Source: Nocardiopsis sp. CNT312 (GTDB lineage: Bacteria; Actinomycetota; Actinomycetes; Streptosporangiales; Streptosporangiaceae). From it: 64,000 nucleotides of DNA. The stretch spans positions 62,187 through 126,186 of the forward strand of contig NZ_AZXF01000017.1 of assembly GCF_000515115.1 (NCBI RefSeq). Reading direction: 5' to 3'. This document shows, in pieces, positions 1-64,000 of the stretch; position 1 is the first letter of the stretch, and each line of letters starts with the position of its first letter. The notes beneath the pieces are model-generated. The model saw only the letters and a program-made list of their open reading frames with translations. It was not told where the DNA came from and did not search any database. The translations under genes and the position numbers were made by a program.

Positions 1-1
1 C

Positions 2-124
2 CTCGCCGACGCGCTGACCGCGGGCGGCCGGAGGCCGCACCTGATCGGCGGTGCCGACGTGGCCGCCGAACTCGACGCCAAGCGCGCCATCGCCCAGGGC
101 ACGGAACTGGCCGCAGCCCTGTGA
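2..124 (+). CDS. C-terminal end of an NADH:flavin oxidoreductase / 2,4-dienoyl-CoA reductase (partial)
   Basis: Only the last 40 codons lie in the window, in the frame that ends at the TGA at 122-124. The visible tail reads ...HLIGGADVAAELDAKRAI... and ends in LAAAL. That is the typical C-terminus of FadH-type 2,4-dienoyl-CoA reductases: the end of the dinucleotide-binding domain, IGG-D-A-ELDA-RAI-G. The family uses FMN, FAD and an Fe-S cluster to reduce 2,4-dienoyl-CoA with NADPH during beta-oxidation of unsaturated fatty acids. Old-yellow-enzyme fusions with other substrates share this tail, so the substrate cannot be fixed. The next gene starts 20 bases downstream. Confidence 0.55.
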   Translation, partial: LADALTAGGRRPHLIGGADVAAELDAKRAIAQGTELAAAL

Positions 125-144
125 GGCGAACCTAGAATGCGCCC

Positions 145-711
145 ATGTCCCTGCCCCACGCGATTCTCACCGCCCTGTTGGAGAAGCCGTCCTCCGGGCT
201 GGAGCTGACCCGCCGGTTCGACCGGTCCATCGGCTACTTCTGGTCCGCCACCCACCAGCAGATCTACCGCGAACTGGGGAAGCTGGAGAAGACGGGGCTG
301 ATCCGGGCGCTGCCCTCCGACGTGCCGAGCCGGGGCATGCGCAAGGAGTACGAGGTGCTACCGCAGGGCCGATCCGAGCTGGAGCGCTGGGTGGACGAGG
401 CCGAGGAGCCGCGGCCGACCCGCGACCCCCTGCCGCTGCGCCTGCGCGCGGCGGGGGTCGTCGGCCTCGGCGGTCTCATGGCGGAGATGCACCGGCACCG
501 GGGCCTGCACGCGGCGCGGCTGGAGGAGTACCGCTCGATCGAACGGCGCGACACCGAGCGGCGGCGCGGCACCGACCGGGAGCGCGTCCAGCGCCTAGTG
601 CTCAGGGCCGGTATCGACCTGGAGAGCTTCTGGGTCACCTGGCTGGACGAGGCGATCGGCGAACTGGAGGGGCTCCGAGGCGTGGCCCGCGGCACCGGGC
701 TGGAGAGCTGA
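145..711 (+). CDS. PadR family transcriptional regulator
   Basis: A 188-aa protein. Residues 1-80 are a winged-helix PadR domain: MSLPHAILTALLEKPSSG at the start, then the YFWSATHQQIYRELGKLEKTGLI recognition region (residues about 31-53), then the wing with RGMRKEYEVLPQGR. The C-terminal half is an Arg/Glu-rich helical Vir-type dimerisation region. PadR proteins are usually local repressors of the gene beside them. Here the candidate target is the reductase gene ending 20 bases upstream. The effector cannot be read from sequence. The ATG at 145 matches the family N-terminus. Confidence 0.9.
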   Translation: MSLPHAILTALLEKPSSGLELTRRFDRSIGYFWSATHQQIYRELGKLEKTGLIRALPSDVPSRGMRKEYEVLPQGRSELERWVDEAEEPRPTRDPLPLRLRAAGVVGLGGLMAEMHRHRGLHAARLEEYRSIERRDTERRRGTDRERVQRLVLRAGIDLESFWVTWLDEAIGELEGLRGVARGTGLES

Positions 712-944
712 CCCTTCCTCCCCCGGCCGACGGCCGGGCCACGGAGGGCCCGTGCGCCGACACGTTCCGTCCGGGGGGCACCGGTCGGCCCGGAGGCCAT
801 CGAGCGGAATATCAGGAAAACAACCAGTTCACCACCGAATGCCCCCTCCAGCCCGCTGTGCGCTCTGACACACCGCTCTACCTTCGCGGGGCCGACAGTG
901 GCCGGTTCCCCACTCCTCCGCGAGCCCCCGAAGGAGACACCACC

Positions 945-1631
945 GTGTCCGCAACCTCCAGGAGACGGACGACGGCGGTCACCGCCCTTGGCGCTGGCCT
1001 CGTACTGACTGCCCCCTGGCCTCCGCCGCCCCGCCGCCGGCGTGGCCCCGATCCCCGTTCCCGACGTGGAGGGCCCCTCTCGGGCTCCGTCCCCGGTGGC
1101 CCCGCCGCGGAGGACGTTGAGGACACCCACCCCTTCTTCGCCACCGACGCCGACCTCGAACGGCACGACCACGTCGAAGAAGAGTTCATCATCTCCGGCA
1201 CCGCCAACCAGTGCGCCGACGGCGTGCTCCTCTCCGAGCACCCCCACGAGAGGCGTGGGGGTGGTCCGCCGACCCGCGCTCCGGTGGGACTCCATCGGCA
1301 CCGTCCCGCCCAAGGCCGGCCCGGTCGAGCAGACCACCGAAGGCGGTACCGCCCGTCCCGGGTGGAGACGCCCACCGCCCCCGACACCGGCGCGAACGCC
1401 GCTGCGGGCCCCTCGGTCTTCTTCCGTGTCCTCTTCGGCCCGTACGAGCCGTACCCGGACCCGGAGCGGGCCGAGCGCTACGGGTCGCACGGCTCCTACG
1501 TCTCCCAGGTGGTCACGTCCGAGCGGACCGACATCCGCGGGGGCTACATCTCCCTGGTGGACTCGCTGCACGACCGTATCGAGGCGATCCGCCCCGACGT
1601 CGCGGAGTGGCGGCGCAGACCGACCCCCTGA
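945..1631 (+). pseudogene. Decayed exported alpha/beta-hydrolase-domain protein
   Basis: A GTG at 945 with an AAGGAG ribosome site 8 bases upstream begins a signal-peptide-like sequence (SRRRTTAVTALGAGLVLTA). The frame breaks at about 1013. The mature N-terminus (IPVPDVEGP) follows in another frame. GPLSGSVPGGPAAEDVED-HPFFATD-DL...VEEEF-ISGTAN then returns in the first frame up to about 1215. The central catalytic part is missing. The C-terminus (FFRVLFG-Y-PY...YGSHGSYVSQV) resumes at about 1410 and ends at a TGA at 1629-1631. The order PVPGGPA / DTYPFF / VEEEFF-SGTAN is that of the actinobacterial family annotated 'alpha/beta hydrolase domain-containing protein'. At least three frame shifts plus an internal deletion make it non-functional. 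Confidence 0.6.
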
Positions 1632-1726
1632 TTGCGGGGACCACGGGGTGCGGGGAGGACCGCTCCCGGGACAGCCAGGAGCGGTTCTCCGTTTCAGAGG
1701 CGTGTCCCGGCCGTCCCGGACACGCG

Positions 1727-1769
1727 CGAGGGCCGGTGGGTTCCGCTCTCCGGAACCCACCGGCCCTCG
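1727..1769. terminator. Bidirectional hairpin terminator
   Basis: A perfect 18-bp stem (1727-1744 with 1752-1769) and a 7-nt loop. It lies between the decayed plus-strand hydrolase and the minus-strand tRNA-Ser, so it can serve either direction. There is no T-run, which is common in actinobacterial terminators. Confidence 0.7.
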
Positions 1770-1815
1770 CTACCTCTACGGCCCCGCGTCCACCTGGGTG
1801 AACACCGGCCTGCGG

Positions 1816-1900
1816 CGGTGGAGGAGGGATTCGAACCCTCGAAGGGTTGCCCCTTACCCGCTTTCGAGGCGGGCGCCATCGGCCACTAGGCGACTCCACC
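1816..1900 (-). tRNA. tRNA-Ser (CGA anticodon)
   Basis: The reverse complement folds as a class II tRNA. The 7-bp acceptor stem is GGTGGAG/CTCCACC, with discriminator G at 1816. The anticodon loop CTCGAAA gives CGA, which reads UCG. There is a long variable arm, and the T-arm carries GGTTCGAATCC. No CCA is encoded. The tRNA lies immediately upstream of the tadA stop side on the same strand. Confidence 0.95.
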
Positions 1901-1910
1901 GCGAGCCACC

Positions 1911-2886
<976 letters not shown>

Positions 2887-2926
2887 GTGCTCTCCTGTTC
2901 TCCAGGGGTGGTTCTCGAGCGTCTCC

Positions 2927-3427
2927 CTACCCCATGCCGTCCAAGACACGCTGGAACGACTGGGCGAATCCCAGCCGCTCGGACACGCTGGCCAGCACTT
3001 CGTCGGGATAGAGGTCGAGGTCCCCCGCGAGGGCACCCAGCTCCATCTCGTCCAAGCCGAGATCGGCGACGATGGACAGGTCTCCGGCGGGCAGCACCTG
3101 GTCGAGGTCGTCGTCGTCGGGAACGTCGATGTCGAGGTGGTCGAGGACGTCGCGGGCCACCTGCCAGTCCACGGACGCGGTCACGTCCGAGAGGAAGAGG
3201 GAGACCTCCTCGCCGTACACCCGGACGATGATGAAGAAGTCGTCCCCGACCGCCACCAGCCCGAGGGAGCCGCTGATGCTCGGCTGCTGCCGGAGGGCGT
3301 GGATGAGGCCCTTGATGTCATGGGTCAGTGCCACCGGGAGCAGGTCGACGTCCCAGTACTCCTCTTCCCGGTAGGCGACGGCCGCGAAGTCGCCCGAGTC
3401 GTCGTCACCATGATCAATCACTGTCAT
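2927..3427 (-). CDS. tRNA adenosine deaminase-associated protein (copy 2)
   Basis: A 166-aa acidic protein and first gene of the tadA operon. It shares the architecture of its downstream neighbour: FAAVAYREEEYWDVDLL at the N-terminus, GDDFFIIVRVYGEEVSLFLSD in the middle, and a C-terminal LGLDEMELGALAGDL...ERLGFAQ-FQRVLDGMG. The ATG at 3427 has GGAG 5 bases upstream. The two proteins are diverged paralogues in tandem, whereas I recall most actinobacteria carrying one copy next to tadA. Function is unknown. Confidence 0.75.
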   Translation of the reverse strand: MTVIDHGDDDSGDFAAVAYREEEYWDVDLLPVALTHDIKGLIHALRQQPSISGSLGLVAVGDDFFIIVRVYGEEVSLFLSDVTASVDWQVARDVLDHLDIDVPDDDDLDQVLPAGDLSIVADLGLDEMELGALAGDLDLYPDEVLASVSERLGFAQSFQRVLDGMG

Positions 3428-3726
3428 CGTCACTCCAACCCGGCGGTGCAGTAGGTCCGGACGAGGCAGTGCCGATCGCCCGTGCGTCAGCCATGGTAAC
3501 GACCACCGCCCTTCGGGCACCGCCCTTGTCGCGCATCACTGTGCCCCACGCTCTCACGAGTCGTCGAGCCCGCGCCCCTCCTCGGGCACACTGTGCCCCT
3601 CGTGTCCAGTTTCCGGCGGAGCGGTGCGGCCACGGATCCGGTTCGGACAGGAGGCGCGGTTACACTCGGGCTGGCCGAAACCTCCCCCGGCCATGACCCG
3701 TCGTCCCAGCTCAATCGGAGTACGCC

Positions 3727-4380
3727 TTGGAAACCCTGGTCGTCGACCACCCCTTGGTCGCGCACAAGCTGACCGCCCTGCGCGACGTGCGGACCGATTC
3801 CCCGACCTTCCGGCGCCTGACCGACGAGTTGGTGACCCTCCTCGCCTATGAGGCGACACGGGACGTACGGGTGACGGACGTCACCATCGAAACGCCGCTC
3901 ATGGAGACGGGAGGGACACAGTTGTCCCGTCCAACCCCCCTCGTGATCCCGATCCTGCGCGCGGGTCTGGGGATGCTCGACGGGATGACCCGCCTGCTGC
4001 CGACCGCGGAGGTGGGCTTCCTTGGCATGGCCCGCGACGAGGAGACGCTCCGGCCCGCCACCTACGCCGACCGCCTGCCGAGGGACCTGTCGGGCCGCCA
4101 GTGCTACGTACTCGACCCGATGCTCGCGACCGGGGGCACTCTGGCCGCGGCGCTCACGCTCCTCGTGGAGCGGGGCGCCGACCGTATCACGGCGATCTGC
4201 CTGCTCGCCGCCCCCGAGGGACTGGCGGCGGTGGAGCACACCCTGGCGGAGAGCCTGGATCCGGACCACGGGGCGAACCTGAACGTGGTGACGGCCGCCG
4301 TGGACGAGCGCCTGAACGACAGGGGCTTCATCCTGCCCGGTTTGGGCGACGCGGGCGACCGCCTGTACGGCACGGTCTGA
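3727..4380 (+). CDS. upp: Uracil phosphoribosyltransferase
   Basis: A 217-aa cytosolic salvage enzyme: uracil + PRPP gives UMP + PPi. It starts [19 protein letters not shown], the near-invariant UPRT N-terminus. The uracil-contact loop follows at residues about 76-84 (PILRAGLGM). The PRPP-binding signature is [11 protein letters not shown] (about residues 130-140), and the C-terminal uracil site is [17 protein letters not shown]. This conservation fixes the TTG at 3727 as start. It is a monocistronic gene with a T-run terminator 27 bases downstream. Confidence 0.95.
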
Positions 4381-4406
4381 CTCGTCGCACCCGCCTCACT
4401 GGCACC

Positions 4407-4440
4407 AGCGCCCACCGGAACGCCCGGTTGGGCGCTTTTT
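4407..4440 (+). terminator. Rho-independent terminator of upp
   Basis: An 8-bp stem (AGCGCCCA, 4407-4414, with 4429-4436) is followed directly by TTTTT. This is one of the few classical T-tail terminators in the window. Confidence 0.8.
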
Positions 4441-4786
4441 GGGTTCTTTTCGGCCATGCATGAATGAAAGCCCGAAAATCGGGCATCCACTCTCCTAGGC
4501 GCCAGCGTCGTCCCTGCTGGCAGCGAGTCCGGCGGCTCGGCGCGGCGCTGCATTAGCCGAATTCATTTCGAGATGGGAACGTAACAGACGAGAGTGATCA
4601 TGGTTACTGACCACCCGTAACCGGGGCGACCCATCACACCGAAAACCGCCACAGCGGGGCCGGGCGTCCACGACGCGTCCGACTCCACCGCATTCCGACA
4701 GGGTCTTCCGACAACTCTCCGACGACTACTCAAAGCCCCGGGTTGAGTACCCTGTGCAGCGATCCCAACGGCCTTCGAGGAGCGAG
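4441..4786. other. Intergenic region, no gene seen
   Basis: About 345 bases with no convincing reading frame. It holds small inverted repeats (GCCCGA-AAA-TCGGGC at about 4470-4484; GCCAGC...GCTGGC at about 4502-4522). A relatively AT-rich stretch at 4555-4610 probably carries the promoter of the next gene. Confidence 0.5.
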
Positions 4787-5023
4787 ATGCCGACGACTCC
4801 CGCATCCACCCGCCACGCCCACGACCCGCACTTCACCCCGGTCATCAGCCGACTGGAAGGTGAGTTCTCGGGCGTCCACCACACCTCCACCGTCACCCGC
4901 TGCGTGAACGCCGCCAGACACGGTGCCGAAGACGTCACGGGGAGGGCCACGCCCGACCTGGTGGAGCGGATCGCCCGCCAGCACCTCCAGGTCCTGGCCA
5001 TGGCCTACTCCGAACGGCGCTGA
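4787..5023 (+). CDS. Three-helix-bundle dimerisation-domain small protein
   Basis: A 78-aa protein starting at an ATG preceded by GAGGAGCG. It contains FTPVISRLEGEFSG, then TVTRCVNAARHGAEDVTG, then TPDLVERIARQHL. This three-helix pattern is common in short actinobacterial proteins annotated as three-helix bundle dimerisation domain. The molecular role is not established. It has no membrane segment or signal peptide. The next gene begins about 300 bases downstream, so it is probably monocistronic. Confidence 0.65.
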   Translation: MPTTPASTRHAHDPHFTPVISRLEGEFSGVHHTSTVTRCVNAARHGAEDVTGRATPDLVERIARQHLQVLAMAYSERR

Positions 5024-5317
5024 CGCCCTCTCCCGAACGGCCTCCGACCGAAGCCGCCGGTCCGTACCCGGGCGGGAGGGGTCCCCGTTCCTCCGACCCG
5101 CCCTGTTTCGCCTCCGCTTCCCAGCGGGGGCGAAACGCATTCCGGGCCACCTTCTCCAGCAATACTTACACCACCGAAACCGGACAGAGGCCACAACTGT
5201 CCGAGGTCCGGCATAACCGCCACGCCGAGGAGGCCCCCCAGGCTTTACGGGCATGGTCGTCGGTGGGACAATCACTCCTGGGTTGGTGGGTCAGGCGGAT
5301 TCCCAAAGGAGCCAGTC

Positions 5318-5482
5318 GTGGCGAAGTTGAAAAAATGGGGCGGCTACGCGCTCATCGGTTTCGTGGCTTTTTATCTGCTCACGCAACCCGAAAGCGCAGC
5401 CGGAGTGATCCAGGGCGCCCTGGGCGGCCTGATGGGCGGTGCCGAATCACTGTCCCGCTTCGTCAACGCGCTCCTGCCGTAA
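5318..5482 (+). CDS. Small single-pass membrane protein
   Basis: A 54-aa frame starting at a GTG with AAAGGAG 6 bases upstream. It begins VAKLKKWGGYALIGFVAFYLLT, a positively charged N-terminus plus one membrane helix. A short tail VIQGALGGLMGGAESLSRFVNALLP follows. It ends 13 bases before the PH-domain gene, so the two form an operon. I do not recognise a named family. The ribosome site, membrane topology and coupling support it as a real gene too short for most automatic callers. Confidence 0.6.
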   Translation: MAKLKKWGGYALIGFVAFYLLTQPESAAGVIQGALGGLMGGAESLSRFVNALLP

Positions 5483-5495
5483 CGGAGGTGGGTCC

Positions 5496-6011
5496 GTGGC
5501 CATGCGGCTCGTAGCGTCGAGCAACAACGCCCCAGCGTCGGTCAACCGCTATCTCCTGCCCCATGAGCAGGACGTGGTGACCATTCGCAAGCACCCGGCG
5601 GTGCTACTCGGCCCCGCCGCGTCCGTCCTCGGCGCGCTCGTCGCCGCGGGCATCCTCAGCAACACCGAGATCGGCCAGACCGGTGCCACCCTGGCGATCG
5701 TCTGGTGGCTGTGGCTGCTGGTGCTGGTGTGGTTTGTCTGGCGCATCGCCGACTGGTCCGTGGACTACTTCGTCATCACGTCGGCCCGTCTGCTGCTGAC
5801 CCAGGGACTGATCACCCGCCAGGTGAACATGATGCCGTTGGGCAAGGTCACCGACATGCGGTTCGAGCGGACTCTGATGGGACGCTTCCTGGGGTACGGC
5901 ACGTTCGTGATGGAATCCGCCGGCCAGGACCAGGCGCTGAGCAAGATCAACTTCATTCCCTATCCGGAACAGCTCTACCTGGAGGTCGTGGGGCTCATCT
6001 TCAAGGAGTAG
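5496..6011 (+). CDS. Membrane protein with bacterial PH domain (YdbT/DUF304-like)
   Basis: A 171-aa protein. GGAGG at 5484-5488 suits the GTG at 5496 better than the ATG at 5502. After a short cytosolic N-terminus (NRYLLPHEQDVVTIRKHPAV) come two membrane helices (about residues 42-88, including WWLWLLVLVWFVWRI). A bPH2 domain follows: YFVITSARLLLTQGLITRQVNMMPLGKVTDM...TLMGRFLGYGTF. This layout matches the Pfam bacterial PH domain 2 family, whose ligand and role are generally unknown. It is the second gene of a two-gene operon closed by a hairpin at 6047. Confidence 0.8.
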   Translation: MAMRLVASSNNAPASVNRYLLPHEQDVVTIRKHPAVLLGPAASVLGALVAAGILSNTEIGQTGATLAIVWWLWLLVLVWFVWRIADWSVDYFVITSARLLLTQGLITRQVNMMPLGKVTDMRFERTLMGRFLGYGTFVMESAGQDQALSKINFIPYPEQLYLEVVGLIFKE

Positions 6012-6046
6012 CCCACCCCTCGGAACCCGGCAGGGATCTGTGTGCC

Positions 6047-6077
6047 AGCGGCACCCGCGAGGATCGCGGGTGCCGCT
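6047..6077 (+). terminator. Hairpin terminator of the PH-domain operon
   Basis: A perfect 14-bp stem (6047-6060 with 6064-6077) with a 3-nt loop, starting 35 bases after the stop codon. Confidence 0.75.
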
Positions 6078-6310
6078 CGTGCGTTCGCCCACCACCCCAA
6101 CCCCCTTTGTTCACCTTATGTTCATTTTCACTCGCCCCGACGCCCCCACCCTCCACCGGAGACACCCGAGACGCGCGCACGAAACCCCTCCGAACTGGGG
6201 GAAGTCAAGGCGACCGCCCGGAGGGCTCACTCCACAAGCGGACAAAGCTTGACTTTTTGGTGAATGAACGGTTAACTGTGATCATCTAATACGGAAACGA
6301 GGAGGGTCTC

Positions 6311-6532
6311 ATGGCACGCAAGACAGAACGTGCACGTCGCCCGGCTCGCTCCGCCGCAGACCGCACGCGCGCTTCGGCCCGGACCCGCCGACTCGCCAAG
6401 ACTGCGCGCAAGCCCCTCCGGGCTCCGCAGCCGCGCGAGGCCGTGGACAACACGCGGTCCGAGCACCCGATCACGCACTGGGTGCTCGTCGACAAGGGCG
6501 GACGCACCCGCCCCGAGGCACGCTGGCTCTGA
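6311..6532 (+). CDS. Small highly basic protein, unknown function
   Basis: A 73-aa protein starting at an ATG with GAGGAGG upstream. The first 45 residues are extremely rich in Arg, Ala and Lys (ARKTERARRPARSAADRTR...). The C-terminus (HPITHWVLVDKGGRTRPEARWL) is ordinary in composition. A basic tail plus a short conserved-looking C-terminus suggests nucleic-acid binding, but this is inference. An AT-rich promoter-like stretch (about 6245-6295) lies before it and a 13-bp hairpin at 6594 after it. It looks like an isolated, regulated small gene. Confidence 0.6.
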   Translation: MARKTERARRPARSAADRTRASARTRRLAKTARKPLRAPQPREAVDNTRSEHPITHWVLVDKGGRTRPEARWL

Positions 6533-6593
6533 CCCGCGTCCCGGGGACACCCCCACCGCAGCGGGACCCGTGTCCCGCGACGGACCAGACACC

Positions 6594-6625
6594 AGGACCG
6601 CTCCCCCACCGAGGGGAGCGGTCCT
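6594..6625 (+). terminator. Hairpin terminator of the small basic gene
   Basis: A perfect 13-bp stem (6594-6606 with 6613-6625) and a 6-nt loop. Confidence 0.7.
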
Positions 6626-7179
6626 CCTCTATGCCAGCCCCTCCGTCCCCAAGAATCGGCTCATCCCTTACCGGAGAATCAGCCGCCCCTCATCAGACCG
6701 CCCCCTCATCCACGCAACGTGATGCGTGTCTCACGCTGCGCGCGATCCGAAAATACGTGGTCCGGGCCGAGGCCGAAGCGTACCGTCCCACGATGAGACC
6801 GCTCTCCCTCGAGCACCGCGACAGGACGCCCCGCGTTCACGAGGACACGCGCCCCACCCGGCGGCGCGCCTCCGCCGGGTGTCCATCCGCGGCCGCGAAG
6901 GAAGGTCTCATCACCACACCCCGGACCCGAGCACTCCGCGCACGCGGTCCGGAACCCCCGGCCTGGTGGAGGAGCGGGAGGAGGCACTGTCGCACCGCAC
7001 CGGAGCGCTGCTGACCGCCACACAGGGCCGCAGGGCGAGATCGCGTTTCACGGGGCGGCACCTGGAACCGCGGGAGGACGCGGTGGCCGGTGACGCTATG
7101 TCGACTTGACGCTATGTCGATAAATCGGCCAGCACTTAAAGCCAATAAAGGGTGGTCCGATACCCGTGGGAAAGACGGA
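6626..7179. other. Gene-poor interval downstream of dnaB
   Basis: About 550 bases. Open frames exist on both strands but none has a ribosome site, domain or consistent codon usage that I would defend. The end nearest dnaB (7090-7165) is unusually AT-rich for this genome and contains a direct repeat. Confidence 0.5.
7091..7120. repeat. Tandem direct repeat of 14 bp with 16-bp period
   Basis: TGACGCTATGTCGA occurs at 7091-7104 and again at 7107-7120 with a CT spacer. It is followed by an AT-rich stretch (TCGATAAATCGG...). It lies just downstream of the dnaB stop (minus strand). It could be a protein-binding site or a scar; the sequence alone does not decide. Confidence 0.55.
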
Positions 7180-9600
7180 TCAGCCCGGGGCCATGTCGAC
7201 GAACCGGCTGTAGTGGCCCTGGAAGGCCACGATCACGTCGGAGGTGGGGCCGTTGCGGTTCTTGGCCAGGATGATGTCCGCCTCCCCGGCCCGCGGGGAC
7301 TCCTGATCGTAGGCGTCCTCGCGGTACAGGAGGATCACCATGTCCGCATCCTGCTCAATCGACCCGGATTCCCTCAGATCGGACACCTGGGGCCGCTTGT
7401 CCGTCCGCTGCTCGGGACCGCGGTTGAGCTGGGAGAGCGCGATCACCGGGACCTCAAGCTCCTTGGCCAGGAGCTTGAGGGACCGGGACATCTCGGAGAC
7501 CTCTTGCTGGCGGCTCTCCACCCTCCCGGGGGAGCTCATCAGCTGGAGGTAGTCGACGACGACCAGCTTGAGGTCGTGCTGCTGTTTGAGCCTGCGGCAC
7601 TTGGCCCTGATCTCCATCATCGACATGTTCGGGGAGTCGTCGATGAACAGCGGGGCACTGGCCACCTCACCCATGCGCCTGGCCAGACGGGTCCAGTCCT
7701 CGTCGGTCATCTGGCCCGAGCGCATGGTGTGCAGCGCCACGCGCGCCTCGGCGGCGAGCAGGCGCATGACGATCTCGTTGCGCCCCATCTCCAGACTGAA
7801 GAAGACCGAGGTCATCTCGTGCTTGATCGACGCCGAACGCGCGAAGTCCAGGGCCAGCGTGGAGTTGTGGGTGGGGACCATGGACCCGGTCACCAGGAAG
7901 AGGTGGTCCGGGTGGTCCACCTGGATACAGCGGACCGGGACGCTGTCCACCCGGCGCACGTCGGTGATGAACCTGGAGTCGATTTTCCGGTAGCGACGGC
8001 CCTCCGACCGCTCTCGGTGCGCCGCACGCTTGCGTTCGACGCCGAAGACCTCGCTTGGCGAACCGAACGTGATCGTGTGGCAGACGGACGAACGCGCGTC
8101 GTCTCCGGGGACGCGCTCGGCGAACATCGCCGTCCGGTAGCCAAGGCCGTGCGCGAGTTCGCGGAACCCCTGTGCCAGCCGTTCGCTGGTGACCGCGAAC
8201 CGGACCGAACCGTCGGCGTCGACACTGCCGTCACTGTCGAGGAGGCCAGCAAGGAGCGCTCGGCGCTGCCGCTCCGAAGCACGCAGGTAGAGGTCGGGGA
8301 TGTGCCTGTCCCCGAGGACACCGACCGATCGGAGCAGGGCGGCCACACCGCCGTGGCCGGCGGAGCGGGCGTCCTCCGAGGGGAGGAACACTCCGTAGGT
8401 GGGTCGGCCGGACCCCACCGGCTTGGTGACCAGGCCCTCGGCCTCGATGTTGACGAGGACCTCGGGGTCGGCGGTGGTGACGCGTGCCGCGTCCGACGTG
8501 CCCTCCCCCAACCACACGCCCAGGAAGTAGGGCGGAAGCGGAAGGTTCCGGTCCGGAAGCTCCAGTGCCCGGGCGTTGGCCACCGAGTGGTTCAGCCCAC
8601 CGGCCGCCTCCAGGCGCAGCGTCCGCGCGATTTCCTCGGTCGTGCGCACGGCGGGGAACAGACGCGGTCGCGCCGCGCCCCGGCTCCGCGCCTCCCGGGC
8701 GGCCCGTCGCGAGGCGTGCGTATCTGTCAACCACTGGTGCTGGGCGTCAGCGACGACCTTCGTGCCGTCGTCGAAGGTGATCTCGTAGCACGGCCGGTCG
8801 ACCATCACGCCGCTGTCGGCGACCACACGGGTGGGGGTGCCGTCGGCGGCCAGCACCTCGTCGCCGACCTCGATCCCGCCCATCGTGGTCCATCCCTGAG
8901 GGGTCGGCACCAAAGTGTCCAGCGCCAATGCCTTACCCATCGCGGGCCTGGCGGCGATGACGATGAGCTGTCCGGGGTGGAGGCCGTTGGTGAGGGCGTC
9001 GAAGTCGGCGAACCCGGTGGGCACCCCGGTGAGCGTGCCGTCCTGGGAGCTGATCGCCTCGATCTCGTCGAGGGCGCCGGGCATGATGTCGCCGAGGACG
9101 ACGTAGTCCTCGCCCGTGCGCTTCTCCGCGACCTTGAAGACCTCGGCCTGGGCGTGGTCGACGAGGTCGTCCACCTCGCCGTCGCCCGCGTACCCGATCT
9201 GGGCGATCCGCGTTCCCACCTCGACCAGGCGGCGCAGGATGGCGCGGTCGGAGACGATCTTGGCGTAGTAGCCGGCGTTGGCGGCGGTGGGGATGGCCTC
9301 GGTCAGCGTGTGCAGGTAGGTGGCACCGCCGGACCGGGCACCCTCGCCGCGCTTGGTGAGTTCGGCGTTGACGGAGACCGCGTCGACGGGCTCGCCGCGC
9401 GAGAAGAGGTCGACGACGCAGTCGTAGATGATCTGGTGCGCCGGGCGGTAGAAGTCAGCGGACCGGATGATCTCCACGACCTGGGAGATGGCGTCCTTGG
9501 AGAGGAGCATGCCGCCGAGAACGCTCTGCTCCGCCTGGATGTCGTGCGGAGGCGTGCGATCGTATCCGCCGACGTCGGGCGGTGGCTCGGCAACACTCAC
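7180..9600 (-). CDS. dnaB: Replicative DNA helicase DnaB with an in-frame intein
   Basis: An 806-aa precursor; removing the 356-aa intein leaves a normal 450-aa DnaB. The hexameric 5'-3' helicase unwinds at the fork. The N-terminal domain (PPHDIQAEQSVLGGMLLS) binds primase and the RecA-like C-terminal domain hydrolyses ATP. The Walker A motif is split after ARPAMGK and resumes at STLALDFARSA. Later motifs are intact: VFFSLEM, VVVDYLQLM (Walker B), and LSQLNRGPEQR...LRESGSIEQDADMV. The GTG at 9600 follows AGGGAGAG and gives the family N-terminus. DnaA-box-like sequences lie upstream at 9771-9882. Confidence 0.95.
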   Translation of the reverse strand: MSVAEPPPDVGGYDRTPPHDIQAEQSVLGGMLLSKDAISQVVEIIRSADFYRPAHQIIYDCVVDLFSRGEPVDAVSVNAELTKRGEGARSGGATYLHTLTEAIPTAANAGYYAKIVSDRAILRRLVEVGTRIAQIGYAGDGEVDDLVDHAQAEVFKVAEKRTGEDYVVLGDIMPGALDEIEAISSQDGTLTGVPTGFADFDALTNGLHPGQLIVIAARPAMGKALALDTLVPTPQGWTTMGGIEVGDEVLAADGTPTRVVADSGVMVDRPCYEITFDDGTKVVADAQHQWLTDTHASRRAAREARSRGAARPRLFPAVRTTEEIARTLRLEAAGGLNHSVANARALELPDRNLPLPPYFLGVWLGEGTSDAARVTTADPEVLVNIEAEGLVTKPVGSGRPTYGVFLPSEDARSAGHGGVAALLRSVGVLGDRHIPDLYLRASERQRRALLAGLLDSDGSVDADGSVRFAVTSERLAQGFRELAHGLGYRTAMFAERVPGDDARSSVCHTITFGSPSEVFGVERKRAAHRERSEGRRYRKIDSRFITDVRRVDSVPVRCIQVDHPDHLFLVTGSMVPTHNSTLALDFARSASIKHEMTSVFFSLEMGRNEIVMRLLAAEARVALHTMRSGQMTDEDWTRLARRMGEVASAPLFIDDSPNMSMMEIRAKCRRLKQQHDLKLVVVDYLQLMSSPGRVESRQQEVSEMSRSLKLLAKELEVPVIALSQLNRGPEQRTDKRPQVSDLRESGSIEQDADMVILLYREDAYDQESPRAGEADIILAKNRNGPTSDVIVAFQGHYSRFVDMAPG
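7864..8931 (-). mobile_element. DnaB intein with LAGLIDADG homing endonuclease; class 3 (WCT) signature
   Basis: 356 residues inserted between MGK and ST of the DnaB P-loop. The first residue is Ala (codon 8929-8931) instead of the usual Cys or Ser. The last residues are PTHN, followed by extein Ser. The block B region reads DAQHQW (His65, Trp67). The block F region reads VRCIQVDHPDHLFLV, with Cys335. Thr354 precedes the terminal His-Asn. A non-nucleophilic residue 1 plus Trp, Cys and Thr at these positions is the WCT signature of class 3 inteins, which start splicing from the internal Cys. Endonuclease motifs are present: FLGVWLGEGT and LLAGLLDSDGSVDADGS. Confidence 0.9.
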
Positions 9601-9770
9601 GAACTCACTCTCCCTGGGGCCGCTTCCGGGTCGGCTCCGGGTGCGGACCGACCCCTCCAGGATGCCCCATGCCGGGCGCTGCGGACGCCCTGCCACGGGT
9701 TGTGGACCCGCCCATAACACTCGCCCGGGGTGCTGTGCAGGGCAATGCCGCACACGTTGTGCACATCACC

Positions 9771-9882
9771 TGTGGATAACTTGGGACACCCCTGTGGATA
9801 TAGCCTCCGATCTGCGGAAACCCACCCCGGAAAGACATCGGTAAAGATCTCTGGTGCGCAACCTTTCCACAAGTTATCCACA
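9771..9882. promoter_or_regulatory. Cluster of DnaA-box-like sequences upstream of dnaB
   Basis: Three 9-mers match the DnaA consensus or differ at one base: TGTGGATAA (9771-9779), TGTGGATAT (9793-9801) and TTATCCACA (9874-9882). GTTGTGCACA occurs at about 9756-9765. They lie between the divergent dnaB (start 9600) and MATE (start 9950) genes. They could mediate DnaA control of dnaB or titrate DnaA. Confidence 0.6.
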
Positions 9883-9949
9883 GGATCACACCGATGGGCG
9901 ATCCTTCCTCAGCGGGCTTCCGGGTCCTACCCGGTAGCGTGGCGCTGTC

Positions 9950-11299
9950 ATGCCGAAACTCCTCTCGGCGGCGCCCTTTCGGCACCGTCACGATCGCGAG
10001 ATCTTCGCTCTGGCGGTCCCCACGTTCTTCGCCCTCGTGGCCGAGCCGCTCTTCCTCCTCACCGACACGGCGATCGTCGGCACCCTCGGTGTCCGCGAAC
10101 TCGGGGCCCTGGGCGTGGCCGGGCAGGTGCTGCTGACCCTCGCGGCCGTGTGTATCTTCCTCGCCTACGGCACCACGGCGGCGGTCGCCCGCCGGTTCGG
10201 GGCGGGGGACGTCTCCGGCGGGATCCGGGACGGCGTCGACGGACTGTGGCTGGCGGTCCTGCTCGGCGTCGCCGCGATCGCGGTCGGCTGGCCGCTGGGG
10301 CCACTGCTGGTCGACCTCCTGGGGGCGTCGGAGCGGATCCGACCGTTCGCGCTCTCCTATCTGCGGATCAGCCTGCTGAGCACACCGTTCCTGCTGATCG
10401 TGATGGCCGGGACCGGGGTGCTGCGCGGGCTCCAGGACGCACGCACCCCGCTGGTGGTGGCGGTCGCCTCCTACACGGCCAACGCGGCGCTGTGCGCGGT
10501 GTTCGTTTTCGTCCTCGACTGGGGAATCGCGGGCTCGGCGTGGGCGACGGTGCTCGCGCAGGCGGCCGGGGCCTTCTGGTACGTGGCGGCGATCGGCCGC
10601 GCGGCCCGGAGGGAGGGGGTGTCCCTCGCGCCGACCCGGCGGGGGATCGGGGCCTCGGCCTCGGCGGGGTTCGCCCTGTTCCTGCGCAGCGTGTCGATGC
10701 GCGTGGTCGCGCTGGTGACCACGGCGGTGGCCGCCCGCCTGGGCGACGCGTCGATCGCCGCCCACCAGGTCACCTACAACGTCTGGGCGCTGCTGGTGTT
10801 CGCCATGGACGCGATCGCGATCGCCGGGCAGTCGATCGTCGGCCGGTACCTGGGAGCGGGCGACGTCCGGGGGACGCGTGACGCCACCCGGCGCATGGTG
10901 GAGTGGGGCGTCCTGCTGGGCGTGGTGTTTTCGGCCCTGGTGTTCGTCCTGCTGCCCTGGATCCCAGTGCCGTTCACCTCCGATCCGCAGGTACGCGCGC
11001 TCATCACGGCGACCTTGGTGGTCGCCGCGCTGCTGCAACCGCTCAGCGGGGTGACGATGGTGCTGGACGGTGTGCTCATGGGTGCCGGGGACCAGCGGTA
11101 CCTGGCGTGGGCGTCTCTGTGGACGATGCTGGTCTTCCTGCCCTTCGCCCTAGTGCCGCCCGCCGTCACGGACACACCGATGCGGGGGCTGGTCGGGCTG
11201 TGGTGCGCTTTCGCGGTGTGGATCCTGGCCCGCGCCCTCACCCTCGGTGCGCGGGCGCGCGGCACCGCCTGGCTGGTGACGGGGGCCCGCCGCCCGTAG
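9950..11299 (+). CDS. MATE family efflux transporter (DinF-like)
   Basis: A 449-aa polytopic membrane protein with about 12 helices in two homologous halves. The first half has EIFALAVPTFFALVAEPLFLLTDTAIVGTLG; the second has FLRSVSMRVVALVTTAVAARLG...AAHQVTYNVWALLVFAMDAIAIAGQSIVGR. These repeats, with ALTDTAIVG and AGQSIVGR, are typical of the DinF branch of MATE, which exports drugs or metabolites using Na+ or H+ gradients. The substrate is not predictable. The rplI-MATE-dnaB neighbourhood is found in other actinobacteria, so this is part of the core block. Confidence 0.9.
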   Translation: MPKLLSAAPFRHRHDREIFALAVPTFFALVAEPLFLLTDTAIVGTLGVRELGALGVAGQVLLTLAAVCIFLAYGTTAAVARRFGAGDVSGGIRDGVDGLWLAVLLGVAAIAVGWPLGPLLVDLLGASERIRPFALSYLRISLLSTPFLLIVMAGTGVLRGLQDARTPLVVAVASYTANAALCAVFVFVLDWGIAGSAWATVLAQAAGAFWYVAAIGRAARREGVSLAPTRRGIGASASAGFALFLRSVSMRVVALVTTAVAARLGDASIAAHQVTYNVWALLVFAMDAIAIAGQSIVGRYLGAGDVRGTRDATRRMVEWGVLLGVVFSALVFVLLPWIPVPFTSDPQVRALITATLVVAALLQPLSGVTMVLDGVLMGAGDQRYLAWASLWTMLVFLPFALVPPAVTDTPMRGLVGLWCAFAVWILARALTLGARARGTAWLVTGARRP

Positions 11300-11317
11300 A
11301 CGCCGGGGGCGGAGTCC

Positions 11318-11920
11318 TCAGCCGCGGTCGCCCCACACGGAGTCCTCGAACGGGCCGAGCAGGCACTGGCCCCGCGCCCGGGGACGGCCCCCACCCCAGT
11401 TCGCGGCGGATCACCCCGCCCTGACGCGCCGCGGCGCGCTCCTCCTCGGCGGTGAGCGGGCGGTCCTGGTCGTCTTCCTCGGTGCGCAGCCGCGCCCGTC
11501 TGCCTCTGGTCAGGGCGGTCCTCCCGGTGGGCGCGCACCCCTTGGGCGGGCGCCCTCGGGCGGTCGGGGTTCGAGCGGGGAGCGCCACACCGCCGGGTGC
11601 GGGCGCCCGTCCGGTGCCGTGGCGCACACCCGGGTGACCACGCCCCGGGTGGCGCCCATCCAGCGGACGCGCGCACCGTGTGACGCGCGCACCGTGTTCC
11701 GCCGCCCACGTGCGCAGGGCGGCCTTGGTGGGCAGGGTGCGGGTGTCGCAGAGGGTGCGCGGGCCTCGGCGACCCGCTCGAACGGGTCGCCGAGGCCGCT
11801 CCAGCCCACCGGGCGGACCGCGAAGTAGGTGTGTTTCCCCTGGGCATCGGCTTCGAAGGAGACGATCCAGCGACCCGTGATCAGTTCGTCCAAGGCGCGC
11901 GCACGTGCCTCGGTGCGCAC
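11318..11920 (-). pseudogene. Frameshifted conserved hypothetical gene
   Basis: Three protein-like segments lie in order on the minus strand in different frames. From about 11920: VRTEARARALDELITGRW, then DAQGKHTYFAVRPVGWSG and LGDPFERVAEA. From about 11760: CDTRTLPTKAALRTWAAEHGARV. From about 11500: EEDDQDRPLTAEEERAAARQ and GGVIRRELGWG. After a further shift: GQCLLGPFEDSVWGDRG, ending at the TGA at 11320-11318. At least two frame shifts separate the segments. I do not recognise the family. The segments look like one globular protein with a short acidic linker, and the last 100 bases have normal coding bias. It is the left part of a decayed island. Confidence 0.4.
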
Positions 11921-12191
11921 ACCGCCGCCCCCACCCGTGGGCGGTGTGCCCGTGCCCCGGGCACCGGCGGCGCCCTGCCCGGGGGCCGTGTGCCCACCGG
12001 GCGCCCACGGGTTCGGGGAGACTGCGCCCACGGGCACCGGGCGGTGCGCCCGGCGCCCGCCCGGTCTGCCAGGGCGGGCGCGGCGGTGCGCGGGCGTACA
12101 AGCGCACACGGCCGGACCGGAGGCACCGGTTCGGGGCGAGTGCCCCCCAGGGCCACGGTGGTCGTTTCCCGGCAGCACACTGGGCACCTCC
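11921..12191. other. GC-rich palindromic low-complexity DNA, no gene
   Basis: About 270 bases dominated by short words such as GGGCGCCC, GTGCGC, CCCGGGC and GCGCCCAC in both orientations. Frames are open on all strands only because of base composition. The style closely resembles 58150-58745. Confidence 0.45.
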
Positions 12192-12935
12192 TTCGTCAGG
12201 GTGCCGGATTCGAGGCCCGAGCACACCGGATCTCGGCGTTCCACCCGATCGTGGTGCACGGGCTGCTCCAAACCCCGGCCGACGCCGCCGCGTCTGCCCG
12301 TGCTTGCCTGGCACGCACGGAGGAGGGGATCGAGCGCATCGTCGTGGCCCGGATGGAGCGTCAAAAGCTCCTCACCCCATCCGGCGCTCCCGCATTCCGC
12401 TACGTCCTCGACGCGGCCGTCCTGCTCCGCTTGGCCGTGACACCAGAACTCGCACACGACCGGTTCCGCCACTCGGTGGACCTCGCCGAGGCTGTCGGCA
12501 CCGTGACTTTGCAGGTCCTGCCGATCGGGGCGGGCCCACACGGCTGCATGCACGGGTCTACCGTGCTCCTTGACTACGAGGATGAAACGGACCCCGGCCC
12601 CGTCTGCCTGGAAACCCGTGGCCGCGGCACCTACGTGGGTTTCCCCGCGCAGATGGCCGACTACCGACTCGCGGTGGGTGACGCCGCTGCCGGCACCCTG
12701 TTCACGAGGGCCAGCATCGACCTGGTCAAGAGCATGCTCACCGACGAGAAGAGGGTCACCGTGGACTCCTCCCGCATATTCCACAAGTCCGGTTGCAGCG
12801 CTGGCGAGGCCGCGTGCGTGGAGCTGTCGGAGGGGACCGAAACGCTCCTTCGCGGCACCCAGCACGGGGAGGCCGGACACCTCGCTTTCCCTGGAGGAGA
12901 GTGGGGAGCGGTCCTCCAGACCCTTCGCCGGATGA
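12192..12935 (+). pseudogene. Truncated DUF5753 regulator remnant run into a DUF397 domain
   Basis: One frame encodes the C-terminal DUF5753 part of an XRE-type regulator: FEARAHRISAFHPIVVHGLLQTP, ERIVVARMERQKLL, FRYVLDAAVLLR, VTLQVLPIGAGPHGCMHGS, GRGTYVGFPAQMADYR. The N-terminal helix-turn-helix is missing. Without a stop, the frame continues through a GTG at 12761 into a DUF397 unit: SRIFHKSGCSAGEAACVELS...HLAFPGGEWGAVLQTL. DUF397 is normally a separate gene directly downstream. Its end is also shifted: a TGA at 12933-12935 lies one frame over. XRE-DUF5753/DUF397 pairs control development or metabolism in actinomycetes; this copy is broken at both ends. Confidence 0.65.
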
Positions 12936-12947
12936 GCTGGCTGAGTA

Positions 12948-12977
12948 CACGGAAGCCCCTGTCCGGGGGCTTCCGTG
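12948..12977 (+). terminator. Hairpin terminator after the DUF397 remnant
   Basis: A perfect 12-bp stem (12948-12959 with 12966-12977) and a 6-nt loop, just past the out-of-frame stop of the DUF397 unit. Its survival supports a formerly functional gene pair. Confidence 0.7.
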
Positions 12978-13145
12978 CGCTCAGTCCCGAACGTGAGCCC
13001 ACATCCCGAGGGCACTGCCAGGCAGTAGCCGGAACTCGGGCAACGCGTGGACGTGCCCGGTGTCCGAGAGGGGCAGAGGTTCCTGACCGCGCTCCGGAGC
13101 GATCAGGGGTCACACGGCATGCTCACCGACCAGGGAGACGACACC

Positions 13146-13374
13146 ATGCGCCGCTCCATCCCCGAACCCGCTTTCCGCAAGAGCGGCTACAGCAACCCGT
13201 CAAACTGCGTCGAGGCCGCCGACCCTCCCGGTGGCACGCGGCTCTGTGCACCCCGGACACGGGCGCTTCCTCATACCCCGAGAGGAGTGGACCGTGCTCC
13301 CGCGCACCGTCCGGCGGGGCAGGGTGTGGCCCAGGGGCGCTCTGGGAAAACGGCAGCGCAAGGCCCCGGAGTAG
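13146..13374 (+). pseudogene. Second DUF397 remnant, frameshifted
   Basis: The ATG at 13146 has AGGGAG upstream. The first half reads EPAFRKSGYSNPSNCVEAADPPGG, a standard DUF397 start. After about 13240 the family sequence continues in another frame as HPGHGRFLIPREEWTVLPRTVRRG, ending at TAG 13372-13374. One indel separates the halves. DUF397 proteins are about 60-70 aa partners of XRE-DUF5753 regulators. Confidence 0.65.
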
Positions 13375-13388
13375 CGGGTGCTCCGGGG
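13364..13388 (-). terminator. Hairpin terminator of the amidase gene
   Basis: An 8-bp stem CCCCGGAG/CTCCGGGG (13364-13371 with 13381-13388), 19 bases past the minus-strand stop at 13407. Confidence 0.5.
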
Positions 13389-13406
13389 ACGCGGCGTCCT
13401 CGAACG

Positions 13407-14234
13407 TCAGGAGGGCACGTCGCCACTTCCCCAGGCCGGGCCGTGGTAGAACAGCGCCCTGCGCTCCTGCTCGGGAACGGGCGGATAGCCGGGCAGCTCC
13501 TCGGGTACCACGACACGGCGCTCGAAGTAGCTGAGCCTGATCAGCGCGCCGTCCAGCCGGTACCGCACCTTGCGGCGCAGCCGGGGCAGCATCGCGTACA
13601 GCTCGTCCCCCGGACAGGCCGTGGCGTTGTAGTCCCGGTGCCCGACGATCGCCTCCGAGGGATCCAGACCGTAGACCGAGCACAGCCAGGCACACGTGTC
13701 GGCCAGAGCATCGAACAGCACTTCCGGCGGCTCCTCGGACGTGTACAGGCCCTCGTTCTCGATCCCGATGGTGTGACTGTTGTGGTTCGCGGTGTGTGCC
13801 CCCAGCACGTGGCGGCCCTCCCGGATCGCCGCCAGCGAGCGGTCCCGCCCCTCCATGACGTGGCCGCCGCGGCTGATCGTGAGCTGCTGGCCGGTGTCGG
13901 ACCAGCCGTTGGTGTCCATGTGGTGGCGCTGGATCGCACGCGACAGCGACGCCGCGTGCGACTTCGACGTGTCGGAGGTGTTCGAGGTGGCCGTGTGGTG
14001 CACGACGATGTGGGTCGGGGCCCGGTCCAGGACCTGGATGGCCACCTTGGGGGACCGTGCCCGCCAGTCCGACCTTGAGTACACCTTCGGCGCCCCCGCG
14101 GCGAACGCCGCGTCCATCGTGAGCGCGCCCACCGCTCCGCCGAGCAGTGCCCCCCCGGCCGCCAGTGCGGATCCGCGCAGCATCGTCCTGCGCCCCACTC
14201 GGGGCGGATGGTTCGGTCCTCTTCGCACGGACAT
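13407..14234 (-). CDS. Tat-exported PGRP-type N-acetylmuramoyl-L-alanine amidase
   Basis: A 275-aa protein. The N-terminus has a twin-arginine signal (GRRTMLRGSALAAGGALLGG, about residues 14-33) with cleavage likely after AAFA. The PGRP/amidase_2 domain follows: YSRSDWRARSPKV, then IVVHHTATSN (first zinc His), then AHTANHNSHTIGIENEG, then AIVGHRDYNATACPGD (second zinc His, and the Cys of catalytic PGRPs). It probably cuts the lactyl-amide bond of peptidoglycan outside the membrane. The last 50 residues form an extra C-terminal region. The ATG at 14234 follows GAGAGGAC. It sits between the decayed island and the ribosomal operon. Confidence 0.9.
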   Translation of the reverse strand: MSVRRGPNHPPRVGRRTMLRGSALAAGGALLGGAVGALTMDAAFAAGAPKVYSRSDWRARSPKVAIQVLDRAPTHIVVHHTATSNTSDTSKSHAASLSRAIQRHHMDTNGWSDTGQQLTISRGGHVMEGRDRSLAAIREGRHVLGAHTANHNSHTIGIENEGLYTSEEPPEVLFDALADTCAWLCSVYGLDPSEAIVGHRDYNATACPGDELYAMLPRLRRKVRYRLDGALIRLSYFERRVVVPEELPGYPPVPEQERRALFYHGPAWGSGDVPS

Positions 14235-14380
14235 CGTTGGTCGTCCTCTCTGTGCGGGGTACCGCTATATGCGATACCGACACAGAGAACACGATAAATT
14301 ACATAGCGTAATCAACGATCAGGCGTCCTGCCCGGGCGTGTCATACAGACGCTACGGAAGACGGGCCCCGAACACACGAA

Positions 14381-14406
14381 GGCCCCGCCCAGGGAAGGAC
14401 GGGGCC
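14381..14406 (-). terminator. Terminator of the rpsF-ssb-rpsR-rplI operon
   Basis: A GC stem GGCCCCG/CGGGGCC (14381-14387 with 14400-14406) 16 bases after the rplI stop on the minus strand. Confidence 0.65.
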
Positions 14407-14421
14407 GGTGGACGCCGGGCC

Positions 14422-14868
14422 TCAGGCCCCGGTGATGTCCAGCTTGATCTGCGCGGAGACCTCGGGGTGCAGGCGGACCTGCACCTTGTAGGCACCGACA
14501 GACTTGATCGGGCTCTTGATCTCGATCCGGCGCTTGTCCAGCTCGGGACCGCCGGAGACCTTGACGGCATCGGCGATGTCCGCGGGCGTGACCGAACCGA
14601 ACAGGCGGCCGCCCTCGCCCGCGCGCTGCTTCATGCGCACGGTGAGCGCGCCGATCTGACCGGCGACCTGGCGGGCCTCGTCCAGGCTGCGGATGTCACG
14701 CGACTTGCGGGCGCGCTGGATCAGGTCGATCTGCTTCTGGCCGCCGCGCGTCCACCTGATGGCGAACCCGCGGGGAAGCAGGTAGTTGCGGCCGTAGCCG
14801 TTCTTCACCTCGACGACATCGCCGGGGGCTCCGAGACCGTTGACCTCGTGGGTCAGGATCAGCTTCAC
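14422..14868 (-). CDS. rplI: 50S ribosomal protein L9
   Basis: A 148-aa protein with the L9 signature [36 protein letters not shown] over residues 1-36. A long connecting helix ([20 protein letters not shown]) and the C-terminal rRNA-binding domain ([15 protein letters not shown]...[22 protein letters not shown]) follow. L9 binds 23S rRNA near the L1 stalk and helps restrain frameshifting. It is the last gene of the rpsF-ssb-rpsR-rplI operon. The ATG is fixed by the conserved N-terminus. Confidence 0.97.
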
Positions 14869-14897
14869 GACAAAAACCTCCCTCGGACAAATCCCCG

Positions 14898-15134
14898 CTA
14901 GCGAGCGGTGCTGGTGTAGGGCAGCAGGGCGACCTCGCGCGCGTTCTTGATCGCGGTGGCGACGTCGCGCTGGTGCTGGGTGCAGTTACCCGTGACGCGG
15001 CGGGCGCGGATCTTGCCGCGCTCGGAGATGAACTTGCGGAGAAGCGTGGTGTCCTTGTAGTCGATGTAGGACTGCTTCTCCTGGCAGAAGAGGCAAACCT
15101 TCTTCTTGGGCTTGCGCGCTGCCGGCTTCGCCAT
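14898..15134 (-). CDS. rpsR: 30S ribosomal protein S18 (Cys-containing form)
   Basis: A 78-aa protein: [20 protein letters not shown], then [20 protein letters not shown], then [19 protein letters not shown] and REVALLPYT. The CLFC pair plus a later Cys mark the zinc-ribbon (C+) type rather than the Cys-free type. Actinobacteria often carry both types and swap them under zinc limitation. The ATG at 15134 has AAGGAG in front; an upstream in-frame Met is not supported. S18 pairs with S6 on the platform of the 30S subunit, and rpsF lies in the same operon. Confidence 0.96.
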
Positions 15135-15244
15135 CGTGGTGCTCCTTCGCAAGAGCCCCGGGATCTCCCCGGGGATGGTCTATGACACAGGAATGGTGGC
15201 CCGGCGCCGTGGCTGGCGCCGTGGCCGTGTACGGGTGCGGCCGC

Positions 15245-15826
15245 TTAGAACGGCGGCTCGTCGGAGAAGCCTCCGCCGCCGCCACCGAATCCGCCGCCGC
15301 TGTTGTTGGCCCACGGGTCGTCGGCCGGGGGACCGCTGCGCTGGCCGCCCTGCTGGCCGCCGAAGCCGCCGCCCTGGTTCCCGTAGCCGCCGCCCTGGGG
15401 CTGTCCGCCCCCCTGCGGACCGCCACCGAAACCGCCACCGCCGCCGAAGCCGCCGCCCTGGCGCTGCGTCTTGGCCACCTTGGCGGTGGCGTAGCGCAGG
15501 GCCGGACCGACCTCTTCGACGTCGACCTCGAACACGGTGCGCTTCTCGCCCTCGCGGGTCTCGAACGAGCGCTGCTTCAGTCGGCCCTGCACGACGACGC
15601 GCGCGCCGCGCTGAAGGCTCTCGGCCACGTTCTCCGCGTACTGGCGCCACACGGTGCAGGTGAGGAACATGGACTCGCCGTCCTTCCACTCACCTGCCTG
15701 CCGGTCGAAGGTACGGGGCGTGGAGGCCACACGGAAGTTGGCGACCGCGACCCCGCTCTGGGTGAAGTGCAGTTCAGGGTCGTCGACGAGGTTGCCGACG
15801 ATCGTGATCTGGGTTTCGCCTGCCAT
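15245..15826 (-). CDS. ssb: Single-stranded DNA-binding protein
   Basis: A 193-aa SSB. The OB fold covers residues 1-115: [72 protein letters not shown] Gly/Gln-rich linker of about 65 residues follows ([13 protein letters not shown]...). The acidic tip DEPPF recruits replication proteins. It protects ssDNA at forks as a tetramer. It is placed between rpsF and rpsR as in most bacteria. Confidence 0.97.
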
Positions 15827-15940
15827 GGATCGGCTCCGGTTCGAGATAGACGGTTCAGGCGCAGGTCGCCTGTTCCCCCGATCATCGGTGTCGGTACCGA
15901 CACTCGACCGGTGGGAGGGGGCGGGGGTTCCGGCGGGCGC

Positions 15941-16231
15941 CTAGTGGGCCTCGGGCCGCAGGACCTTGGTGCGCAGGACCGACTCGGCGATGCCGAGCTG
16001 GCGGTCCAGCTCCTTGACCGTGGCGGGCTGCGCGGACAGGTCGATGACCGCGTAGATGCCCTCGGAGTTCTTGTTGATGTCGTAGGCCAGACGGCGCTTG
16101 CCCCAAATGTCGACCTTCTCGACGGAGCCGCCCTCGTTGCGGACGACACCGAGGAAGTTCTCCAGCGACGGGGCCACGGTGCGCTCGTCGAGGCTGGGGT
16201 CGAGGATGACCATGATTTCGTAACGACGCAT
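15941..16231 (-). CDS. rpsF: 30S ribosomal protein S6
   Basis: A 96-aa protein beginning [19 protein letters not shown]. It contains [21 protein letters not shown] and [21 protein letters not shown]. The conserved start selects the ATG at 16231, which has GAGGAGG upstream; the in-frame codons farther upstream are not supported. First gene of the operon. S6 forms a heterodimer with S18 on the 30S platform. Confidence 0.97.
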
Positions 16232-16403
16232 AGGCGTACGTTCCTCCTCTGGACTGTTGCGGCCATGGAATCTCCATGGCAGGAGGGCAGGAGCCCGGGA
16301 CGTCCCCCGCAGGGTGCCGGTCGGGCTCTGAGCCATACGGAAGCCAAGATTACCAGCAACCGCGCACCGTGCCGGCTGGTCTGTGGACGAGGAGCGGACG
16401 CCA

Positions 16404-16442
16404 GGGGGCCGGTACGCACCTCCCCGGTGCGTACCGGCCCCC
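16404..16442. terminator. Strong hairpin between the PBP gene and rpsF
   Basis: A perfect 17-bp stem (16404-16420 with 16426-16442), loop of 5. It lies 20 bases past the PBP stop on the minus strand and prevents readthrough into the rpsF promoter region. Confidence 0.8.
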
Positions 16443-16461
16443 TCAGGCTCACCCTGCCGGG

Positions 16462-19428
<2,967 letters not shown>

Positions 19429-20295
19429 GTGGTCCTCGATTGCCTCTCACGGCCGGTCGGCCTGACGATTCCGTGGTGGAAACGGGGGTTGCTCCCCCTG
19501 GGGGATCGGTGATCCGCGACCCGTCCGCGGTGACCGGTGGGAGGACGGAGGGGACCGACCGGACCGATACACCTGTTCGTTGAAGGCTTGCAGACAAGAC
19601 GCCCGAACCCGGACGCCGGTTCTCGCTGGGTCGCGAAGACGTTGGCCGCTACTTCCTCCTGATCGTTGGCCTGCGGGAGCGCGGCCCGACGCCCCTGCCC
19701 CACCGTGGCGCGGTCACCACCGTGGCAGGGCGGCCCTTCGGGGGTTCCACCGACCGCTCACGCAAATCACAGGTCACGGTAGAGCGCGGGAACCGTATAG
19801 CACAACCCACGAGTGAGGGTAACGCGTGTGACCGAACACATGGACACACCACATGTGGAACACACCGAAGGGGCACATCAGAGCTTTCCGTACACGAGCC
19901 GGGCACGCGTCCGGCTCCTCCGGCGGCACAGGGGAAGCCGGTATCGCCCCAGTTCGAGAACCCTGTGACATTGGACTCTGTGCACTCCCACGAAATTTAC
20001 TCAGCCCCCGCGCAGGGGGGCGGTTCCCGCCGCCACCCGCTCCCCCGACCCGCCTCCCGACCGGCGACATGCCGTTCCGCTGAAGTGCGGGGATAGAGTC
20101 ATTGGTTGATAAACCAGCCAGACAGGCATGTTCCCCCCGGGACTGTGAGCTGCGGTCGGGAACAGAACCGCCGCGTGTGCTGCTGACCACATACGGATAA
20201 CGAACGCGGGGCGAGGCACCCGGGCCGCGGCCGGGGAGGTCCCGCCGTCGTGCGCTGTGGGATCCATGTTCGCGGAGAAGAAGGAGCAAGGACCA
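19429..20295. other. Long intergenic region upstream of ino1, no gene seen
   Basis: About 865 bases between the divergent PBP and ino1 genes. Frames exist on both strands but show no ribosome site, domain or codon pattern I would accept. It holds promoter-like AT-rich patches (about 19760-19860 and 19985-20000) and a small palindrome TGGTT-GATA-AACCA at 20103-20116. The length suggests a regulated leader or a lost gene. Confidence 0.5.
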
Positions 20296-21372
20296 ATGGG
20301 TTCGGTACGTGTAGCCGTCGTGGGCGTCGGCAATTGCGCCGCCTCACTCGTTCAGGGCGTGCACTACTACAAGGACGCCGACCCGGAGTCCCGGGTGCCC
20401 GGCCTCATGCACGTCCGGTTCGGCCCGTACCACGTGCGCGATATCGAGTTCGTCGCGGCCTTCGACGTGGACGCGAAGAAGGTCGGGCACGACCTGGCCG
20501 ACGCCATCACGGCGAGCGAGAACAACACCGTCAAGATCTGCGATGTCCCGTTGACCGGCGTGTCCGTCCTGCGCGGGCCGACCTACGACGGTCTGGGCAA
20601 GTACTACCGCGAAATGGTCCAGGAGTCCCCCGAGGACGCCGTGGACGTGGTCGCGGCGCTCAAGGCCAGCAGGGCCGACGTCCTGGTGTCCTACCTGCCG
20701 GTGGGCTCTGAGAAGGCCGACAAGTTCTACGCCCAGTGCGCGATCGACGCGGGTGTGGCCTTCGTCAACGCGCTGCCGGTGTTCATCGCCTCCGACCCCG
20801 AGTGGGCACAGAAGTTCACCGACGCGGGTGTGCCGATCGTCGGTGACGACATCAAGTCGCAGATCGGCGCCACCATCACCCACCGCGTCCTGTCCAAACT
20901 GTTCGAGGATCGCGGTGTCATCGTCGACCGGACCTACCAACTCAACTTCGGCGGCAACATGGACTTCAAGAACATGTTGGAGCGCGAGCGCCTGGAGTCC
21001 AAGAAGGTCTCCAAGACGCAGTCCGTCACCTCCCAGATCCCCCACGAGCTGAAGGCGGGCTCCGTCCACATCGGCCCGTCCGACCACGTACCGTGGCTCG
21101 ACGACCGCAAGTGGGCCTACATCCGCTTGGAGGGCCGCGCGTTCGGCGACGTGCCGCTCAACCTGGAGTACAAGCTGGAGGTGTGGGACTCCCCCAACTC
21201 CGCGGGCATCATCATCGACGCGGTGCGCGCCGCGAAGATCGCCAAGGACCGCGGGATCGGCGGCCCGATCCTAGAGCCCTCCTCCTACTTCATGAAGTCC
21301 CCGCCCGTCCAGTACAGCGACAGCGAGGCCCACGACCAGGTGGAGCGCTTCATCGCGGGCGACACCGAATAG
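20296..21372 (+). CDS. ino1: Inositol-3-phosphate synthase
   Basis: A 358-aa NAD-dependent enzyme that converts glucose 6-phosphate to 1L-myo-inositol 1-phosphate. This feeds mycothiol and phosphatidylinositol synthesis. The ATG at 20296 has AAGGAG upstream and gives [20 protein letters not shown], the Rossmann start of actinobacterial MIPS. Later motifs are [55 protein letters not shown] and [15 protein letters not shown]. Length matches the short bacterial form. An upstream in-frame ATG would add 13 residues and is less likely. Confidence 0.95.
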
Positions 21373-21385
21373 CGTCGGCGTCCGC

Positions 21386-21410
21386 GCCCGGGGGGGCCGC
21401 GCCCCCGGGC
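21386..21410 (+). terminator. GC hairpin after ino1
   Basis: A 9-bp stem GCCCGGGGG/CCCCCGGGC (21386-21394 with 21402-21410), 14 bases after the ino1 stop and 34 bases before the next GTG start. It may act as an attenuator rather than a full stop. Confidence 0.55.
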
Positions 21411-21443
21411 CGCGCGGGCGGGTAACGGGCCTACTCTGGCGTT

Positions 21444-22742
21444 GTGTCCTTCTTTGGTGATCTGCGCGTGGTCCTCCGGGGACCGAGGTTCCGCCGACTG
21501 TTCGGTACCCGTCTGGCCTCGCAGTTCTCCGACGGGGTCTACCAGGCCGGTCTGGCGGGCTTCGTCTTCTTCAGCCCCGAGCAGCACACGAGCGCGGGTG
21601 CGGTCGCGGCGGCGTTCGCCGTCCTGCTGCTGCCCTTCTCCGTCGTGGCGCCCTTCGCCGGCGTTCTGATCGACCGCTGGCCGCGGCGCCAGGTCCTGCT
21701 GCTGTCCTCGGTGGCCAAGGCGGCCCTCGGGGTGCTGACGGCCGTGCTGGTGGGCAGCGACGCGGGGACCTCGTTCTTCGTCGCCGCGCTGCTGGTGATG
21801 AGTGTCAACCGCTTCTTCCTGTCCGCGCTCTCCGCGGCCCTGCCCTACGTGGTGCCCCGGAACAAGCTGATGATGGCCAACGCGGTCACCCCCACGAGCG
21901 GGACGGTCGCGAGCTTCCTCGGCGCGGGGACGGGTGCGGTGATCGGCCTGGTCGGCGGCGACGCGGCCCTGGGGACGGGGCTGATCCTGTTCGTCGCGGC
22001 GCTGGGCTTCGCCGGTGCCGCCAGCGTGTCGCTCACCCTGGGCCGCCGAGAGCTGGGACCACACTTGGAGCGCGAGCCCGAGGCCGTCCGGGAGGCCGTG
22101 GACGGCGTGCTCCGCGGCATGGTCGCGGGCGTGCGCCACATACGGGCCCGGCCCGCCGCCCGGGACGGGCTCCTCACCATCGGCGGGCACCGCGTCCTGT
22201 TCGGCCTGGTCACCCTGATGACGCTGCTGCTGTACAACAACACGTTCACCGGGGGCGGCGTCGCCGGGTTCGCGGGCTTCTCCGTGGTGACGGGACTGTC
22301 CGGGGTCGGCTTCTTCCTGGGCGCGGTGGCCACCCCGTGGGCGACGGCCCGCATGAGCCCGAGCGCGTGGATCTCCCTGCTGCTGGGCGTCGCGGCGATG
22401 GTGCTGGCGGTGTGCGGAACGCCGTTCTCCCCCGTGCTGTTCCCTGTGGCCGCGTTCGTCCTGGGCCTGGTCTCCCAGGGGGTGAAGGTCACCGTCGACA
22501 CCCTGGTGCAGCGCCACGTCGACGACGCCTTCCGGGGACGGGTGTTCTCCGTCTACGACATGCTGTTCAACGCCACGTTCGTGCTGGGCGCCGCGCTCGC
22601 CGCGGCCCTGGTGCCGCCGTCGGGCGTGAGTGTCCCGGTGGTCGCGGGGGCGGCGACGGCCTTCCTGCTGATGTCCCTGGCGTGGGCGGCCCGGGCCCGG
22701 TGGACGGCCTCCCCCGAGGAGGCCCCGGAGCGCGCCGCCTGA
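21444..22742 (+). CDS. Major facilitator superfamily transporter
   Basis: A 432-aa protein with about 12 membrane helices and a central cytosolic loop (residues about 195-240). The N-terminal half carries FRRLFGTRLASQFSDGVYQ and the MFS loop motif VLIDRWPRRQVLLLSSV (D-R--RR between helices 2 and 3). The C-terminal half carries GLVSQGVKVTVDTLVQRHVDD-FRGRVFSVYD. This layout matches the MFS_3/enterobactin-exporter-like group common in actinobacteria. The substrate is unknown. The start is a GTG. It lies 71 bases after ino1 and may share its transcript. Confidence 0.9.
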   Translation: MSFFGDLRVVLRGPRFRRLFGTRLASQFSDGVYQAGLAGFVFFSPEQHTSAGAVAAAFAVLLLPFSVVAPFAGVLIDRWPRRQVLLLSSVAKAALGVLTAVLVGSDAGTSFFVAALLVMSVNRFFLSALSAALPYVVPRNKLMMANAVTPTSGTVASFLGAGTGAVIGLVGGDAALGTGLILFVAALGFAGAASVSLTLGRRELGPHLEREPEAVREAVDGVLRGMVAGVRHIRARPAARDGLLTIGGHRVLFGLVTLMTLLLYNNTFTGGGVAGFAGFSVVTGLSGVGFFLGAVATPWATARMSPSAWISLLLGVAAMVLAVCGTPFSPVLFPVAAFVLGLVSQGVKVTVDTLVQRHVDDAFRGRVFSVYDMLFNATFVLGAALAAALVPPSGVSVPVVAGAATAFLLMSLAWAARARWTASPEEAPERAA

Positions 22743-22769
22743 CGGACCGCCCCGCCGCCACCGAATCAG

Positions 22770-23029
22770 AGGGTCGTCTGTGCGGATCCCCCAGAAGGCC
22801 GCGGACCGTGCCGTCGGCCTCGATGCGCGGCGGTGCGGGGCTCTGCGCACGCTGGGCAGGCGCGACCTGCCCTTCCGGGATGAGCTGGCCCGTGCTCCGT
22901 GCTCCCCACCGGCACCACCCTCGCGACGGCGCCCCCGTGGTCGGCGACCGTGATGGCGTGCCCTTCACGGACCTTGCCGAGGTGTCGGCTCAGACCGCCA
23001 CGCAACCCATCGATACCGAGGAGCATCAT
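22770..23029 (-). pseudogene. Phd/YefM-type antitoxin remnant, frameshifted and without a toxin
   Basis: From the ATG at 23029 or 23026 the minus strand reads LLGIDGLRGGLSRHLGKVREGHAITVADHGGAVARVVPVG. This is the standard prevent-host-death N-terminal fold: I--LR--LS-YL--V--G--I-VTD-G-PVAR-VPV. At about 22900 the family sequence moves to another frame, as GQLIPEGQVAPAQRAQSP and PRIEADGTV, the usual toxin-wrapping tail. One indel therefore breaks it. No PIN or Doc toxin follows; the next sequence is the end of the convergent MFS gene. Confidence 0.6.
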
Positions 23030-23078
23030 CCCGCCTCCCACGTGGCCGCCTCCCCCCACGGCCCCGAACGGTTCCGCG

Positions 23079-24569
23079 CTACAGGTGTTCGGCGGCCCAC
23101 TCGCGCAGGGCGGCGGTCGCCTCCTCCTTGGACATCGGGCCGTTCTCCAGGCGCAGTTCCAGCAGGAAGCGGTAGGCCTTGCCGACGACGGGTCCCGGCT
23201 TGACGGCCAGGACCTCCTGGATCTCGTTGCCGTCCAGGTCCGGACGGATGCGGTCGAGCTCCTCCTGCTCGGCGAGCTCGGCGATCCGGCGCTCGATGTC
23301 GTCGTAGGAGCGCGCCAGGGCCGCGGCCTTGCGGCGATTGCGGGTGGTGCAGTCGGCGCGGGTGAGGATGTGCAGCCACTCCAGCAGGTCCCCGGCGTCA
23401 CGCGCGTACCGGCGCACGGCGGAGTCGGTCCACTCCCCCTTGCCGTAGCCGTGAAAGCGCAGGTGCAGGGAGACGAGCGTGGCGACGTCGGAGACCACGT
23501 CCTTGGGAAACCGCAGCGCGGCCAGGCGCTTGCGCGTCATGGACGCGCCCACGACCTCGTGATGGTGGAAGGTCACCCGGTTTCCAGACTCGAAGGCCCG
23601 CGTCTTGGGCTTGCCGATGTCGTGCAGCAGGGCGGCCAGACGCAGCACCAGGTCGGGCCCGTGCCCGCGCTCGCGCTCCAGGTCGACGGCCTGGTCAAGG
23701 ACGGTGAGGGAGTGCTCGTAGACATCCTTGTGCCGGTGGTGCTCGTCGATCTCCAACTGCATCCTGGGAACCTCAGGCAGGACGTGGCCGGCGATCCCCA
23801 GTTCGACCATCAGCTCGATGCCGCGACGCGGGTTCGGGCTGAGCATGAGCTTGGTGAGCTCGTCCCTGATCCGCTCGGCGGAGACGATGGCGAGCCGGTC
23901 CGCCATGTTCCGGGCCGCCTCGGCCACCTCGGGTGCCAGCGCGAAGCCCAACTGCGCGGCGAAGCGGACGGCCCGCATGATGCGCAGCGGATCGTCGTCG
24001 AAGGAGTCCTCGGGGCGGCCGGGGGTCCGCAGCACCTTGGCCTTGAGATCGGCCAGCCCGCCGAACGGGTCGATGAACTCCACCTGGGGCAGCCGTACGG
24101 CCATCGCGTTGACGGTGAAGTCCCGGCGCAGCAGGTCGTCCTCGATATCGGTGCCGTAGGCAACCTCGGGCTTACGGGACTTGGGCGAGTAGGACTCGCT
24201 GCGGTAGGTGGTGACCTCCAGCTGCAGGCCCCGCTTGCGCAGGCCCACGGTGCCGAAGTCGATGCCCACCGTCCACACCGAGTCGGCCCAGCCGTCGACG
24301 ATCTCCAGGACCCGCTGCGGCACGGCGTCGGTGGTCAGGTCGATGTCGGCGGACTCCCGGCCCAAGAGCGCGTCGCGGACCGGGCCACCCACGAGGGCGA
24401 GTTGCCGGCCATGGGAGGAGAAAAGGTCACCGAGCTGACCCGAGACGGGCTGGGCGGAGTCGACCAACGCGGTGACCGCCGCCCGTTGCACCCCGGTCAG
24501 CGGGTCCCGCGGGACGTGCTTCGGGCGCTCTGCGGTGGTGTTCTCACTCGGAAACTCTGTGTTCGGCAC
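23079..24569 (-). CDS. cca: CCA tRNA nucleotidyltransferase (with HD domain)
   Basis: A 496-aa enzyme that adds or repairs the 3' CCA of tRNAs, as needed here because the tRNA-Ser gene does not encode CCA. The class II nucleotidyltransferase head is clear: LALVGGPVRDALLG and SADIDLTTDA, then RRDFTVNAMA, then the neck DDPLRIMRAVRFAAQLGF. An HD domain follows, with LLHDIGKP and VTFHHHEVVG. This is the usual actinobacterial Cca/PcnB form. The GTG at 24569 gives a typical N-terminus; an upstream in-frame extension lacks support. Divergent from DUF6049. Confidence 0.95.
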   Translation of the reverse strand: MPNTEFPSENTTAERPKHVPRDPLTGVQRAAVTALVDSAQPVSGQLGDLFSSHGRQLALVGGPVRDALLGRESADIDLTTDAVPQRVLEIVDGWADSVWTVGIDFGTVGLRKRGLQLEVTTYRSESYSPKSRKPEVAYGTDIEDDLLRRDFTVNAMAVRLPQVEFIDPFGGLADLKAKVLRTPGRPEDSFDDDPLRIMRAVRFAAQLGFALAPEVAEAARNMADRLAIVSAERIRDELTKLMLSPNPRRGIELMVELGIAGHVLPEVPRMQLEIDEHHRHKDVYEHSLTVLDQAVDLERERGHGPDLVLRLAALLHDIGKPKTRAFESGNRVTFHHHEVVGASMTRKRLAALRFPKDVVSDVATLVSLHLRFHGYGKGEWTDSAVRRYARDAGDLLEWLHILTRADCTTRNRRKAAALARSYDDIERRIAELAEQEELDRIRPDLDGNEIQEVLAVKPGPVVGKAYRFLLELRLENGPMSKEEATAALREWAAEHL

Positions 24570-24802
24570 ACCACGCAGGTTAGGCGATCTTTCACGGGCG
24601 CACCGCCGTACCGCGTACTCAGCGAGGACCGTCGGCACACCGCGTGAACCGGTGGAGAAGGTATCTTCGAGTGGAGTCGTGGGACGTACAGCCCATCTCG
24701 CGTCCACCCGTTCCGTCGTGTGCGCCGTGCGGGCGCTCTGGCCCCATCCGCCCCCGCTCCTCCGGTGGCCACCCGGACCCGAACCAGGAGACCGGTCAAG
24801 CG

Positions 24803-27274
24803 TTGCGTCGATTTGCCTCCGCGGCCGCGGTCATGGCCATGACCGCAGGGCTGCTGCCGATACCGGCCACGCTCCCACCCGTGGCCGCCGACCCCGCAGA
24901 GGGCGACTCCGTCGAGCCGCTCGTCGTCGAGCGGCTCACTCCGGACGCACTCGACGAGGGCAGCACGCTGGAGATCTCCGGAACGGTGACCAACACCATG
25001 CCGGAGAACGCCGACGATGTCACCGTCCGTATGCGCTACTCGCGGCACTCGTTCCGCAACCGCGACGAGCTCTCCGACTTCGCCTCCGGCACCGGCTGGC
25101 AGCCCGACGCGCCCGGACCCGAGGAACCGGTGGCCGAGGTCCTCGCACCGGACGCCTCCGAGGGGTACGAGATCCGTGTCCCCGTCGAGGACCTGGACCT
25201 GTCCGGCTTCGGCGTGTACCCGCTGGTGGTCGAGGCCGTGGACGGAAACGGGGACAGGCTGGGCGCCCAGTACACCTTCCTGCCCTACGCGGGCGACGAC
25301 GAGGACGTCCCCTCCGTGGACATCGCGTGGGTGTGGCCGCTCATGGACGGGCCCCACCGCGCCGACGACGACACCTTCCTCACCGGCGACCTGTCCGCTT
25401 CCGTGGCCGCCGACGGGCGACTCGGCCGCCTGCTCGCGGCGGGGGCTCAGTCACCGCTCTCCTTCGACCCCGGCGACGAAGACCTGGTGGAGCTCCTCGG
25501 CCTCGACGAGGAACCCGGTGAGGCCTCCGACACCGCCACCGCGCAACCCGCGGAGTCCACGCCCTCACCCGAGGGGACCGGGCCGGAGGGAACGGAGACC
25601 GACGCCGCCGACGGCGGGGCCGAGGAGACCGGGGAGGCAGACGCCGGGGCGGAGGAATCGGACGAGCCCAAGGAAGTCCCGGTCACCTGGGCGGTCGACC
25701 CCGCCACGCTCGACGACATCGTGCGTCTGGCGAGCGGAAGCCACGACGTGCTGAGCGACCCCCTCGCGCTCTCGGAGGGCGCCGACCCCGGACGGGAGGA
25801 ATCGCCCCCCGACACGGCCGCCCAGGTGTGGCTGCGCGAGGCACGGGAGGCGCTGGCCTCCGACACGGTGGTGGCCACCCCCTACGCCTCCCCCGACCTG
25901 GCCGCTCTGCTGCGCAACGACATGGGCGGCAGCGCCCGCGCCTCGGTCGCGGTCGGACGGGAGGCGGTCCCGCGCGCGCTGGACAAGGCGGCGGACGGCT
26001 CGTTCGCGCTCCCGGCGAACGGCCTCATGGACCAGGACGTGTACGAGTTCCTCGCCACGAGCGGGGCCCACCGGTTCCTGCTGTCGGAGTCGGCCAAGCC
26101 CACTGCCTCCTGGCTGTCGTCCACACCCACCGCGCAGGCGCCGCTGGACCCGGTCGAGGGCGGCCCCGAGGAGGAGCCCTACGCCCTGGTGGCCGACGCG
26201 GGGCTGGCCGAGGTGCTGGCCATGCCCTCGCGCGAACCGGGGGAGGCCGTGCTCGCCCTCCAGCGCTTCGCGGCCGAGACCGCGATGATCGCCGGGGAGA
26301 ACGCCGCCGAGGAGCGCGTCGTCGTCGCCTACCCCGGCGCCGTCTGGGACCCCGGCACCGACATGGCGGAAGGGGTGCTGTCGGCCACCCTGTCCCTGCC
26401 CTGGCTGGAGGCGGAACCGCTCGACTCCGTCGAGCCGGCCCCCGCCGAGGAGCGTGAGACCACCCGGCGGGCCCTCACCTACCCAGAGGGCACCTACTCC
26501 GAGGAGCTCACCTCCACCTACCTGAGCCAGGTGAGCGACGTCATCCGCGACGTGCGCCTGTTCAACAGCGTCCTCGTCGGCGGCAGCGACCCGTTCCGCC
26601 CGGCGATCCTGCGCCTGGAGTCGGTGCACTGGCGCGACCGGGAAACCCTCGCGGGGGTGACCAGGTCACTGCTCTCCGACACTGTGGAGAGCGACATCGA
26701 CGACGTGCGCATCATCTCCGGAGAACCGGTCACGCTGGCCAGCAGCACGGGTACCACCGGCATCCTCGTCGCCAACGACCTGGAGGACGAGGCCGTCCAC
26801 ATCCACCTGTCGCTGTACTCGGAGAACTCCGAACGGCTGAGCGTCGGCGAGTACACACAGGACTTCGAGATCGCCCCCGGGGCCAAGACCACGGTCTACG
26901 TCCCGCTCTCCGCCCGGATCAACGGCCGCACGGAACTGCACGCCAGCCTCCAGAACGCCGCGGGCGAGCCGATCACCACACAGGACACGGTGATCCCGGT
27001 CAACGCCACGGGGCTGGGCACTCAGGCCCTGGCCATCAGCGCGGTGGGCGCGCTGATCCTGGTCATCGCGCTCGCGCCCCGCGCACTGCGCAAGTGGACG
27101 CGCGACCGGGCCAAGCGCGCACGGGACGACGGTCCGGCCGACACCGGGGACGCACCCGGGACGGCCGGACCCGACACGACCGAGGAGACGTCGCCGGAGA
27201 CGAACTCCACGCCCGACACGGACGAGGGCCCGGAGGGGGAGACCGCTCCGGGGCCCCGACGAAAGGAATCCTGA
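24803..27274 (+). CDS. DUF6049 family envelope protein
   Basis: An 823-aa protein. The TTG at 24803, with AGGAG upstream, gives RRFASAAAVMAMTAGLLPIPA as a signal peptide; the ATG at 24833 would truncate it. The mature part is extracytoplasmic: beta-rich N-terminal domain (LEISGTVTNTMPENADDVTVRMRYS), an acidic Glu/Thr/Pro linker (about residues 235-295), and a central domain with VPVTWAVDPATLDDI. One membrane helix lies near the C-terminus (about 740-765, LAISAVGALILVIALAPRAL). A charged cytosolic tail follows. The family is found between cca and murJ in actinobacteria; its role is undefined, probably cell-wall related. MurJ starts 7 bases later, so they are coupled. Confidence 0.8.
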   Translation: MRRFASAAAVMAMTAGLLPIPATLPPVAADPAEGDSVEPLVVERLTPDALDEGSTLEISGTVTNTMPENADDVTVRMRYSRHSFRNRDELSDFASGTGWQPDAPGPEEPVAEVLAPDASEGYEIRVPVEDLDLSGFGVYPLVVEAVDGNGDRLGAQYTFLPYAGDDEDVPSVDIAWVWPLMDGPHRADDDTFLTGDLSASVAADGRLGRLLAAGAQSPLSFDPGDEDLVELLGLDEEPGEASDTATAQPAESTPSPEGTGPEGTETDAADGGAEETGEADAGAEESDEPKEVPVTWAVDPATLDDIVRLASGSHDVLSDPLALSEGADPGREESPPDTAAQVWLREAREALASDTVVATPYASPDLAALLRNDMGGSARASVAVGREAVPRALDKAADGSFALPANGLMDQDVYEFLATSGAHRFLLSESAKPTASWLSSTPTAQAPLDPVEGGPEEEPYALVADAGLAEVLAMPSREPGEAVLALQRFAAETAMIAGENAAEERVVVAYPGAVWDPGTDMAEGVLSATLSLPWLEAEPLDSVEPAPAEERETTRRALTYPEGTYSEELTSTYLSQVSDVIRDVRLFNSVLVGGSDPFRPAILRLESVHWRDRETLAGVTRSLLSDTVESDIDDVRIISGEPVTLASSTGTTGILVANDLEDEAVHIHLSLYSENSERLSVGEYTQDFEIAPGAKTTVYVPLSARINGRTELHASLQNAAGEPITTQDTVIPVNATGLGTQALAISAVGALILVIALAPRALRKWTRDRAKRARDDGPADTGDAPGTAGPDTTEETSPETNSTPDTDEGPEGETAPGPRRKES

Positions 27275-27280
27275 TCCACG

Positions 27281-29098
27281 GTGGTCACCGACTCCCCTCA
27301 CGGCCGCGGACGCCACCGCCGCCGTGCTTCCCAGAACCCGCAGGGCTCCGTGGAGAGCGCGCCGGACGGCGGTGCCGCCGCGGCGTTCGAGGAGGGGCCG
27401 CCGGTGCCTGACGACGGCGGCTCCGGCGACGGCGGACCGGGGCACGGCTCCGGCGGCCCCTCCGACCCGGGTGGGGGTTCCGGCGGCGGGATGATGCGGT
27501 CGAGCATGGTCATGGCCGTGGGCACCATGGCCTCCCGCCTGACGGGGTTCGCGCGAACCATCGTCCTGGGCGCGGCGATCGGCACCCACCTGCTCGGTGA
27601 CGCCTACCACACGGCACACACGATCCCGTTCATCCTCAACGACCTGCTCATCGGCGGCCTGATGGCGAGCGTCATCGTGCCGTTCCTGGTCAAGCGCCGC
27701 AAACGCGACGCCGACGGAGGCAAGGCCACCGAGGACCGGCTCTTCACCACCACCCTGGTGGCGCTGGGCCTGCTGACCGTGGTCGCGGTCGCGGCGGCCG
27801 AACTCCTCATCTGGATGTACGGCTCCCGGTTCACCGACGCGCAGTTCGACGACTCGGTCTTCCTCGCCCGGTACCTGCTGGTCCAGATCTTCTTCATCGG
27901 CATGAGCGGGCTGCTCAGCGCCATGCTCAACACCCGCAACCGGTTCGGCGCACCGGTGTGGGCTCCCGTGCTCAACAACCTGGTCATCATGGCGGTGGCC
28001 GGGATGTTCCTGTGGACGGCCGGCCCGGGGCGGGAACCGCCCGTGGACCACGCCTACCTGACGCTGCTGGGCGCGGGCACCACCGCGGGCATGGCACTCC
28101 AGGCCCTGGTGCTGTTCGTGGCGCTGCGCCGCTCCGGCTACCGGTGGCGCCCCCGCATGGACCTGCGCGGCAGCGGGCTGGGCGAGGCGGTGCGCACCGC
28201 CGGGTGGATGATGCTCTACACGCTCCTCACCCAGGCCGGGCTGTGGATCACCACCAACATCGCCAACGCCGCCAACGTCGCCGCCCTGGAGGCCGGGCAC
28301 GACGTCGGTGCCGGTATCACCGCCTACAACCTCTCCTACCAGCTCTTCCAGCTGCCGTACGCCATCATCGCGGTCTCGCTGATCACCGTCCTGCTGCCCC
28401 GGATGAGCGCGGACGCCGAGGACCGGAACTGGGCGGCGGTGCGCGCCGGGTTCTCTCGCACGCTGCGGGTCTCCGCCTTCATCCTGGTGCCGACGGCGTT
28501 CGCGGTCGCGCTGTTCGCCGAACCGCTGTCCATCCTGGCCTTCGCCCGCGGCTCGATCTCGGAGCCCGACGCCGCCAACATCGGCCAGATCCTCGCGGTC
28601 ATGGCACTGGGCCTGGTGCCCTTCACCGTCTTCCAGCTCATGCTGCGGGTCTTCTTCGCGCTGGGTGACACCCGCACCGTGGCACTGATCGCCATCGCCA
28701 ACCTGGCCGTGCACGGAGCGCTGGCCGCCGTCTCCTACCTGCTGCTGCCGCCGGAGAAGGTGGTCGTCGGCGTGGCCGCCGGCTTCATGGTCTCCTTCCT
28801 GTCCGGCCTGACCATCGCCGGGAACGTGCTCAGCCGCCGCCTGGGCGGACTCGACGGCAAGCACGCCCTCGGCGCCCTGCTGCGCCTGCACGCGGCCGTC
28901 GTCCCCAGCGTCGCGGCCGGGTTCGGGGTGCTCCGGCTCTTCGACTCCTACGTCGGCCCGGGCCTGCTCACCTACATCGGTGCCCCGGCCGCCGGGTGCC
29001 TCCTGGGCGTGCTGCTGTACCTGGCGACGGCCAGGCTGCTGCGCGTTCCGGAGCTGACCGCGGCGGTGGAACTCATCCGCGGCCGTCTGCGCCGGTAA
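27281..29098 (+). CDS. murJ: MurJ-type lipid II flippase (copy 1)
   Basis: A 605-aa membrane protein with about 14 helices after a 70-residue Gly/Pro-rich cytosolic start. It contains SSMVMAVGTMASRLTGFART, NDLLIGGLMASVIVPFLVKRR, SGLLSAMLNTRNRFGAPVW, APVLNNLVIMAVAG, YAIIAVSLITVLLPRMS and LALGDTRTVALIA-type segments. These match the MviN/MurJ family of the MOP superfamily, which moves lipid II across the membrane for peptidoglycan synthesis. The GTG start is 7 bases after DUF6049. A second MurJ paralogue follows 117 bases later. Confidence 0.92.
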   Translation: MVTDSPHGRGRHRRRASQNPQGSVESAPDGGAAAAFEEGPPVPDDGGSGDGGPGHGSGGPSDPGGGSGGGMMRSSMVMAVGTMASRLTGFARTIVLGAAIGTHLLGDAYHTAHTIPFILNDLLIGGLMASVIVPFLVKRRKRDADGGKATEDRLFTTTLVALGLLTVVAVAAAELLIWMYGSRFTDAQFDDSVFLARYLLVQIFFIGMSGLLSAMLNTRNRFGAPVWAPVLNNLVIMAVAGMFLWTAGPGREPPVDHAYLTLLGAGTTAGMALQALVLFVALRRSGYRWRPRMDLRGSGLGEAVRTAGWMMLYTLLTQAGLWITTNIANAANVAALEAGHDVGAGITAYNLSYQLFQLPYAIIAVSLITVLLPRMSADAEDRNWAAVRAGFSRTLRVSAFILVPTAFAVALFAEPLSILAFARGSISEPDAANIGQILAVMALGLVPFTVFQLMLRVFFALGDTRTVALIAIANLAVHGALAAVSYLLLPPEKVVVGVAAGFMVSFLSGLTIAGNVLSRRLGGLDGKHALGALLRLHAAVVPSVAAGFGVLRLFDSYVGPGLLTYIGAPAAGCLLGVLLYLATARLLRVPELTAAVELIRGRLRR

Positions 29099-29215
29099 CC
29101 GCCACCGCCCCGACGGAGAGCCGCCGGCCCCATGGGCGCCCGAACCGACCCCCTGCGGTGCGGCACCGCGTTCGAAGGATGCCCCGCCCCCCCCCGAGAC
29201 AAGGACGGCCCGACC

Positions 29216-31099
29216 GTGTCCACCCATGACGAGGACGAGAGAGAACGGCCCCCCGGCTCCGAGCCGAGGGGCAGGCGGCGCGACGGCCGGACCCGGCACA
29301 CGCTGGTCATGCCGGACGACGTGCTCGACCGCCTGGAGCGGTCCGAACCGGACACCGTCCCCGAGACCGGGCTGACGACGGTCCGGGACCCTAGCGACAT
29401 CGGCGACGCGGGAACCGCCGACCGCGCGGGTCTGGAGGACGGCGACGAGATCGGCGGCACCTCCCACACCGCGCCGGGCAACATCGCCAAGTCCAGCGCA
29501 GTCATGGCGCTGGGCACGGTGGTCTCCCGCGCGACGGGGTTCGTCCGCACGGTCCTCATCGCCGCGGCCATCGGCACCCAGTTGCTGGGCGACGCCTACC
29601 AGACCGCGGGCATGGTCCCGTACATGGTCTACGACCTGCTCATCGGCGGACTGCTGTCCAGTGTGTTCGTGCCCTTCCTGGTGAAGCGGCGCAAACGGGA
29701 CGCCGACGGCGGCGAGCGGACCGAGCAGCGCCTGTTCACCCTCATGCTGGCCGCCCTCCTGGCGATCACGGTCCTGTCTGTCCTGCTCGCCGAGTGGTTC
29801 ATCCGGATCTACGCGGGAGGGTTCGAGGGCGCCCAGTTCGAGGTGTCGGTCATCCTCGCCCGCTACCTGGTGCTCCAGATCTTCTTCATCGGGGCGAGCG
29901 GGATCGCGAGCGCGATGCTCAACGCCCGCAACCGGTTCGGCGCCCCGATGTGGGCCCCGGTGCTCAACAACCTCGTCATCATCGCGGTCTGCGGGTGGTT
30001 CCTGTCCCTCACCGCCGCCGACCCCGCCCCCGAGGACCTGCTCGCCGAGCCGGGGATGCTCATGCTTCTGGGGCTGGGCACCGCCCTGGGGCAGGTCGTG
30101 CAGGCCGTGGTACTGCTCTGGGCTCTGGCCGCGGCGGGATTCCGCTGGCGTCCGCGTCTGGACCTGCGGGGTGCGGGGCTGGGCGAGGCCACCGGTGCCG
30201 CCACGTGGATGATGCTCTACATCGTCGTGGCCCAGGCCGGTGCCCTGGTCTCCACCAACGTGGCCACCCGGGCGGGCGCGGCGGCGGCCGGGCTCGGCTT
30301 CGAGACGGGCTCGGGCATCGCCGCCTACAAGTTCGCGTCGATGCTGTTCCAGCTGCCGTACGCGATCATCGCCGTGTCGGTGATCACGGCGCTGCTGCCC
30401 CGCATGAGCGCGCACGTGGCGGCGGGGCGCAAGGACCAGGTGCGGTCGGACTTCTCCCGGGGCTTCCGGCTGTCGTCGGTACTGATCGTCCCCATCTCGG
30501 TGGCGATGTTCGTCTTCGCCGTCCCGTTCTGCGTGATGATCTACGCACAGGGCAGTACGAGCACCGCCGACGCACAGGCCATCGGGCGCATTCTCATGGT
30601 GTTCGTGGTGATGCTGGTCCCCTTCACGCTGTTCCAGCTCCAGATGCGCGTGTTCTACGCCCTGGGCGACACCCGCACCCCGGCCCTGGTGGCGATCCCC
30701 TCGGAACTCGTCCACGCGGTGACGGCGGTGGCCCTGCTGTTCCTGCTGCCGCCGCAGGACGTCGTGGTGTGGCTGCCGGTGCCCTACGGCCTCTACTACA
30801 TCGTCGGCTCGGTCATCATGTGGTGGCTGCTGCACCGGCGACTCAACGGCCTGGACGGGCGCCGCACGGCACGGGCCCTGTCCAGGCTGTTCCTGGCCTC
30901 CCTGCCCTCGGCGCTGTTCGGGTGGGCCATGATCCACGCCTTCTCCGGGCTCCCCGGTGACGTGTGGCCGACCCTCGCCTCGGTGGCGGCCGGGGGTGTG
31001 GGCGGTGGCGTACTGTTCGTCCTCACATCAAGAATCCTTAACGTGACAGAAGTCACATCTATGCTCGATATGATCGCCACTCGACTGCGACGCCGCTGA
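29216..31099 (+). CDS. MurJ-type lipid II flippase paralogue (copy 2)
   Basis: A 627-aa protein with an N-terminal cytosolic region of about 85 residues rich in charged residues (STHDEDERERPPGSEPRGRR). About 14 helices follow, closely parallel to copy 1: SSAVMALGTVVSRATGFVRT, YDLLIGGLLSSVFVPFLVKR, ASGIASAMLNARNRFGAP, YAIIAVSVITALLPRMSAHV, RVFYALGDTRTPALVAI. The GTG at 29216 after AAGGACGG is preferred over the upstream ATG. The two copies share the same topology but differ in the N-terminal tail and the C-terminal helices. It leads into the pseudokinase and sigM genes. Confidence 0.88.
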   Translation: MSTHDEDERERPPGSEPRGRRRDGRTRHTLVMPDDVLDRLERSEPDTVPETGLTTVRDPSDIGDAGTADRAGLEDGDEIGGTSHTAPGNIAKSSAVMALGTVVSRATGFVRTVLIAAAIGTQLLGDAYQTAGMVPYMVYDLLIGGLLSSVFVPFLVKRRKRDADGGERTEQRLFTLMLAALLAITVLSVLLAEWFIRIYAGGFEGAQFEVSVILARYLVLQIFFIGASGIASAMLNARNRFGAPMWAPVLNNLVIIAVCGWFLSLTAADPAPEDLLAEPGMLMLLGLGTALGQVVQAVVLLWALAAAGFRWRPRLDLRGAGLGEATGAATWMMLYIVVAQAGALVSTNVATRAGAAAAGLGFETGSGIAAYKFASMLFQLPYAIIAVSVITALLPRMSAHVAAGRKDQVRSDFSRGFRLSSVLIVPISVAMFVFAVPFCVMIYAQGSTSTADAQAIGRILMVFVVMLVPFTLFQLQMRVFYALGDTRTPALVAIPSELVHAVTAVALLFLLPPQDVVVWLPVPYGLYYIVGSVIMWWLLHRRLNGLDGRRTARALSRLFLASLPSALFGWAMIHAFSGLPGDVWPTLASVAAGGVGGGVLFVLTSRILNVTEVTSMLDMIATRLRRR

Positions 31100-31372
31100 T
31101 CACCGCGAACGGATGACCTTGGGTCGGCGATCACCTGTATGGAAGAGAAAGTGAACAGTGACCTCATCTCCTCCAAAGTTGCTGTTCAAGCGTCCTAGCA
31201 TGGACAGGCACTGCTCCATTGAACTCTCATCCGAGCTGCCCGAAGGGAGGCTGGGGACAGCACACAGGGCCGACACCCCCTCACGGCACCTCTCCCCCGC
31301 GATCCGCCGCGCCCGCCGCAGCGGAGGGGACACGGACGTGAACCCTCGGCACTGGCTCCCGTCACTCCCATC

Positions 31373-32938
31373 ATGAGCACCTACATGATCGAACCCGGGG
31401 CGAAGCTGGCCGACCGCTACCGTCTCGACCACGTGGTGAGCGAGACCAGCGGGGCCACCCGTTGGAAGGCCACCGACGAGACACTCGCGCGCCCCGTCGG
31501 CGTGTGGACCTTCCAGCCGGGCTTCCCCCGCGCCTCGGAGGTCGTCCGGGCCGCCCGGGCCACCAGCCGGATCCCGGACGCCCGCGTCACCCAGGTCTTC
31601 GACGCCGACGACACCGCACCCCTCCCCTACGTCGTGGAGGAGTGGGTCATCGGCTCCTCTCTCGCCGACCTCATCGCCCAGGGCCCCCTCGAACCCGAAC
31701 GCGCGGCCGGCCTGGTGGCCGAGGCCGCCGAGGCCATCGCCGCCGCCCACGCCGGCGGCCTCTACCACCTGTGCCTGAGCCCCGGCAAACTCATGTGGAG
31801 CAGCGGCGGCGCGGTCAAGGTCACCGGCATCGGTGTGGACGCCGCCCTGGTGGGCGCACAGGCGGCCAACCCCGCCGCAGCCGACGCCCAAGGCCTGGGA
31901 AACCTCCTCTACGCCGCCCTCACCGGGTACTGGCCGGGCGGCGCCCGCGACGGACTGCCCGCCGCCCCCGAGGGCCCCGGAGGCCCCTACCAGCCCGAGC
32001 AGATCACCCCCAACGCCACCGAGCCCCTGGCGTCCATCACCACACGCGCAGCGATGCCCTACCTGGCCGGGCACCTGGTCCCCGGACCGCCGATCGCCTC
32101 GCCCGCGGAGTTCTCCGCCGCGATGGCCGACGTGCCGCGGTTCATCCCGTTGCCCGCCACCCCCACCGAGGCCATCCCCGAACCCGAACCCGGTACCTCC
32201 CGGCGCACCGGGGAGCTCGAATCCGGCCCCCGCCGCTCCGGCAGGTCCGCTTCCGGCCCCCGTGCCTCGGAGCGCCGCCCCCCGGCGCGTGCCCAGGCAC
32301 GCTCCGAGCGGCCACAGGACCCCCTGAGAAAGATCATCACCGGTGTGGTCGCCGCGGCCGTCTTCCTCGTGGTGGTCGTCGGCGCGTGGATCATCGGTAC
32401 CGAGATGCGTCCCGGCGGCGGCGACCAGCCGGACACGGAACAGAGCCCCGAGGCCTCCGACGGCCCGGAGCTGCAAGCACTCACGCCCGTGGGCGCCGAC
32501 GGCTTCGACCCGTTCGGCGACGGGTCCGAGCACGGGGACAACGCCGTGCGCGCCATCGACGGCGAGGACTCGGGCGAGCCGTGGAACTCCGAGGGCTACG
32601 ACGACCCCCTGGCGGACCTCGGCAAGCCCGGTGTCGGCCTGATCGTCGATCTCGGCTCCAGCCAGGAGGTCCACGAAGTGGTCCTGAGCATGCCCTCCAA
32701 CGACTACCCCGTCCAGATCCGCGTGGGTGAGGACCCGGCCTCCGTCACCGACCAGGCGAGCCTGGACGCCGCCCTGCCCGTTGCCGCGGAGGCGACCGCC
32801 AGCGGCCCGGGCAACACCGTTACGATCGAGGGCGGGGCCGCCGGCCGGTACGTCCTCGTCTGGTTCACCCAGCCCCCCATGGACGGGGACAAGTACCGCG
32901 CGGCACTCACCGAGATCGAGATTCTGGGCGCCGGATAG
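31373..32938 (+). CDS. Pseudokinase membrane protein with extracellular discoidin-like domain
   Basis: A 521-aa protein. Residues 10-260 follow a serine/threonine kinase fold: LADRYRLDHVVSE for the N-lobe and YVVEEWVIGSSLADLIAQGPL for the hinge. The catalytic loop reads LYHLCLSPGKLMW where HRDLKPxN is expected, and the DFG position reads VTGIGVD. Both catalytic Asp residues are absent. One membrane helix lies at about 322-342 (ITGVVAAAVFLVVVVGAWII). The outer part has SEGYDDPLADLGKPGVGLIVDLGSS, a galactose-binding/discoidin-like pattern. In mycobacteria a similar pseudokinase is fused to MviN/MurJ and recruits the FHA protein FhaA; here it is a separate gene after two MurJ genes. Confidence 0.85.
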   Translation: MSTYMIEPGAKLADRYRLDHVVSETSGATRWKATDETLARPVGVWTFQPGFPRASEVVRAARATSRIPDARVTQVFDADDTAPLPYVVEEWVIGSSLADLIAQGPLEPERAAGLVAEAAEAIAAAHAGGLYHLCLSPGKLMWSSGGAVKVTGIGVDAALVGAQAANPAAADAQGLGNLLYAALTGYWPGGARDGLPAAPEGPGGPYQPEQITPNATEPLASITTRAAMPYLAGHLVPGPPIASPAEFSAAMADVPRFIPLPATPTEAIPEPEPGTSRRTGELESGPRRSGRSASGPRASERRPPARAQARSERPQDPLRKIITGVVAAAVFLVVVVGAWIIGTEMRPGGGDQPDTEQSPEASDGPELQALTPVGADGFDPFGDGSEHGDNAVRAIDGEDSGEPWNSEGYDDPLADLGKPGVGLIVDLGSSQEVHEVVLSMPSNDYPVQIRVGEDPASVTDQASLDAALPVAAEATASGPGNTVTIEGGAAGRYVLVWFTQPPMDGDKYRAALTEIEILGAG

Positions 32939-32958
32939 CGAGCAACGGATCGGAGCTG

Positions 32959-33585
32959 ATGGACGCGGTCCAGGAGCTTCCCGACGGGGAGCTGTTGACC
33001 AGACACGCTCAGGGCGACGACCAGGCCTTCGGGGTCCTGGTGACCCGTCACCGTGAGCGCCTGTGGGCTGTCTCCGTCCGGATGATGGGCGACCCGGAAG
33101 AGGCCTCCGACGCCCTCCAGGACGCCTTCCTGTCCGCCTTCCGCGCGGCCGACCGCTTCCGGGGCGAGGCCCAGGTGAGCACCTGGCTGCACAGGATCGT
33201 GGTCAACGCCTGCCACGACCGCCTGCGCCGCCGCAAGGTCCGCCCGGCCACCCCCACCGAGGACGAGACACTGGACGTGATGTCCAACGAGCGGCTCGGC
33301 CGGATGGGCGGGGCACCCGACCACGCCTCGCGGACCGAATCACGCCTCGACGTCGAGGCCGCGCTCGACACGCTCCCCCTGGAACAGCGCATGGCTCTGA
33401 CCCTCGTGGACATGCTCGGCTACCGTGTCGAGGAGGCCGCAGGCATCCTGGAGGTGGCCCCGGGAACGGTGAAGAGCAGATGTGCGCGAGGTCGCGCGAA
33501 ACTTCTCCCCTCGCTCGCCCATCTCAGGAACCCTGTGTCAGCCCCGGACGTCACATCAGGGAGAGGAGGTGCCAACCCATCGTGA
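32959..33585 (+). CDS. sigM: ECF RNA polymerase sigma factor SigM-like
   Basis: A 208-aa sigma factor. Region 2 has LVTRHRERLWAVSVRMMGDPEEASDALQDAFLSAFRAADRF, binding the -10 element. Region 4 has LDTLPLEQRMALTLVDMLGYRVEEAAGILEVAPGTVKSRCARGRAKL, binding the -35 element. The position between the pseudokinase and trxB, with an anti-sigma gene overlapping its stop, is that of SigM in actinobacteria. SigM there controls envelope and oxidative stress genes. The ATG at 32959 is 18 bases after the previous stop. Confidence 0.92.
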   Translation: MDAVQELPDGELLTRHAQGDDQAFGVLVTRHRERLWAVSVRMMGDPEEASDALQDAFLSAFRAADRFRGEAQVSTWLHRIVVNACHDRLRRRKVRPATPTEDETLDVMSNERLGRMGGAPDHASRTESRLDVEAALDTLPLEQRMALTLVDMLGYRVEEAAGILEVAPGTVKSRCARGRAKLLPSLAHLRNPVSAPDVTSGRGGANPS

Positions 33586-34409
33586 CGTCTCACCCTGACG
33601 CGGAGGCACTCGCCTTCCTCGCCGAAGGTCTGCTGGAAACCGACGAGGAACGCACCGTCACCGCCCACACCGAAACCTGCGCCACCTGTGCCCAGACCCT
33701 GGAACAACTCTCGGGGGTCTCCCGTGTGCTGGCGGCCGTACCCGTCCCAGAGCTACCGCGCGACGTCGCCGACCTCCTCGACCAGCGCATCGCCGAAGCC
33801 GTCCGGGAACGCTCGGACTCCCCGGGCACCGGGGCCGACACGCACACAGCGGTCGGCACCGGCCTCCCGGTGACGCCCCTGGCCCGGGCCCGCCGACGGC
33901 GCTTCTCCCCCGGACTGCCCCACCTGGTCGCCGCGGCGGCCGCGGCCGTCTTCGTGGTCGGCGGCGGTGCGGCGGTCCTCAACGGCACCCTCTCCCACGG
34001 TGAGAGCGGTGTGTCCACCGCGGTGCCCTTCTCCGACGGCGCGGGAGAGGCCGAGCCGGAGGCGGCCCAGGCCTACGAGGCGGACTTGGTGAACAGCGGG
34101 ACCGTCTACACCGCAGCCGAACTCGACGAGCAGGCCGTCCGCGTCCTGGAGTCGACCTCCTCCGGAGCGGACCCGCTGGGGCGTGCGACGGCCCCCGCCG
34201 TCACACGCTGCATCGAGCGGTTCGAGGCGTCACTCGGGCTCCACGTGACCCTGGTGGACGACGCCCACTACCGATCCGCCTCCGAGCCCGCCTGGGTGTT
34301 CTACACCACCGAGGGCACGCGAGTCGGCGTCCACGTCGTCTCCCCCTGCTCCAGAAGCGATGAGGCCGCGCCCGGCATCCTGGCCTCCACCACCGTCCCG
34401 GCACCCTGA
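33582..34409 (+). CDS. Membrane anti-sigma factor (SigM partner)
   Basis: A 275-aa protein whose GTG overlaps the sigM stop (GTGA), so the two are translated together. Residues 1-50 form a zinc-anti-sigma-like module: HPDAEALAFLAEGLLETDEERTVTAHTETCATCAQTLEQL, with His and the CATC pair. One membrane helix follows (about residues 112-134, LVAAAAAAVFVVGGGAAVL). An outer domain of about 140 residues ends with Cys-containing TRCIERFEASLG and VVSPCSRS, possibly a disulfide sensor. It should hold SigM inactive until released; the signal is unknown. Confidence 0.85.
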   Translation: MTSHPDAEALAFLAEGLLETDEERTVTAHTETCATCAQTLEQLSGVSRVLAAVPVPELPRDVADLLDQRIAEAVRERSDSPGTGADTHTAVGTGLPVTPLARARRRRFSPGLPHLVAAAAAAVFVVGGGAAVLNGTLSHGESGVSTAVPFSDGAGEAEPEAAQAYEADLVNSGTVYTAAELDEQAVRVLESTSSGADPLGRATAPAVTRCIERFEASLGLHVTLVDDAHYRSASEPAWVFYTTEGTRVGVHVVSPCSRSDEAAPGILASTTVPAP

Positions 34410-34474
34410 CCGGCGTCCCTCCCCCGCTCCGGGCGGCTCCGCGCCCCTCACCCCCGTCGCACCGGCGTCCCTCC

Positions 34475-34502
34475 GGGAATAGCGGTGCGCCTACCATCGG
34501 TT
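34475..34502 (+). promoter_or_regulatory. SigR/SigH-type promoter for trxBA
   Basis: GGGAAT (34475-34480) is followed after 19 bases by GTT (34500-34502). This is the thiol-stress sigma consensus GGGAAT-N18/19-GTT known for trxB promoters in Streptomyces and mycobacteria. It lies 70 bases upstream of the trxB GTG. Confidence 0.8.
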
Positions 34503-34571
34503 GTAGCTAACCGACTTCCCCCGGGGCCACGCCCGTGGCCGCGGAAGCGACTGTGTGAAGGGCCTACCAGC

Positions 34572-35504
34572 GTGAGCGACGTCCGCAATGTCATCATCAT
34601 CGGTTCGGGACCCGCGGGCTACACGGCGGCCGTCTACGCCGCGCGCGCCGAACTGCGCCCACTCGTGTTCGAGGGCTCCATCACCGCGGGCGGTGCCCTG
34701 ATGAACACCACCGACGTCGAGAACTTCCCGGGCTTCCCCGACGGCATCATGGGCCCCGACCTCATGGACAACCTCCGCAAGCAGGCCGAGCGCTTCGGCG
34801 CCGAGCTGGTGCCCGAGGACGTCACCGAGGTGGACCTGGCCAAGCCGGTCAAGGAGGTCTCCGCCGGCGGCGAGACCTTCCTCGCCCACACCGTGATCCT
34901 GGCGACCGGCTCCGGCTACCGCGAACTCGGCGTCCCCGGCGAGAAGGAGCTCTCCGGCCGTGGCACCTCCTGGTGCGCCACCTGCGACGGCTTCTTCTTC
35001 CGCGACCAGGACATCGCCGTCGTGGGCGGCGGCGACACCGCCATGGAGGAGGCCCTCTTCCTCACCCGCTTCGCCAAGTCCGTCACCGTCGTCCACCGCC
35101 GCGACGAGCTGCGCGCCAGCAAGATCATGGCTGAGCGGGCCCAGGCCAACGAGAAGATCTCGTTCCTGTGGAACACCGAGGTCCTGGAGGTGCTCGGCGA
35201 GGAGCGCGTCACCGGTCTGAAGGTGCTGAACAACCAGAGCGAGGAGACCAGCACCCTCGACGTCACCGGTCTGTTCGTCGCCATCGGCCACGACCCGCGC
35301 GTGGAGCTCTTCGACAAGCAGGTCGAGCTGGACGAGGAGGGCTACGTGAAGGTCGACTCCCCCTCCACCCGTACCAACCTGCCGGGCGTCTTCGCCTGCG
35401 GCGACGTGGTCGACCACCAGTACCGCCAGGCGATCACCGCAGCCGGGACCGGCTGCTCGGCCTCCCTGGACGCGGAGCGCTTCCTCGCCGACATGGGCAA
35501 CTGA
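34572..35504 (+). CDS. trxB: Thioredoxin-disulfide reductase
   Basis: A 310-aa flavoenzyme that uses NADPH to reduce thioredoxin. FAD binding: [20 protein letters not shown] at the start and [20 protein letters not shown] near the end. Redox pair: WCATCDG (about residues 136-142). NADPH domain: [18 protein letters not shown] and [14 protein letters not shown]. The GTG at 34572 gives the family N-terminus. It precedes trxA by 44 bases and both lie behind the SigR-type promoter, so the pair should be induced by disulfide stress. Confidence 0.97.
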
Positions 35505-35548
35505 GCGCCCTGCTACGCACACCCCGGTTTCGCCGACCAAGGAGAATT

Positions 35549-35869
35549 ATGACTGTCAAGACCGTCACCGACGCCACGTTCAAGGACGAGGTGCTCTCCA
35601 ACGACAAGCCCGTTCTGGTGGACTTCTGGGCCGACTGGTGCGGCCCGTGCAAGCAGCTCTCCCCCATCCTGGAGAAGATCGCCGAGGAGCACGGGGACAA
35701 GATCGAGATCGTCAAGCTCAACACCGACCAGAACCCGGAGACACCCCGGCAGTACAACGTCATGTCCCTGCCGACGATGAACGTCTACAAGGGCGGCGAG
35801 GTCGTCCAGCAGATCGTCGGCGCCCAGCCCAAGCGCAAGCTGGAGGAGAAACTCGCCGAGTTCCTGTGA
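35549..35869 (+). CDS. trxA: Thioredoxin
   Basis: A 106-aa thioredoxin: VLVDFWADWCGPCKQLSPILEKIA with the catalytic WCGPC (about residues 30-34), and the cis-proline loop MSLPTMNVYKGGE. It reduces protein disulfides in the cytosol, serves ribonucleotide reductase and is recycled by TrxB. The ATG at 35549 has AAGGAG upstream. Followed by an 11-bp hairpin terminator. Confidence 0.97.
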   Translation: MTVKTVTDATFKDEVLSNDKPVLVDFWADWCGPCKQLSPILEKIAEEHGDKIEIVKLNTDQNPETPRQYNVMSLPTMNVYKGGEVVQQIVGAQPKRKLEEKLAEFL

Positions 35870-35904
35870 CCGGCTCCGTCGCGACCGGCGGATGAGCCCT
35901 CCGG

Positions 35905-35933
35905 AGGGCCCCCAGATCAACGCTGGGGGCCCT
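35905..35933 (+). terminator. Terminator of trxBA
   Basis: A perfect 11-bp stem AGGGCCCCCAG/CTGGGGGCCCT (35905-35915 with 35923-35933) followed by TTCGT. Confidence 0.75.
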
Positions 35934-36003
35934 TCGTCGTTCCCGACGCCCGGACACGTGCCCCGCCCCTTCCCCCGCCGTACAGGGGGGCGTGGGGCAC
36001 GGA

Positions 36004-36043
36004 AGCACCTGACACGCACACCGTCGTGTGCGTGTCAGGTGCT
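36004..36043 (-). terminator. Terminator of the parAB operon, overlapping the parB stop
   Basis: A 17-bp perfect stem (36004-36020 with 36027-36043), 6-nt loop. The parB stop codon (complement of 36035-36037) lies inside the right arm, so the ribosome ends on the hairpin itself. Confidence 0.75.
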
Positions 36044-37045
36044 CTGGGACTCCATCTGGTCGATGATCCGCTCCAGGTCCTCGATCGAGGCGAACTCCAC
36101 CACGAGTTTGCCCTTCTTCCGACCGACGTCCACCTTCACGGTGGTGTCCAGCCGGTCGGCGAGGCGGCTCGCCCACTCCTCCACGTGCGGCGGGGGAAGG
36201 GACCGCGCCGTCCTCCTGCGGGGACGCTCGTCGTCCGGTGTCTCCCGGAGGGCGATCATCTCCTCCAGAGAGCGGACGGAGAGTCCCTCCTCCACCACCC
36301 GTTTGGCGAAACGCTCCTGGAGGTCGGAGTCCTTCAGACCGCACAACGCCCGAGCGTGCCCGGCGCTGAGGACCCGCGCCGCCACCCGCGTCTGCACCTG
36401 GGGCGGCAGGCCGAGCAGGCGCAGCGTGTTGGTGATGTGCGAGCGGGACTTGCCGAGCCGCTGTGCCAACTCGCCGTGAGTGGCACCGAAGTCGTCCAAC
36501 AACTGCTGGTAGGCGGCGGCCTCCTCCAAGGGGTCGAGTTCCTGACGGTGCAGGTTCTCCAGAAGGGCGTCACGGAGCAGGTCGTCGTCGGAGGTGGTGC
36601 GGACGATCGCCGGAATCCGGTCGAGACCGGCCTCCTTGCTCGCACGCCAGCGCCGCTCCCCCATGATCAGCTCGTAGTTCGGGGAACCGTGCGCATCCGC
36701 GATCCTGCGGACCACGACGGGCTGGAGGAGGCCGACCTCGCTGATCGAGTCGCGCAGCTCCTCCAGGGCTTCCTCGTCGAAGTTGATCCTGGGCTGGCGC
36801 GGGTTCGGGGTGATCGCCCCGAGCTCGACCTCCTCCAGATACGTCCCGTCGGGCAGCTCCGCCGGAGCCGGCCCGAGGTCCGGCTCCGAGAACCGCTCCG
36901 GTTCACGTGGCGTCGACACCGTTCCCGGAACACTCTGCTCCGGGGCGCTCTCCGTCGGTACGGAGGCCACCCCGGCCCCCGACCCCGGTCCCTGCGGGAT
37001 GAGCGCACCCAGCCCCTTACCGAGTCCGCGCCGCTGCTGGCTCAC
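36035..37045 (-). CDS. parB: Chromosome-partitioning protein ParB
   Basis: A 336-aa CTP-dependent clamp that loads at parS and spreads to organise the origin for segregation. It starts SQQRRGLGKGLGALIPQG, the ParA-stimulating N-terminus. The CTPase/ParB-N domain has ITPNPRQPRINFDEEALEEL and the ENLHRQ box. The helix-turn-helix has GATHGELAQRLGKSRSHITNTLRLL. The C-terminal dimerisation domain ends VVEFASIEDLERIIDQM. The GTG at 37045 fits. parA lies 53 bases upstream. Confidence 0.97.
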   Translation of the reverse strand: MSQQRRGLGKGLGALIPQGPGSGAGVASVPTESAPEQSVPGTVSTPREPERFSEPDLGPAPAELPDGTYLEEVELGAITPNPRQPRINFDEEALEELRDSISEVGLLQPVVVRRIADAHGSPNYELIMGERRWRASKEAGLDRIPAIVRTTSDDDLLRDALLENLHRQELDPLEEAAAYQQLLDDFGATHGELAQRLGKSRSHITNTLRLLGLPPQVQTRVAARVLSAGHARALCGLKDSDLQERFAKRVVEEGLSVRSLEEMIALRETPDDERPRRRTARSLPPPHVEEWASRLADRLDTTVKVDVGRKKGKLVVEFASIEDLERIIDQMESQST

Positions 37046-37098
37046 CGGCAACTCCCTCCTCCTTGCGTCAACACCCCGCACCCGGGGCACCCCTTGCG

Positions 37099-38142
37099 TC
37101 AGCGACCCGTCCCCGGAGTCCGGTGGGCCATCTCCCGAGCGGCTTCGAGGTAGGCGGCCGCCCCCGTGGACCCCGGGTCGTAGGTCATCACCGACTGCCC
37201 GTAGCTGGGCGCCTCGGAGACACGGACACTGCGGGGCACCAGCGTCTCCAGGACGAGGTCACCGAAGTGCGAGCGCACCTCCTCAGCGACCTGCTGGGAG
37301 AGCCGGGTTCGGCCGTCGTACATCGTCAGCAGGATCGTGCTGATCTTCAGCCCGGTGTTCAGATGGGCCTGGACCAGGTTGACGTTGTTGAGCAACTGGC
37401 CCAGCCCCTCCAGCGCGTAGTACTCACACTGGATCGGGATCATGACCTCGTCGCACGCCACCATCGCGTTGACGGTGAGCAGGCCGAGCGACGGCGGGCA
37501 GTCGATGAAGATGTAGTCGAGCTCGGAAGTGTCGTAGGCGTCGATGGCGCGCTTGAGCCGCGCCTCGCGCGCGACGAGCGACACGAGTTCGATCTCCGCT
37601 CCGGCGAGGTCGATGGTCGCCGGAGCACACCACAGGTGGGGGATGTCCGGCACCGGCTGCGCGAGCTTGCGGATCTCCTCGTCCTCCACCAGGCAGTGGT
37701 AGATGGAACGGGCCTGGTTGTCCCGCTCCGCACCCAGGGCGGTGGAGGCGTTCCCCTGGGGGTCGAGGTCGATCACCAGGACGCGCTGTCCGTGCATCGC
37801 CAGCGCCGCCGCGATGTTGACGGTCGTCGTGGTCTTACCGACGCCGCCCTTCTGGTTGGCGACGCCGATCACCCGACAGGACTCGGGGCGGGGCCAGGGG
37901 CCGCCGTGACCGCGGGCGGCCATGGCGGCCTGGGCGGCACGGGCGAGGGGGGTGTCGGGAACTCCGGCGGAGTCGGTCGGGGCGGGCGCTTCACCGCTCC
38001 ATGTTTCACGTGAAACAGGACCCTGAGGGTCACCGGGGGCCGTTTCACGTGAAACATCCAGCAGGTCGCCGTGCGCGCCCGCGGATGTTTCACGTGAAAC
38101 ACCGTCGTAGTCGGTCGGGTTCTGGGGCACGAATGAGTTCAC
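37099..38142 (-). CDS. parA: Chromosome-partitioning ATPase ParA (Soj)
   Basis: A 347-aa ATPase. The deviant Walker A motif is NQKGGVGKTTTTVNIAAALA (about residue 95); then VLVIDLDPQGNAS, YIFIDCPPSLGLLTVNAM and PSYGQSVMTYDP. It moves origin-ParB complexes as nucleoid-bound dimers. The unusual N-terminal 80 residues contain three VSRET motifs (GVSRETS, DVSRETA, PVSRETW), each encoded by a parS site in this reading frame. VSRET-encoding parS is also known in Streptomyces ParA. The GTG start overlaps the rsmG stop by 4 bases. Confidence 0.97.
   Translation of the reverse strand: MNSFVPQNPTDYDGVSRETSAGAHGDLLDVSRETAPGDPQGPVSRETWSGEAPAPTDSAGVPDTPLARAAQAAMAARGHGGPWPRPESCRVIGVANQKGGVGKTTTTVNIAAALAMHGQRVLVIDLDPQGNASTALGAERDNQARSIYHCLVEDEEIRKLAQPVPDIPHLWCAPATIDLAGAEIELVSLVAREARLKRAIDAYDTSELDYIFIDCPPSLGLLTVNAMVACDEVMIPIQCEYYALEGLGQLLNNVNLVQAHLNTGLKISTILLTMYDGRTRLSQQVAEEVRSHFGDLVLETLVPRSVRVSEAPSYGQSVMTYDPGSTGAAAYLEAAREMAHRTPGTGR
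38002..38017. promoter_or_regulatory. parS site 1
   Basis: TGTTTCACGTGAAACA, a perfect parS palindrome inside parA; it encodes the third VSRET. Confidence 0.95.
38041..38056. promoter_or_regulatory. parS site 2
   Basis: CGTTTCACGTGAAACA, one outer base off the consensus, inside parA; it encodes the second VSRET. Confidence 0.9.
38086..38101. promoter_or_regulatory. parS site 3
   Basis: TGTTTCACGTGAAACA, perfect, inside parA near its start; it encodes the first VSRET. Spacing from site 2 is 45 bases. Confidence 0.95.
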
Positions 38143-38867
38143 CTCTTCCGTCCGCGCTTCTTCTTGCCGCCCCGTGCCTTCCGGGTTCCTGCGGACAGGG
38201 GCGGACCACCGTCGGATGTCACCGTGACGCGAACGACCGTGGTAGCGGGTTCGACTTTACCCCGCCCCACTCGGATCACATCGCTCACGCTAGGGCGCAA
38301 TTTCAAAACATCGTCCTGGGAAGCGGCGAGTTCGGCCTCTGCCTGCTCCCCCTTGAGCGCCAGCAGACTGCCGTTCCTGCGCAGCAGAGGCAGGGCCCAC
38401 CCAGCCAGACGGGACAGCGGAGCCACGGCGCGCGCGGTCACGAAATCGGTGTGGAGCTCACCGTGGACCTCCTCCGCACGCCCCCGCCGCACCTCGACAT
38501 TGGACAGATCAAGGACTTGGACCGCTTCCTCCAGGAAGACCGTCCGCCGCAGGAGGGGCTCCAGAAGGGTCACCCTGAGATCGGGGCGGACCAGAGCCAG
38601 CACCAGACCGGGAAGTCCGGCACCGGAGCCGACGTCCACCACGTGAGCGTTCTCCGGGAGCAGTTCCTCCACTACGGCGCAGTTCATCAGGTGCCGCTCC
38701 CAGAGGCGGGGAACCTCGCGTGGTCCGATCAGTCCCCGCCGGACACCGTCGTCGGCCAGCAGCTCGGCGTAGCGCCGCACCTTCGGCATCGCCTCGCCGA
38801 AGACCGCCTCCGCCGCGTCCGGCGAGGCGGGCGGCGCGGCTCCGCGCTCATCAGCGCCCGAGGTCAT
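38139..38867 (-). CDS. rsmG: 16S rRNA (guanine527-N7)-methyltransferase RsmG
   Basis: A 242-aa SAM-dependent methyltransferase that modifies G527 near the decoding site; loss is known to give low-level streptomycin resistance. It contains RYAELLADDGVRRGLIGPREVPRLWERHLMNC, then the SAM loop VVDVGSGAGLPGLVLALVRPDL, then LLEPLLRRTVFLEE and FVTARAVAPLSRL. The C-terminus is Lys/Arg/Gly-rich (ARGGKKKRGRKR). The ATG at 38867 is used. The stop overlaps the parA start (GTGA), so translation is coupled. Confidence 0.96.
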   Translation of the reverse strand: MTSGADERGAAPPASPDAAEAVFGEAMPKVRRYAELLADDGVRRGLIGPREVPRLWERHLMNCAVVEELLPENAHVVDVGSGAGLPGLVLALVRPDLRVTLLEPLLRRTVFLEEAVQVLDLSNVEVRRGRAEEVHGELHTDFVTARAVAPLSRLAGWALPLLRRNGSLLALKGEQAEAELAASQDDVLKLRPSVSDVIRVGRGKVEPATTVVRVTVTSDGGPPLSAGTRKARGGKKKRGRKR

Positions 38868-38952
38868 CGGTCACCACCTGTCGGAACTCGTCCATCGTCA
38901 CTTCCATGATCGGGCTGGTCCCCCACACGATCCTACGGCCGGGGAGCACCAT

Positions 38953-38968
38953 GGTTTCACGTGAAACA
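38953..38968. promoter_or_regulatory. parS site 4
   Basis: GGTTTCACGTGAAACA, one outer base off the consensus, in the leader of rsmG 86 bases before its start. Confidence 0.9.
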
Positions 38969-39096
38969 TCCTCGTCCCCCATGTCGTGCCACGACTCACC
39001 GCCCACGCCCCCGCCGAAGACTTCCCGGGCCGGCCCTTCGCAACGGAGATGCCGGCACGGCGACGGAAGGCGGGGAAGGTCCCGGAGGCACGAAAC

Positions 39097-39128
39097 GGGG
39101 GTGGTGTTTCACGTGAAACACCACCCCC
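39097..39128. promoter_or_regulatory. parS site 5 within a 32-bp perfect palindrome
   Basis: The 16-bp parS TGTTTCACGTGAAACA (39105-39120) is extended on both sides by complementary bases (GGGGGTGG and CCACCCCC). The result is a perfect 32-bp palindrome. It begins 20 bases after the jag stop on the minus strand, so it can also work as the jag terminator. Confidence 0.9.
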
Positions 39129-39147
39129 GGAAGAGAGACCCCTGCGG

Positions 39148-39672
39148 CTATTCGGCCGGATGCACCACCACGTAGCGGTGAGGCTCCTCGCCCTCCGACT
39201 CACTGCGCAGCCCAGCCTGGGCGACGGCGTCGTGCACCACCTTGCGCTCGAACGGCGTCATCGGCTCCAGCGGGTAGACCTCACCGGTCTTCTTCACCTT
39301 GGCCGCGGCCTCCGCGCCGACCTCGGCGAGCACCTTGCGGCGACCCTCCCGGTAGCCGCCGATGTCGAGCATCAGCCGACTGCGCTCACCCGTCGCCCGG
39401 TGCACGGCCAGACGGGTCAGCTCCTGAAGTGCCTCCAGGACCTCGCCGTTGTCACCGATGAGCTCGTCCAGCGTCGCACCGACGACGGAGACCAGCGCAC
39501 GGTCGCCCTCGACGTCCATGTCGATATCGCCGTCGAAGTCCGCGATGTCAAGGAGTCCCTCGATGTAGTCCGCGGCGATGTCGCCCTCGTTCTCCAGGGC
39601 TTCGATATCGACTCCGGGGTCGGGCGCCTCAGCCACCGCTACTCCACCGCTCTCTTCCTCGCTACGTCCCAC
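39148..39672 (-). CDS. jag: RNA-binding protein Jag/KhpB
   Basis: A 174-aa protein with an acidic N-terminus (EAPDPGVDIEALENEGDIAA). A KH-like domain follows: MDVEGDRALVSVVG, LDELIGDNGEVLEALQELTR. Then comes an R3H domain: SRLMLDIGGYREGRRKVL, then EPMTPFERKVVHDAVAQ and the terminal HRYVVVHPAE. Jag/KhpB proteins bind RNA and affect cell division and envelope growth in Gram-positives. It lies between yidC and rsmG as usual. The GTG start is at 39672. The jag-yidC gap (233 bases) shows no gene. Confidence 0.93.
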   Translation of the reverse strand: MGRSEEESGGVAVAEAPDPGVDIEALENEGDIAADYIEGLLDIADFDGDIDMDVEGDRALVSVVGATLDELIGDNGEVLEALQELTRLAVHRATGERSRLMLDIGGYREGRRKVLAEVGAEAAAKVKKTGEVYPLEPMTPFERKVVHDAVAQAGLRSESEGEEPHRYVVVHPAE

Positions 39673-39905
39673 AGCGTTCCCGTCTCCTCACCATGTACGC
39701 CCCGACCGTCGTACGCCTCAGGGGCCGTATCGCCTGCGCACCCGCCACAAGATCTCCGGCGGCCGACGTGCGGTGTTCCTTGGACCTCCGCCCACCCGCC
39801 ACCGCCCTCAACGGACGCCTGGCGGCGCGGTTCGCTGCCCGCCTGGTTCGCGCGAGGGCGCCCTCGCAACCCCCTACGGCCCGGCACCGAGGTCACGAAC
39901 AACTT

Positions 39906-40859
39906 CTAGTCGGAGCCGCCACCGCGCTTGGAGCGCGGCTGCCTCTTCGGCTGCTTGCGTTCGATCTTAGGCTGTTCCTTCGGCTCCGGCGCGGATTCAG
40001 CCGCCTTCTTCCGACCGAGCATCCCCTTGGCCGGGCCCCCGGAGGGGCCGCCCGACGAGGGGGCACCCTTGCCCTTGTCGTCCCCCGACCCCGGCACGGG
40101 GTTGTTCTTGTACAGGAAGTGCTGCTGCCCCATCGTCCAGACGTTGGACGTGACCCAGTAGACGAGGACACCGACCGGCATCGCCAGGCCGAAAAGGCCG
40201 AAGAGCGGCGCGATGTACATCATGATCTTCTGCGACTGCATCATCGGGTTGTCCGGCATCTGTGCCGTGCTCCGACTGATGCTCTGGCGCATGCTGAGGA
40301 AGGTCGTGGTCCCCATGATCACACAGGCGATCGCGATGACGACCTTGGCCAGGATGGGGCTGGTGGCCCCCAGCGCGATCAGTTCGTCGGTGCTGCTGTT
40401 GAACTGGGCGGCGATCGGTGCCTGGAAGATGAGCGCCTGCCGGGCGCTGTCGGCCAGTTCCTGGGAAAAGCCGTACTGGGCGTTGCCCTCGGCCACACTG
40501 CGCAGGACGCTGAACAGAGCGAAGAAGACCGGCATCTGCAGGAGGAGCGGGAGGCAACCCATGATCGGGTTGGTGCCGCTCTCCTGGTAGAGCTTCATGG
40601 ACTCCTGGCTCAAGCGCTCCTTGTCGTGCTTGTAGCGCTCGCGGAGCTTGGCGATCTTGGGCTGCAGGTCCTGCATCTTGCGCTGCGTGCTCATCTGCTT
40701 GACGAACAGCGGGACCATGAGGAGCCGCATGAGCACGGTGAGCAGGACGATGGACAGGCCCCAGGCCCAGCCGCTGTCGGGGTCCAGACCGGTGAGGGAC
40801 AGACCCGAGTGGATCCAGGCCAACACATGGCCGACGATGTTGTAAAGCCAGTCGAGCAC
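39906..40859 (-). CDS. yidC: Membrane protein insertase YidC
   Basis: A 317-aa Oxa1/YidC protein of the Gram-positive form, without the large periplasmic domain. Membrane segments include WGLSIVLLTVLMRLLMVPLF (with the conserved Arg in the hydrophilic groove), LPLLLQMPVFFALFSVL, VVIAIACVIMGTTTFLSM and FGLAMPVGVLVYWVTSNVW. The cytosolic tail is rich in Lys/Arg/Pro (KKAAESAPEPKEQPKIERKQ). It inserts membrane proteins alone or with SecYEG. The GTG at 40859 is chosen by the LDWLYNIVGHVLAWIH start with GGAG upstream; the longer in-frame extension would overlap yidD. Confidence 0.95.
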   Translation of the reverse strand: MLDWLYNIVGHVLAWIHSGLSLTGLDPDSGWAWGLSIVLLTVLMRLLMVPLFVKQMSTQRKMQDLQPKIAKLRERYKHDKERLSQESMKLYQESGTNPIMGCLPLLLQMPVFFALFSVLRSVAEGNAQYGFSQELADSARQALIFQAPIAAQFNSSTDELIALGATSPILAKVVIAIACVIMGTTTFLSMRQSISRSTAQMPDNPMMQSQKIMMYIAPLFGLFGLAMPVGVLVYWVTSNVWTMGQQHFLYKNNPVPGSGDDKGKGAPSSGGPSGGPAKGMLGRKKAAESAPEPKEQPKIERKQPKRQPRSKRGGGSD

Positions 40860-40887
40860 CGGCCAACTCCTAGGTGATTCGGTTCGG

Positions 40888-41202
40888 CTACTGGTCCCCG
40901 GGAGCGGCGCCCCCGTCCGCGGGGTCCGGGGACACGGCACCCCGCCTCCCACGAGGCGGTGGCACCGGGTCGAGACCCCCCGGGTTGAAGGGATGGCAGC
41001 GGGCGATGCGCCTGGCTCCCAGCCACAACCCCCGCAGGGCACCGTGCACACGGAGCGCCTCGACGGCGTACGCACTGCACGACGGATAGAAGCGGCAGAC
41101 CGGTGGGAAGAGCGGACTGATGAAGCGCTGGTAGAAGCGGATCGGCAGGATCAGCACCCGTGCCAGGAACGTCGTTCCGCGCTCCGTCATCGCCCCGTCC
41201 AC
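40888..41202 (-). CDS. yidD: Membrane protein insertion efficiency factor YidD
   Basis: About 104 aa (or 100 from the ATG at 41190). The family core is unmistakable: [34 protein letters not shown], with RFYPSCS-YA, then [20 protein letters not shown]. YidD assists YidC-dependent insertion at the membrane. It overlaps the rnpA end by 16 bases (or 4 with the shorter start) and precedes yidC by 28 bases. It is therefore within the rpmH-rnpA-yidD-yidC unit. Confidence 0.95.
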
Positions 41203-41666
41203 CGTTCCCCGCCCTCGTTTGGGCGGTGCTCCCCCACTGTCTGATGCCCCGTCGGCTTGACCGCCGGGGGACGCGATCCGCCTCGGCCCCGCCGGCGGCG
41301 GGACGTCCCACGGGGCCGCATGGCCGCGGCGATCGCACTGTCGAGCTGCGTGTCCAGTTCCGACTGCCGTGTGGTGGCAGCGATGGGTTTGGCACGCACC
41401 ACCAGAAGGCTACCGTCTGGCAGAACACCCAATCGATCGCGGACCACGTGCCGGAGCCGCCGCTGAACACGCTTGCGGACCACCGCGTTACCCACGGCCT
41501 TGCTCACCACGAAGCCGACACGCGGCGGCTCGGCCCGGTCGCGGGGGGTGACCCCGGGCGGAGGCAGGTAGACCACGCCCACGGCACCGCGCGAGGAGCG
41601 GCGCCCCGAGCGCATGACGGAACCGAACTCGGCGCTACGGCGCATCCGGTTCTGCGGCGACAGCAT
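41187..41666 (-). CDS. rnpA: Ribonuclease P protein component
   Basis: A 159-aa basic protein, the cofactor of RNase P RNA in tRNA 5' maturation. It starts [23 protein letters not shown]. It carries the RNR-type signature [26 protein letters not shown] (about residues 60-85), then [10 protein letters not shown]. The last 50 residues are an extra Arg/Gly-rich tail ([20 protein letters not shown]). GAGGGAG 6 bases before the ATG at 41666 supports that start over the upstream in-frame Met. Confidence 0.95.
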
Positions 41667-41703
41667 CAGCACTCCCTCGGACACCGACTCGTTCCACGAC
41701 AAA

Positions 41704-41736
41704 GGGACCGGCCGGCGTGAAGGCCGGACCGGTCCC
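41704..41736 (-). terminator. Hairpin between rpmH and rnpA
   Basis: GGGACCGG...CCGGTCCC with an inner CCGGC/GCCGG stem (41704-41736). It begins 24 bases after the rpmH stop and may cut transcription of rnpA relative to rpmH, which is needed in much larger amounts. Confidence 0.55.
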
Positions 41737-41759
41737 GAAGGCTGGAGGCTGAGCGTGGC

Positions 41760-41903
41760 CTAGTGGCTCACGGTCAGCGCGGAGCGTCCCTTGCGGCGGC
41801 GCGAGGCGATGATGGCGCGGCCGGCGCGCGTACGCATGCGCAGCCGGAAGCCGTGGACCTTCGCGCGACGCCGGTTGTTCGGCTGGTACGTACGCTTGCT
41901 CAC
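41760..41903 (-). CDS. rpmH: 50S ribosomal protein L34
   Basis: A 47-aa protein read from a GTG at 41903: [20 protein letters not shown], then [20 protein letters not shown], ending LTVSH. This matches L34 over its whole length. It is too short for common ORF cut-offs. It faces dnaA across the left oriC box cluster, the classical rpmH-dnaA divergence. Confidence 0.97.
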
Positions 41904-42156
41904 TGCTGGCTCCAGGGGCGTGTCAGGGAATTCTCGTGCGGCAGACCCCCAAGGATATGCGGGGCCTCACGGTGTGTGGGCCGGGGCGCGCCGTCATGGA
42001 GGTCACAGGCGCAGGCGAATCCACGGCCACAGCATAAAGAAGATACGGCGGGGCCGGACCCGGGTCAAATCAGGGTCCGCCTCCAACCGCGCTCCACCGC
42101 GGCCGCGTGGGCGTTTCCCGTCCCGGCCCGCCCTGGGTCCCACGCACCCCGCGGCC

Positions 42157-42485
42157 TGTGGACGGTGAGTTGTCCACAGGCCGGGATTCCTCCACGCGCA
42201 CACCCTTCCTGTGGATAACCTCAGCCTGTGGATAACTTGCCCCTAGCGGCCGAACCACGGACGCAACCCCCCGGAGATTTCGGTTTACACAGCTTGTGAA
42301 CAGGGATTTGTGGATAACTCCGCACTGTGCACACCCGCCTGGCATCCTGTGGATAAACCTGTGCACAACCTGTGGACAGAGCGCTCTTCCTGTGGATACC
42401 GGAAGGTAGGCACCACCCCCGGCCTGCGGCCCCGGGTGAGGTTGTCCACAGGTCGTCACGGCTCCGCCGCACCGGCCGTCCACAG
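42157..42485. promoter_or_regulatory. Left oriC DnaA-box cluster (rpmH-dnaA intergenic)
   Basis: About ten DnaA-box-like 9-mers lie between rpmH and dnaA. They include TTGTCCACA (42170-42178, 42442-42450), TGTGGATAA (42210, 42227, 42309, 42348), TGTGCACAA (42360), TGTGGACAG (42371) and TGTGGATAC (42391). They are likely to autoregulate dnaA and extend the origin. No gene is present in this stretch. Confidence 0.85.
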
Positions 42486-42631
42486 GTCCTCCCGCCCCGC
42501 CACCCCCGGGAGGGAGGACAATGAAGGTTGGTCCACACACCGCACGAACCGGGTCTCCCCCGTCTCCCCACGCCCCCTGATCCGTACCGAACAGATCCGC
42601 ACCGAAGGGACAGCAACCGTGGCAGGTCACC

Positions 42632-44320
42632 TTGGCTGACGCACAGGTCAACCTCGCAATGGTCTGGTCCAGCGTGCTGGACGGGCTCGACAACGACTCC
42701 TTGCCCGCGCACCAGCGCGCCTGGCTCCCACAGACCCGTCCACTGGGCCTGATCGAGGACACGGCGCTCATCGCGGCACCCAACGAGTTCACCAAGAAGG
42801 TGCTGGAGACCCGGCTCTACCCAGCGATCAACCGGGCGCTCTCCGCTCACCTGGGCCGAGACGTCCGGGTCGCGGTGACGGTCGATCCCACCGCCGTACC
42901 GACCCCGCCGCCCACCCCGTCCCCCTCGCTCCCCTCCTCCCAGGGGCCCTACGGAGCGCATTCCGGGCCGCCCTCGCCCTCCGGCCCCACCGCGCCCGCC
43001 GGACAGCACGCCCGGCCTCCGGAGGACCAGGTGCCCGGCGGTGCGTGGCCCGGTCCTCCGGAGGCCGCCGGCGGACACGAGGCTCCCGGCCTCTGGGAAC
43101 CGGGAGCGGAGCACCCCCCGGAGGCCCCTGGGCCCCCCGTGTCCGCAGAGAGCGTCGAAGGTGCCGGGACCGCCGCCGAGAACGGGCCCGAGCCGTCGGA
43201 GGGACAGGAGGGGTTCTCACCCGACAGGGGCGGGGATCCTGAGGGGTCCCCGCCCGGGCGGTCCGCCGAGGCGCCCCCGGGAGAGCACGCCAGGCTGAAC
43301 CCGAAGTACACCTTCGACACCTTCGTGATCGGTTCCAGCAACCGGTTCGCCCACGCGGCCTCGGTCGCGGCGGCGGAGGCACCCGCCAAGGCCTACAACC
43401 CACTGTTCATCCACGGGGACTCCGGCCTGGGCAAGACGCACCTGCTGCACGCCATCGGCCACTACACGCACCGGCTCTACGAGGGGTCGCGGGTGCGCTA
43501 CGTCAGCTCCGAGGAGTTCACCAACGAGTTCATCAACTCGATCCGGGACGGCAAGGCGGACGGGTTCCGCCGCCGGTACCGCGACATCGACGTACTCCTG
43601 GTGGATGACATCCAGTTCCTGGAGAACAAGGAGCAGACCCAGGAGGAGTTCTTCCACACCTTCAACACCCTCCACAACTCTGACAAGCAGATCGTCATCT
43701 CCAGTGACCGGCCGCCCAAGCAACTGACCACCCTGGAGGACCGGATGCGCAGCCGGTTCGAGTGGGGGCTGCTCACGGACGTCCAACCGCCGGAGCTGGA
43801 GACGCGGATCGCCATCCTCAGGAAGAAGGCCGCCCAGGAGGGGCTGGCCGCACCGCCCGAGGTCCTGGAGTTCATAGCGAGCAAGATCTCCACCAACATC
43901 CGCGAGCTGGAGGGCGCACTGATCCGCGTCACCGCGTTCGCCAGCCTCAACCGGCAGTCGGTGGACCTGGACCTCACCAGCCAGGTGCTGCGGGACCTGG
44001 TGCCCAGTACCGAGGTCCCCGAGGTCACGGCCGGGGCGATCATGTCCCAGACTGCCGCCTACTTCGGCCTGACCGTGGAGGACCTGTGCGGGACCTCGCG
44101 CTCCCGCGTGCTGGTGACCGCCCGGCAGATCGCCATGTACCTCTGCCGTGAGCTGACCGACCTCTCCCTGCCCAAGATCGGTCAGCAGTTCGGCCGGGAC
44201 CACACCACGGTGATGCACGCCGACAGGAAGGTGCGGGCCCTCATGGCCGAGCGCAGGTCCATCTACAACCAGGTGCACGAACTCACGAGCAGGATCAAGG
44301 ACCAGCCCTCGCTCTCGTGA
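42632..44320 (+). CDS. dnaA: Chromosomal replication initiator DnaA
   Basis: A 562-aa AAA+ initiator. Domain I (residues about 1-90) has VWSSVLDGL and [19 protein letters not shown] long Pro/Gly/Glu-rich domain II (about 90-220) is typical of high-GC actinomycetes. Domain III has [20 protein letters not shown], Walker [12 protein letters not shown] (about 262), Walker [12 protein letters not shown] and sensor SSDRPPKQL. Domain IV has the DNA-binding signature [13 protein letters not shown] (about 522). The start is a TTG. DnaA-box clusters flank the gene on both sides. Confidence 0.97.
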
Positions 44321-44344
44321 CGCCTCTCCCGTGCAGGAGGCCCC

Positions 44345-44376
44345 GGGGGGCGGCCCACTACGGTGGGCCGCCCCCC
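44345..44376 (+). terminator. Terminator of dnaA
   Basis: A 13-bp perfect stem GGGGGGCGGCCCA/TGGGCCGCCCCCC (44345-44357 with 44364-44376) 25 bases after the dnaA stop. Confidence 0.8.
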
Positions 44377-44398
44377 GTCCGTGTCCGGACCACCGGGG

Positions 44399-45063
44399 TT
44401 ATCCACAGGCTGCTCCGGCGACACCCCACCCTGCGCTGAACCGCGGCGATGCCCCGCGCGGGCGCCGAGCGGCCCTGCGCCCTCCCAGAGCACGGAGGCC
44501 GGCCTCCGCCGTCCGACCCACACCGCCGCCCCAAAAGAGCAGATCAGGGTGGTTTGACCTGCTCTTTCCACAGCAACCACCAGGGGCTGTGGACAACCCT
44601 GTGCACAACCGGTTCAACCCGATTTGGTGAGGTCTGTACTCGGCCTAGAAAAAAAGTTGCCGACTTTTTTGGCCGAGTTATCCACAGGGAACCCCCAAAA
44701 TCTGTGGACAACCCTGTGGATAAGCTGTGGATAACCGCTCCGATCCTGTGGGTAACTCCACCACTCCTGTGGACAGTCGGCCCACACCCCCCGCGCCGAG
44801 ATCCCCAGCGGCTGTGGACAACCCCGGGGAAACCTGTGGACGAAGCTGTGGACAGAGTGTGGATAAGTTGTGGACGTCCTTCGCCGTCCACAGGCGGGCC
44901 GAGTTATCCCCAAGCCCATCCACAGGGCCTGTGGATAAAAATCTCCACCTTGACCTGCATAAACAAGGGTTATCCACACTATCCACAGGCCCTACTACTA
45001 CGACGCACCTAGAGTTACCCAGTTGTGGCTTCGAAACCGCTTCGCGGGAAAACTGTGGACAAC
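44399..45063. other. oriC: oriC core: dense DnaA-box array between dnaA and dnaN
   Basis: At least 18 boxes in both orientations. Examples are TTATCCACA (44399, 44678, 44970), TGTGGACAA (44588, 44703, 44813, 45055) and TGTGGATAA (44715, 44726, 44858, 44930). TGTGGGTAA (44747), TTATCCCCA (44904) and several TGTGGAC variants (44768, 44835, 44847, 44869) add to these. The dnaA-dnaN position and density match actinomycete origins. A relatively AT-rich patch with a hairpin lies at 44640-44676. Confidence 0.95.
44640..44676. repeat. A/T-run hairpin inside oriC
   Basis: Nested inverted repeats: TCGGCC (44640-44645) with GGCCGA (44671-44676), and AAAAAAGT (44650-44657) with ACTTTTTT (44663-44670). 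It is the most AT-rich spot of the origin. It could assist unwinding or end dnaA readthrough. Confidence 0.65.
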
Positions 45064-45294
45064 TCCTCGATCCGCGCTCCCTCCACCGGCTGGCAGCGAC
45101 ACCTGAGGAATCCGGGTAACGTGTGGTCTCGCCCCTGTCCGCCGCGGCTCGCATCCGTGCGGCGGACCCACGGGGGCCGGGGCCACCGCCGACGAGCGGA
45201 GCATCCACCGCTGGAGCCCCGGCCGACCCGCCCACGAGCTGCAACGTTGAGGCTTCGACCGGCCCTGCCGGTCGTGCGGAAAGTGAGTCGGAAA

Positions 45295-46434
45295 GTGAAG
45301 TTCCGGGTCGAACGCGACATCCTGGCCGACGCGGTCGCCTGGACCGCGCGCACACTCCCGACACGCCCCTCGGTCCCGGTGCTGGTCGGCATCCTGCTCG
45401 ACGCCGGCGAGTTCGAGGGCCGCCAGCAGGTCCGGCTGTCCGGTTTCGACTACGAGGTCTCCACCCAGGCCTCGGTCGACGTCGAGGTTGAGGAGCCCGG
45501 AACCGTCCTGGTTCCCGGCAAGCTGCTCTCCGAGATCACCCGGAACCTGCCTCCCCAGGCTGTGGAGATCACCACGGACGGCCCGAAGGCCGTCGTCACC
45601 TGCGGCAGCGCCAAGTTCACCCTGACGACGATGCCGGTCGAGGACTACCCGACCCTCCCGGAGATGCCGGGCGTGAGCGGCACCGTCGGCAGCGACGCCT
45701 TCGCCGCCGCGGTCAGCCAGGTCGCCGTCGCCGCCGGTCGGGACGACACCCTGCCGATGCTCACCGGTGTACGCGTCGAGATCGAGGGGGAGACCATCAC
45801 CCTCGCCTCCACCGACCGGTACCGGCTGGCCGTGCGCGAGCTCACCTGGAAGCCGGAGAACCCCGAGCTGTCCGCCGTCGCCCTGGTCCCCGCCAAGACC
45901 CTGCACGACACCGCCAAGTCGCTCACCTCGGGCGCGGAGGTCTCCGTGGCCCTGTCCAACGGCGAGAACGGTGACGGCATGATCGGCTTCGAGGGCGGTG
46001 GCCGCCGGACCACCACCCGCCTGCTCGACGGCGAGTTCCCCAAGTACCGGGCACTGCTGCCGGACAGCTTCAACACCGTCGCCGAGGTCAGCCGCAGCGA
46101 GTTCGTCGAGGCTGTCAAGCGCGTGTCGCTGGTCGCCGAGCGCAACACCCCGCTGCGCCTGGCCTTCAGCCCCGGCAGGCTCGTCCTGGAGGCCGGGACC
46201 GGCGAGGACGCCCAGGCCGTGGAGGTCCTGGAGGCCGAGCTGGACGGCGAGGAGATCCAGATCGCGTTCAACTCGGGCTTCCTGCTCGACGGCCTCGGCG
46301 CCATCGGCACCGACACCGCGCGACTGCACTTCACCACCTCGACCAAGCCGGCGATCCTCACCGGCAAGCCCGCTTCGGAGGACGCCGCCCCCGAATACCG
46401 CTACCTCATCATGCCGGTGCGCCTGTCCGGTTGA
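45295..46434 (+). CDS. dnaN: DNA polymerase III sliding clamp (beta subunit)
   Basis: A 379-aa clamp. The GTG at 45295 gives KFRVERDILADAVAWTARTLPTRPSVPVL, the actinobacterial N-terminus. Two further in-frame GTG codons at 45283 and 45274 lie just upstream; the much longer open frame (to 45025) runs into oriC and is not coding. Three clamp domains follow, with VTCGSAKFTLTTMPVEDYPTLPE, RYRLAVRELTWK and TRLLDGEFPKYRALLP. It ends EYRYLIMPVRL, the C-terminal signature. The ring tethers polymerase to DNA. Confidence 0.96.
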   Translation: MKFRVERDILADAVAWTARTLPTRPSVPVLVGILLDAGEFEGRQQVRLSGFDYEVSTQASVDVEVEEPGTVLVPGKLLSEITRNLPPQAVEITTDGPKAVVTCGSAKFTLTTMPVEDYPTLPEMPGVSGTVGSDAFAAAVSQVAVAAGRDDTLPMLTGVRVEIEGETITLASTDRYRLAVRELTWKPENPELSAVALVPAKTLHDTAKSLTSGAEVSVALSNGENGDGMIGFEGGGRRTTTRLLDGEFPKYRALLPDSFNTVAEVSRSEFVEAVKRVSLVAERNTPLRLAFSPGRLVLEAGTGEDAQAVEVLEAELDGEEIQIAFNSGFLLDGLGAIGTDTARLHFTTSTKPAILTGKPASEDAAPEYRYLIMPVRLSG

Positions 46435-46541
46435 GGAGCCCTCTGTTCGATTGACTGAGATACACCGGAACCGCGTCCGCGGATGACCCCGCGGACCGGT
46501 CGGCACCACCGTGTCCACAGGCGGCGAAGGGGAGCACTGGC

Positions 46542-47444
46542 ATGCAGCTCGGAATGATCGGTCTCGGGAAGATGGGCGGAAACATGGCCGCCCGGCTCCG
46601 TGAGAAGGGCCACGAGGTCGTCGGCTACGACGTGGCCTCGGACGAACGCGACGCGGACAGCCTGACCGACCTGTTGGCCCGGCTCGACGCGCCGCGCACC
46701 GTGTGGGTGATGGTCCCCTCGGGCGACCCCACCGCCGCCACCGTCCGCCAGCTCGGCGAGCTGCTCTCCGAGGGCGACCTCGTCGTTGAGGGCGGCAACT
46801 CCCACTACGTGGACGACCGGACCCGCGCTGAGGAACTGGGCGCGGAGGGTATCGGCTACCTCGACGTCGGCGTCAGCGGCGGTGTCTGGGGACGCCGCAA
46901 CGGCTACGGGATCATGGTCGGCGGGGCGGCCGAACACGTCGAGCGGGTCCGCCCCGTCTTCGAGGCCCTCACCCCCGACGAGGGCGGCTTCGTGCACGCC
47001 GGGGCGGTCGGCGCCGGACACTTCGTCAAGATGGTGCACAACGGCATCGAGTACGGCATGATGCAGTCCCTCGCCGAGGGCTACGAGCTCATGGCCGCGT
47101 CCGGCATCGTCGAGGACATCCCGGGCACGTTCGACAGTTGGCGAGAGGGGACCGTGGTCCGCTCCTGGCTGCTCGACCTGCTGGGCCGCGCTCTGGAAGA
47201 GGACCCGAACCTGTCCGGGCTACGCGGTTACGCAGCCGACTCCGGAGAGGGGCGCTGGACGGTGCAGGCGGCCGTGGACCACGCGGTCCCCACCCCCGCC
47301 ATCACCGCCGCGCTCTACGCCCGCTTCGCCTCCCGCCAGGACGACAGTCCGGCCATGAAGGTGGTGGCGGCCCTGCGCAACCAGTTCGGCGGCCACGCGG
47401 TCACCAAATCCGATCCGGACCCGCGGAAGGCCTCCCGGGACTGA
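46542..47444 (+). CDS. gnd: 6-phosphogluconate dehydrogenase (short, decarboxylating type)
   Basis: A 300-aa enzyme: 6-phosphogluconate + NAD(P)+ gives ribulose 5-phosphate + CO2. The Rossmann start is QLGMIGLGKMGGNMAARLREKGHEVVGYD. The substrate loop is LDVGVSGGVWGRRNGYGIMVGG. The catalytic Lys is in GAGHFVKMVHNGIEYGMMQ. It is the short GndA/YqeC-like form, about 300 aa against about 470 for the long form. In many actinobacteria this gene sits between dnaN and recF as here. Confidence 0.94.
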   Translation: MQLGMIGLGKMGGNMAARLREKGHEVVGYDVASDERDADSLTDLLARLDAPRTVWVMVPSGDPTAATVRQLGELLSEGDLVVEGGNSHYVDDRTRAEELGAEGIGYLDVGVSGGVWGRRNGYGIMVGGAAEHVERVRPVFEALTPDEGGFVHAGAVGAGHFVKMVHNGIEYGMMQSLAEGYELMAASGIVEDIPGTFDSWREGTVVRSWLLDLLGRALEEDPNLSGLRGYAADSGEGRWTVQAAVDHAVPTPAITAALYARFASRQDDSPAMKVVAALRNQFGGHAVTKSDPDPRKASRD

Positions 47445-47507
47445 CCTCCGTGCTCCGCCCCGACGGACACCCCCACCGCACCGACGACCGTCCCGGAGGA
47501 GGACCGG

Positions 47508-48641
47508 ATGTACGTTTCCCATCTGCAACTGGTCGATTTCCGGTCGTACGCGGACGCCCTGGTGGAACTCGGACCCGGGGTGAGCGTGTTCGTCGGGGCC
47601 AACGGGGAGGGTAAGACCAACCTCGTCGAGGCGGTCGGGTACGTGGCCTCCCTGGCGAGCCACCGCGTCTCCACGGACGCGCCGCTGATCCGGCGGGAGG
47701 CGCCGCGGGCGATCATCCGAGCCAAGGTCGTACGTGACGAGCGGTCCATGGTGGTGGACCTCGAACTCAACCCCGGACGCGCCAACCGCGCCCGCGTCAA
47801 CCAGTCGGCCGTGGGGCGCCCGCGCGAGGTCCTGGGCATCCTGCGCACCGTCCTGTTCGCCCCCGAGGACCTGGCCCTGGTCAAGGGCGACCCCGGGGAG
47901 CGGCGTCGCTTCCTCGACGACCTCCTGGTGGCGCGCGCACCGCGGATGGCGGGTGTGCGCTCGGACTACGACCGGGTGCTCAAACAGCGCAACGCCTTGC
48001 TGAAGTCGGCCTCGGCGCGGATCTTCCGGCAGCGCTCCACACCCGATCTGAGCACCCTGGACGTGTGGGACGAGCACCTGGCCGAGGCCGGGGCCGAACT
48101 CCTCGCGGCCCGCTTGGCTCTGGTGGAGGAGCTCCGGCCGCGCGTCGCGCAGGCCTACGCGGGACTGACCGACACCGGTGGCCCCGCGGCGCTCTCCTAC
48201 CGCTGCTCGGCCGTCGAGGAGGGCGCGGAGCCCCCCGCCGAGCGGCCACCGCTCGCCGATGCCCTGCGCGCCGCGATGGCCAACGCGCGGGACCGGGAGC
48301 TCCAGCGCGGGATCAGCCTCGTGGGGCCGCACCGCGACGAGCTCCACCTCAGGCTCGGCGACCTGCCCGCCAAGGGCTACGCGAGCCAGGGGGAGTCCTG
48401 GTCCTACGCCCTGGCGCTCAGGCTGGCCTCGTTCGACCTCCTGAGATCGGACGGTGACGACCCCGTCCTGATCCTCGACGACGTGTTCTCCGAACTGGAC
48501 GACGAGCGCCGCCGCCGCTTGGCCGAGGGGGTGCGCGGTGCCGAGCAGGTGCTGGTGACCGCGGCGGTGCCCGACGACATCCCCGCCGAACTGGACGGGG
48601 CCCGGTTCGGCGTGACGGAAGGGGAGGTCGGACGTGTCTGA
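47508..48641 (+). CDS. recF: DNA replication and repair protein RecF
   Basis: A 377-aa SMC-like ATPase that binds gaps and loads RecA with RecO/RecR. It has [20 protein letters not shown], Walker [17 protein letters not shown] (about residue 31), [20 protein letters not shown], the signature region [19 protein letters not shown] and Walker [21 protein letters not shown]. The ATG at 47508 follows GGAGGAC. Its end overlaps the next gene by 8 bases. Confidence 0.96.
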
Positions 48642-49161
48642 CGGTCGTCCACAGCCTGTGCACACTCCTGGCCCCCCCAGTCCCTCCGGTCCACAGCCTG
48701 CGGGCTCCGCCGCCCCACCCCCGGCCTCCGGTGCCGACCTGGCCCGCCAGGCCCTGGCACGGGCCAAGGCCGAGGCCCGCGAGCGAGGGGCGGTGCCCAG
48801 GGGCATGCCGCGCAGGCGCGGACGCGGCCGGATCCGGTCGCGCAACGAGCCCCAGTTGTTCGGTGACGCGGTGCGGACCTGGCTCATCGAGCACGGGTGG
48901 CAGGAGCAGGTCGCGATCGGCGGTGTGTTCGGCCGCTGGGCGGACATCGTCGGTGAGTTCAACGCTGAACACCTGCGGCCGGAGAGCTACGAGGACGGTG
49001 AACTGGTGGTCGTCGCCGACTCCCCCACCATGGCGGCCCACGCCCGGGCGATGTCGTTGGACCTGATCCGTCGCCTGAACGAGGAGTTGGGCGAGGGGAC
49101 GGTCGTGTCCCTCGACGTCAGGAACCCCGGCTTCCGGCGCCGGGGGCCCCACCGGCGTTGA
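48634..49161 (+). CDS. DUF721 protein, DciA-like helicase loader
   Basis: A 175-aa protein with a GTG start overlapping the recF end. The first 65 residues are Pro/Arg-rich and disordered. Residues 75-160 form the DUF721 domain: [78 protein letters not shown]721 (DciA) is known to bind DnaB and act as the ancestral loader in bacteria without DnaC/DnaI. The recF-dciA-gyrB order is typical of actinobacteria. Confidence 0.9.
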
Positions 49162-51447
<2,286 letters not shown>

Positions 51448-51453
51448 TCCGTG

Positions 51454-51488
51454 CCGCCCGGACCGTCCCCCCGGGACGGTCCGGGCGG
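51454..51488 (+). terminator. Hairpin between gyrB and gyrA
   Basis: A perfect 16-bp stem (51454-51469 with 51473-51488) with a 3-nt loop, beginning 7 bases after the gyrB stop and ending 43 bases before gyrA. Confidence 0.75.
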
Positions 51489-51531
51489 GAGAACCACGCT
51501 CAACGCAGCTTCGTAGAAGGGATCGACATCC

Positions 51532-54105
51532 GTGGCGGATGCGAACAACCCCGACTCCCCCGAGGGCACGGACTCCGCTCTGGAGGCGCCGACACGTGAC
51601 CGGATCGAACCGGTCGACATCCAGGTCGAGATGCAGCGCAGCTACCTCGACTACGCGATGTCCGTCATCGTGGGGCGCGCCCTGCCGGACGTGCGAGACG
51701 GCCTCAAGCCGGTCCACCAGCGCGTGCTCTACGCCATGTACGACGGCGGATACCGCCCCGACCGCGGCTTCTTCAAGTGCGCGCGTGTCGTCGGCGACGT
51801 CATGGGCAACTACCACCCGCACGGCGACAGCGCCATCTACGACACCCTGGTGCGCCTGGCCCAGTGGTGGTCGATGCGGATGCCGCTGGTCGATCCCAAC
51901 GGCAACTTCGGCTCGCCGGGCAACGACCCGGCGGCCGCCATGCGCTACACCGAGTGCAAGCTGGCACCGCTGGCCATGGAGATGCTCCGGGACATCGACA
52001 AGGAGACCGTCGACTTCCGGCCCAACTACGACGGCCGTTCCTCAGAGCCCGTCGTGCTCCCCGCCCGCTTCCCGAACCTGCTCGTCAACGGTTCGTCGGG
52101 CATCGCGGTCGGTATGGCCACCAACATCCCTCCCCACAACCTTCGGGAGGTCGCCGAGGGCGTCTACTGGTACCTCGACCACCCCGACACCGATGACGAG
52201 ACGCTTCTGGACGCTCTCATCGAGCGGGTGAAGGGTCCCGACTTCCCCACCCGCGGGCTCATCGTCGGCAAGCGCGGGATCGAGGAGGCCTACCGGACCG
52301 GGCGCGGCTCCATCACGATGCGGGCCGTCGTCGAGGTCGAGGAGGACGCCCGTGGCCGTCAGACGCTGGTCGTCACCGAGCTGCCCTACCAGGTCAACCC
52401 GGACAACCTCGCGCTGAAGATCGCCGACCTGGTCAAGGACGGCAAGATGACCGGCATCGCCGACGTGCGGGACGAGAGCAGCGGCCGTACCGGCCAGCGC
52501 CTGGTGATCGTGCTCAAGCGCGACGCCGTGGCCAAGGTGGTGCTCAACAACCTCTACAAGCACACCCAGCTCCAGGAGACCTTCGGCGCGAACATGCTCG
52601 CGCTGGTCGACGGGGTGCCGCGGACCCTGCGTCTGGACCAGATGGTCCGGCATTGGGTCGAGCACCAGATCGAGGTCATCCTCCGGCGCACCAGGTACCT
52701 GCTGCGCAAGGCCGAGGAGCGGGCGCACATCCTGCGCGCCCTGCTGAGGGCGATGGACCGGATCGACGAGGTCATCAGCCTCATCCGCGCCAGTGCCTCC
52801 GCCGACGAGGCGCGCACGGGCCTGATGGGTCTGCTGGAGATCGACGACGTCCAGGCCCGCGCCATCCTCGACATGCAGTTGCGCAAGCTGGCCGCGTTGG
52901 AGCGCAACCAGTTGATGTCGGAGTACGACGAGCTCATGGCGCAGATCGCCGACTACAACGACATCCTGGAGAACGAGGCCCGTCAGCGTAGGATCGTCCG
53001 CGCCGAGCTCGCCGAGATCGTCGACAAGTACGGCGACGAGCGGCGCACGCACATCGTCCCCTTCGAGGGTGACATGCGTATGGAGGACTTCATCGCCGAG
53101 GAGGACGTGGTCGTCACGATCTCCCGCGGCGGGTACGCCAAGCGCACGCGGATCGACAACTACCGTGCGCAGAAGCGCGGCGGCAAGGGTGTGCGCGGGG
53201 CGCAGCTCAAGCAGGACGACATCGTCCAGCACTTCTTCGTCACCACCACCCACCACTGGATCCTGTGCTTCACGAACCAGGGCCGGGTGTACCGGATGAA
53301 GGCCTACGAGCTGCCGGAGGCGGCCCGGGACGCGCGCGGCCAGCACGTGGCGAACCTGCTGCCGTTCCAGCCGGACGAGCAGATCGCCCAGATCATGGCC
53401 CTGCGCGACTACGAGGCCGCGCCGTACCTGGTACTCGCCACGCGCGAGGGCCTGGTGAAGAAGTCGCGCCTGGAGGACTTCGACTCGGCCCGTTCGGCGG
53501 GGATCATCGCGATCAACCTGCGCGAGGGCGACGAGTTGATCGCCGCGCGGCTGACCTTCCCCGACGACGACCTCCTGCTGATCTCCAGCGACGCCCAGGC
53601 GATCCGCTTTCCCGCCTCCGACGAGTCGCTGCGGCCGATGGGCCGCGCGACCAGCGGCGTGATCGGGATGCGGTTCCTGGAGGGCGACTACCTCTTGAGC
53701 ATGGACGTCATCCGGGGCGGCGACGGCGCCACCGACGTCTTGGTCGCGACGGAGAACGGCTACGCCAAGCGCACCCCGGCCGAGCAGTACCCGGTGCAGA
53801 ACCGCGGCGGTAAGGGTGTGTTGACAGCCAAGGTCGTGGAACTGCGCGGCAAGCTCGTCGGTGCGATGATGGTCGACCCCGACGTGGACGAGATCTTCGC
53901 GATCACCTCCAACGGCGGGGTGATCCGCACCAACGTGGCCGAGGTGAAGCGGTCCGGCCGTACCACGATGGGCGTTCGGCTGATGAACCTGAACAAGGGC
54001 AACAAGATCGTGGCGTGTGCACGCAACCAAGAGGCTCAAGAGGAGGCCGAAGTCGACGACACGGTCTCTGGCGCGGTCTCTGAGCAAGGTGGGTCTGAGG
54101 TCTAG
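51532..54105 (+). CDS. gyrA: DNA gyrase subunit A
   Basis: An 857-aa subunit that cuts and rejoins DNA. It has [33 protein letters not shown], the quinolone region [19 protein letters not shown] (Ser and Asp at the positions where resistance changes occur, i.e. the susceptible form), and the catalytic Tyr in AMRYTECKL. The beta-pinwheel C-terminal domain has the GyrA-box [12 protein letters not shown] and repeats such as [12 protein letters not shown]. No mini-intein at the usual site. The GTG start is at 51532. Confidence 0.98.
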
Positions 54106-54126
54106 ACTGCACCTTAGGTCCTTTTG

Positions 54127-54161
54127 GTCCCGCAGGGTTCCGGTCGCGAACCTTGCGGGAC
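54127..54161 (+). terminator. Terminator of gyrA
   Basis: A 14-bp stem with one G-U pair (54127-54140 with 54148-54161), 22 bases after the gyrA stop. It may be a partial terminator because the DUF3566 gene follows on the same strand. Confidence 0.65.
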
Positions 54162-54212
54162 GCCTCTTGCGCCATTCACCCGTCTCAACGAAAGTCCAGC
54201 GGTAGCGTTTCT

Positions 54213-55073
54213 ATGTCTGACAAGCAGCGGAACACCTCCACCAACGAATCCGACACGGACACGCCGACGACCGCGAAGGACGAGGCGGTGGCGGACCGGG
54301 CTCCGGTCGACGGGGCCGACACGGTGGCGGTGGCCACCAAGTCCTCCTTCCCCGGCCGGGATGAGGACGGGCCCGGCCAGGGGCCGGAGACGCGGGACGA
54401 CGCGGTCGAGGCTCCGGCCGTGACCACGTCCTCCGGCGGTTCCGACACCGGTGGGGCCACCTCCGCGGAGAAGCCCTCCGAGGAGAGCGAGGGTGGGGAA
54501 CCGGAAGCCGGCTCCCCCGGCCGGGGCGCCGCGTCCGAAGCGACGGGCTCCTCCGCGACGAAGAAGAAGGAGGAGGCCGTGGACACGCGTTCCGACCAAT
54601 CCACCGGGGACACCGAAGGGCCGGGGGGAACAGAAGTGACCGAGTCCAAGACGGCGGCCGCCAAACAGCCGAGCGCCGTGAAGGCGACGCTGTCGAGCCG
54701 CAGGGCGCACCTGACGGTCTCCCGCGTGGAACCCTGGTCGGTGATGAAGTACAGCTTCGTGGTGTCGCTGGTGTGCTTCATCGTCCTGTTCGTGGCGGTC
54801 GTGGTCATCTACACGACCCTGTCGATGCTGGGTGTCTTCGACGAGCTCTCCAACATGATGACGGCGCTCCTGGAGGGCGACGGCAGTGAGGACGAGCTCG
54901 GCCTCAACCCGTCCGCGTGGTTCTCGCCCGGCCGGGTCCTCGGCTACACCGGCGTGGTCGGTGCACTGAACATCGTGCTCATCACCGCGCTGGCCACCGT
55001 GGGCGCGATGCTGTACAACCTGGTTGCCGACCTGGTCGGTGGCATCGACCTCACACTGACCGAGGCTGAGTAG
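54213..55073 (+). CDS. DUF3566 transmembrane protein
   Basis: A 286-aa protein. The first 155 residues are a disordered Asp/Glu/Thr/Ser-rich region. From residue about 165 the DUF3566 domain begins: RRAHLTVSRVEPWSVMKYSFVVSLVCFIVLFVAVVVIY (first helix), then a segment facing outward (LSMLGVFDELSNMMTALL), then a second helix (GYTGVVGALNIVLITALATVGAMLYNLVADLVGG). It follows gyrA in most actinobacteria; its role is unknown. The disordered tail is long for the family. Confidence 0.88.
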   Translation: MSDKQRNTSTNESDTDTPTTAKDEAVADRAPVDGADTVAVATKSSFPGRDEDGPGQGPETRDDAVEAPAVTTSSGGSDTGGATSAEKPSEESEGGEPEAGSPGRGAASEATGSSATKKKEEAVDTRSDQSTGDTEGPGGTEVTESKTAAAKQPSAVKATLSSRRAHLTVSRVEPWSVMKYSFVVSLVCFIVLFVAVVVIYTTLSMLGVFDELSNMMTALLEGDGSEDELGLNPSAWFSPGRVLGYTGVVGALNIVLITALATVGAMLYNLVADLVGGIDLTLTEAE

Positions 55074-55116
55074 GCCAGGCCGCGTCCCGCGCAGCGGGAC
55101 GGGAGTAGAGCACCTC

Positions 55117-55151
55117 GCGGAGCCCGAGCCCCTACCGGGGCCGGGCTCCGC
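55117..55151. terminator. Bidirectional terminator between the DUF3566 and PoxB-like genes
   Basis: A stem of about 15 bp with one bulge (55117-55132 with 55137-55151) between convergent genes. A smaller GTCCCGC-GCA-GCGGGAC hairpin lies at 55084-55100. Confidence 0.7.
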
Positions 55152-55172
55152 GCAGTCGGAGCGGACGCGGGG

Positions 55173-56960
55173 TCATCGCGGCCCCGGGATGAACTCCTGG
55201 GCCTTGCTCTTGACGCCCTCCTTGACGACCGCCCAGGCTTCCGGGTCGCCCTTGAGCAGCGCCGCCGTCATACTCTCCATCTGGTCCAGGGTCGCGTGCG
55301 GCGGGATGGGCGGTATGGCGGGGTCTGTGACGAACTCGACCACGCAGGGGCGGTCCGCGTTCAGCGCCCGTCGCCAGGCGTCGGCCACCTCACTTGGATC
55401 CTCGATCCGAGCTCCGGCCAGCCCCATGTCCCTGGCGATCTGGGCGTAGGGCAGGTCGGGGATGCGCTGTGAGGGCGTGAACCGCGGTGTTCCACCCATC
55501 GCACGCAGTTCCCAGGTGACCTGGTTGAGGTCACCGTTGTTGAGGACCCCGATGACCACACGGGGGTCCTCCCACTCGTGCCAGTAGTGCGCCAGGGTGA
55601 TCAGCTCGTTGATACCGCTCATCTGCATCGCGCCGTCACCGACGAGAGCGATCACCGGTCGGTTCGGATGAGCGAACTTGGCCCCCGTCGCGTACGGCGT
55701 GCCCGGGCACATCGTGGCCAGGGTGCCCGACAGGGAGCCGCGCATGCCCGTGCGGAAGCGCAGGTAGCGCGCGTACCAGTTGGCAGCCGAACCGGAGTCG
55801 GACGTCACGATCACATCGTCGGGCAGCAGCGGCGACAGTTCGTGGAAGACACGCTGGGGGTTGATCGGCTCGGCGTCGACCATGGCACGCCGTCCGAGCA
55901 CCTCCCACCAGCGTTCGACGTCGTCCTCGATCTTCTCCCGCCACGAGCCGTCGGTCTTCCGTTCGAGGAGCGGAAGGAGGGCCTGTAGGGTTCGGGCCGC
56001 GTCGCCGACCAGATTGCACTCGAACGGGTATCGCATCCCGAGCATCGTCGGGTCGATGTCGATCTGGACCGCCCGCGCCTGGTCGAAGGCGGGCAGGAAC
56101 TGGCTGTACGGCAGATTCGAGCCGACGACCAGCAGCGTGTCGCAGTCCCGCATCATCTCGTAGGAAGGCCGGGTGCCCAGCAGCCCGATGGAGCCGGTCA
56201 CGAACGGCAGGTCGTCCGGGAGGACGTCCTTGCCGAGCAGGGCCTTGGCCACCCCCGCACCGAGGACGTCCGCCACCTCGGTCAGCTCCCCCGGTGCCCC
56301 CCGGGCGCCCTGGCCCGCCAGGATCGCGACGCGTTCGCCCGAGTTGAGGACCTCGGCGGCCCTGGCCAGCCCCTCGGCCGACGGCACTGTCTCGGTGTCG
56401 GAGAGCCCGAGGCTGGAGGGCACCATCTTGAACTCGTGTCTGGGCGGCGAGTACTCCAGGTCCTGCACGTCCGCCGGGATGATGAGTGCGGTCACGGTCC
56501 GCCGCGAGACCGCTGTGCGGATGGCCCGGTCCAGGACGTTGGGCAGTTGCTCGGGGACGGTGACCATCTGGAGGTAGTCGCTCGCCACATCCTTGTACAG
56601 CGAGAGCAGGTCGATCTCCTGCTGGTAGGAGCCTCCCATCGCGCTGCGCGCCGTTTGGCCGATGATCGCCACCACCGGTACGTGGTCGAGTTTGGCGTCG
56701 TAGAGGCCGTTGAGCAGGTGGACGGCGCCGGGGCCGGAGGTGGCGGCACACACGCCGACCCGCCCGGAGAACTTCGCGTACCCGGTCGCCTCGAACGCGG
56801 CCAGCTCCTCATGCCTGGACTGGATGAAGCGGGGCCGGTCCTCCGCCCGTCCCCAGGCTCCGAGCAGGCTGTTGATGCCGTCGCCCGCGTAGGAGAAGAC
56901 GTGCTCGACCTCCCACTCGCGCAGCCGCTTCAGCACGTAGTCGGACACCATGTCGGCCAT
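55173..56960 (-). CDS. Thiamine-diphosphate enzyme of the pyruvate oxidase/PoxB type
   Basis: A 595-aa protein with three ThDP domains. PYR: EHVFSYAGDGINSLLGAWGR and RHEELAAFEATGYAKFSGR with the catalytic Glu, then ATSGPGAVHLLNGLYDAKLD. Central domain: AILAGQGARGAPGEL. PP: ALVGDGAMQMSGINELITLAHYWHEWEDPRVVIGVLNNGDLNQVTW with the GDG...NN cofactor motif. The sequence fits bacterial 'thiamine pyrophosphate-requiring' PoxB/acetolactate-synthase-like proteins. A FAD-dependent pyruvate oxidase or dehydrogenase is the most likely activity. The ATG at 56960 follows GAGAGGA. Confidence 0.85.
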   Translation of the reverse strand: MADMVSDYVLKRLREWEVEHVFSYAGDGINSLLGAWGRAEDRPRFIQSRHEELAAFEATGYAKFSGRVGVCAATSGPGAVHLLNGLYDAKLDHVPVVAIIGQTARSAMGGSYQQEIDLLSLYKDVASDYLQMVTVPEQLPNVLDRAIRTAVSRRTVTALIIPADVQDLEYSPPRHEFKMVPSSLGLSDTETVPSAEGLARAAEVLNSGERVAILAGQGARGAPGELTEVADVLGAGVAKALLGKDVLPDDLPFVTGSIGLLGTRPSYEMMRDCDTLLVVGSNLPYSQFLPAFDQARAVQIDIDPTMLGMRYPFECNLVGDAARTLQALLPLLERKTDGSWREKIEDDVERWWEVLGRRAMVDAEPINPQRVFHELSPLLPDDVIVTSDSGSAANWYARYLRFRTGMRGSLSGTLATMCPGTPYATGAKFAHPNRPVIALVGDGAMQMSGINELITLAHYWHEWEDPRVVIGVLNNGDLNQVTWELRAMGGTPRFTPSQRIPDLPYAQIARDMGLAGARIEDPSEVADAWRRALNADRPCVVEFVTDPAIPPIPPHATLDQMESMTAALLKGDPEAWAVVKEGVKSKAQEFIPGPR

Positions 56961-57017
56961 GGCGGTTCCTCTCCCGGGACCGCGATCACGCGACACCGTC
57001 CCGTCGCATCGCAACAC

Positions 57018-57908
57018 CGTTGGCCTTCAGTAGGTGTGACTACCCAGGTCACGGCGGTGCATTCGTCTTGGCAGGGCCGGACTCCGACACCGGCCCCCTC
57101 GCCCGTGTGTTCGTCCTCCGGTCCGGCGACGCACGTTTGCCCGGAGCCGGGCCCGGTGAGGGCTCTGCGCGGGTGCCGCACGACCGACGGGGGACCCCAT
57201 GGGCGGACGGGGGACCTCGCAAACGAGGATCCCCGTTGACGCGCGCTCGCGCTCCGGTGTCGGCGACCACCGCGGGTTCGTCGAGCGCGCCGCCGACCTG
57301 GTATTCCGTTACGGGGGTTCGCCCCCCGTCCGTTTCAGTGACGTTCTGCGCAGGCACGGGTCGCGTAGCGGAGAGTGACGAGGACGCCGCCCCGCTCTCG
57401 GAACGGGTTCTCACGCTGGCGGAGTTCCTCGGCCGTCGCGCCCCGCACTGGCGGCCACCCAGGTCGGACCGTGCCGCCGTCGTGCGGGACCTGCTTTCGC
57501 GGACCGATGCTGGCTCCTGGAGCGTCCGCGGGCGGCGACTGTGGCCGCGATCCACGGTCTGGAGCTTCCGGAGCACCGTGCCCCTACCTGCGCCGCCACG
57601 CGGTGCTGGTCCCACCCGGCCCGCGGCACATGGAGTGGTTCCACGACCACGCGCGCATCGAGGCGCTCCTCCGCGACGGCGCTGATCCGCCACGTGACGT
57701 TTCCCCGTGGCCGCCCCCGGTCTGCCCGGTCACGGGTTGCGTTTCAGGACGGTCGACGCCGAGCGGTAACGCGTGGGCTGAAGCACTCGGGGAGCCCCAT
57801 AAAATAGGAGGTGAAGCGGGGCACGGATCGCCGGGTCCCGCTCCTGCCCGCACAGTGGAACCGGTTCGCTCCGGTCTCGCCGATGCGGTAGAGTTCCATC
57901 CGGAACGA
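57018..57908. other. 890-base interval without an intact gene
   Basis: This lies between the divergent PoxB-like gene and tRNA-Ile. Apart from a possible Fe-S oxidoreductase fragment at 57365-57510 I see no gene. Open frames are interrupted and lack ribosome sites. Confidence 0.5.
57365..57510 (+). pseudogene. Possible fragment of a FAD/Fe-S oxidoreductase (GlcF-like C-terminus)
   Basis: One frame reads ESDEDAAPLSERVLTLAEFLGRRAPHWRPPRSDRAAVV. This resembles the stretch before the CCG/HCHQHA part of FAD-binding plus 4Fe-4S oxidoreductases (R--TLAEFL-----W-PP---R-AVVQ-HCHQHA). The expected Cys-containing continuation is missing. It is only a short similarity, recalled rather than searched, and no flanking domain is preserved. 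Confidence 0.3.
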
Positions 57909-57982
57909 GGGCGTATAGCTCAGTCGGTTAGAGCGCATCCCTGATAAGGATGAGGCCCCAGGTTCAAGTCCTGGTACGCCCA
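57909..57982 (+). tRNA. tRNA-Ile (GAT anticodon)
   Basis: 74 nt. Acceptor GGGCGTA/TACGCCC with discriminator A at 57982; D-arm AGCTCAGTCGGTTAGAGC; anticodon loop CTGATAA giving GAT; T-arm GGTTCAAGTCC. No CCA is encoded. A tRNA-Ile downstream of gyrA-DUF3566 is usual in actinobacteria, though here a ThDP gene separates them. Confidence 0.97.
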
Positions 57983-57999
57983 CCCAGATTTTCCTGGTC

Positions 58000-58036
58000 A
58001 GAGCCTTGCTTCTCCACTCAGAGAGCAGGGCTCTTT
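58000..58036 (+). terminator. Terminator of tRNA-Ile
   Basis: An 11-bp stem AGAGCCTTGCT/AGCAGGGCTCT with one G-U pair (58000-58010 with 58024-58034), followed by TTCTCGTT. Confidence 0.7.
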
Positions 58037-58149
58037 CTCGTTCGACCGTCATTTGACCGTGGGACCCCACGGCATCCCCTGTCAGAACACGTACTCCCCC
58101 GGCACTGAACGGCACCGGCCGGACGCGAAGTCGACAACAGATCGGATGG

Positions 58150-58745
58150 TTGTGTCGCCCCGACTCTAGCCGGTCACCTCTGGGTCGGCAGTGGGCGACT
58201 CGGGAACTCCAGCGGGCAGAGGCCGCGGGCGGGCATCGCCGCGGGATCTGTGCGCCCGCCCCGGACACACATCAGGTGAGAGTGGGCGCAGGGCGCGCCC
58301 TTTGCGCTGGGGCGTGCGACGGTGCACCGTGCATGGGTGCCCAGAGCGTCACGCGCATCCCACTGCGCCTCGACAGCAGGGCGGAGCAGTAGGGCGCACG
58401 GTGCCGGTGTCCGCAGACTGGGCGAAGGGCGCGCGCCGTCGCGCATGGCATCCGTGCTCTCTGTCGCCCCTCCACGAGCGCCGTTTTCGCTGGGCATGGA
58501 CCCGCCCGCTGGGCGGTGCCGTGCGCTGGCGGGCGGCGCACGGACTATGCGTTCCGATGCCGGTGCCCACTTCCCCGGCTCGGGCCATGCACTGGGGGCG
58601 CACTCGGTGGAGTGCCCTGGTAGGTGCCCGCCCACCGGGCCATAGTGCCCGCCGCCCACAGGGCGTGGGCACGGCGCCCAAGGGGTGCGCGCATCGCCCG
58701 CCCATGTGGGCGCCCGCCCGGTGCGCACATGGGCGGGCGCCCACA
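58150..58745. other. GC-rich palindromic low-complexity DNA, no gene
   Basis: About 600 bases packed with GGGCGC, GTGCGC, GCCCGCCC and TGGGCGCCCG words in both orientations. Overlapping open frames on all strands have no consistent protein signal. The texture matches 11921-12191. The right end carries a 13-bp hairpin at 58696-58738. Confidence 0.45.
58696..58738 (-). terminator. Hairpin terminator of the HTH gene
   Basis: A perfect 13-bp stem GCCCGCCCATGTG/CACATGGGCGGGC (58696-58708 with 58726-58738), 16 bases after the minus-strand stop at 58754. Confidence 0.6.
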
Positions 58746-58753
58746 TCGCGCCC

Positions 58754-59005
58754 CTATGCCGTCTCGGTAGCGGTCGGCTCTCTCCGTTCCGGGAGGGGCA
58801 CGCCCAGAAGCTTCAAGAGGTCGACCGTGACCACTCGGTAGGTCGTGCCGTAGCGCAGCAGCCGACAGGGGAACTCGCCGCGCCTGGCGAGTTCGTAGGC
58901 CGTCGTCCGCCCCATGTGCAGAGCACGGGCCGCCGTCATCAGGTCCACGGCGGCAGGCAGTTCGTACAGCTCGTGGATGGTGAAGGCTCTGCGATCCTCA
59001 GCCAC
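58754..59005 (-). CDS. Small helix-turn-helix protein (excisionase/MerR-like)
   Basis: An 83-aa protein. The GTG at 59005 follows GGGAGGA; an ATG at 59017 is the alternative. The core VDLMTAARALHMGRTTAYELARRGEFPCRLLRYGTTYRVVTVDLLKLLGV is a winged HTH of the excisionase (HTH_17) type: -T--A-AL-MGR-TAY-LAR-GE-P----R-G--YRV. Such proteins are found in integrative elements as directionality factors and also as stand-alone regulators. No integrase is visible nearby, but the tRNA-Ile 770 bases away is a common integration target. Confidence 0.8.
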   Translation of the reverse strand: MAEDRRAFTIHELYELPAAVDLMTAARALHMGRTTAYELARRGEFPCRLLRYGTTYRVVTVDLLKLLGVPLPERREPTATETA

Positions 59006-59078
59006 TGGTCCTCCCATGTGCCGGTTTCCTCGTCAAGGAGGAGAAGCACCTGGAACTGCGGAAAGTGACAGGGGCACG

Positions 59079-59344
59079 TCAGGACATGAGGGTGCGCACG
59101 GCCCGGTCGTACACCACCTGCACGATCAGGAGGGTATCGATCCGTACCCGTTTGTCGGTGGCGTGCAGCCCCTCGTGGACCGGGTCGAACCCGGCCGTGG
59201 CTGGTAGGCCCAGCCCGGCAAGGTAGTTGCCGATATTCGACGAAGGCGGTGCCGCCCCGCCGTGGCGGCAGTCTCCAGAGCTTCGCTGAGGCGGCGGGCG
59301 GACAGGAGGTGGCGGCTCCGCTGCAGATCGTAGGGTTGGGTCAT
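59079..59344 (-). pseudogene. Frameshifted small hypothetical gene
   Basis: The minus-strand ATG at 59344 overlaps the ATG of the divergent HAD gene. It reads TQPYDLQRSRHLLSARRLSEALETAAT. The frame then changes at about 59250, and a protein-like end follows: NIGNYLAGLGLPATAGFD, PVHEGLHATDKRVRIDTLLI, VQVVYDRAVRTLMS, stopping at 59081-59079. One indel would join them into a protein of about 85 aa. I do not recognise the family. The alternative is that only one half was ever coding. Confidence 0.4.
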
Positions 59345-59975
59345 GGCGACGACCACAGAGTCCAAGTACAGCGGAGTGATCTTCGACTTCTTCGGTGTCC
59401 TGACCTTCAATATGGTCGAGGTCATCTCCTCATTCGAGGACCGCGAGAAACTGCCCCGAGGAACGTTTCTTCGTGCGTGGGCCGACCAGCGAGGACAAGA
59501 ACTCTTCCAACAGCTCGAACTCGGCCAGATCACGCAAGCGGAATGGAACAAGGGGTTCGCCGCCCTGATCGGGGTCGCCCCTGACGACCTGATGGCCCGC
59601 TACCTCCATGACGCCTTCCCCGCTTACCAGATGCTCAAGGTCGCACGGCAGGCACGGCAGGCCGGGATCAAGACGGCGGTGCTGTCCAACAGTCTCGGCC
59701 GGGAACCTTACGATCCCTACGCGGGCTTCGACTTGCACGGCACCTTCGACGAGGTGGTGTTCTCCACCGACCACGGCATCCGCAAGCCCGATCCCGAGAT
59801 CTTCCGCCTGGTCCTGGACAAGCTCGGTGTGGCGGCCCAACGGTGCGTGTTCGTTGACGACAGCGAAGACAACCTTGCTGCCGCCCACTGGCTGGGCCTC
59901 ACCCCGCTCTTGGCGTTGGACGAGGACGTGGCGGCCCCCCGCCTGCGCCACATGCTGGACCTACCCCACCCGTAG
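59343..59975 (+). CDS. HAD family hydrolase
   Basis: A 210-aa HAD-IA type phosphatase. Motif I is IFDFFGVLT: the nucleophile Asp is present, but the second Asp of DxD is replaced by FG-V, as in the epoxide-hydrolase N-terminal and dehalogenase-like branch. Motif II is AVLSNSLG. Motif III with IV reads GIRKPDPEIFRLVL and CVFVDDSEDNLAAAHWLGL. A helical cap lies between (ISSFEDREKLPRGTFLRAWA). The substrate is unknown. The neighbouring genes are broken or regulatory. Confidence 0.88.
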   Translation: MATTTESKYSGVIFDFFGVLTFNMVEVISSFEDREKLPRGTFLRAWADQRGQELFQQLELGQITQAEWNKGFAALIGVAPDDLMARYLHDAFPAYQMLKVARQARQAGIKTAVLSNSLGREPYDPYAGFDLHGTFDEVVFSTDHGIRKPDPEIFRLVLDKLGVAAQRCVFVDDSEDNLAAAHWLGLTPLLALDEDVAAPRLRHMLDLPHP

Positions 59976-60104
59976 GAACTCGCGTACGGCCGTGTGCGAC
60001 GTGGAGCTGGTGGGCGCACTCCTTCTTCGCCCCGGTTTTCGAGAGCGCTCGGGCAGGCTGGACGTGGGGGCATGCGGAGTCCCCATGAAGTCGGTCGGCT
60101 ACCG

Positions 60105-60610
60105 AACCTCTCCCTTGCGGCTCCCGCAAGCCAGATCACGTCCACCGGTACACCCCGGCCACGCGCGGCCTCGACGGCGTCGCCCGTGCCGCCCTTGCCG
60201 TTCGAGGTCCTGCTGTTCCAGACCGCGGAGAGCCGGTCGATCCCGCCGGGCACGGTCTCGTTAGCGTCCTCGTAAGCGGCGCGGCCGACGCTCTTGTGCG
60301 GCATGTACCGCACGAGCGTGGAGCGCATCAGCAGGCCGTCGAACCGGTCCAGGTTGTGGGGCTTGACCTTGGCCTCCAGGTAGTCGACGGAGGGCAGGAC
60401 GACTTCGAGCAGTCCGCCGACCGCGAGCACGGCTTCGGCGAAGAGCTGGTCCGCTCCGCGTGCCAGACAGGAGACACCGGTGAGCGCGCCGTCAGCGTAG
60501 GGAGCCAGAGCCTCGTCCAGGGCCTTACGCACCGCGGCGACCCTGTCAGCCTCAGGTCCGAGTGACCGGTGACGTCGAACAGCGACTCGCCCACAGGACT
60601 CCCTGAACAC
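60105..60610 (-). pseudogene. Frameshifted conserved hypothetical (TIR/LOG-like nucleotide-binding fold)
   Basis: Near 60570 one frame reads SLFDVTGHSDL. The next frame continues PEADRVAAVRKALDEALAPY, then TGVSCLARGADQLFAEAVL, LEVVLPSVDYLEAKVKP, DRLSAVWNSR and GGTGDAVEAARGRGVPVDVIW. The intact family is a predicted nucleotide-binding protein beginning V-V-TGH-DLTPE and containing CLARGADQ-FA and GGT-DAV--AR--G-PV-V-WP. It resembles DprA/LOG-like Rossmann folds; function is unknown. The N-terminal shift looks like a deletion between short CCTG repeats. The C-terminus has also lost its stop. Confidence 0.55.
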
Positions 60611-60614
60611 CGAA

Positions 60615-60640
60615 GGAGTATTCCCGAGCGTGAATACTCC
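60615..60640. promoter_or_regulatory. Inverted repeat upstream of the regulatory operon (candidate operator)
   Basis: GGAGTATTC (60615-60623) and GAATACTCC (60632-60640) form a 9-bp perfect inverted repeat with an 8-nt spacer, about 75 bases before the 64-aa gene. The right arm includes CGTGAATACTCC. A related CGTGAATTCTCG lies at 60675-60686 next to GATAAT (60686-60691, a possible -10). Confidence 0.6.
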
Positions 60641-60712
60641 CGGATGAGTTGACCGTCGCCCGGGCGCTCTCTACCGTGAATTCTCGATAATGCCATACGG
60701 AAAGGATGATTC

Positions 60713-60907
60713 ATGGCACTTCGGAAACTTTCCGGTGATTGCAACCGGAACGACTGCCCAGGTGTGTTCTCCACCGGAACGGGAACCGTGATCGTCCAGG
60801 GACCGCTGTTGAAGGCCACCGAAGAACTCACCCTCTCCACCGGTGAGGTGGCCGTCGAGATCCCCGCCCACCTCATCGAGGAGGCCGCCCGTGCGCTTGG
60901 AAGGTGA
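60713..60907 (+). CDS. 64-aa Cys-containing protein, first gene of the regulatory operon
   Basis: It starts at an ATG with AAAGGATG upstream. The N-terminus ALRKLSGDCNRNDCPGVFSTG has a C-x4-C pair. Then come TVIVQGPLLKATEELTLSTGEVAVEIPAHLIEEAARALG. Short proteins with this layout occur beside DUF6879 and XRE genes in actinomycetes; I know no function. It overlaps the DUF6879 start by 17 bases, so the genes are coupled. A redox or metal role for the Cys pair is possible but unproven. Confidence 0.65.
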   Translation: MALRKLSGDCNRNDCPGVFSTGTGTVIVQGPLLKATEELTLSTGEVAVEIPAHLIEEAARALGR

Positions 60908-61415
60908 CGCCTGGCAGGAGTTCTTCCACTCCTTCCGCCGGGAGGCGTTCCGGCTGGAGACCCTGCCGAGCTACACAGTGCCCGAGGAAGAGGACGAGCT
61001 GCGCCGTTTCCTGGCCGGAGAAGCACGGCCCGCCGAGGAGCTGCACACCGACACCTACCTGATCAAGGTCCGCGAGCACGTGGAAGCCGGGCGCCGGATG
61101 CGCAGAGTCCACACCCTCACCAGCCCTGTCGGCGACCACCTGCGGTTCCAGTTCGAGTGGGGGTACGCCTTCAGCGTCCAGGCGGGAGAGGAGGTCAACA
61201 TCCTCGACTTCGCCACCACCCCCGACCCCGGCCTTCCCCGACAGGACTTCTGGCTCTTCGACGACACGCACGTGGTCCTCATGCACTACGCTGCCGACGG
61301 CACCCAGACCGGTCGGGAACTGCTGGAGGACACCGACCCCGCCCCCTACGTCCGGTACAAGGACCTGGCCCTGGAGCACTCCACCCCCTTCACCGAGTAC
61401 TACAAGGTCCGCTGA
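60891..61415 (+). CDS. DUF6879 family protein
   Basis: A 174-aa protein with a GTG start inside the previous gene. It contains WQEFFHSFRREAFRLETLPSYTVPEEEDELRRFLAGE, then VREHVEAGRRMRRVHTLTSPVGDHLRFQFEWGYAF, EVNILDF and DFWLFDDTHVVLMHY. This is the actinobacterial DUF6879 pattern; these proteins usually lie next to XRE-DUF5753 regulators, and the function is unknown. Soluble, no signal peptide. The XRE gene begins directly at its stop codon. Confidence 0.8.
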   Translation: MRLEGDAWQEFFHSFRREAFRLETLPSYTVPEEEDELRRFLAGEARPAEELHTDTYLIKVREHVEAGRRMRRVHTLTSPVGDHLRFQFEWGYAFSVQAGEEVNILDFATTPDPGLPRQDFWLFDDTHVVLMHYAADGTQTGRELLEDTDPAPYVRYKDLALEHSTPFTEYYKVR

Positions 61416-62288
61416 TTGACCCTTGAGCCCGAGAACGCCGACCGGCAGCGCGGCGAACTGGCCGACGCTCTGCGCCGGCTCCGCCGCTCTGCCGGGATGA
61501 CCGGTGCGGGCCTGGCCGCCCGCGCCGGTATGAGCCAGGCCAAGATCAGCAAGATCGAGAACAACCGCATCCGCCCTTCCCATCTGGACGTCGAACGCAT
61601 CCTCACCGCCCTCGGCGTCCCCTTGGAAGGACAGGACGGGGTGCGCCTGCTGGAGCTGGCGCGGGTGACCAACTCCGACTACCAGGGGTTCCGCACCGCG
61701 CTGCAACGCGGTTTGGGGGAGCTGCAACGCGACTTGGCCGCCATTGAGGGCGCGGCAACCACGATCCGCTACTTCCTGCCGTGCATGATCACCGGCCTGT
61801 TGCAGACCCCCGAATACGCGCGGCAGAGTCTGGCGCACCCGCTGGTGAACCGCGGTGCGGAGTGGCACACGGCCCTGGCCCGCCGACTGGAACGCCAGCA
61901 GGCCCTCTACCAGCCGGGACGACGGTTCGTGTTCGTGCTGACCGAGGCAGCGCTGCGCTGGCCGCTGTGCCCGCCCGCGGTCATGGCGTTGCAGATGGAC
62001 CGCCTCGCGTCCTTGAGTGAGCTGGCCGGGGTGGACATCCGGATCGTCCCCGCCCACCCTCCAGTCCCGAGCGGGCCGCTCAACGGGTTCACGCTCTACG
62101 ATGACCGGCTCGTCACCGTTGAGGTGTTCACCGGTGAGCTGGCGCTGCGCGACCCCAAGGACATCGCCTACAGCGAAGAGATCTTCGACTTCTACCACGG
62201 CCGATCCCTCGCGCATGACGATGCTCGCTCGTTTCTCGGCCGATTCGCCCAGGAATATCGAGAACGAGCGAAAACCGACATTCCGTAG
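61416..62288 (+). CDS. XRE family regulator with DUF5753 domain
   Basis: A 290-aa protein from a TTG that directly follows the DUF6879 stop. Residues 8-65 are the helix-turn-helix: GELADALRRLRRSAGMTGAGLAARAGMSQAKISKIENNRIRPSHLDVERILTAL. Residues 100-280 are DUF5753: IRYFLPCMITGLLQTPEYARQSL, RRLERQQALYQPGRRFVFVLTEAALRW, GVDIRIVPAHPP and FTLYDDRLVTVEVFTGELALRDP. It should bind DNA and sense a ligand or partner through DUF5753. It precedes the lanthipeptide promoter by about 30 bases and is the obvious candidate controller of that locus. Confidence 0.88.
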   Translation: MTLEPENADRQRGELADALRRLRRSAGMTGAGLAARAGMSQAKISKIENNRIRPSHLDVERILTALGVPLEGQDGVRLLELARVTNSDYQGFRTALQRGLGELQRDLAAIEGAATTIRYFLPCMITGLLQTPEYARQSLAHPLVNRGAEWHTALARRLERQQALYQPGRRFVFVLTEAALRWPLCPPAVMALQMDRLASLSELAGVDIRIVPAHPPVPSGPLNGFTLYDDRLVTVEVFTGELALRDPKDIAYSEEIFDFYHGRSLAHDDARSFLGRFAQEYRERAKTDIP

Positions 62289-62346
62289 CGTGAATTTATT
62301 CCCACCCGTGAAAGTCCTTCAAACGACTTTCCGGTGTGCCTAGTCT
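62284..62346 (+). promoter_or_regulatory. Promoter/operator region of the lanthipeptide gene
   Basis: TTCAAA (about 62318-62323) and TAGTCT (62341-62346) are spaced by 17 bases as possible -35/-10. GAAAGTC/GACTTTC (62310-62316 with 62325-62331) is an inverted repeat overlapping the -35. AGCGTGAATTTATTCCC at about 62287-62303 resembles the CGTGAAT elements before 60713. Confidence 0.5.
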
Positions 62347-62382
62347 TTCCTGTGCCAGAGCCCCTACCGGAAAGAGCGAGCG

Positions 62383-62556
62383 ATGCGCTTGGCGCAGGAA
62401 TCCCAGCAGGACACGCAGACCCACGCCCCTTCGTCACCCTTCGTTCTCGACATCCGCCTGATCGAGACCAGCGACACCACACCACTGATCAACCTCACCG
62501 ACGACGGCTGCGGGACGACCTGCCCCAGCACCTGTGTCACGAGCGTGTCGGACTGA
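62383..62556 (+). CDS. FxLD-type lanthipeptide precursor
   Basis: A 57-aa peptide from an ATG after GGAAAGAG. The leader contains PSSPFVLDIRLIETSD, with the FxLD box FVLD at residues 20-23. The core is TDDGCGTTCPSTCVTSVSD, residues 39-57: three Cys (43, 47, 51) and eight Ser/Thr. It fits the actinobacterial FxLD lanthipeptide family (F-x-LD-R-IE leader, LTDDGCG-TC core). Ser/Thr would be dehydrated by LanB and joined to Cys by LanC, giving up to three thioether rings. FxLD clusters often also encode a methyltransferase, which would lie beyond the window. Confidence 0.9.
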   Translation: MRLAQESQQDTQTHAPSSPFVLDIRLIETSDTTPLINLTDDGCGTTCPSTCVTSVSD

Positions 62557-62626
62557 ACAGTCTCGGGAAAGCGCATGGATTCGAGCGCCGACCCGGACAC
62601 GCACCAGGCCGCACTGTCGATCCGTG

Positions 62627-62659
62627 GTGGTCGGCACCGTCCTCTTCGGTGCCGACCAC
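62627..62659 (+). terminator. Attenuator-like hairpin between precursor and lanB
   Basis: A perfect 13-bp stem (62627-62639 with 62647-62659), 7-nt loop, then CCTCTTGGGAGG, which includes the lanB ribosome site. Such hairpins let the precursor be made in excess over the enzymes. Confidence 0.75.
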
Positions 62660-62677
62660 CCTCTTGGGAGGACCACC

Positions 62678-64000
62678 ATGGCTCTGCGCTGGCAGGTGAG
62701 GGGCACTCCCGTCATCCGAGCGCCCATCACGGACGGTTCGCCGGTGTCCTGGTGGCCGAACCTGCCTGGGAACGATGTCGACGAGTGGGTGCACTGGCTC
62801 GGATGCGTGTGGGCGGCATCCGAACTGGCCGAGGCGATCCGGCACGCCTCACCGGACCTGGCCGCCGGCGTGGACGACCTCCGATCCCGAGCCCCGGACG
62901 GGATCCGAGTGCGGCGCGCCCGCAAAGTGACCGCCGCTGTTGTGCGCTACGTGCTGCGGGCCCGGCACCGGGCCAACCCCGTTCGGCCTCTTTGCGGGCA
63001 TCGCCCCGGCGGCCTTCGCTGACGCGGCGTCGGTGGCATGGGGGCACGATCACCATGCTGTGGCCTCCCCCAGCGGGGAGTGGATCACCGAGATCACCGA
63101 TCACCTCGTGGATCTCCCCCAGGTGCGCCAGCGGCTGTTCCTGGCCGCCAACCACACCGCCTGGCGCACACAGGACCATCTCGTGGTGCCCCAGCACGCG
63201 CGCCCCGCCCCACCCCATCCTCGGGCGGCCACGGCCGAGGTAGAGATCCGTCTGACCGGTGCTGTCCGACTCGTCCTGGATGCCGCCCAAAGGCCCGTGC
63301 CGTGGGCCACACTGGCCGCGAAGCTCACCGCCGAGTACCCGGACGAACCCGCCCAGAGCGCCGAGAACCTGCTCACCCAGTTGATCCGGGCACGGGCTTT
63401 GCTGACGAGCCTGTCCCCCACGTCGGTCGAGACCGACCCGTTGGCCTACCTGGCCAGAGCCCTGGACGGCATGGTCGAAGTCTCACCGCCGGTCCCTCTC
63501 CTCGATGGCACCCGCTCAGTGGTACGGATACGTCACCGTCACGGCAGTGGCCCGGCTGTGCGGGCGGAGTCCATGAAGGCGGCGCGGCACCTGTGCGACA
63601 CCGGGCGGACGGGGATCGACGTACGCCTCGATGCCACCGTCTCCCTGCCGGCCGAAGTGGTGTACACGGCCGAGAAGGCCGCGCACATGCTCACCGTCCT
63701 GTCCGCGTATCCAGAGGGTATTCCCGCCTGGCGCGGGTATCGGGACCGGTTCGCGTACCGGTACGGCACCGATCCGGTGCCTGTGGCCGAGGCCGTGCAC
63801 CCGTCCACCGGCCTGGGGTTTCCTCACAGCTACACCTCTACGGGAAGCGAAGCACCCGCAGCGGCCCTCAGCGTGCGCGACCGGTGGCTGATGGGCCAGG
63901 CCCAGGACGCGGCGCTGACGGGGCGAAGGGAGGTCCGGATCGAGGAACTGCTGGCCGCCCAGGAAACCGTGTACTCCTCGGCCCCGCCCGAGAACACGGA
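62678..64000 (+). pseudogene. Lantibiotic dehydratase (LanB), frameshifted; continues past the window
   Basis: The ATG at 62678 follows GGGAGG. The first 100 codons read LRWQVRGTPVIRAPI...VRRARKVTAAVVRYVLRARHRA. At about 62975 one extra base shifts the frame; the correct continuation TPFGLFAGIAPAAF, a hallmark of LanB N-termini (R-TPFG-FAG), is read one frame over. It then stays open to 64000: ETDPLAYLARALDGMVEV, PAVRAESMKAARHLCDTGR, EGIPAWRGYRDRFAYRYGTD, STGLGFPHSYTSTG, DAALTGRREVRIEELL. LanB transfers glutamate from Glu-tRNA to Ser/Thr of the precursor and eliminates it. A single indel in an otherwise clean gene could be a sequencing error, a recent mutation or a slippage site. Confidence 0.85.

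Follow-up and report, generated by a model that had tools for sequence, protein, structure and literature searches.

The coi cluster of Streptomyces coelicolor A3(2) (CoiA1, CoiB, CoiC, CoiSA and CoiH), which was characterised in E. coli (PMC9486935, PMC9011353), is the closest described counterpart of the locus studied here. CoiA1 was reported with rings Thr43-Cys47, Thr50-Cys55 and Thr57-Cys51, CoiB is a full-length LanB with its own anti-lyase, and CoiSA is a fusion of a syn-lyase and a PIMT-like methyltransferase (PMC9486935). According to the published roles, a Lys replaces Tyr and a hydrophobic residue replaces NisB Arg826 in the CoiSA syn-type lyase, which is also described as being without the catalytic His of anti-lyases (PMC9486935). 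In the same report the CoiSA lyase could act on each of the three Thr. CoiC required Dhb50 to be (Z) to close the ring on it, and cyclisation was incomplete if the syn-lyase had produced every Dhb. In the olv system of Streptomyces olivaceus (OlvA, OlvSA) a PIMT homologue likewise acts on a core Asp to give aspartimide and isoaspartate (PMC13001092), and olv as presented in PMC9486935 has a canonical LanB and no fused syn-lyase, unlike the locus below. The spt system (SapT), with its split LanB SptBa + SptBb, likewise places glutamylation and syn-elimination on separate proteins, but it is described with a precursor, SptBa, SptBb and a cyclase only and no methyltransferase fusion (PMC9011353, PMC9890492). 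Families I 1-4 of Walker et al. 2020 comprise actinobacterial class I precursors whose core Asp is conserved and which go with a PF01135 methyltransferase, in some cases as a fusion with an elimination domain. The sections of that survey considered here treat both split LanBs and elimination-domain fusions and make no mention of the combination seen in this locus (PMC7268733). Where published surveys describe methyltransferase-fused syn-lyases, they do so alongside full-length dehydratases.

The window, that is the whole stretch of 64,000 nucleotides of Nocardiopsis sp. CNT312 that was analysed, ends within lanB, and the locus was read onward in a stretch running past the window end (L002, where a coordinate equals the window position minus 58813). 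In our assessment 62383-62556 is likely to encode the precursor of a class I (FxLD) cluster of the coi type, in whose Nocardiopsis relatives the cluster itself carries a syn-lyase only, and which is probably inactive or in decay in this strain. The features of the locus are the following.

60619-60636 (no strand assigned): inverted repeat TATTC-N8-GAATA, putative operator, before the regulator genes
60713-60907 (+): DUF397-like protein, 64 aa; counterpart in this position in 9/9 Nocardiopsis loci, at 62-94% identity
60876-61415 (+): DUF6879 protein (PF21806, E 1.8e-50); in 9/9 loci, one of them frame-broken
61416-62288 (+): XRE/DUF5753 regulator (PF13560, PF19054); in 9/9 loci
62297-62314 (+): second putative operator, TATTC-N8-GAAAG, before lanA
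62383-62556 (+): lanA, FxLD (coi-type) lanthipeptide precursor (TIGR04363; orthologues)
62575-62615 (+): lanA2 relict, 5' end of a second precursor gene, from the alignment with Nocardiopsis sp. CNR-923
62626-62660 (+): hairpin between lanA and lanB, 14-bp perfect stem, RNAfold -30.2 kcal/mol
62678-63022 (+): lanB 5' piece, 114 aa, ending early at the frame break; PF04738 positions 3-55
62976-64000 (+), running on past the window end as far as L002:6025 (window-equivalent 64838): 3' piece of lanB, in a different frame; PF04738 positions 52-649, E 4.5e-152
L002:6022-7281, beyond the window end: lanC (PF05147)
L002:9292-10380: CoiH-like gene without family match, conserved, directly behind the lyase-methyltransferase gene

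The 57-aa product of lanA, MRLAQESQQDTQTHAPSSPFVLDIRLIETSDTTPLINLTDDGCGTTCPSTCVTSVSD, scored 48.8 bits against the FxLD family model TIGR04363 (curated cut-off 30; E 5.1e-13). Its FVLD box was present as predicted, and the count of three Cys and eight Ser/Thr within the predicted core region TDDGCGTTCPSTCVTSVSD was confirmed. In nine Nocardiopsis relatives a precursor was encoded at the same place, with 22 invariant columns across the ten sequences, and together with the TIGR04363 match this ruled out a chance open reading frame. Judged by its sequence, 62383-62556 is thus a genuine precursor gene of a known family. The original prediction had placed it beyond usual annotation, but NCBI already has a model for such genes, TIGR04363. 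As a precursor the product is ordinary: 1305 lanthipeptide clusters with a PIMT-like enzyme have been listed, most of them with TxDGC (PMC10787088). Four weak matches to solved structures, all of armadillo-repeat proteins (E 0.007-0.017), were taken as chance. In its own 4.68-Mb genome lanA had no close match besides itself. A second, distant FxLD precursor, with the core region CNTGDGCGNTCQGTASACNSYVSDPV, lies on another contig (98596-98715 of contig C9 of G000; entries L004 and L049). In that second FxLD cluster LanB is full-type, and the methyltransferase and the lyase are encoded separately.

LanC, an elimination domain and the FxLD-system methyltransferase, which the prediction had proposed to look for on the extended contig, were all encoded beyond the window; since LanC and an elimination domain are there, the objection that neither would be met within 10 kb falls away. 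With PF04738 and PF05147, the LanB and LanC genes of a class I lanthipeptide cluster are present, lanB being frame-broken in this strain. The predicted LanB gene does follow the precursor, but it lies in two pieces in different frames and is not intact in this assembly. A 673-aa fusion protein beyond the window has an N-terminal lyase domain (TIGR03891, 151 bits against a cut-off of 48; PF14028) with the syn-type residues K47 and A92, and its C-terminal half is an FxLD-system methyltransferase (TIGR04364, 424 bits against a cut-off of 320; PF01135, E 3.6e-48). This fusion agrees with coi. The profile search found no PF14028 domain in lanB, however, so that the full-length LanB with its own anti-lyase, as published for coi, is not encoded here: window-type LanB ends after the glutamylation domain. 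From domain and residue signatures, the one lyase of this cluster is syn-type and methyltransferase-fused, and its LanB is without an elimination domain (anti) of its own. The fused lyase domain alone gave no match among solved structures at E <= 1.

The gene behind the fusion gene was likened to coiH by position alone and was found in 29/30 loci compared (L080 is cut off). Its protein was predicted as a TPR-like helical repeat (pLDDT 91), for which Foldseek returned no match at E <= 0.001. The best VIA-align rows were Rap/NprR peptide sensors (Z ~13, rmsd 5.2-6.4, 246-256 aligned), a level that the tool itself rates uninformative for helical repeats; the protein is possibly peptide-binding.

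To place this architecture, a wide sample was assembled from a contig scan and overlapping searches of 200, 394 and 341 genomes, with part of the hits fetched. It held 103 entries, eight of which (L081, L124, L127, L129, L152, L162, L171, L177) were dropped as broken, cut off or without a single fused match, leaving 95 that could be scored: 63 with full LanB and 32 whose LanB is without its lyase domain (GL-less). The window locus was assigned manually to the GL-less group, since the frame break disrupts its lanB near the 5' end and nowhere else. Some loci had entered the sample from two sources; after merging at 97% LanB identity, 86 distinct coi-like loci remained, 55 full and 31 GL-less. 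Within the fetched stretches one lyase place was found in 32/32 GL-less entries, and two in 62/63 full ones, the remaining one having three. LanB measured 711-763 aa in the eight unbroken Nocardiopsis cases against 1027-1130 aa in 21/21 non-Nocardiopsis loci, and it matched PF04738 alone in 7/7 Nocardiopsis proteins and PF04738 + PF14028 in 3/3 others.

With the syn/anti residue positions mapped onto NisB through the PDB alignment, the fused domains had Lys at K47 in 86/86 loci and Ala, Val or Thr at the NisB-R826 position in 85/86. LanB's own lyase domain had Tyr or Phe at the former position in 53/55 and Arg at the latter in 53/55. A fused domain that is an anti-lyase by its residues was ruled out for the GL-less loci, the NisB-R826 position being Ala, Val or Thr in 31/31. 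A His pair near the end of the fused domain was conserved (HH in most rows), and by the alignment one of the two may correspond to the anti-lyase base NisB H961.

In a quick LanB tree with long branches, L121 among them, the GL-less loci formed two clades, one of 10 rows (Nocardiopsis, G178) and one of 21 rows that is sister to the full-length L131/L132. A more careful 27-row tree united nine Nocardiopsis rows in one clade with support 100/100. The well-supported branches of the LanB tree would force two changes of architecture, most simply two losses. L057 (NYMS01000040.1), labelled Glycomyces fuscus TRM 49117, falls in the same genus as the window strain (G012) and had its LanB inside the Nocardiopsis clade, and its label may be wrong. 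A literature search of open-access texts without supplements found no description of GL-less coi-like clusters, and this sub-type of the coi pathway is, as far as searched, undescribed.

Twenty FxLD loci were compared for gene order. The order DUF397-like, DUF6879, XRE/DUF5753, lanA, lanB, lanC, lyase-methyltransferase and CoiH-like was identical in 9/9 orthologous Nocardiopsis loci (L033-L041), and the DUF397-like/DUF6879/XRE block upstream sets the locus apart from coi. The 64-aa protein of 60713-60907 had no Pfam or NCBIfam match, and we take the name DUF397-like by analogy. Beyond Nocardiopsis, weaker DUF6879 and XRE homologues adjoin the cluster in an Actinomadura (L060), and in two Frankia (L066, L082) they stand divergent beside it with a DUF397-like gene; the remaining 18 non-Nocardiopsis loci compared gave no DUF6879 match. 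The 18-bp motif TATTC-N8-GAAWR occurred at just two places in the 64-kb window and at none in shuffles, a count that alone is circular, since the pattern was drawn from these sites. The block aatttattc at the site before lanA was identical in 10/10 loci, and a block like 60619-60636 stands upstream of the same gene in the aligned relatives. From this we infer a putative XRE operator.

The hairpin at 62626-62660 had counterparts in 5/10 Nocardiopsis loci including the window (-25.1 to -32.8 kcal/mol). An attenuator had been predicted after lanA; the stem-loop is present, but no T-run or terminator-like site of an intrinsic terminator was found with it, and the attenuator is unproven.

Outside the cluster, a tRNA-Ile(gat) after the gyrA region (57909-57984) is followed by a small excisionase-like HTH gene (58754-59017, -; PF12728 26.5 bits, just below the cut-off of 27), and a Replic_Relax gene (PF13814; L002:15252-16169) lies behind the lan cluster. 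The cluster may be on or beside an element integrated at tRNA-Ile.

The core was compared with CoiA1 solely through the published positions T43/C47/T50/C51/C55/T57. At an offset of four, all of these have counterparts in the window core (T39, C43, T46, C47, C51, T53), pairing as T39-C43, T46-C51 and T53-C47, and the same spacing was seen in Streptomyces precursors. Three rings, T39-C43, T46-C51 and C47-T53, are expected by this analogy, the two C-terminal ones overlapping, which speaks against the three separate rings first supposed. Since the core lines up with that of the characterised CoiA1, three dehydrations are expected instead of the loss of up to eight waters. The original prediction overlooked that the acidic start, TDDGC, represents TxDGC, a known methyltransferase motif. 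The Asp of TxDGC is methylated by PIMT-like enzymes and then gives aspartimide and isoaspartate (PMC10787088, PMC13001092). The two marks of a lanthimiditide, a TxDGC core motif and a PIMT homologue, are present as TDDGC and PF01135, and aspartimide/isoaspartate formation is predicted at D41.

Residue 46 distinguished the architectures in part. It was Ser only in 29 and Thr in two (the window and L172) of the 31 GL-less loci; among the 55 full loci it was Thr only in 28, both in nine and Ser only in six, and 12 had no recognised precursor. Nocardiopsis main precursors had Ser in 9/11, and CoiA1 has Thr. Ser yields dehydroalanine, which has no E/Z forms. Ser46 also occurs in full-length lineages (L060; L120, L161 and L163; L148 and L149; second precursors of Streptomyces), and a strict tie between Ser46 and loss of the anti-lyase was ruled out by these loci and by the Thr46 GL-less ones. 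Because the tree holds two architecture changes and several full-length lineages have Ser46, the association is suggestive, not proof. The window has Thr46 where the nearest relative CNR-923 and 9/10 other Nocardiopsis loci of the same architecture have Ser; the exception is the more distant GL-less locus L172 (G026:C65), whose core TDDGCGTTCEGACCTSGSD has Thr46 and a fourth Cys.

Within 62974-62980 a one-base shift breaks the lanB frame, which continues there in 9/9 relatives; a programmed frameshift is not favoured, as none of the nine shifts there. The break falls in the glutamylation motif YxxRxxxRxTPFG, and the first piece stops after 114 aa. On our own reading of the spacing, this motif would correspond to NisB Y80/R83/R87/T89, the roles of which are given in PMC4341554; it also aligns with MibB. 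The MAG locus L039/L081 has a different lanB break further down. A second precursor lies between lanA and lanB in 2/9 relatives (CNR-923 and Nocardiopsis sp. N85); in the window only the first 41 nt of this lanA2 are left, and ~110 bp of the CNR-923 sequence are absent after 62615. The lanB break, the lanA2 deletion and Thr46 together suggest relaxed constraint. Against CNR-923, dN/dS was 0.14/0.43 for the lanB 3' piece, 0.09/0.29 for the lyase-methyltransferase and 0.09/0.16 for lanA, and with dN below dS any decay would be recent.

It is possible, if rather doubtful, that the cluster works and that the break in lanB arose in sequencing or assembly, a reading that overlaps with the one we prefer. 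The lanB 3' piece runs for 620 codons without a stop and is well conserved with dN < dS, the frames of lanC and the lyase-methyltransferase are open in this strain, and the break rests on one assembly. Error-prone drafts may also be indicated by CNR-923, the nearest relative (L041/L053), which shows a single-base frame break in lanC and two in DUF6879, either by parallel decay or from a weak draft. However, the genome is rated 99.99% complete, and 32/33 syntenic window genes (39.6 kb aligned; lowest gene coverage 0.61) had no match in a second frame. The doubtful gene, 24331-27190, has its first 94 residues in another frame against G029, and from 24650 onward 95% of the G012 copy aligns in a single frame. 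Moreover, a ~110-bp deletion of lanA2 is no base-calling error, and core residue 46 is unusual as well. With lanB broken at the glutamylation motif and lanA2 deleted, we favour the reading that the pathway here is probably inactive or decaying and without product, unless the break is an assembly error. The new compound proposed earlier is hence plausible for the relatives and doubtful for this strain with its frame-broken lanB.

By analogy with the characterised systems, T39, S/T46 and T53 would be glutamylated in the intact relatives by a LanB that consists of the glutamylation domain alone. Since the cluster retains no anti-lyase domain, elimination at each of these sites would fall to the syn-lyase half of the fusion protein. 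LanC would form the rings T39-C43, S/T46-C51 and C47-T53, and the methyltransferase half would then methylate D41 of TxDGC, giving aspartimide and isoaspartate. As CoiC was incomplete on all-syn Dhb, LanC here would have to differ. Elimination cannot be taken as confined to the cluster for want of anything else in the genome, as other PF14028 domains were found elsewhere in 10/10 Nocardiopsis genomes tested, which makes elimination in trans possible. We nevertheless regard it as unlikely that GL-less clusters rely in part on an anti-lyase encoded elsewhere, with T53 the sole site left to the fused domain as it is in coi: those domains lie on other contigs or (G010, G021) >900 kb distant, the loss of the lyase domain is common to whole clades, and the CoiSA lyase can handle all three sites. 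Very improbable is a real lanB break made good in trans by the LanB of the second FxLD cluster. That cluster does encode an FxLD precursor of its own as well as two PF14028 domains, of which one lies in a frame of 1046 aa, but the leaders of the two precursors differ strongly (FALDVRVVVATHPVGKLMCNT vs FVLDIRLIETSDTTPLINLT) and its LanB is ~35% identical to that of the window locus.

For the GL-less clusters as a whole, a turn to syn-only elimination in at least two actinobacterial lineages, the window locus being in one, is plausible at somewhat less than even odds: the LanB anti-lyase would have been lost, the fused syn-lyase would make every dehydro residue, LanC would by now accept (E)-Dhb in the first ring, and the donor of the second ring would have become mostly Ser. 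If this is true, the products would have a MeLan stereochemistry not yet seen in the family, possibly L-allo-L, a form called not yet reported in PMC9011353.

The window strain serves as a warning that a good-looking precursor is not evidence of a product. For the family, MeLan stereochemistry depends on which lyase acts on a given Thr, and the cyclase and both lyases of coi are interdependent (PMC9486935). GL-less clusters would be natural versions of the CoiB-H994A experiment, in which dehydration was complete and cyclisation was not (PMC9486935). The questions they raise are how LanC copes with (E)-Dhb and whether a single bifunctional lyase-methyltransferase can sustain the pathway.
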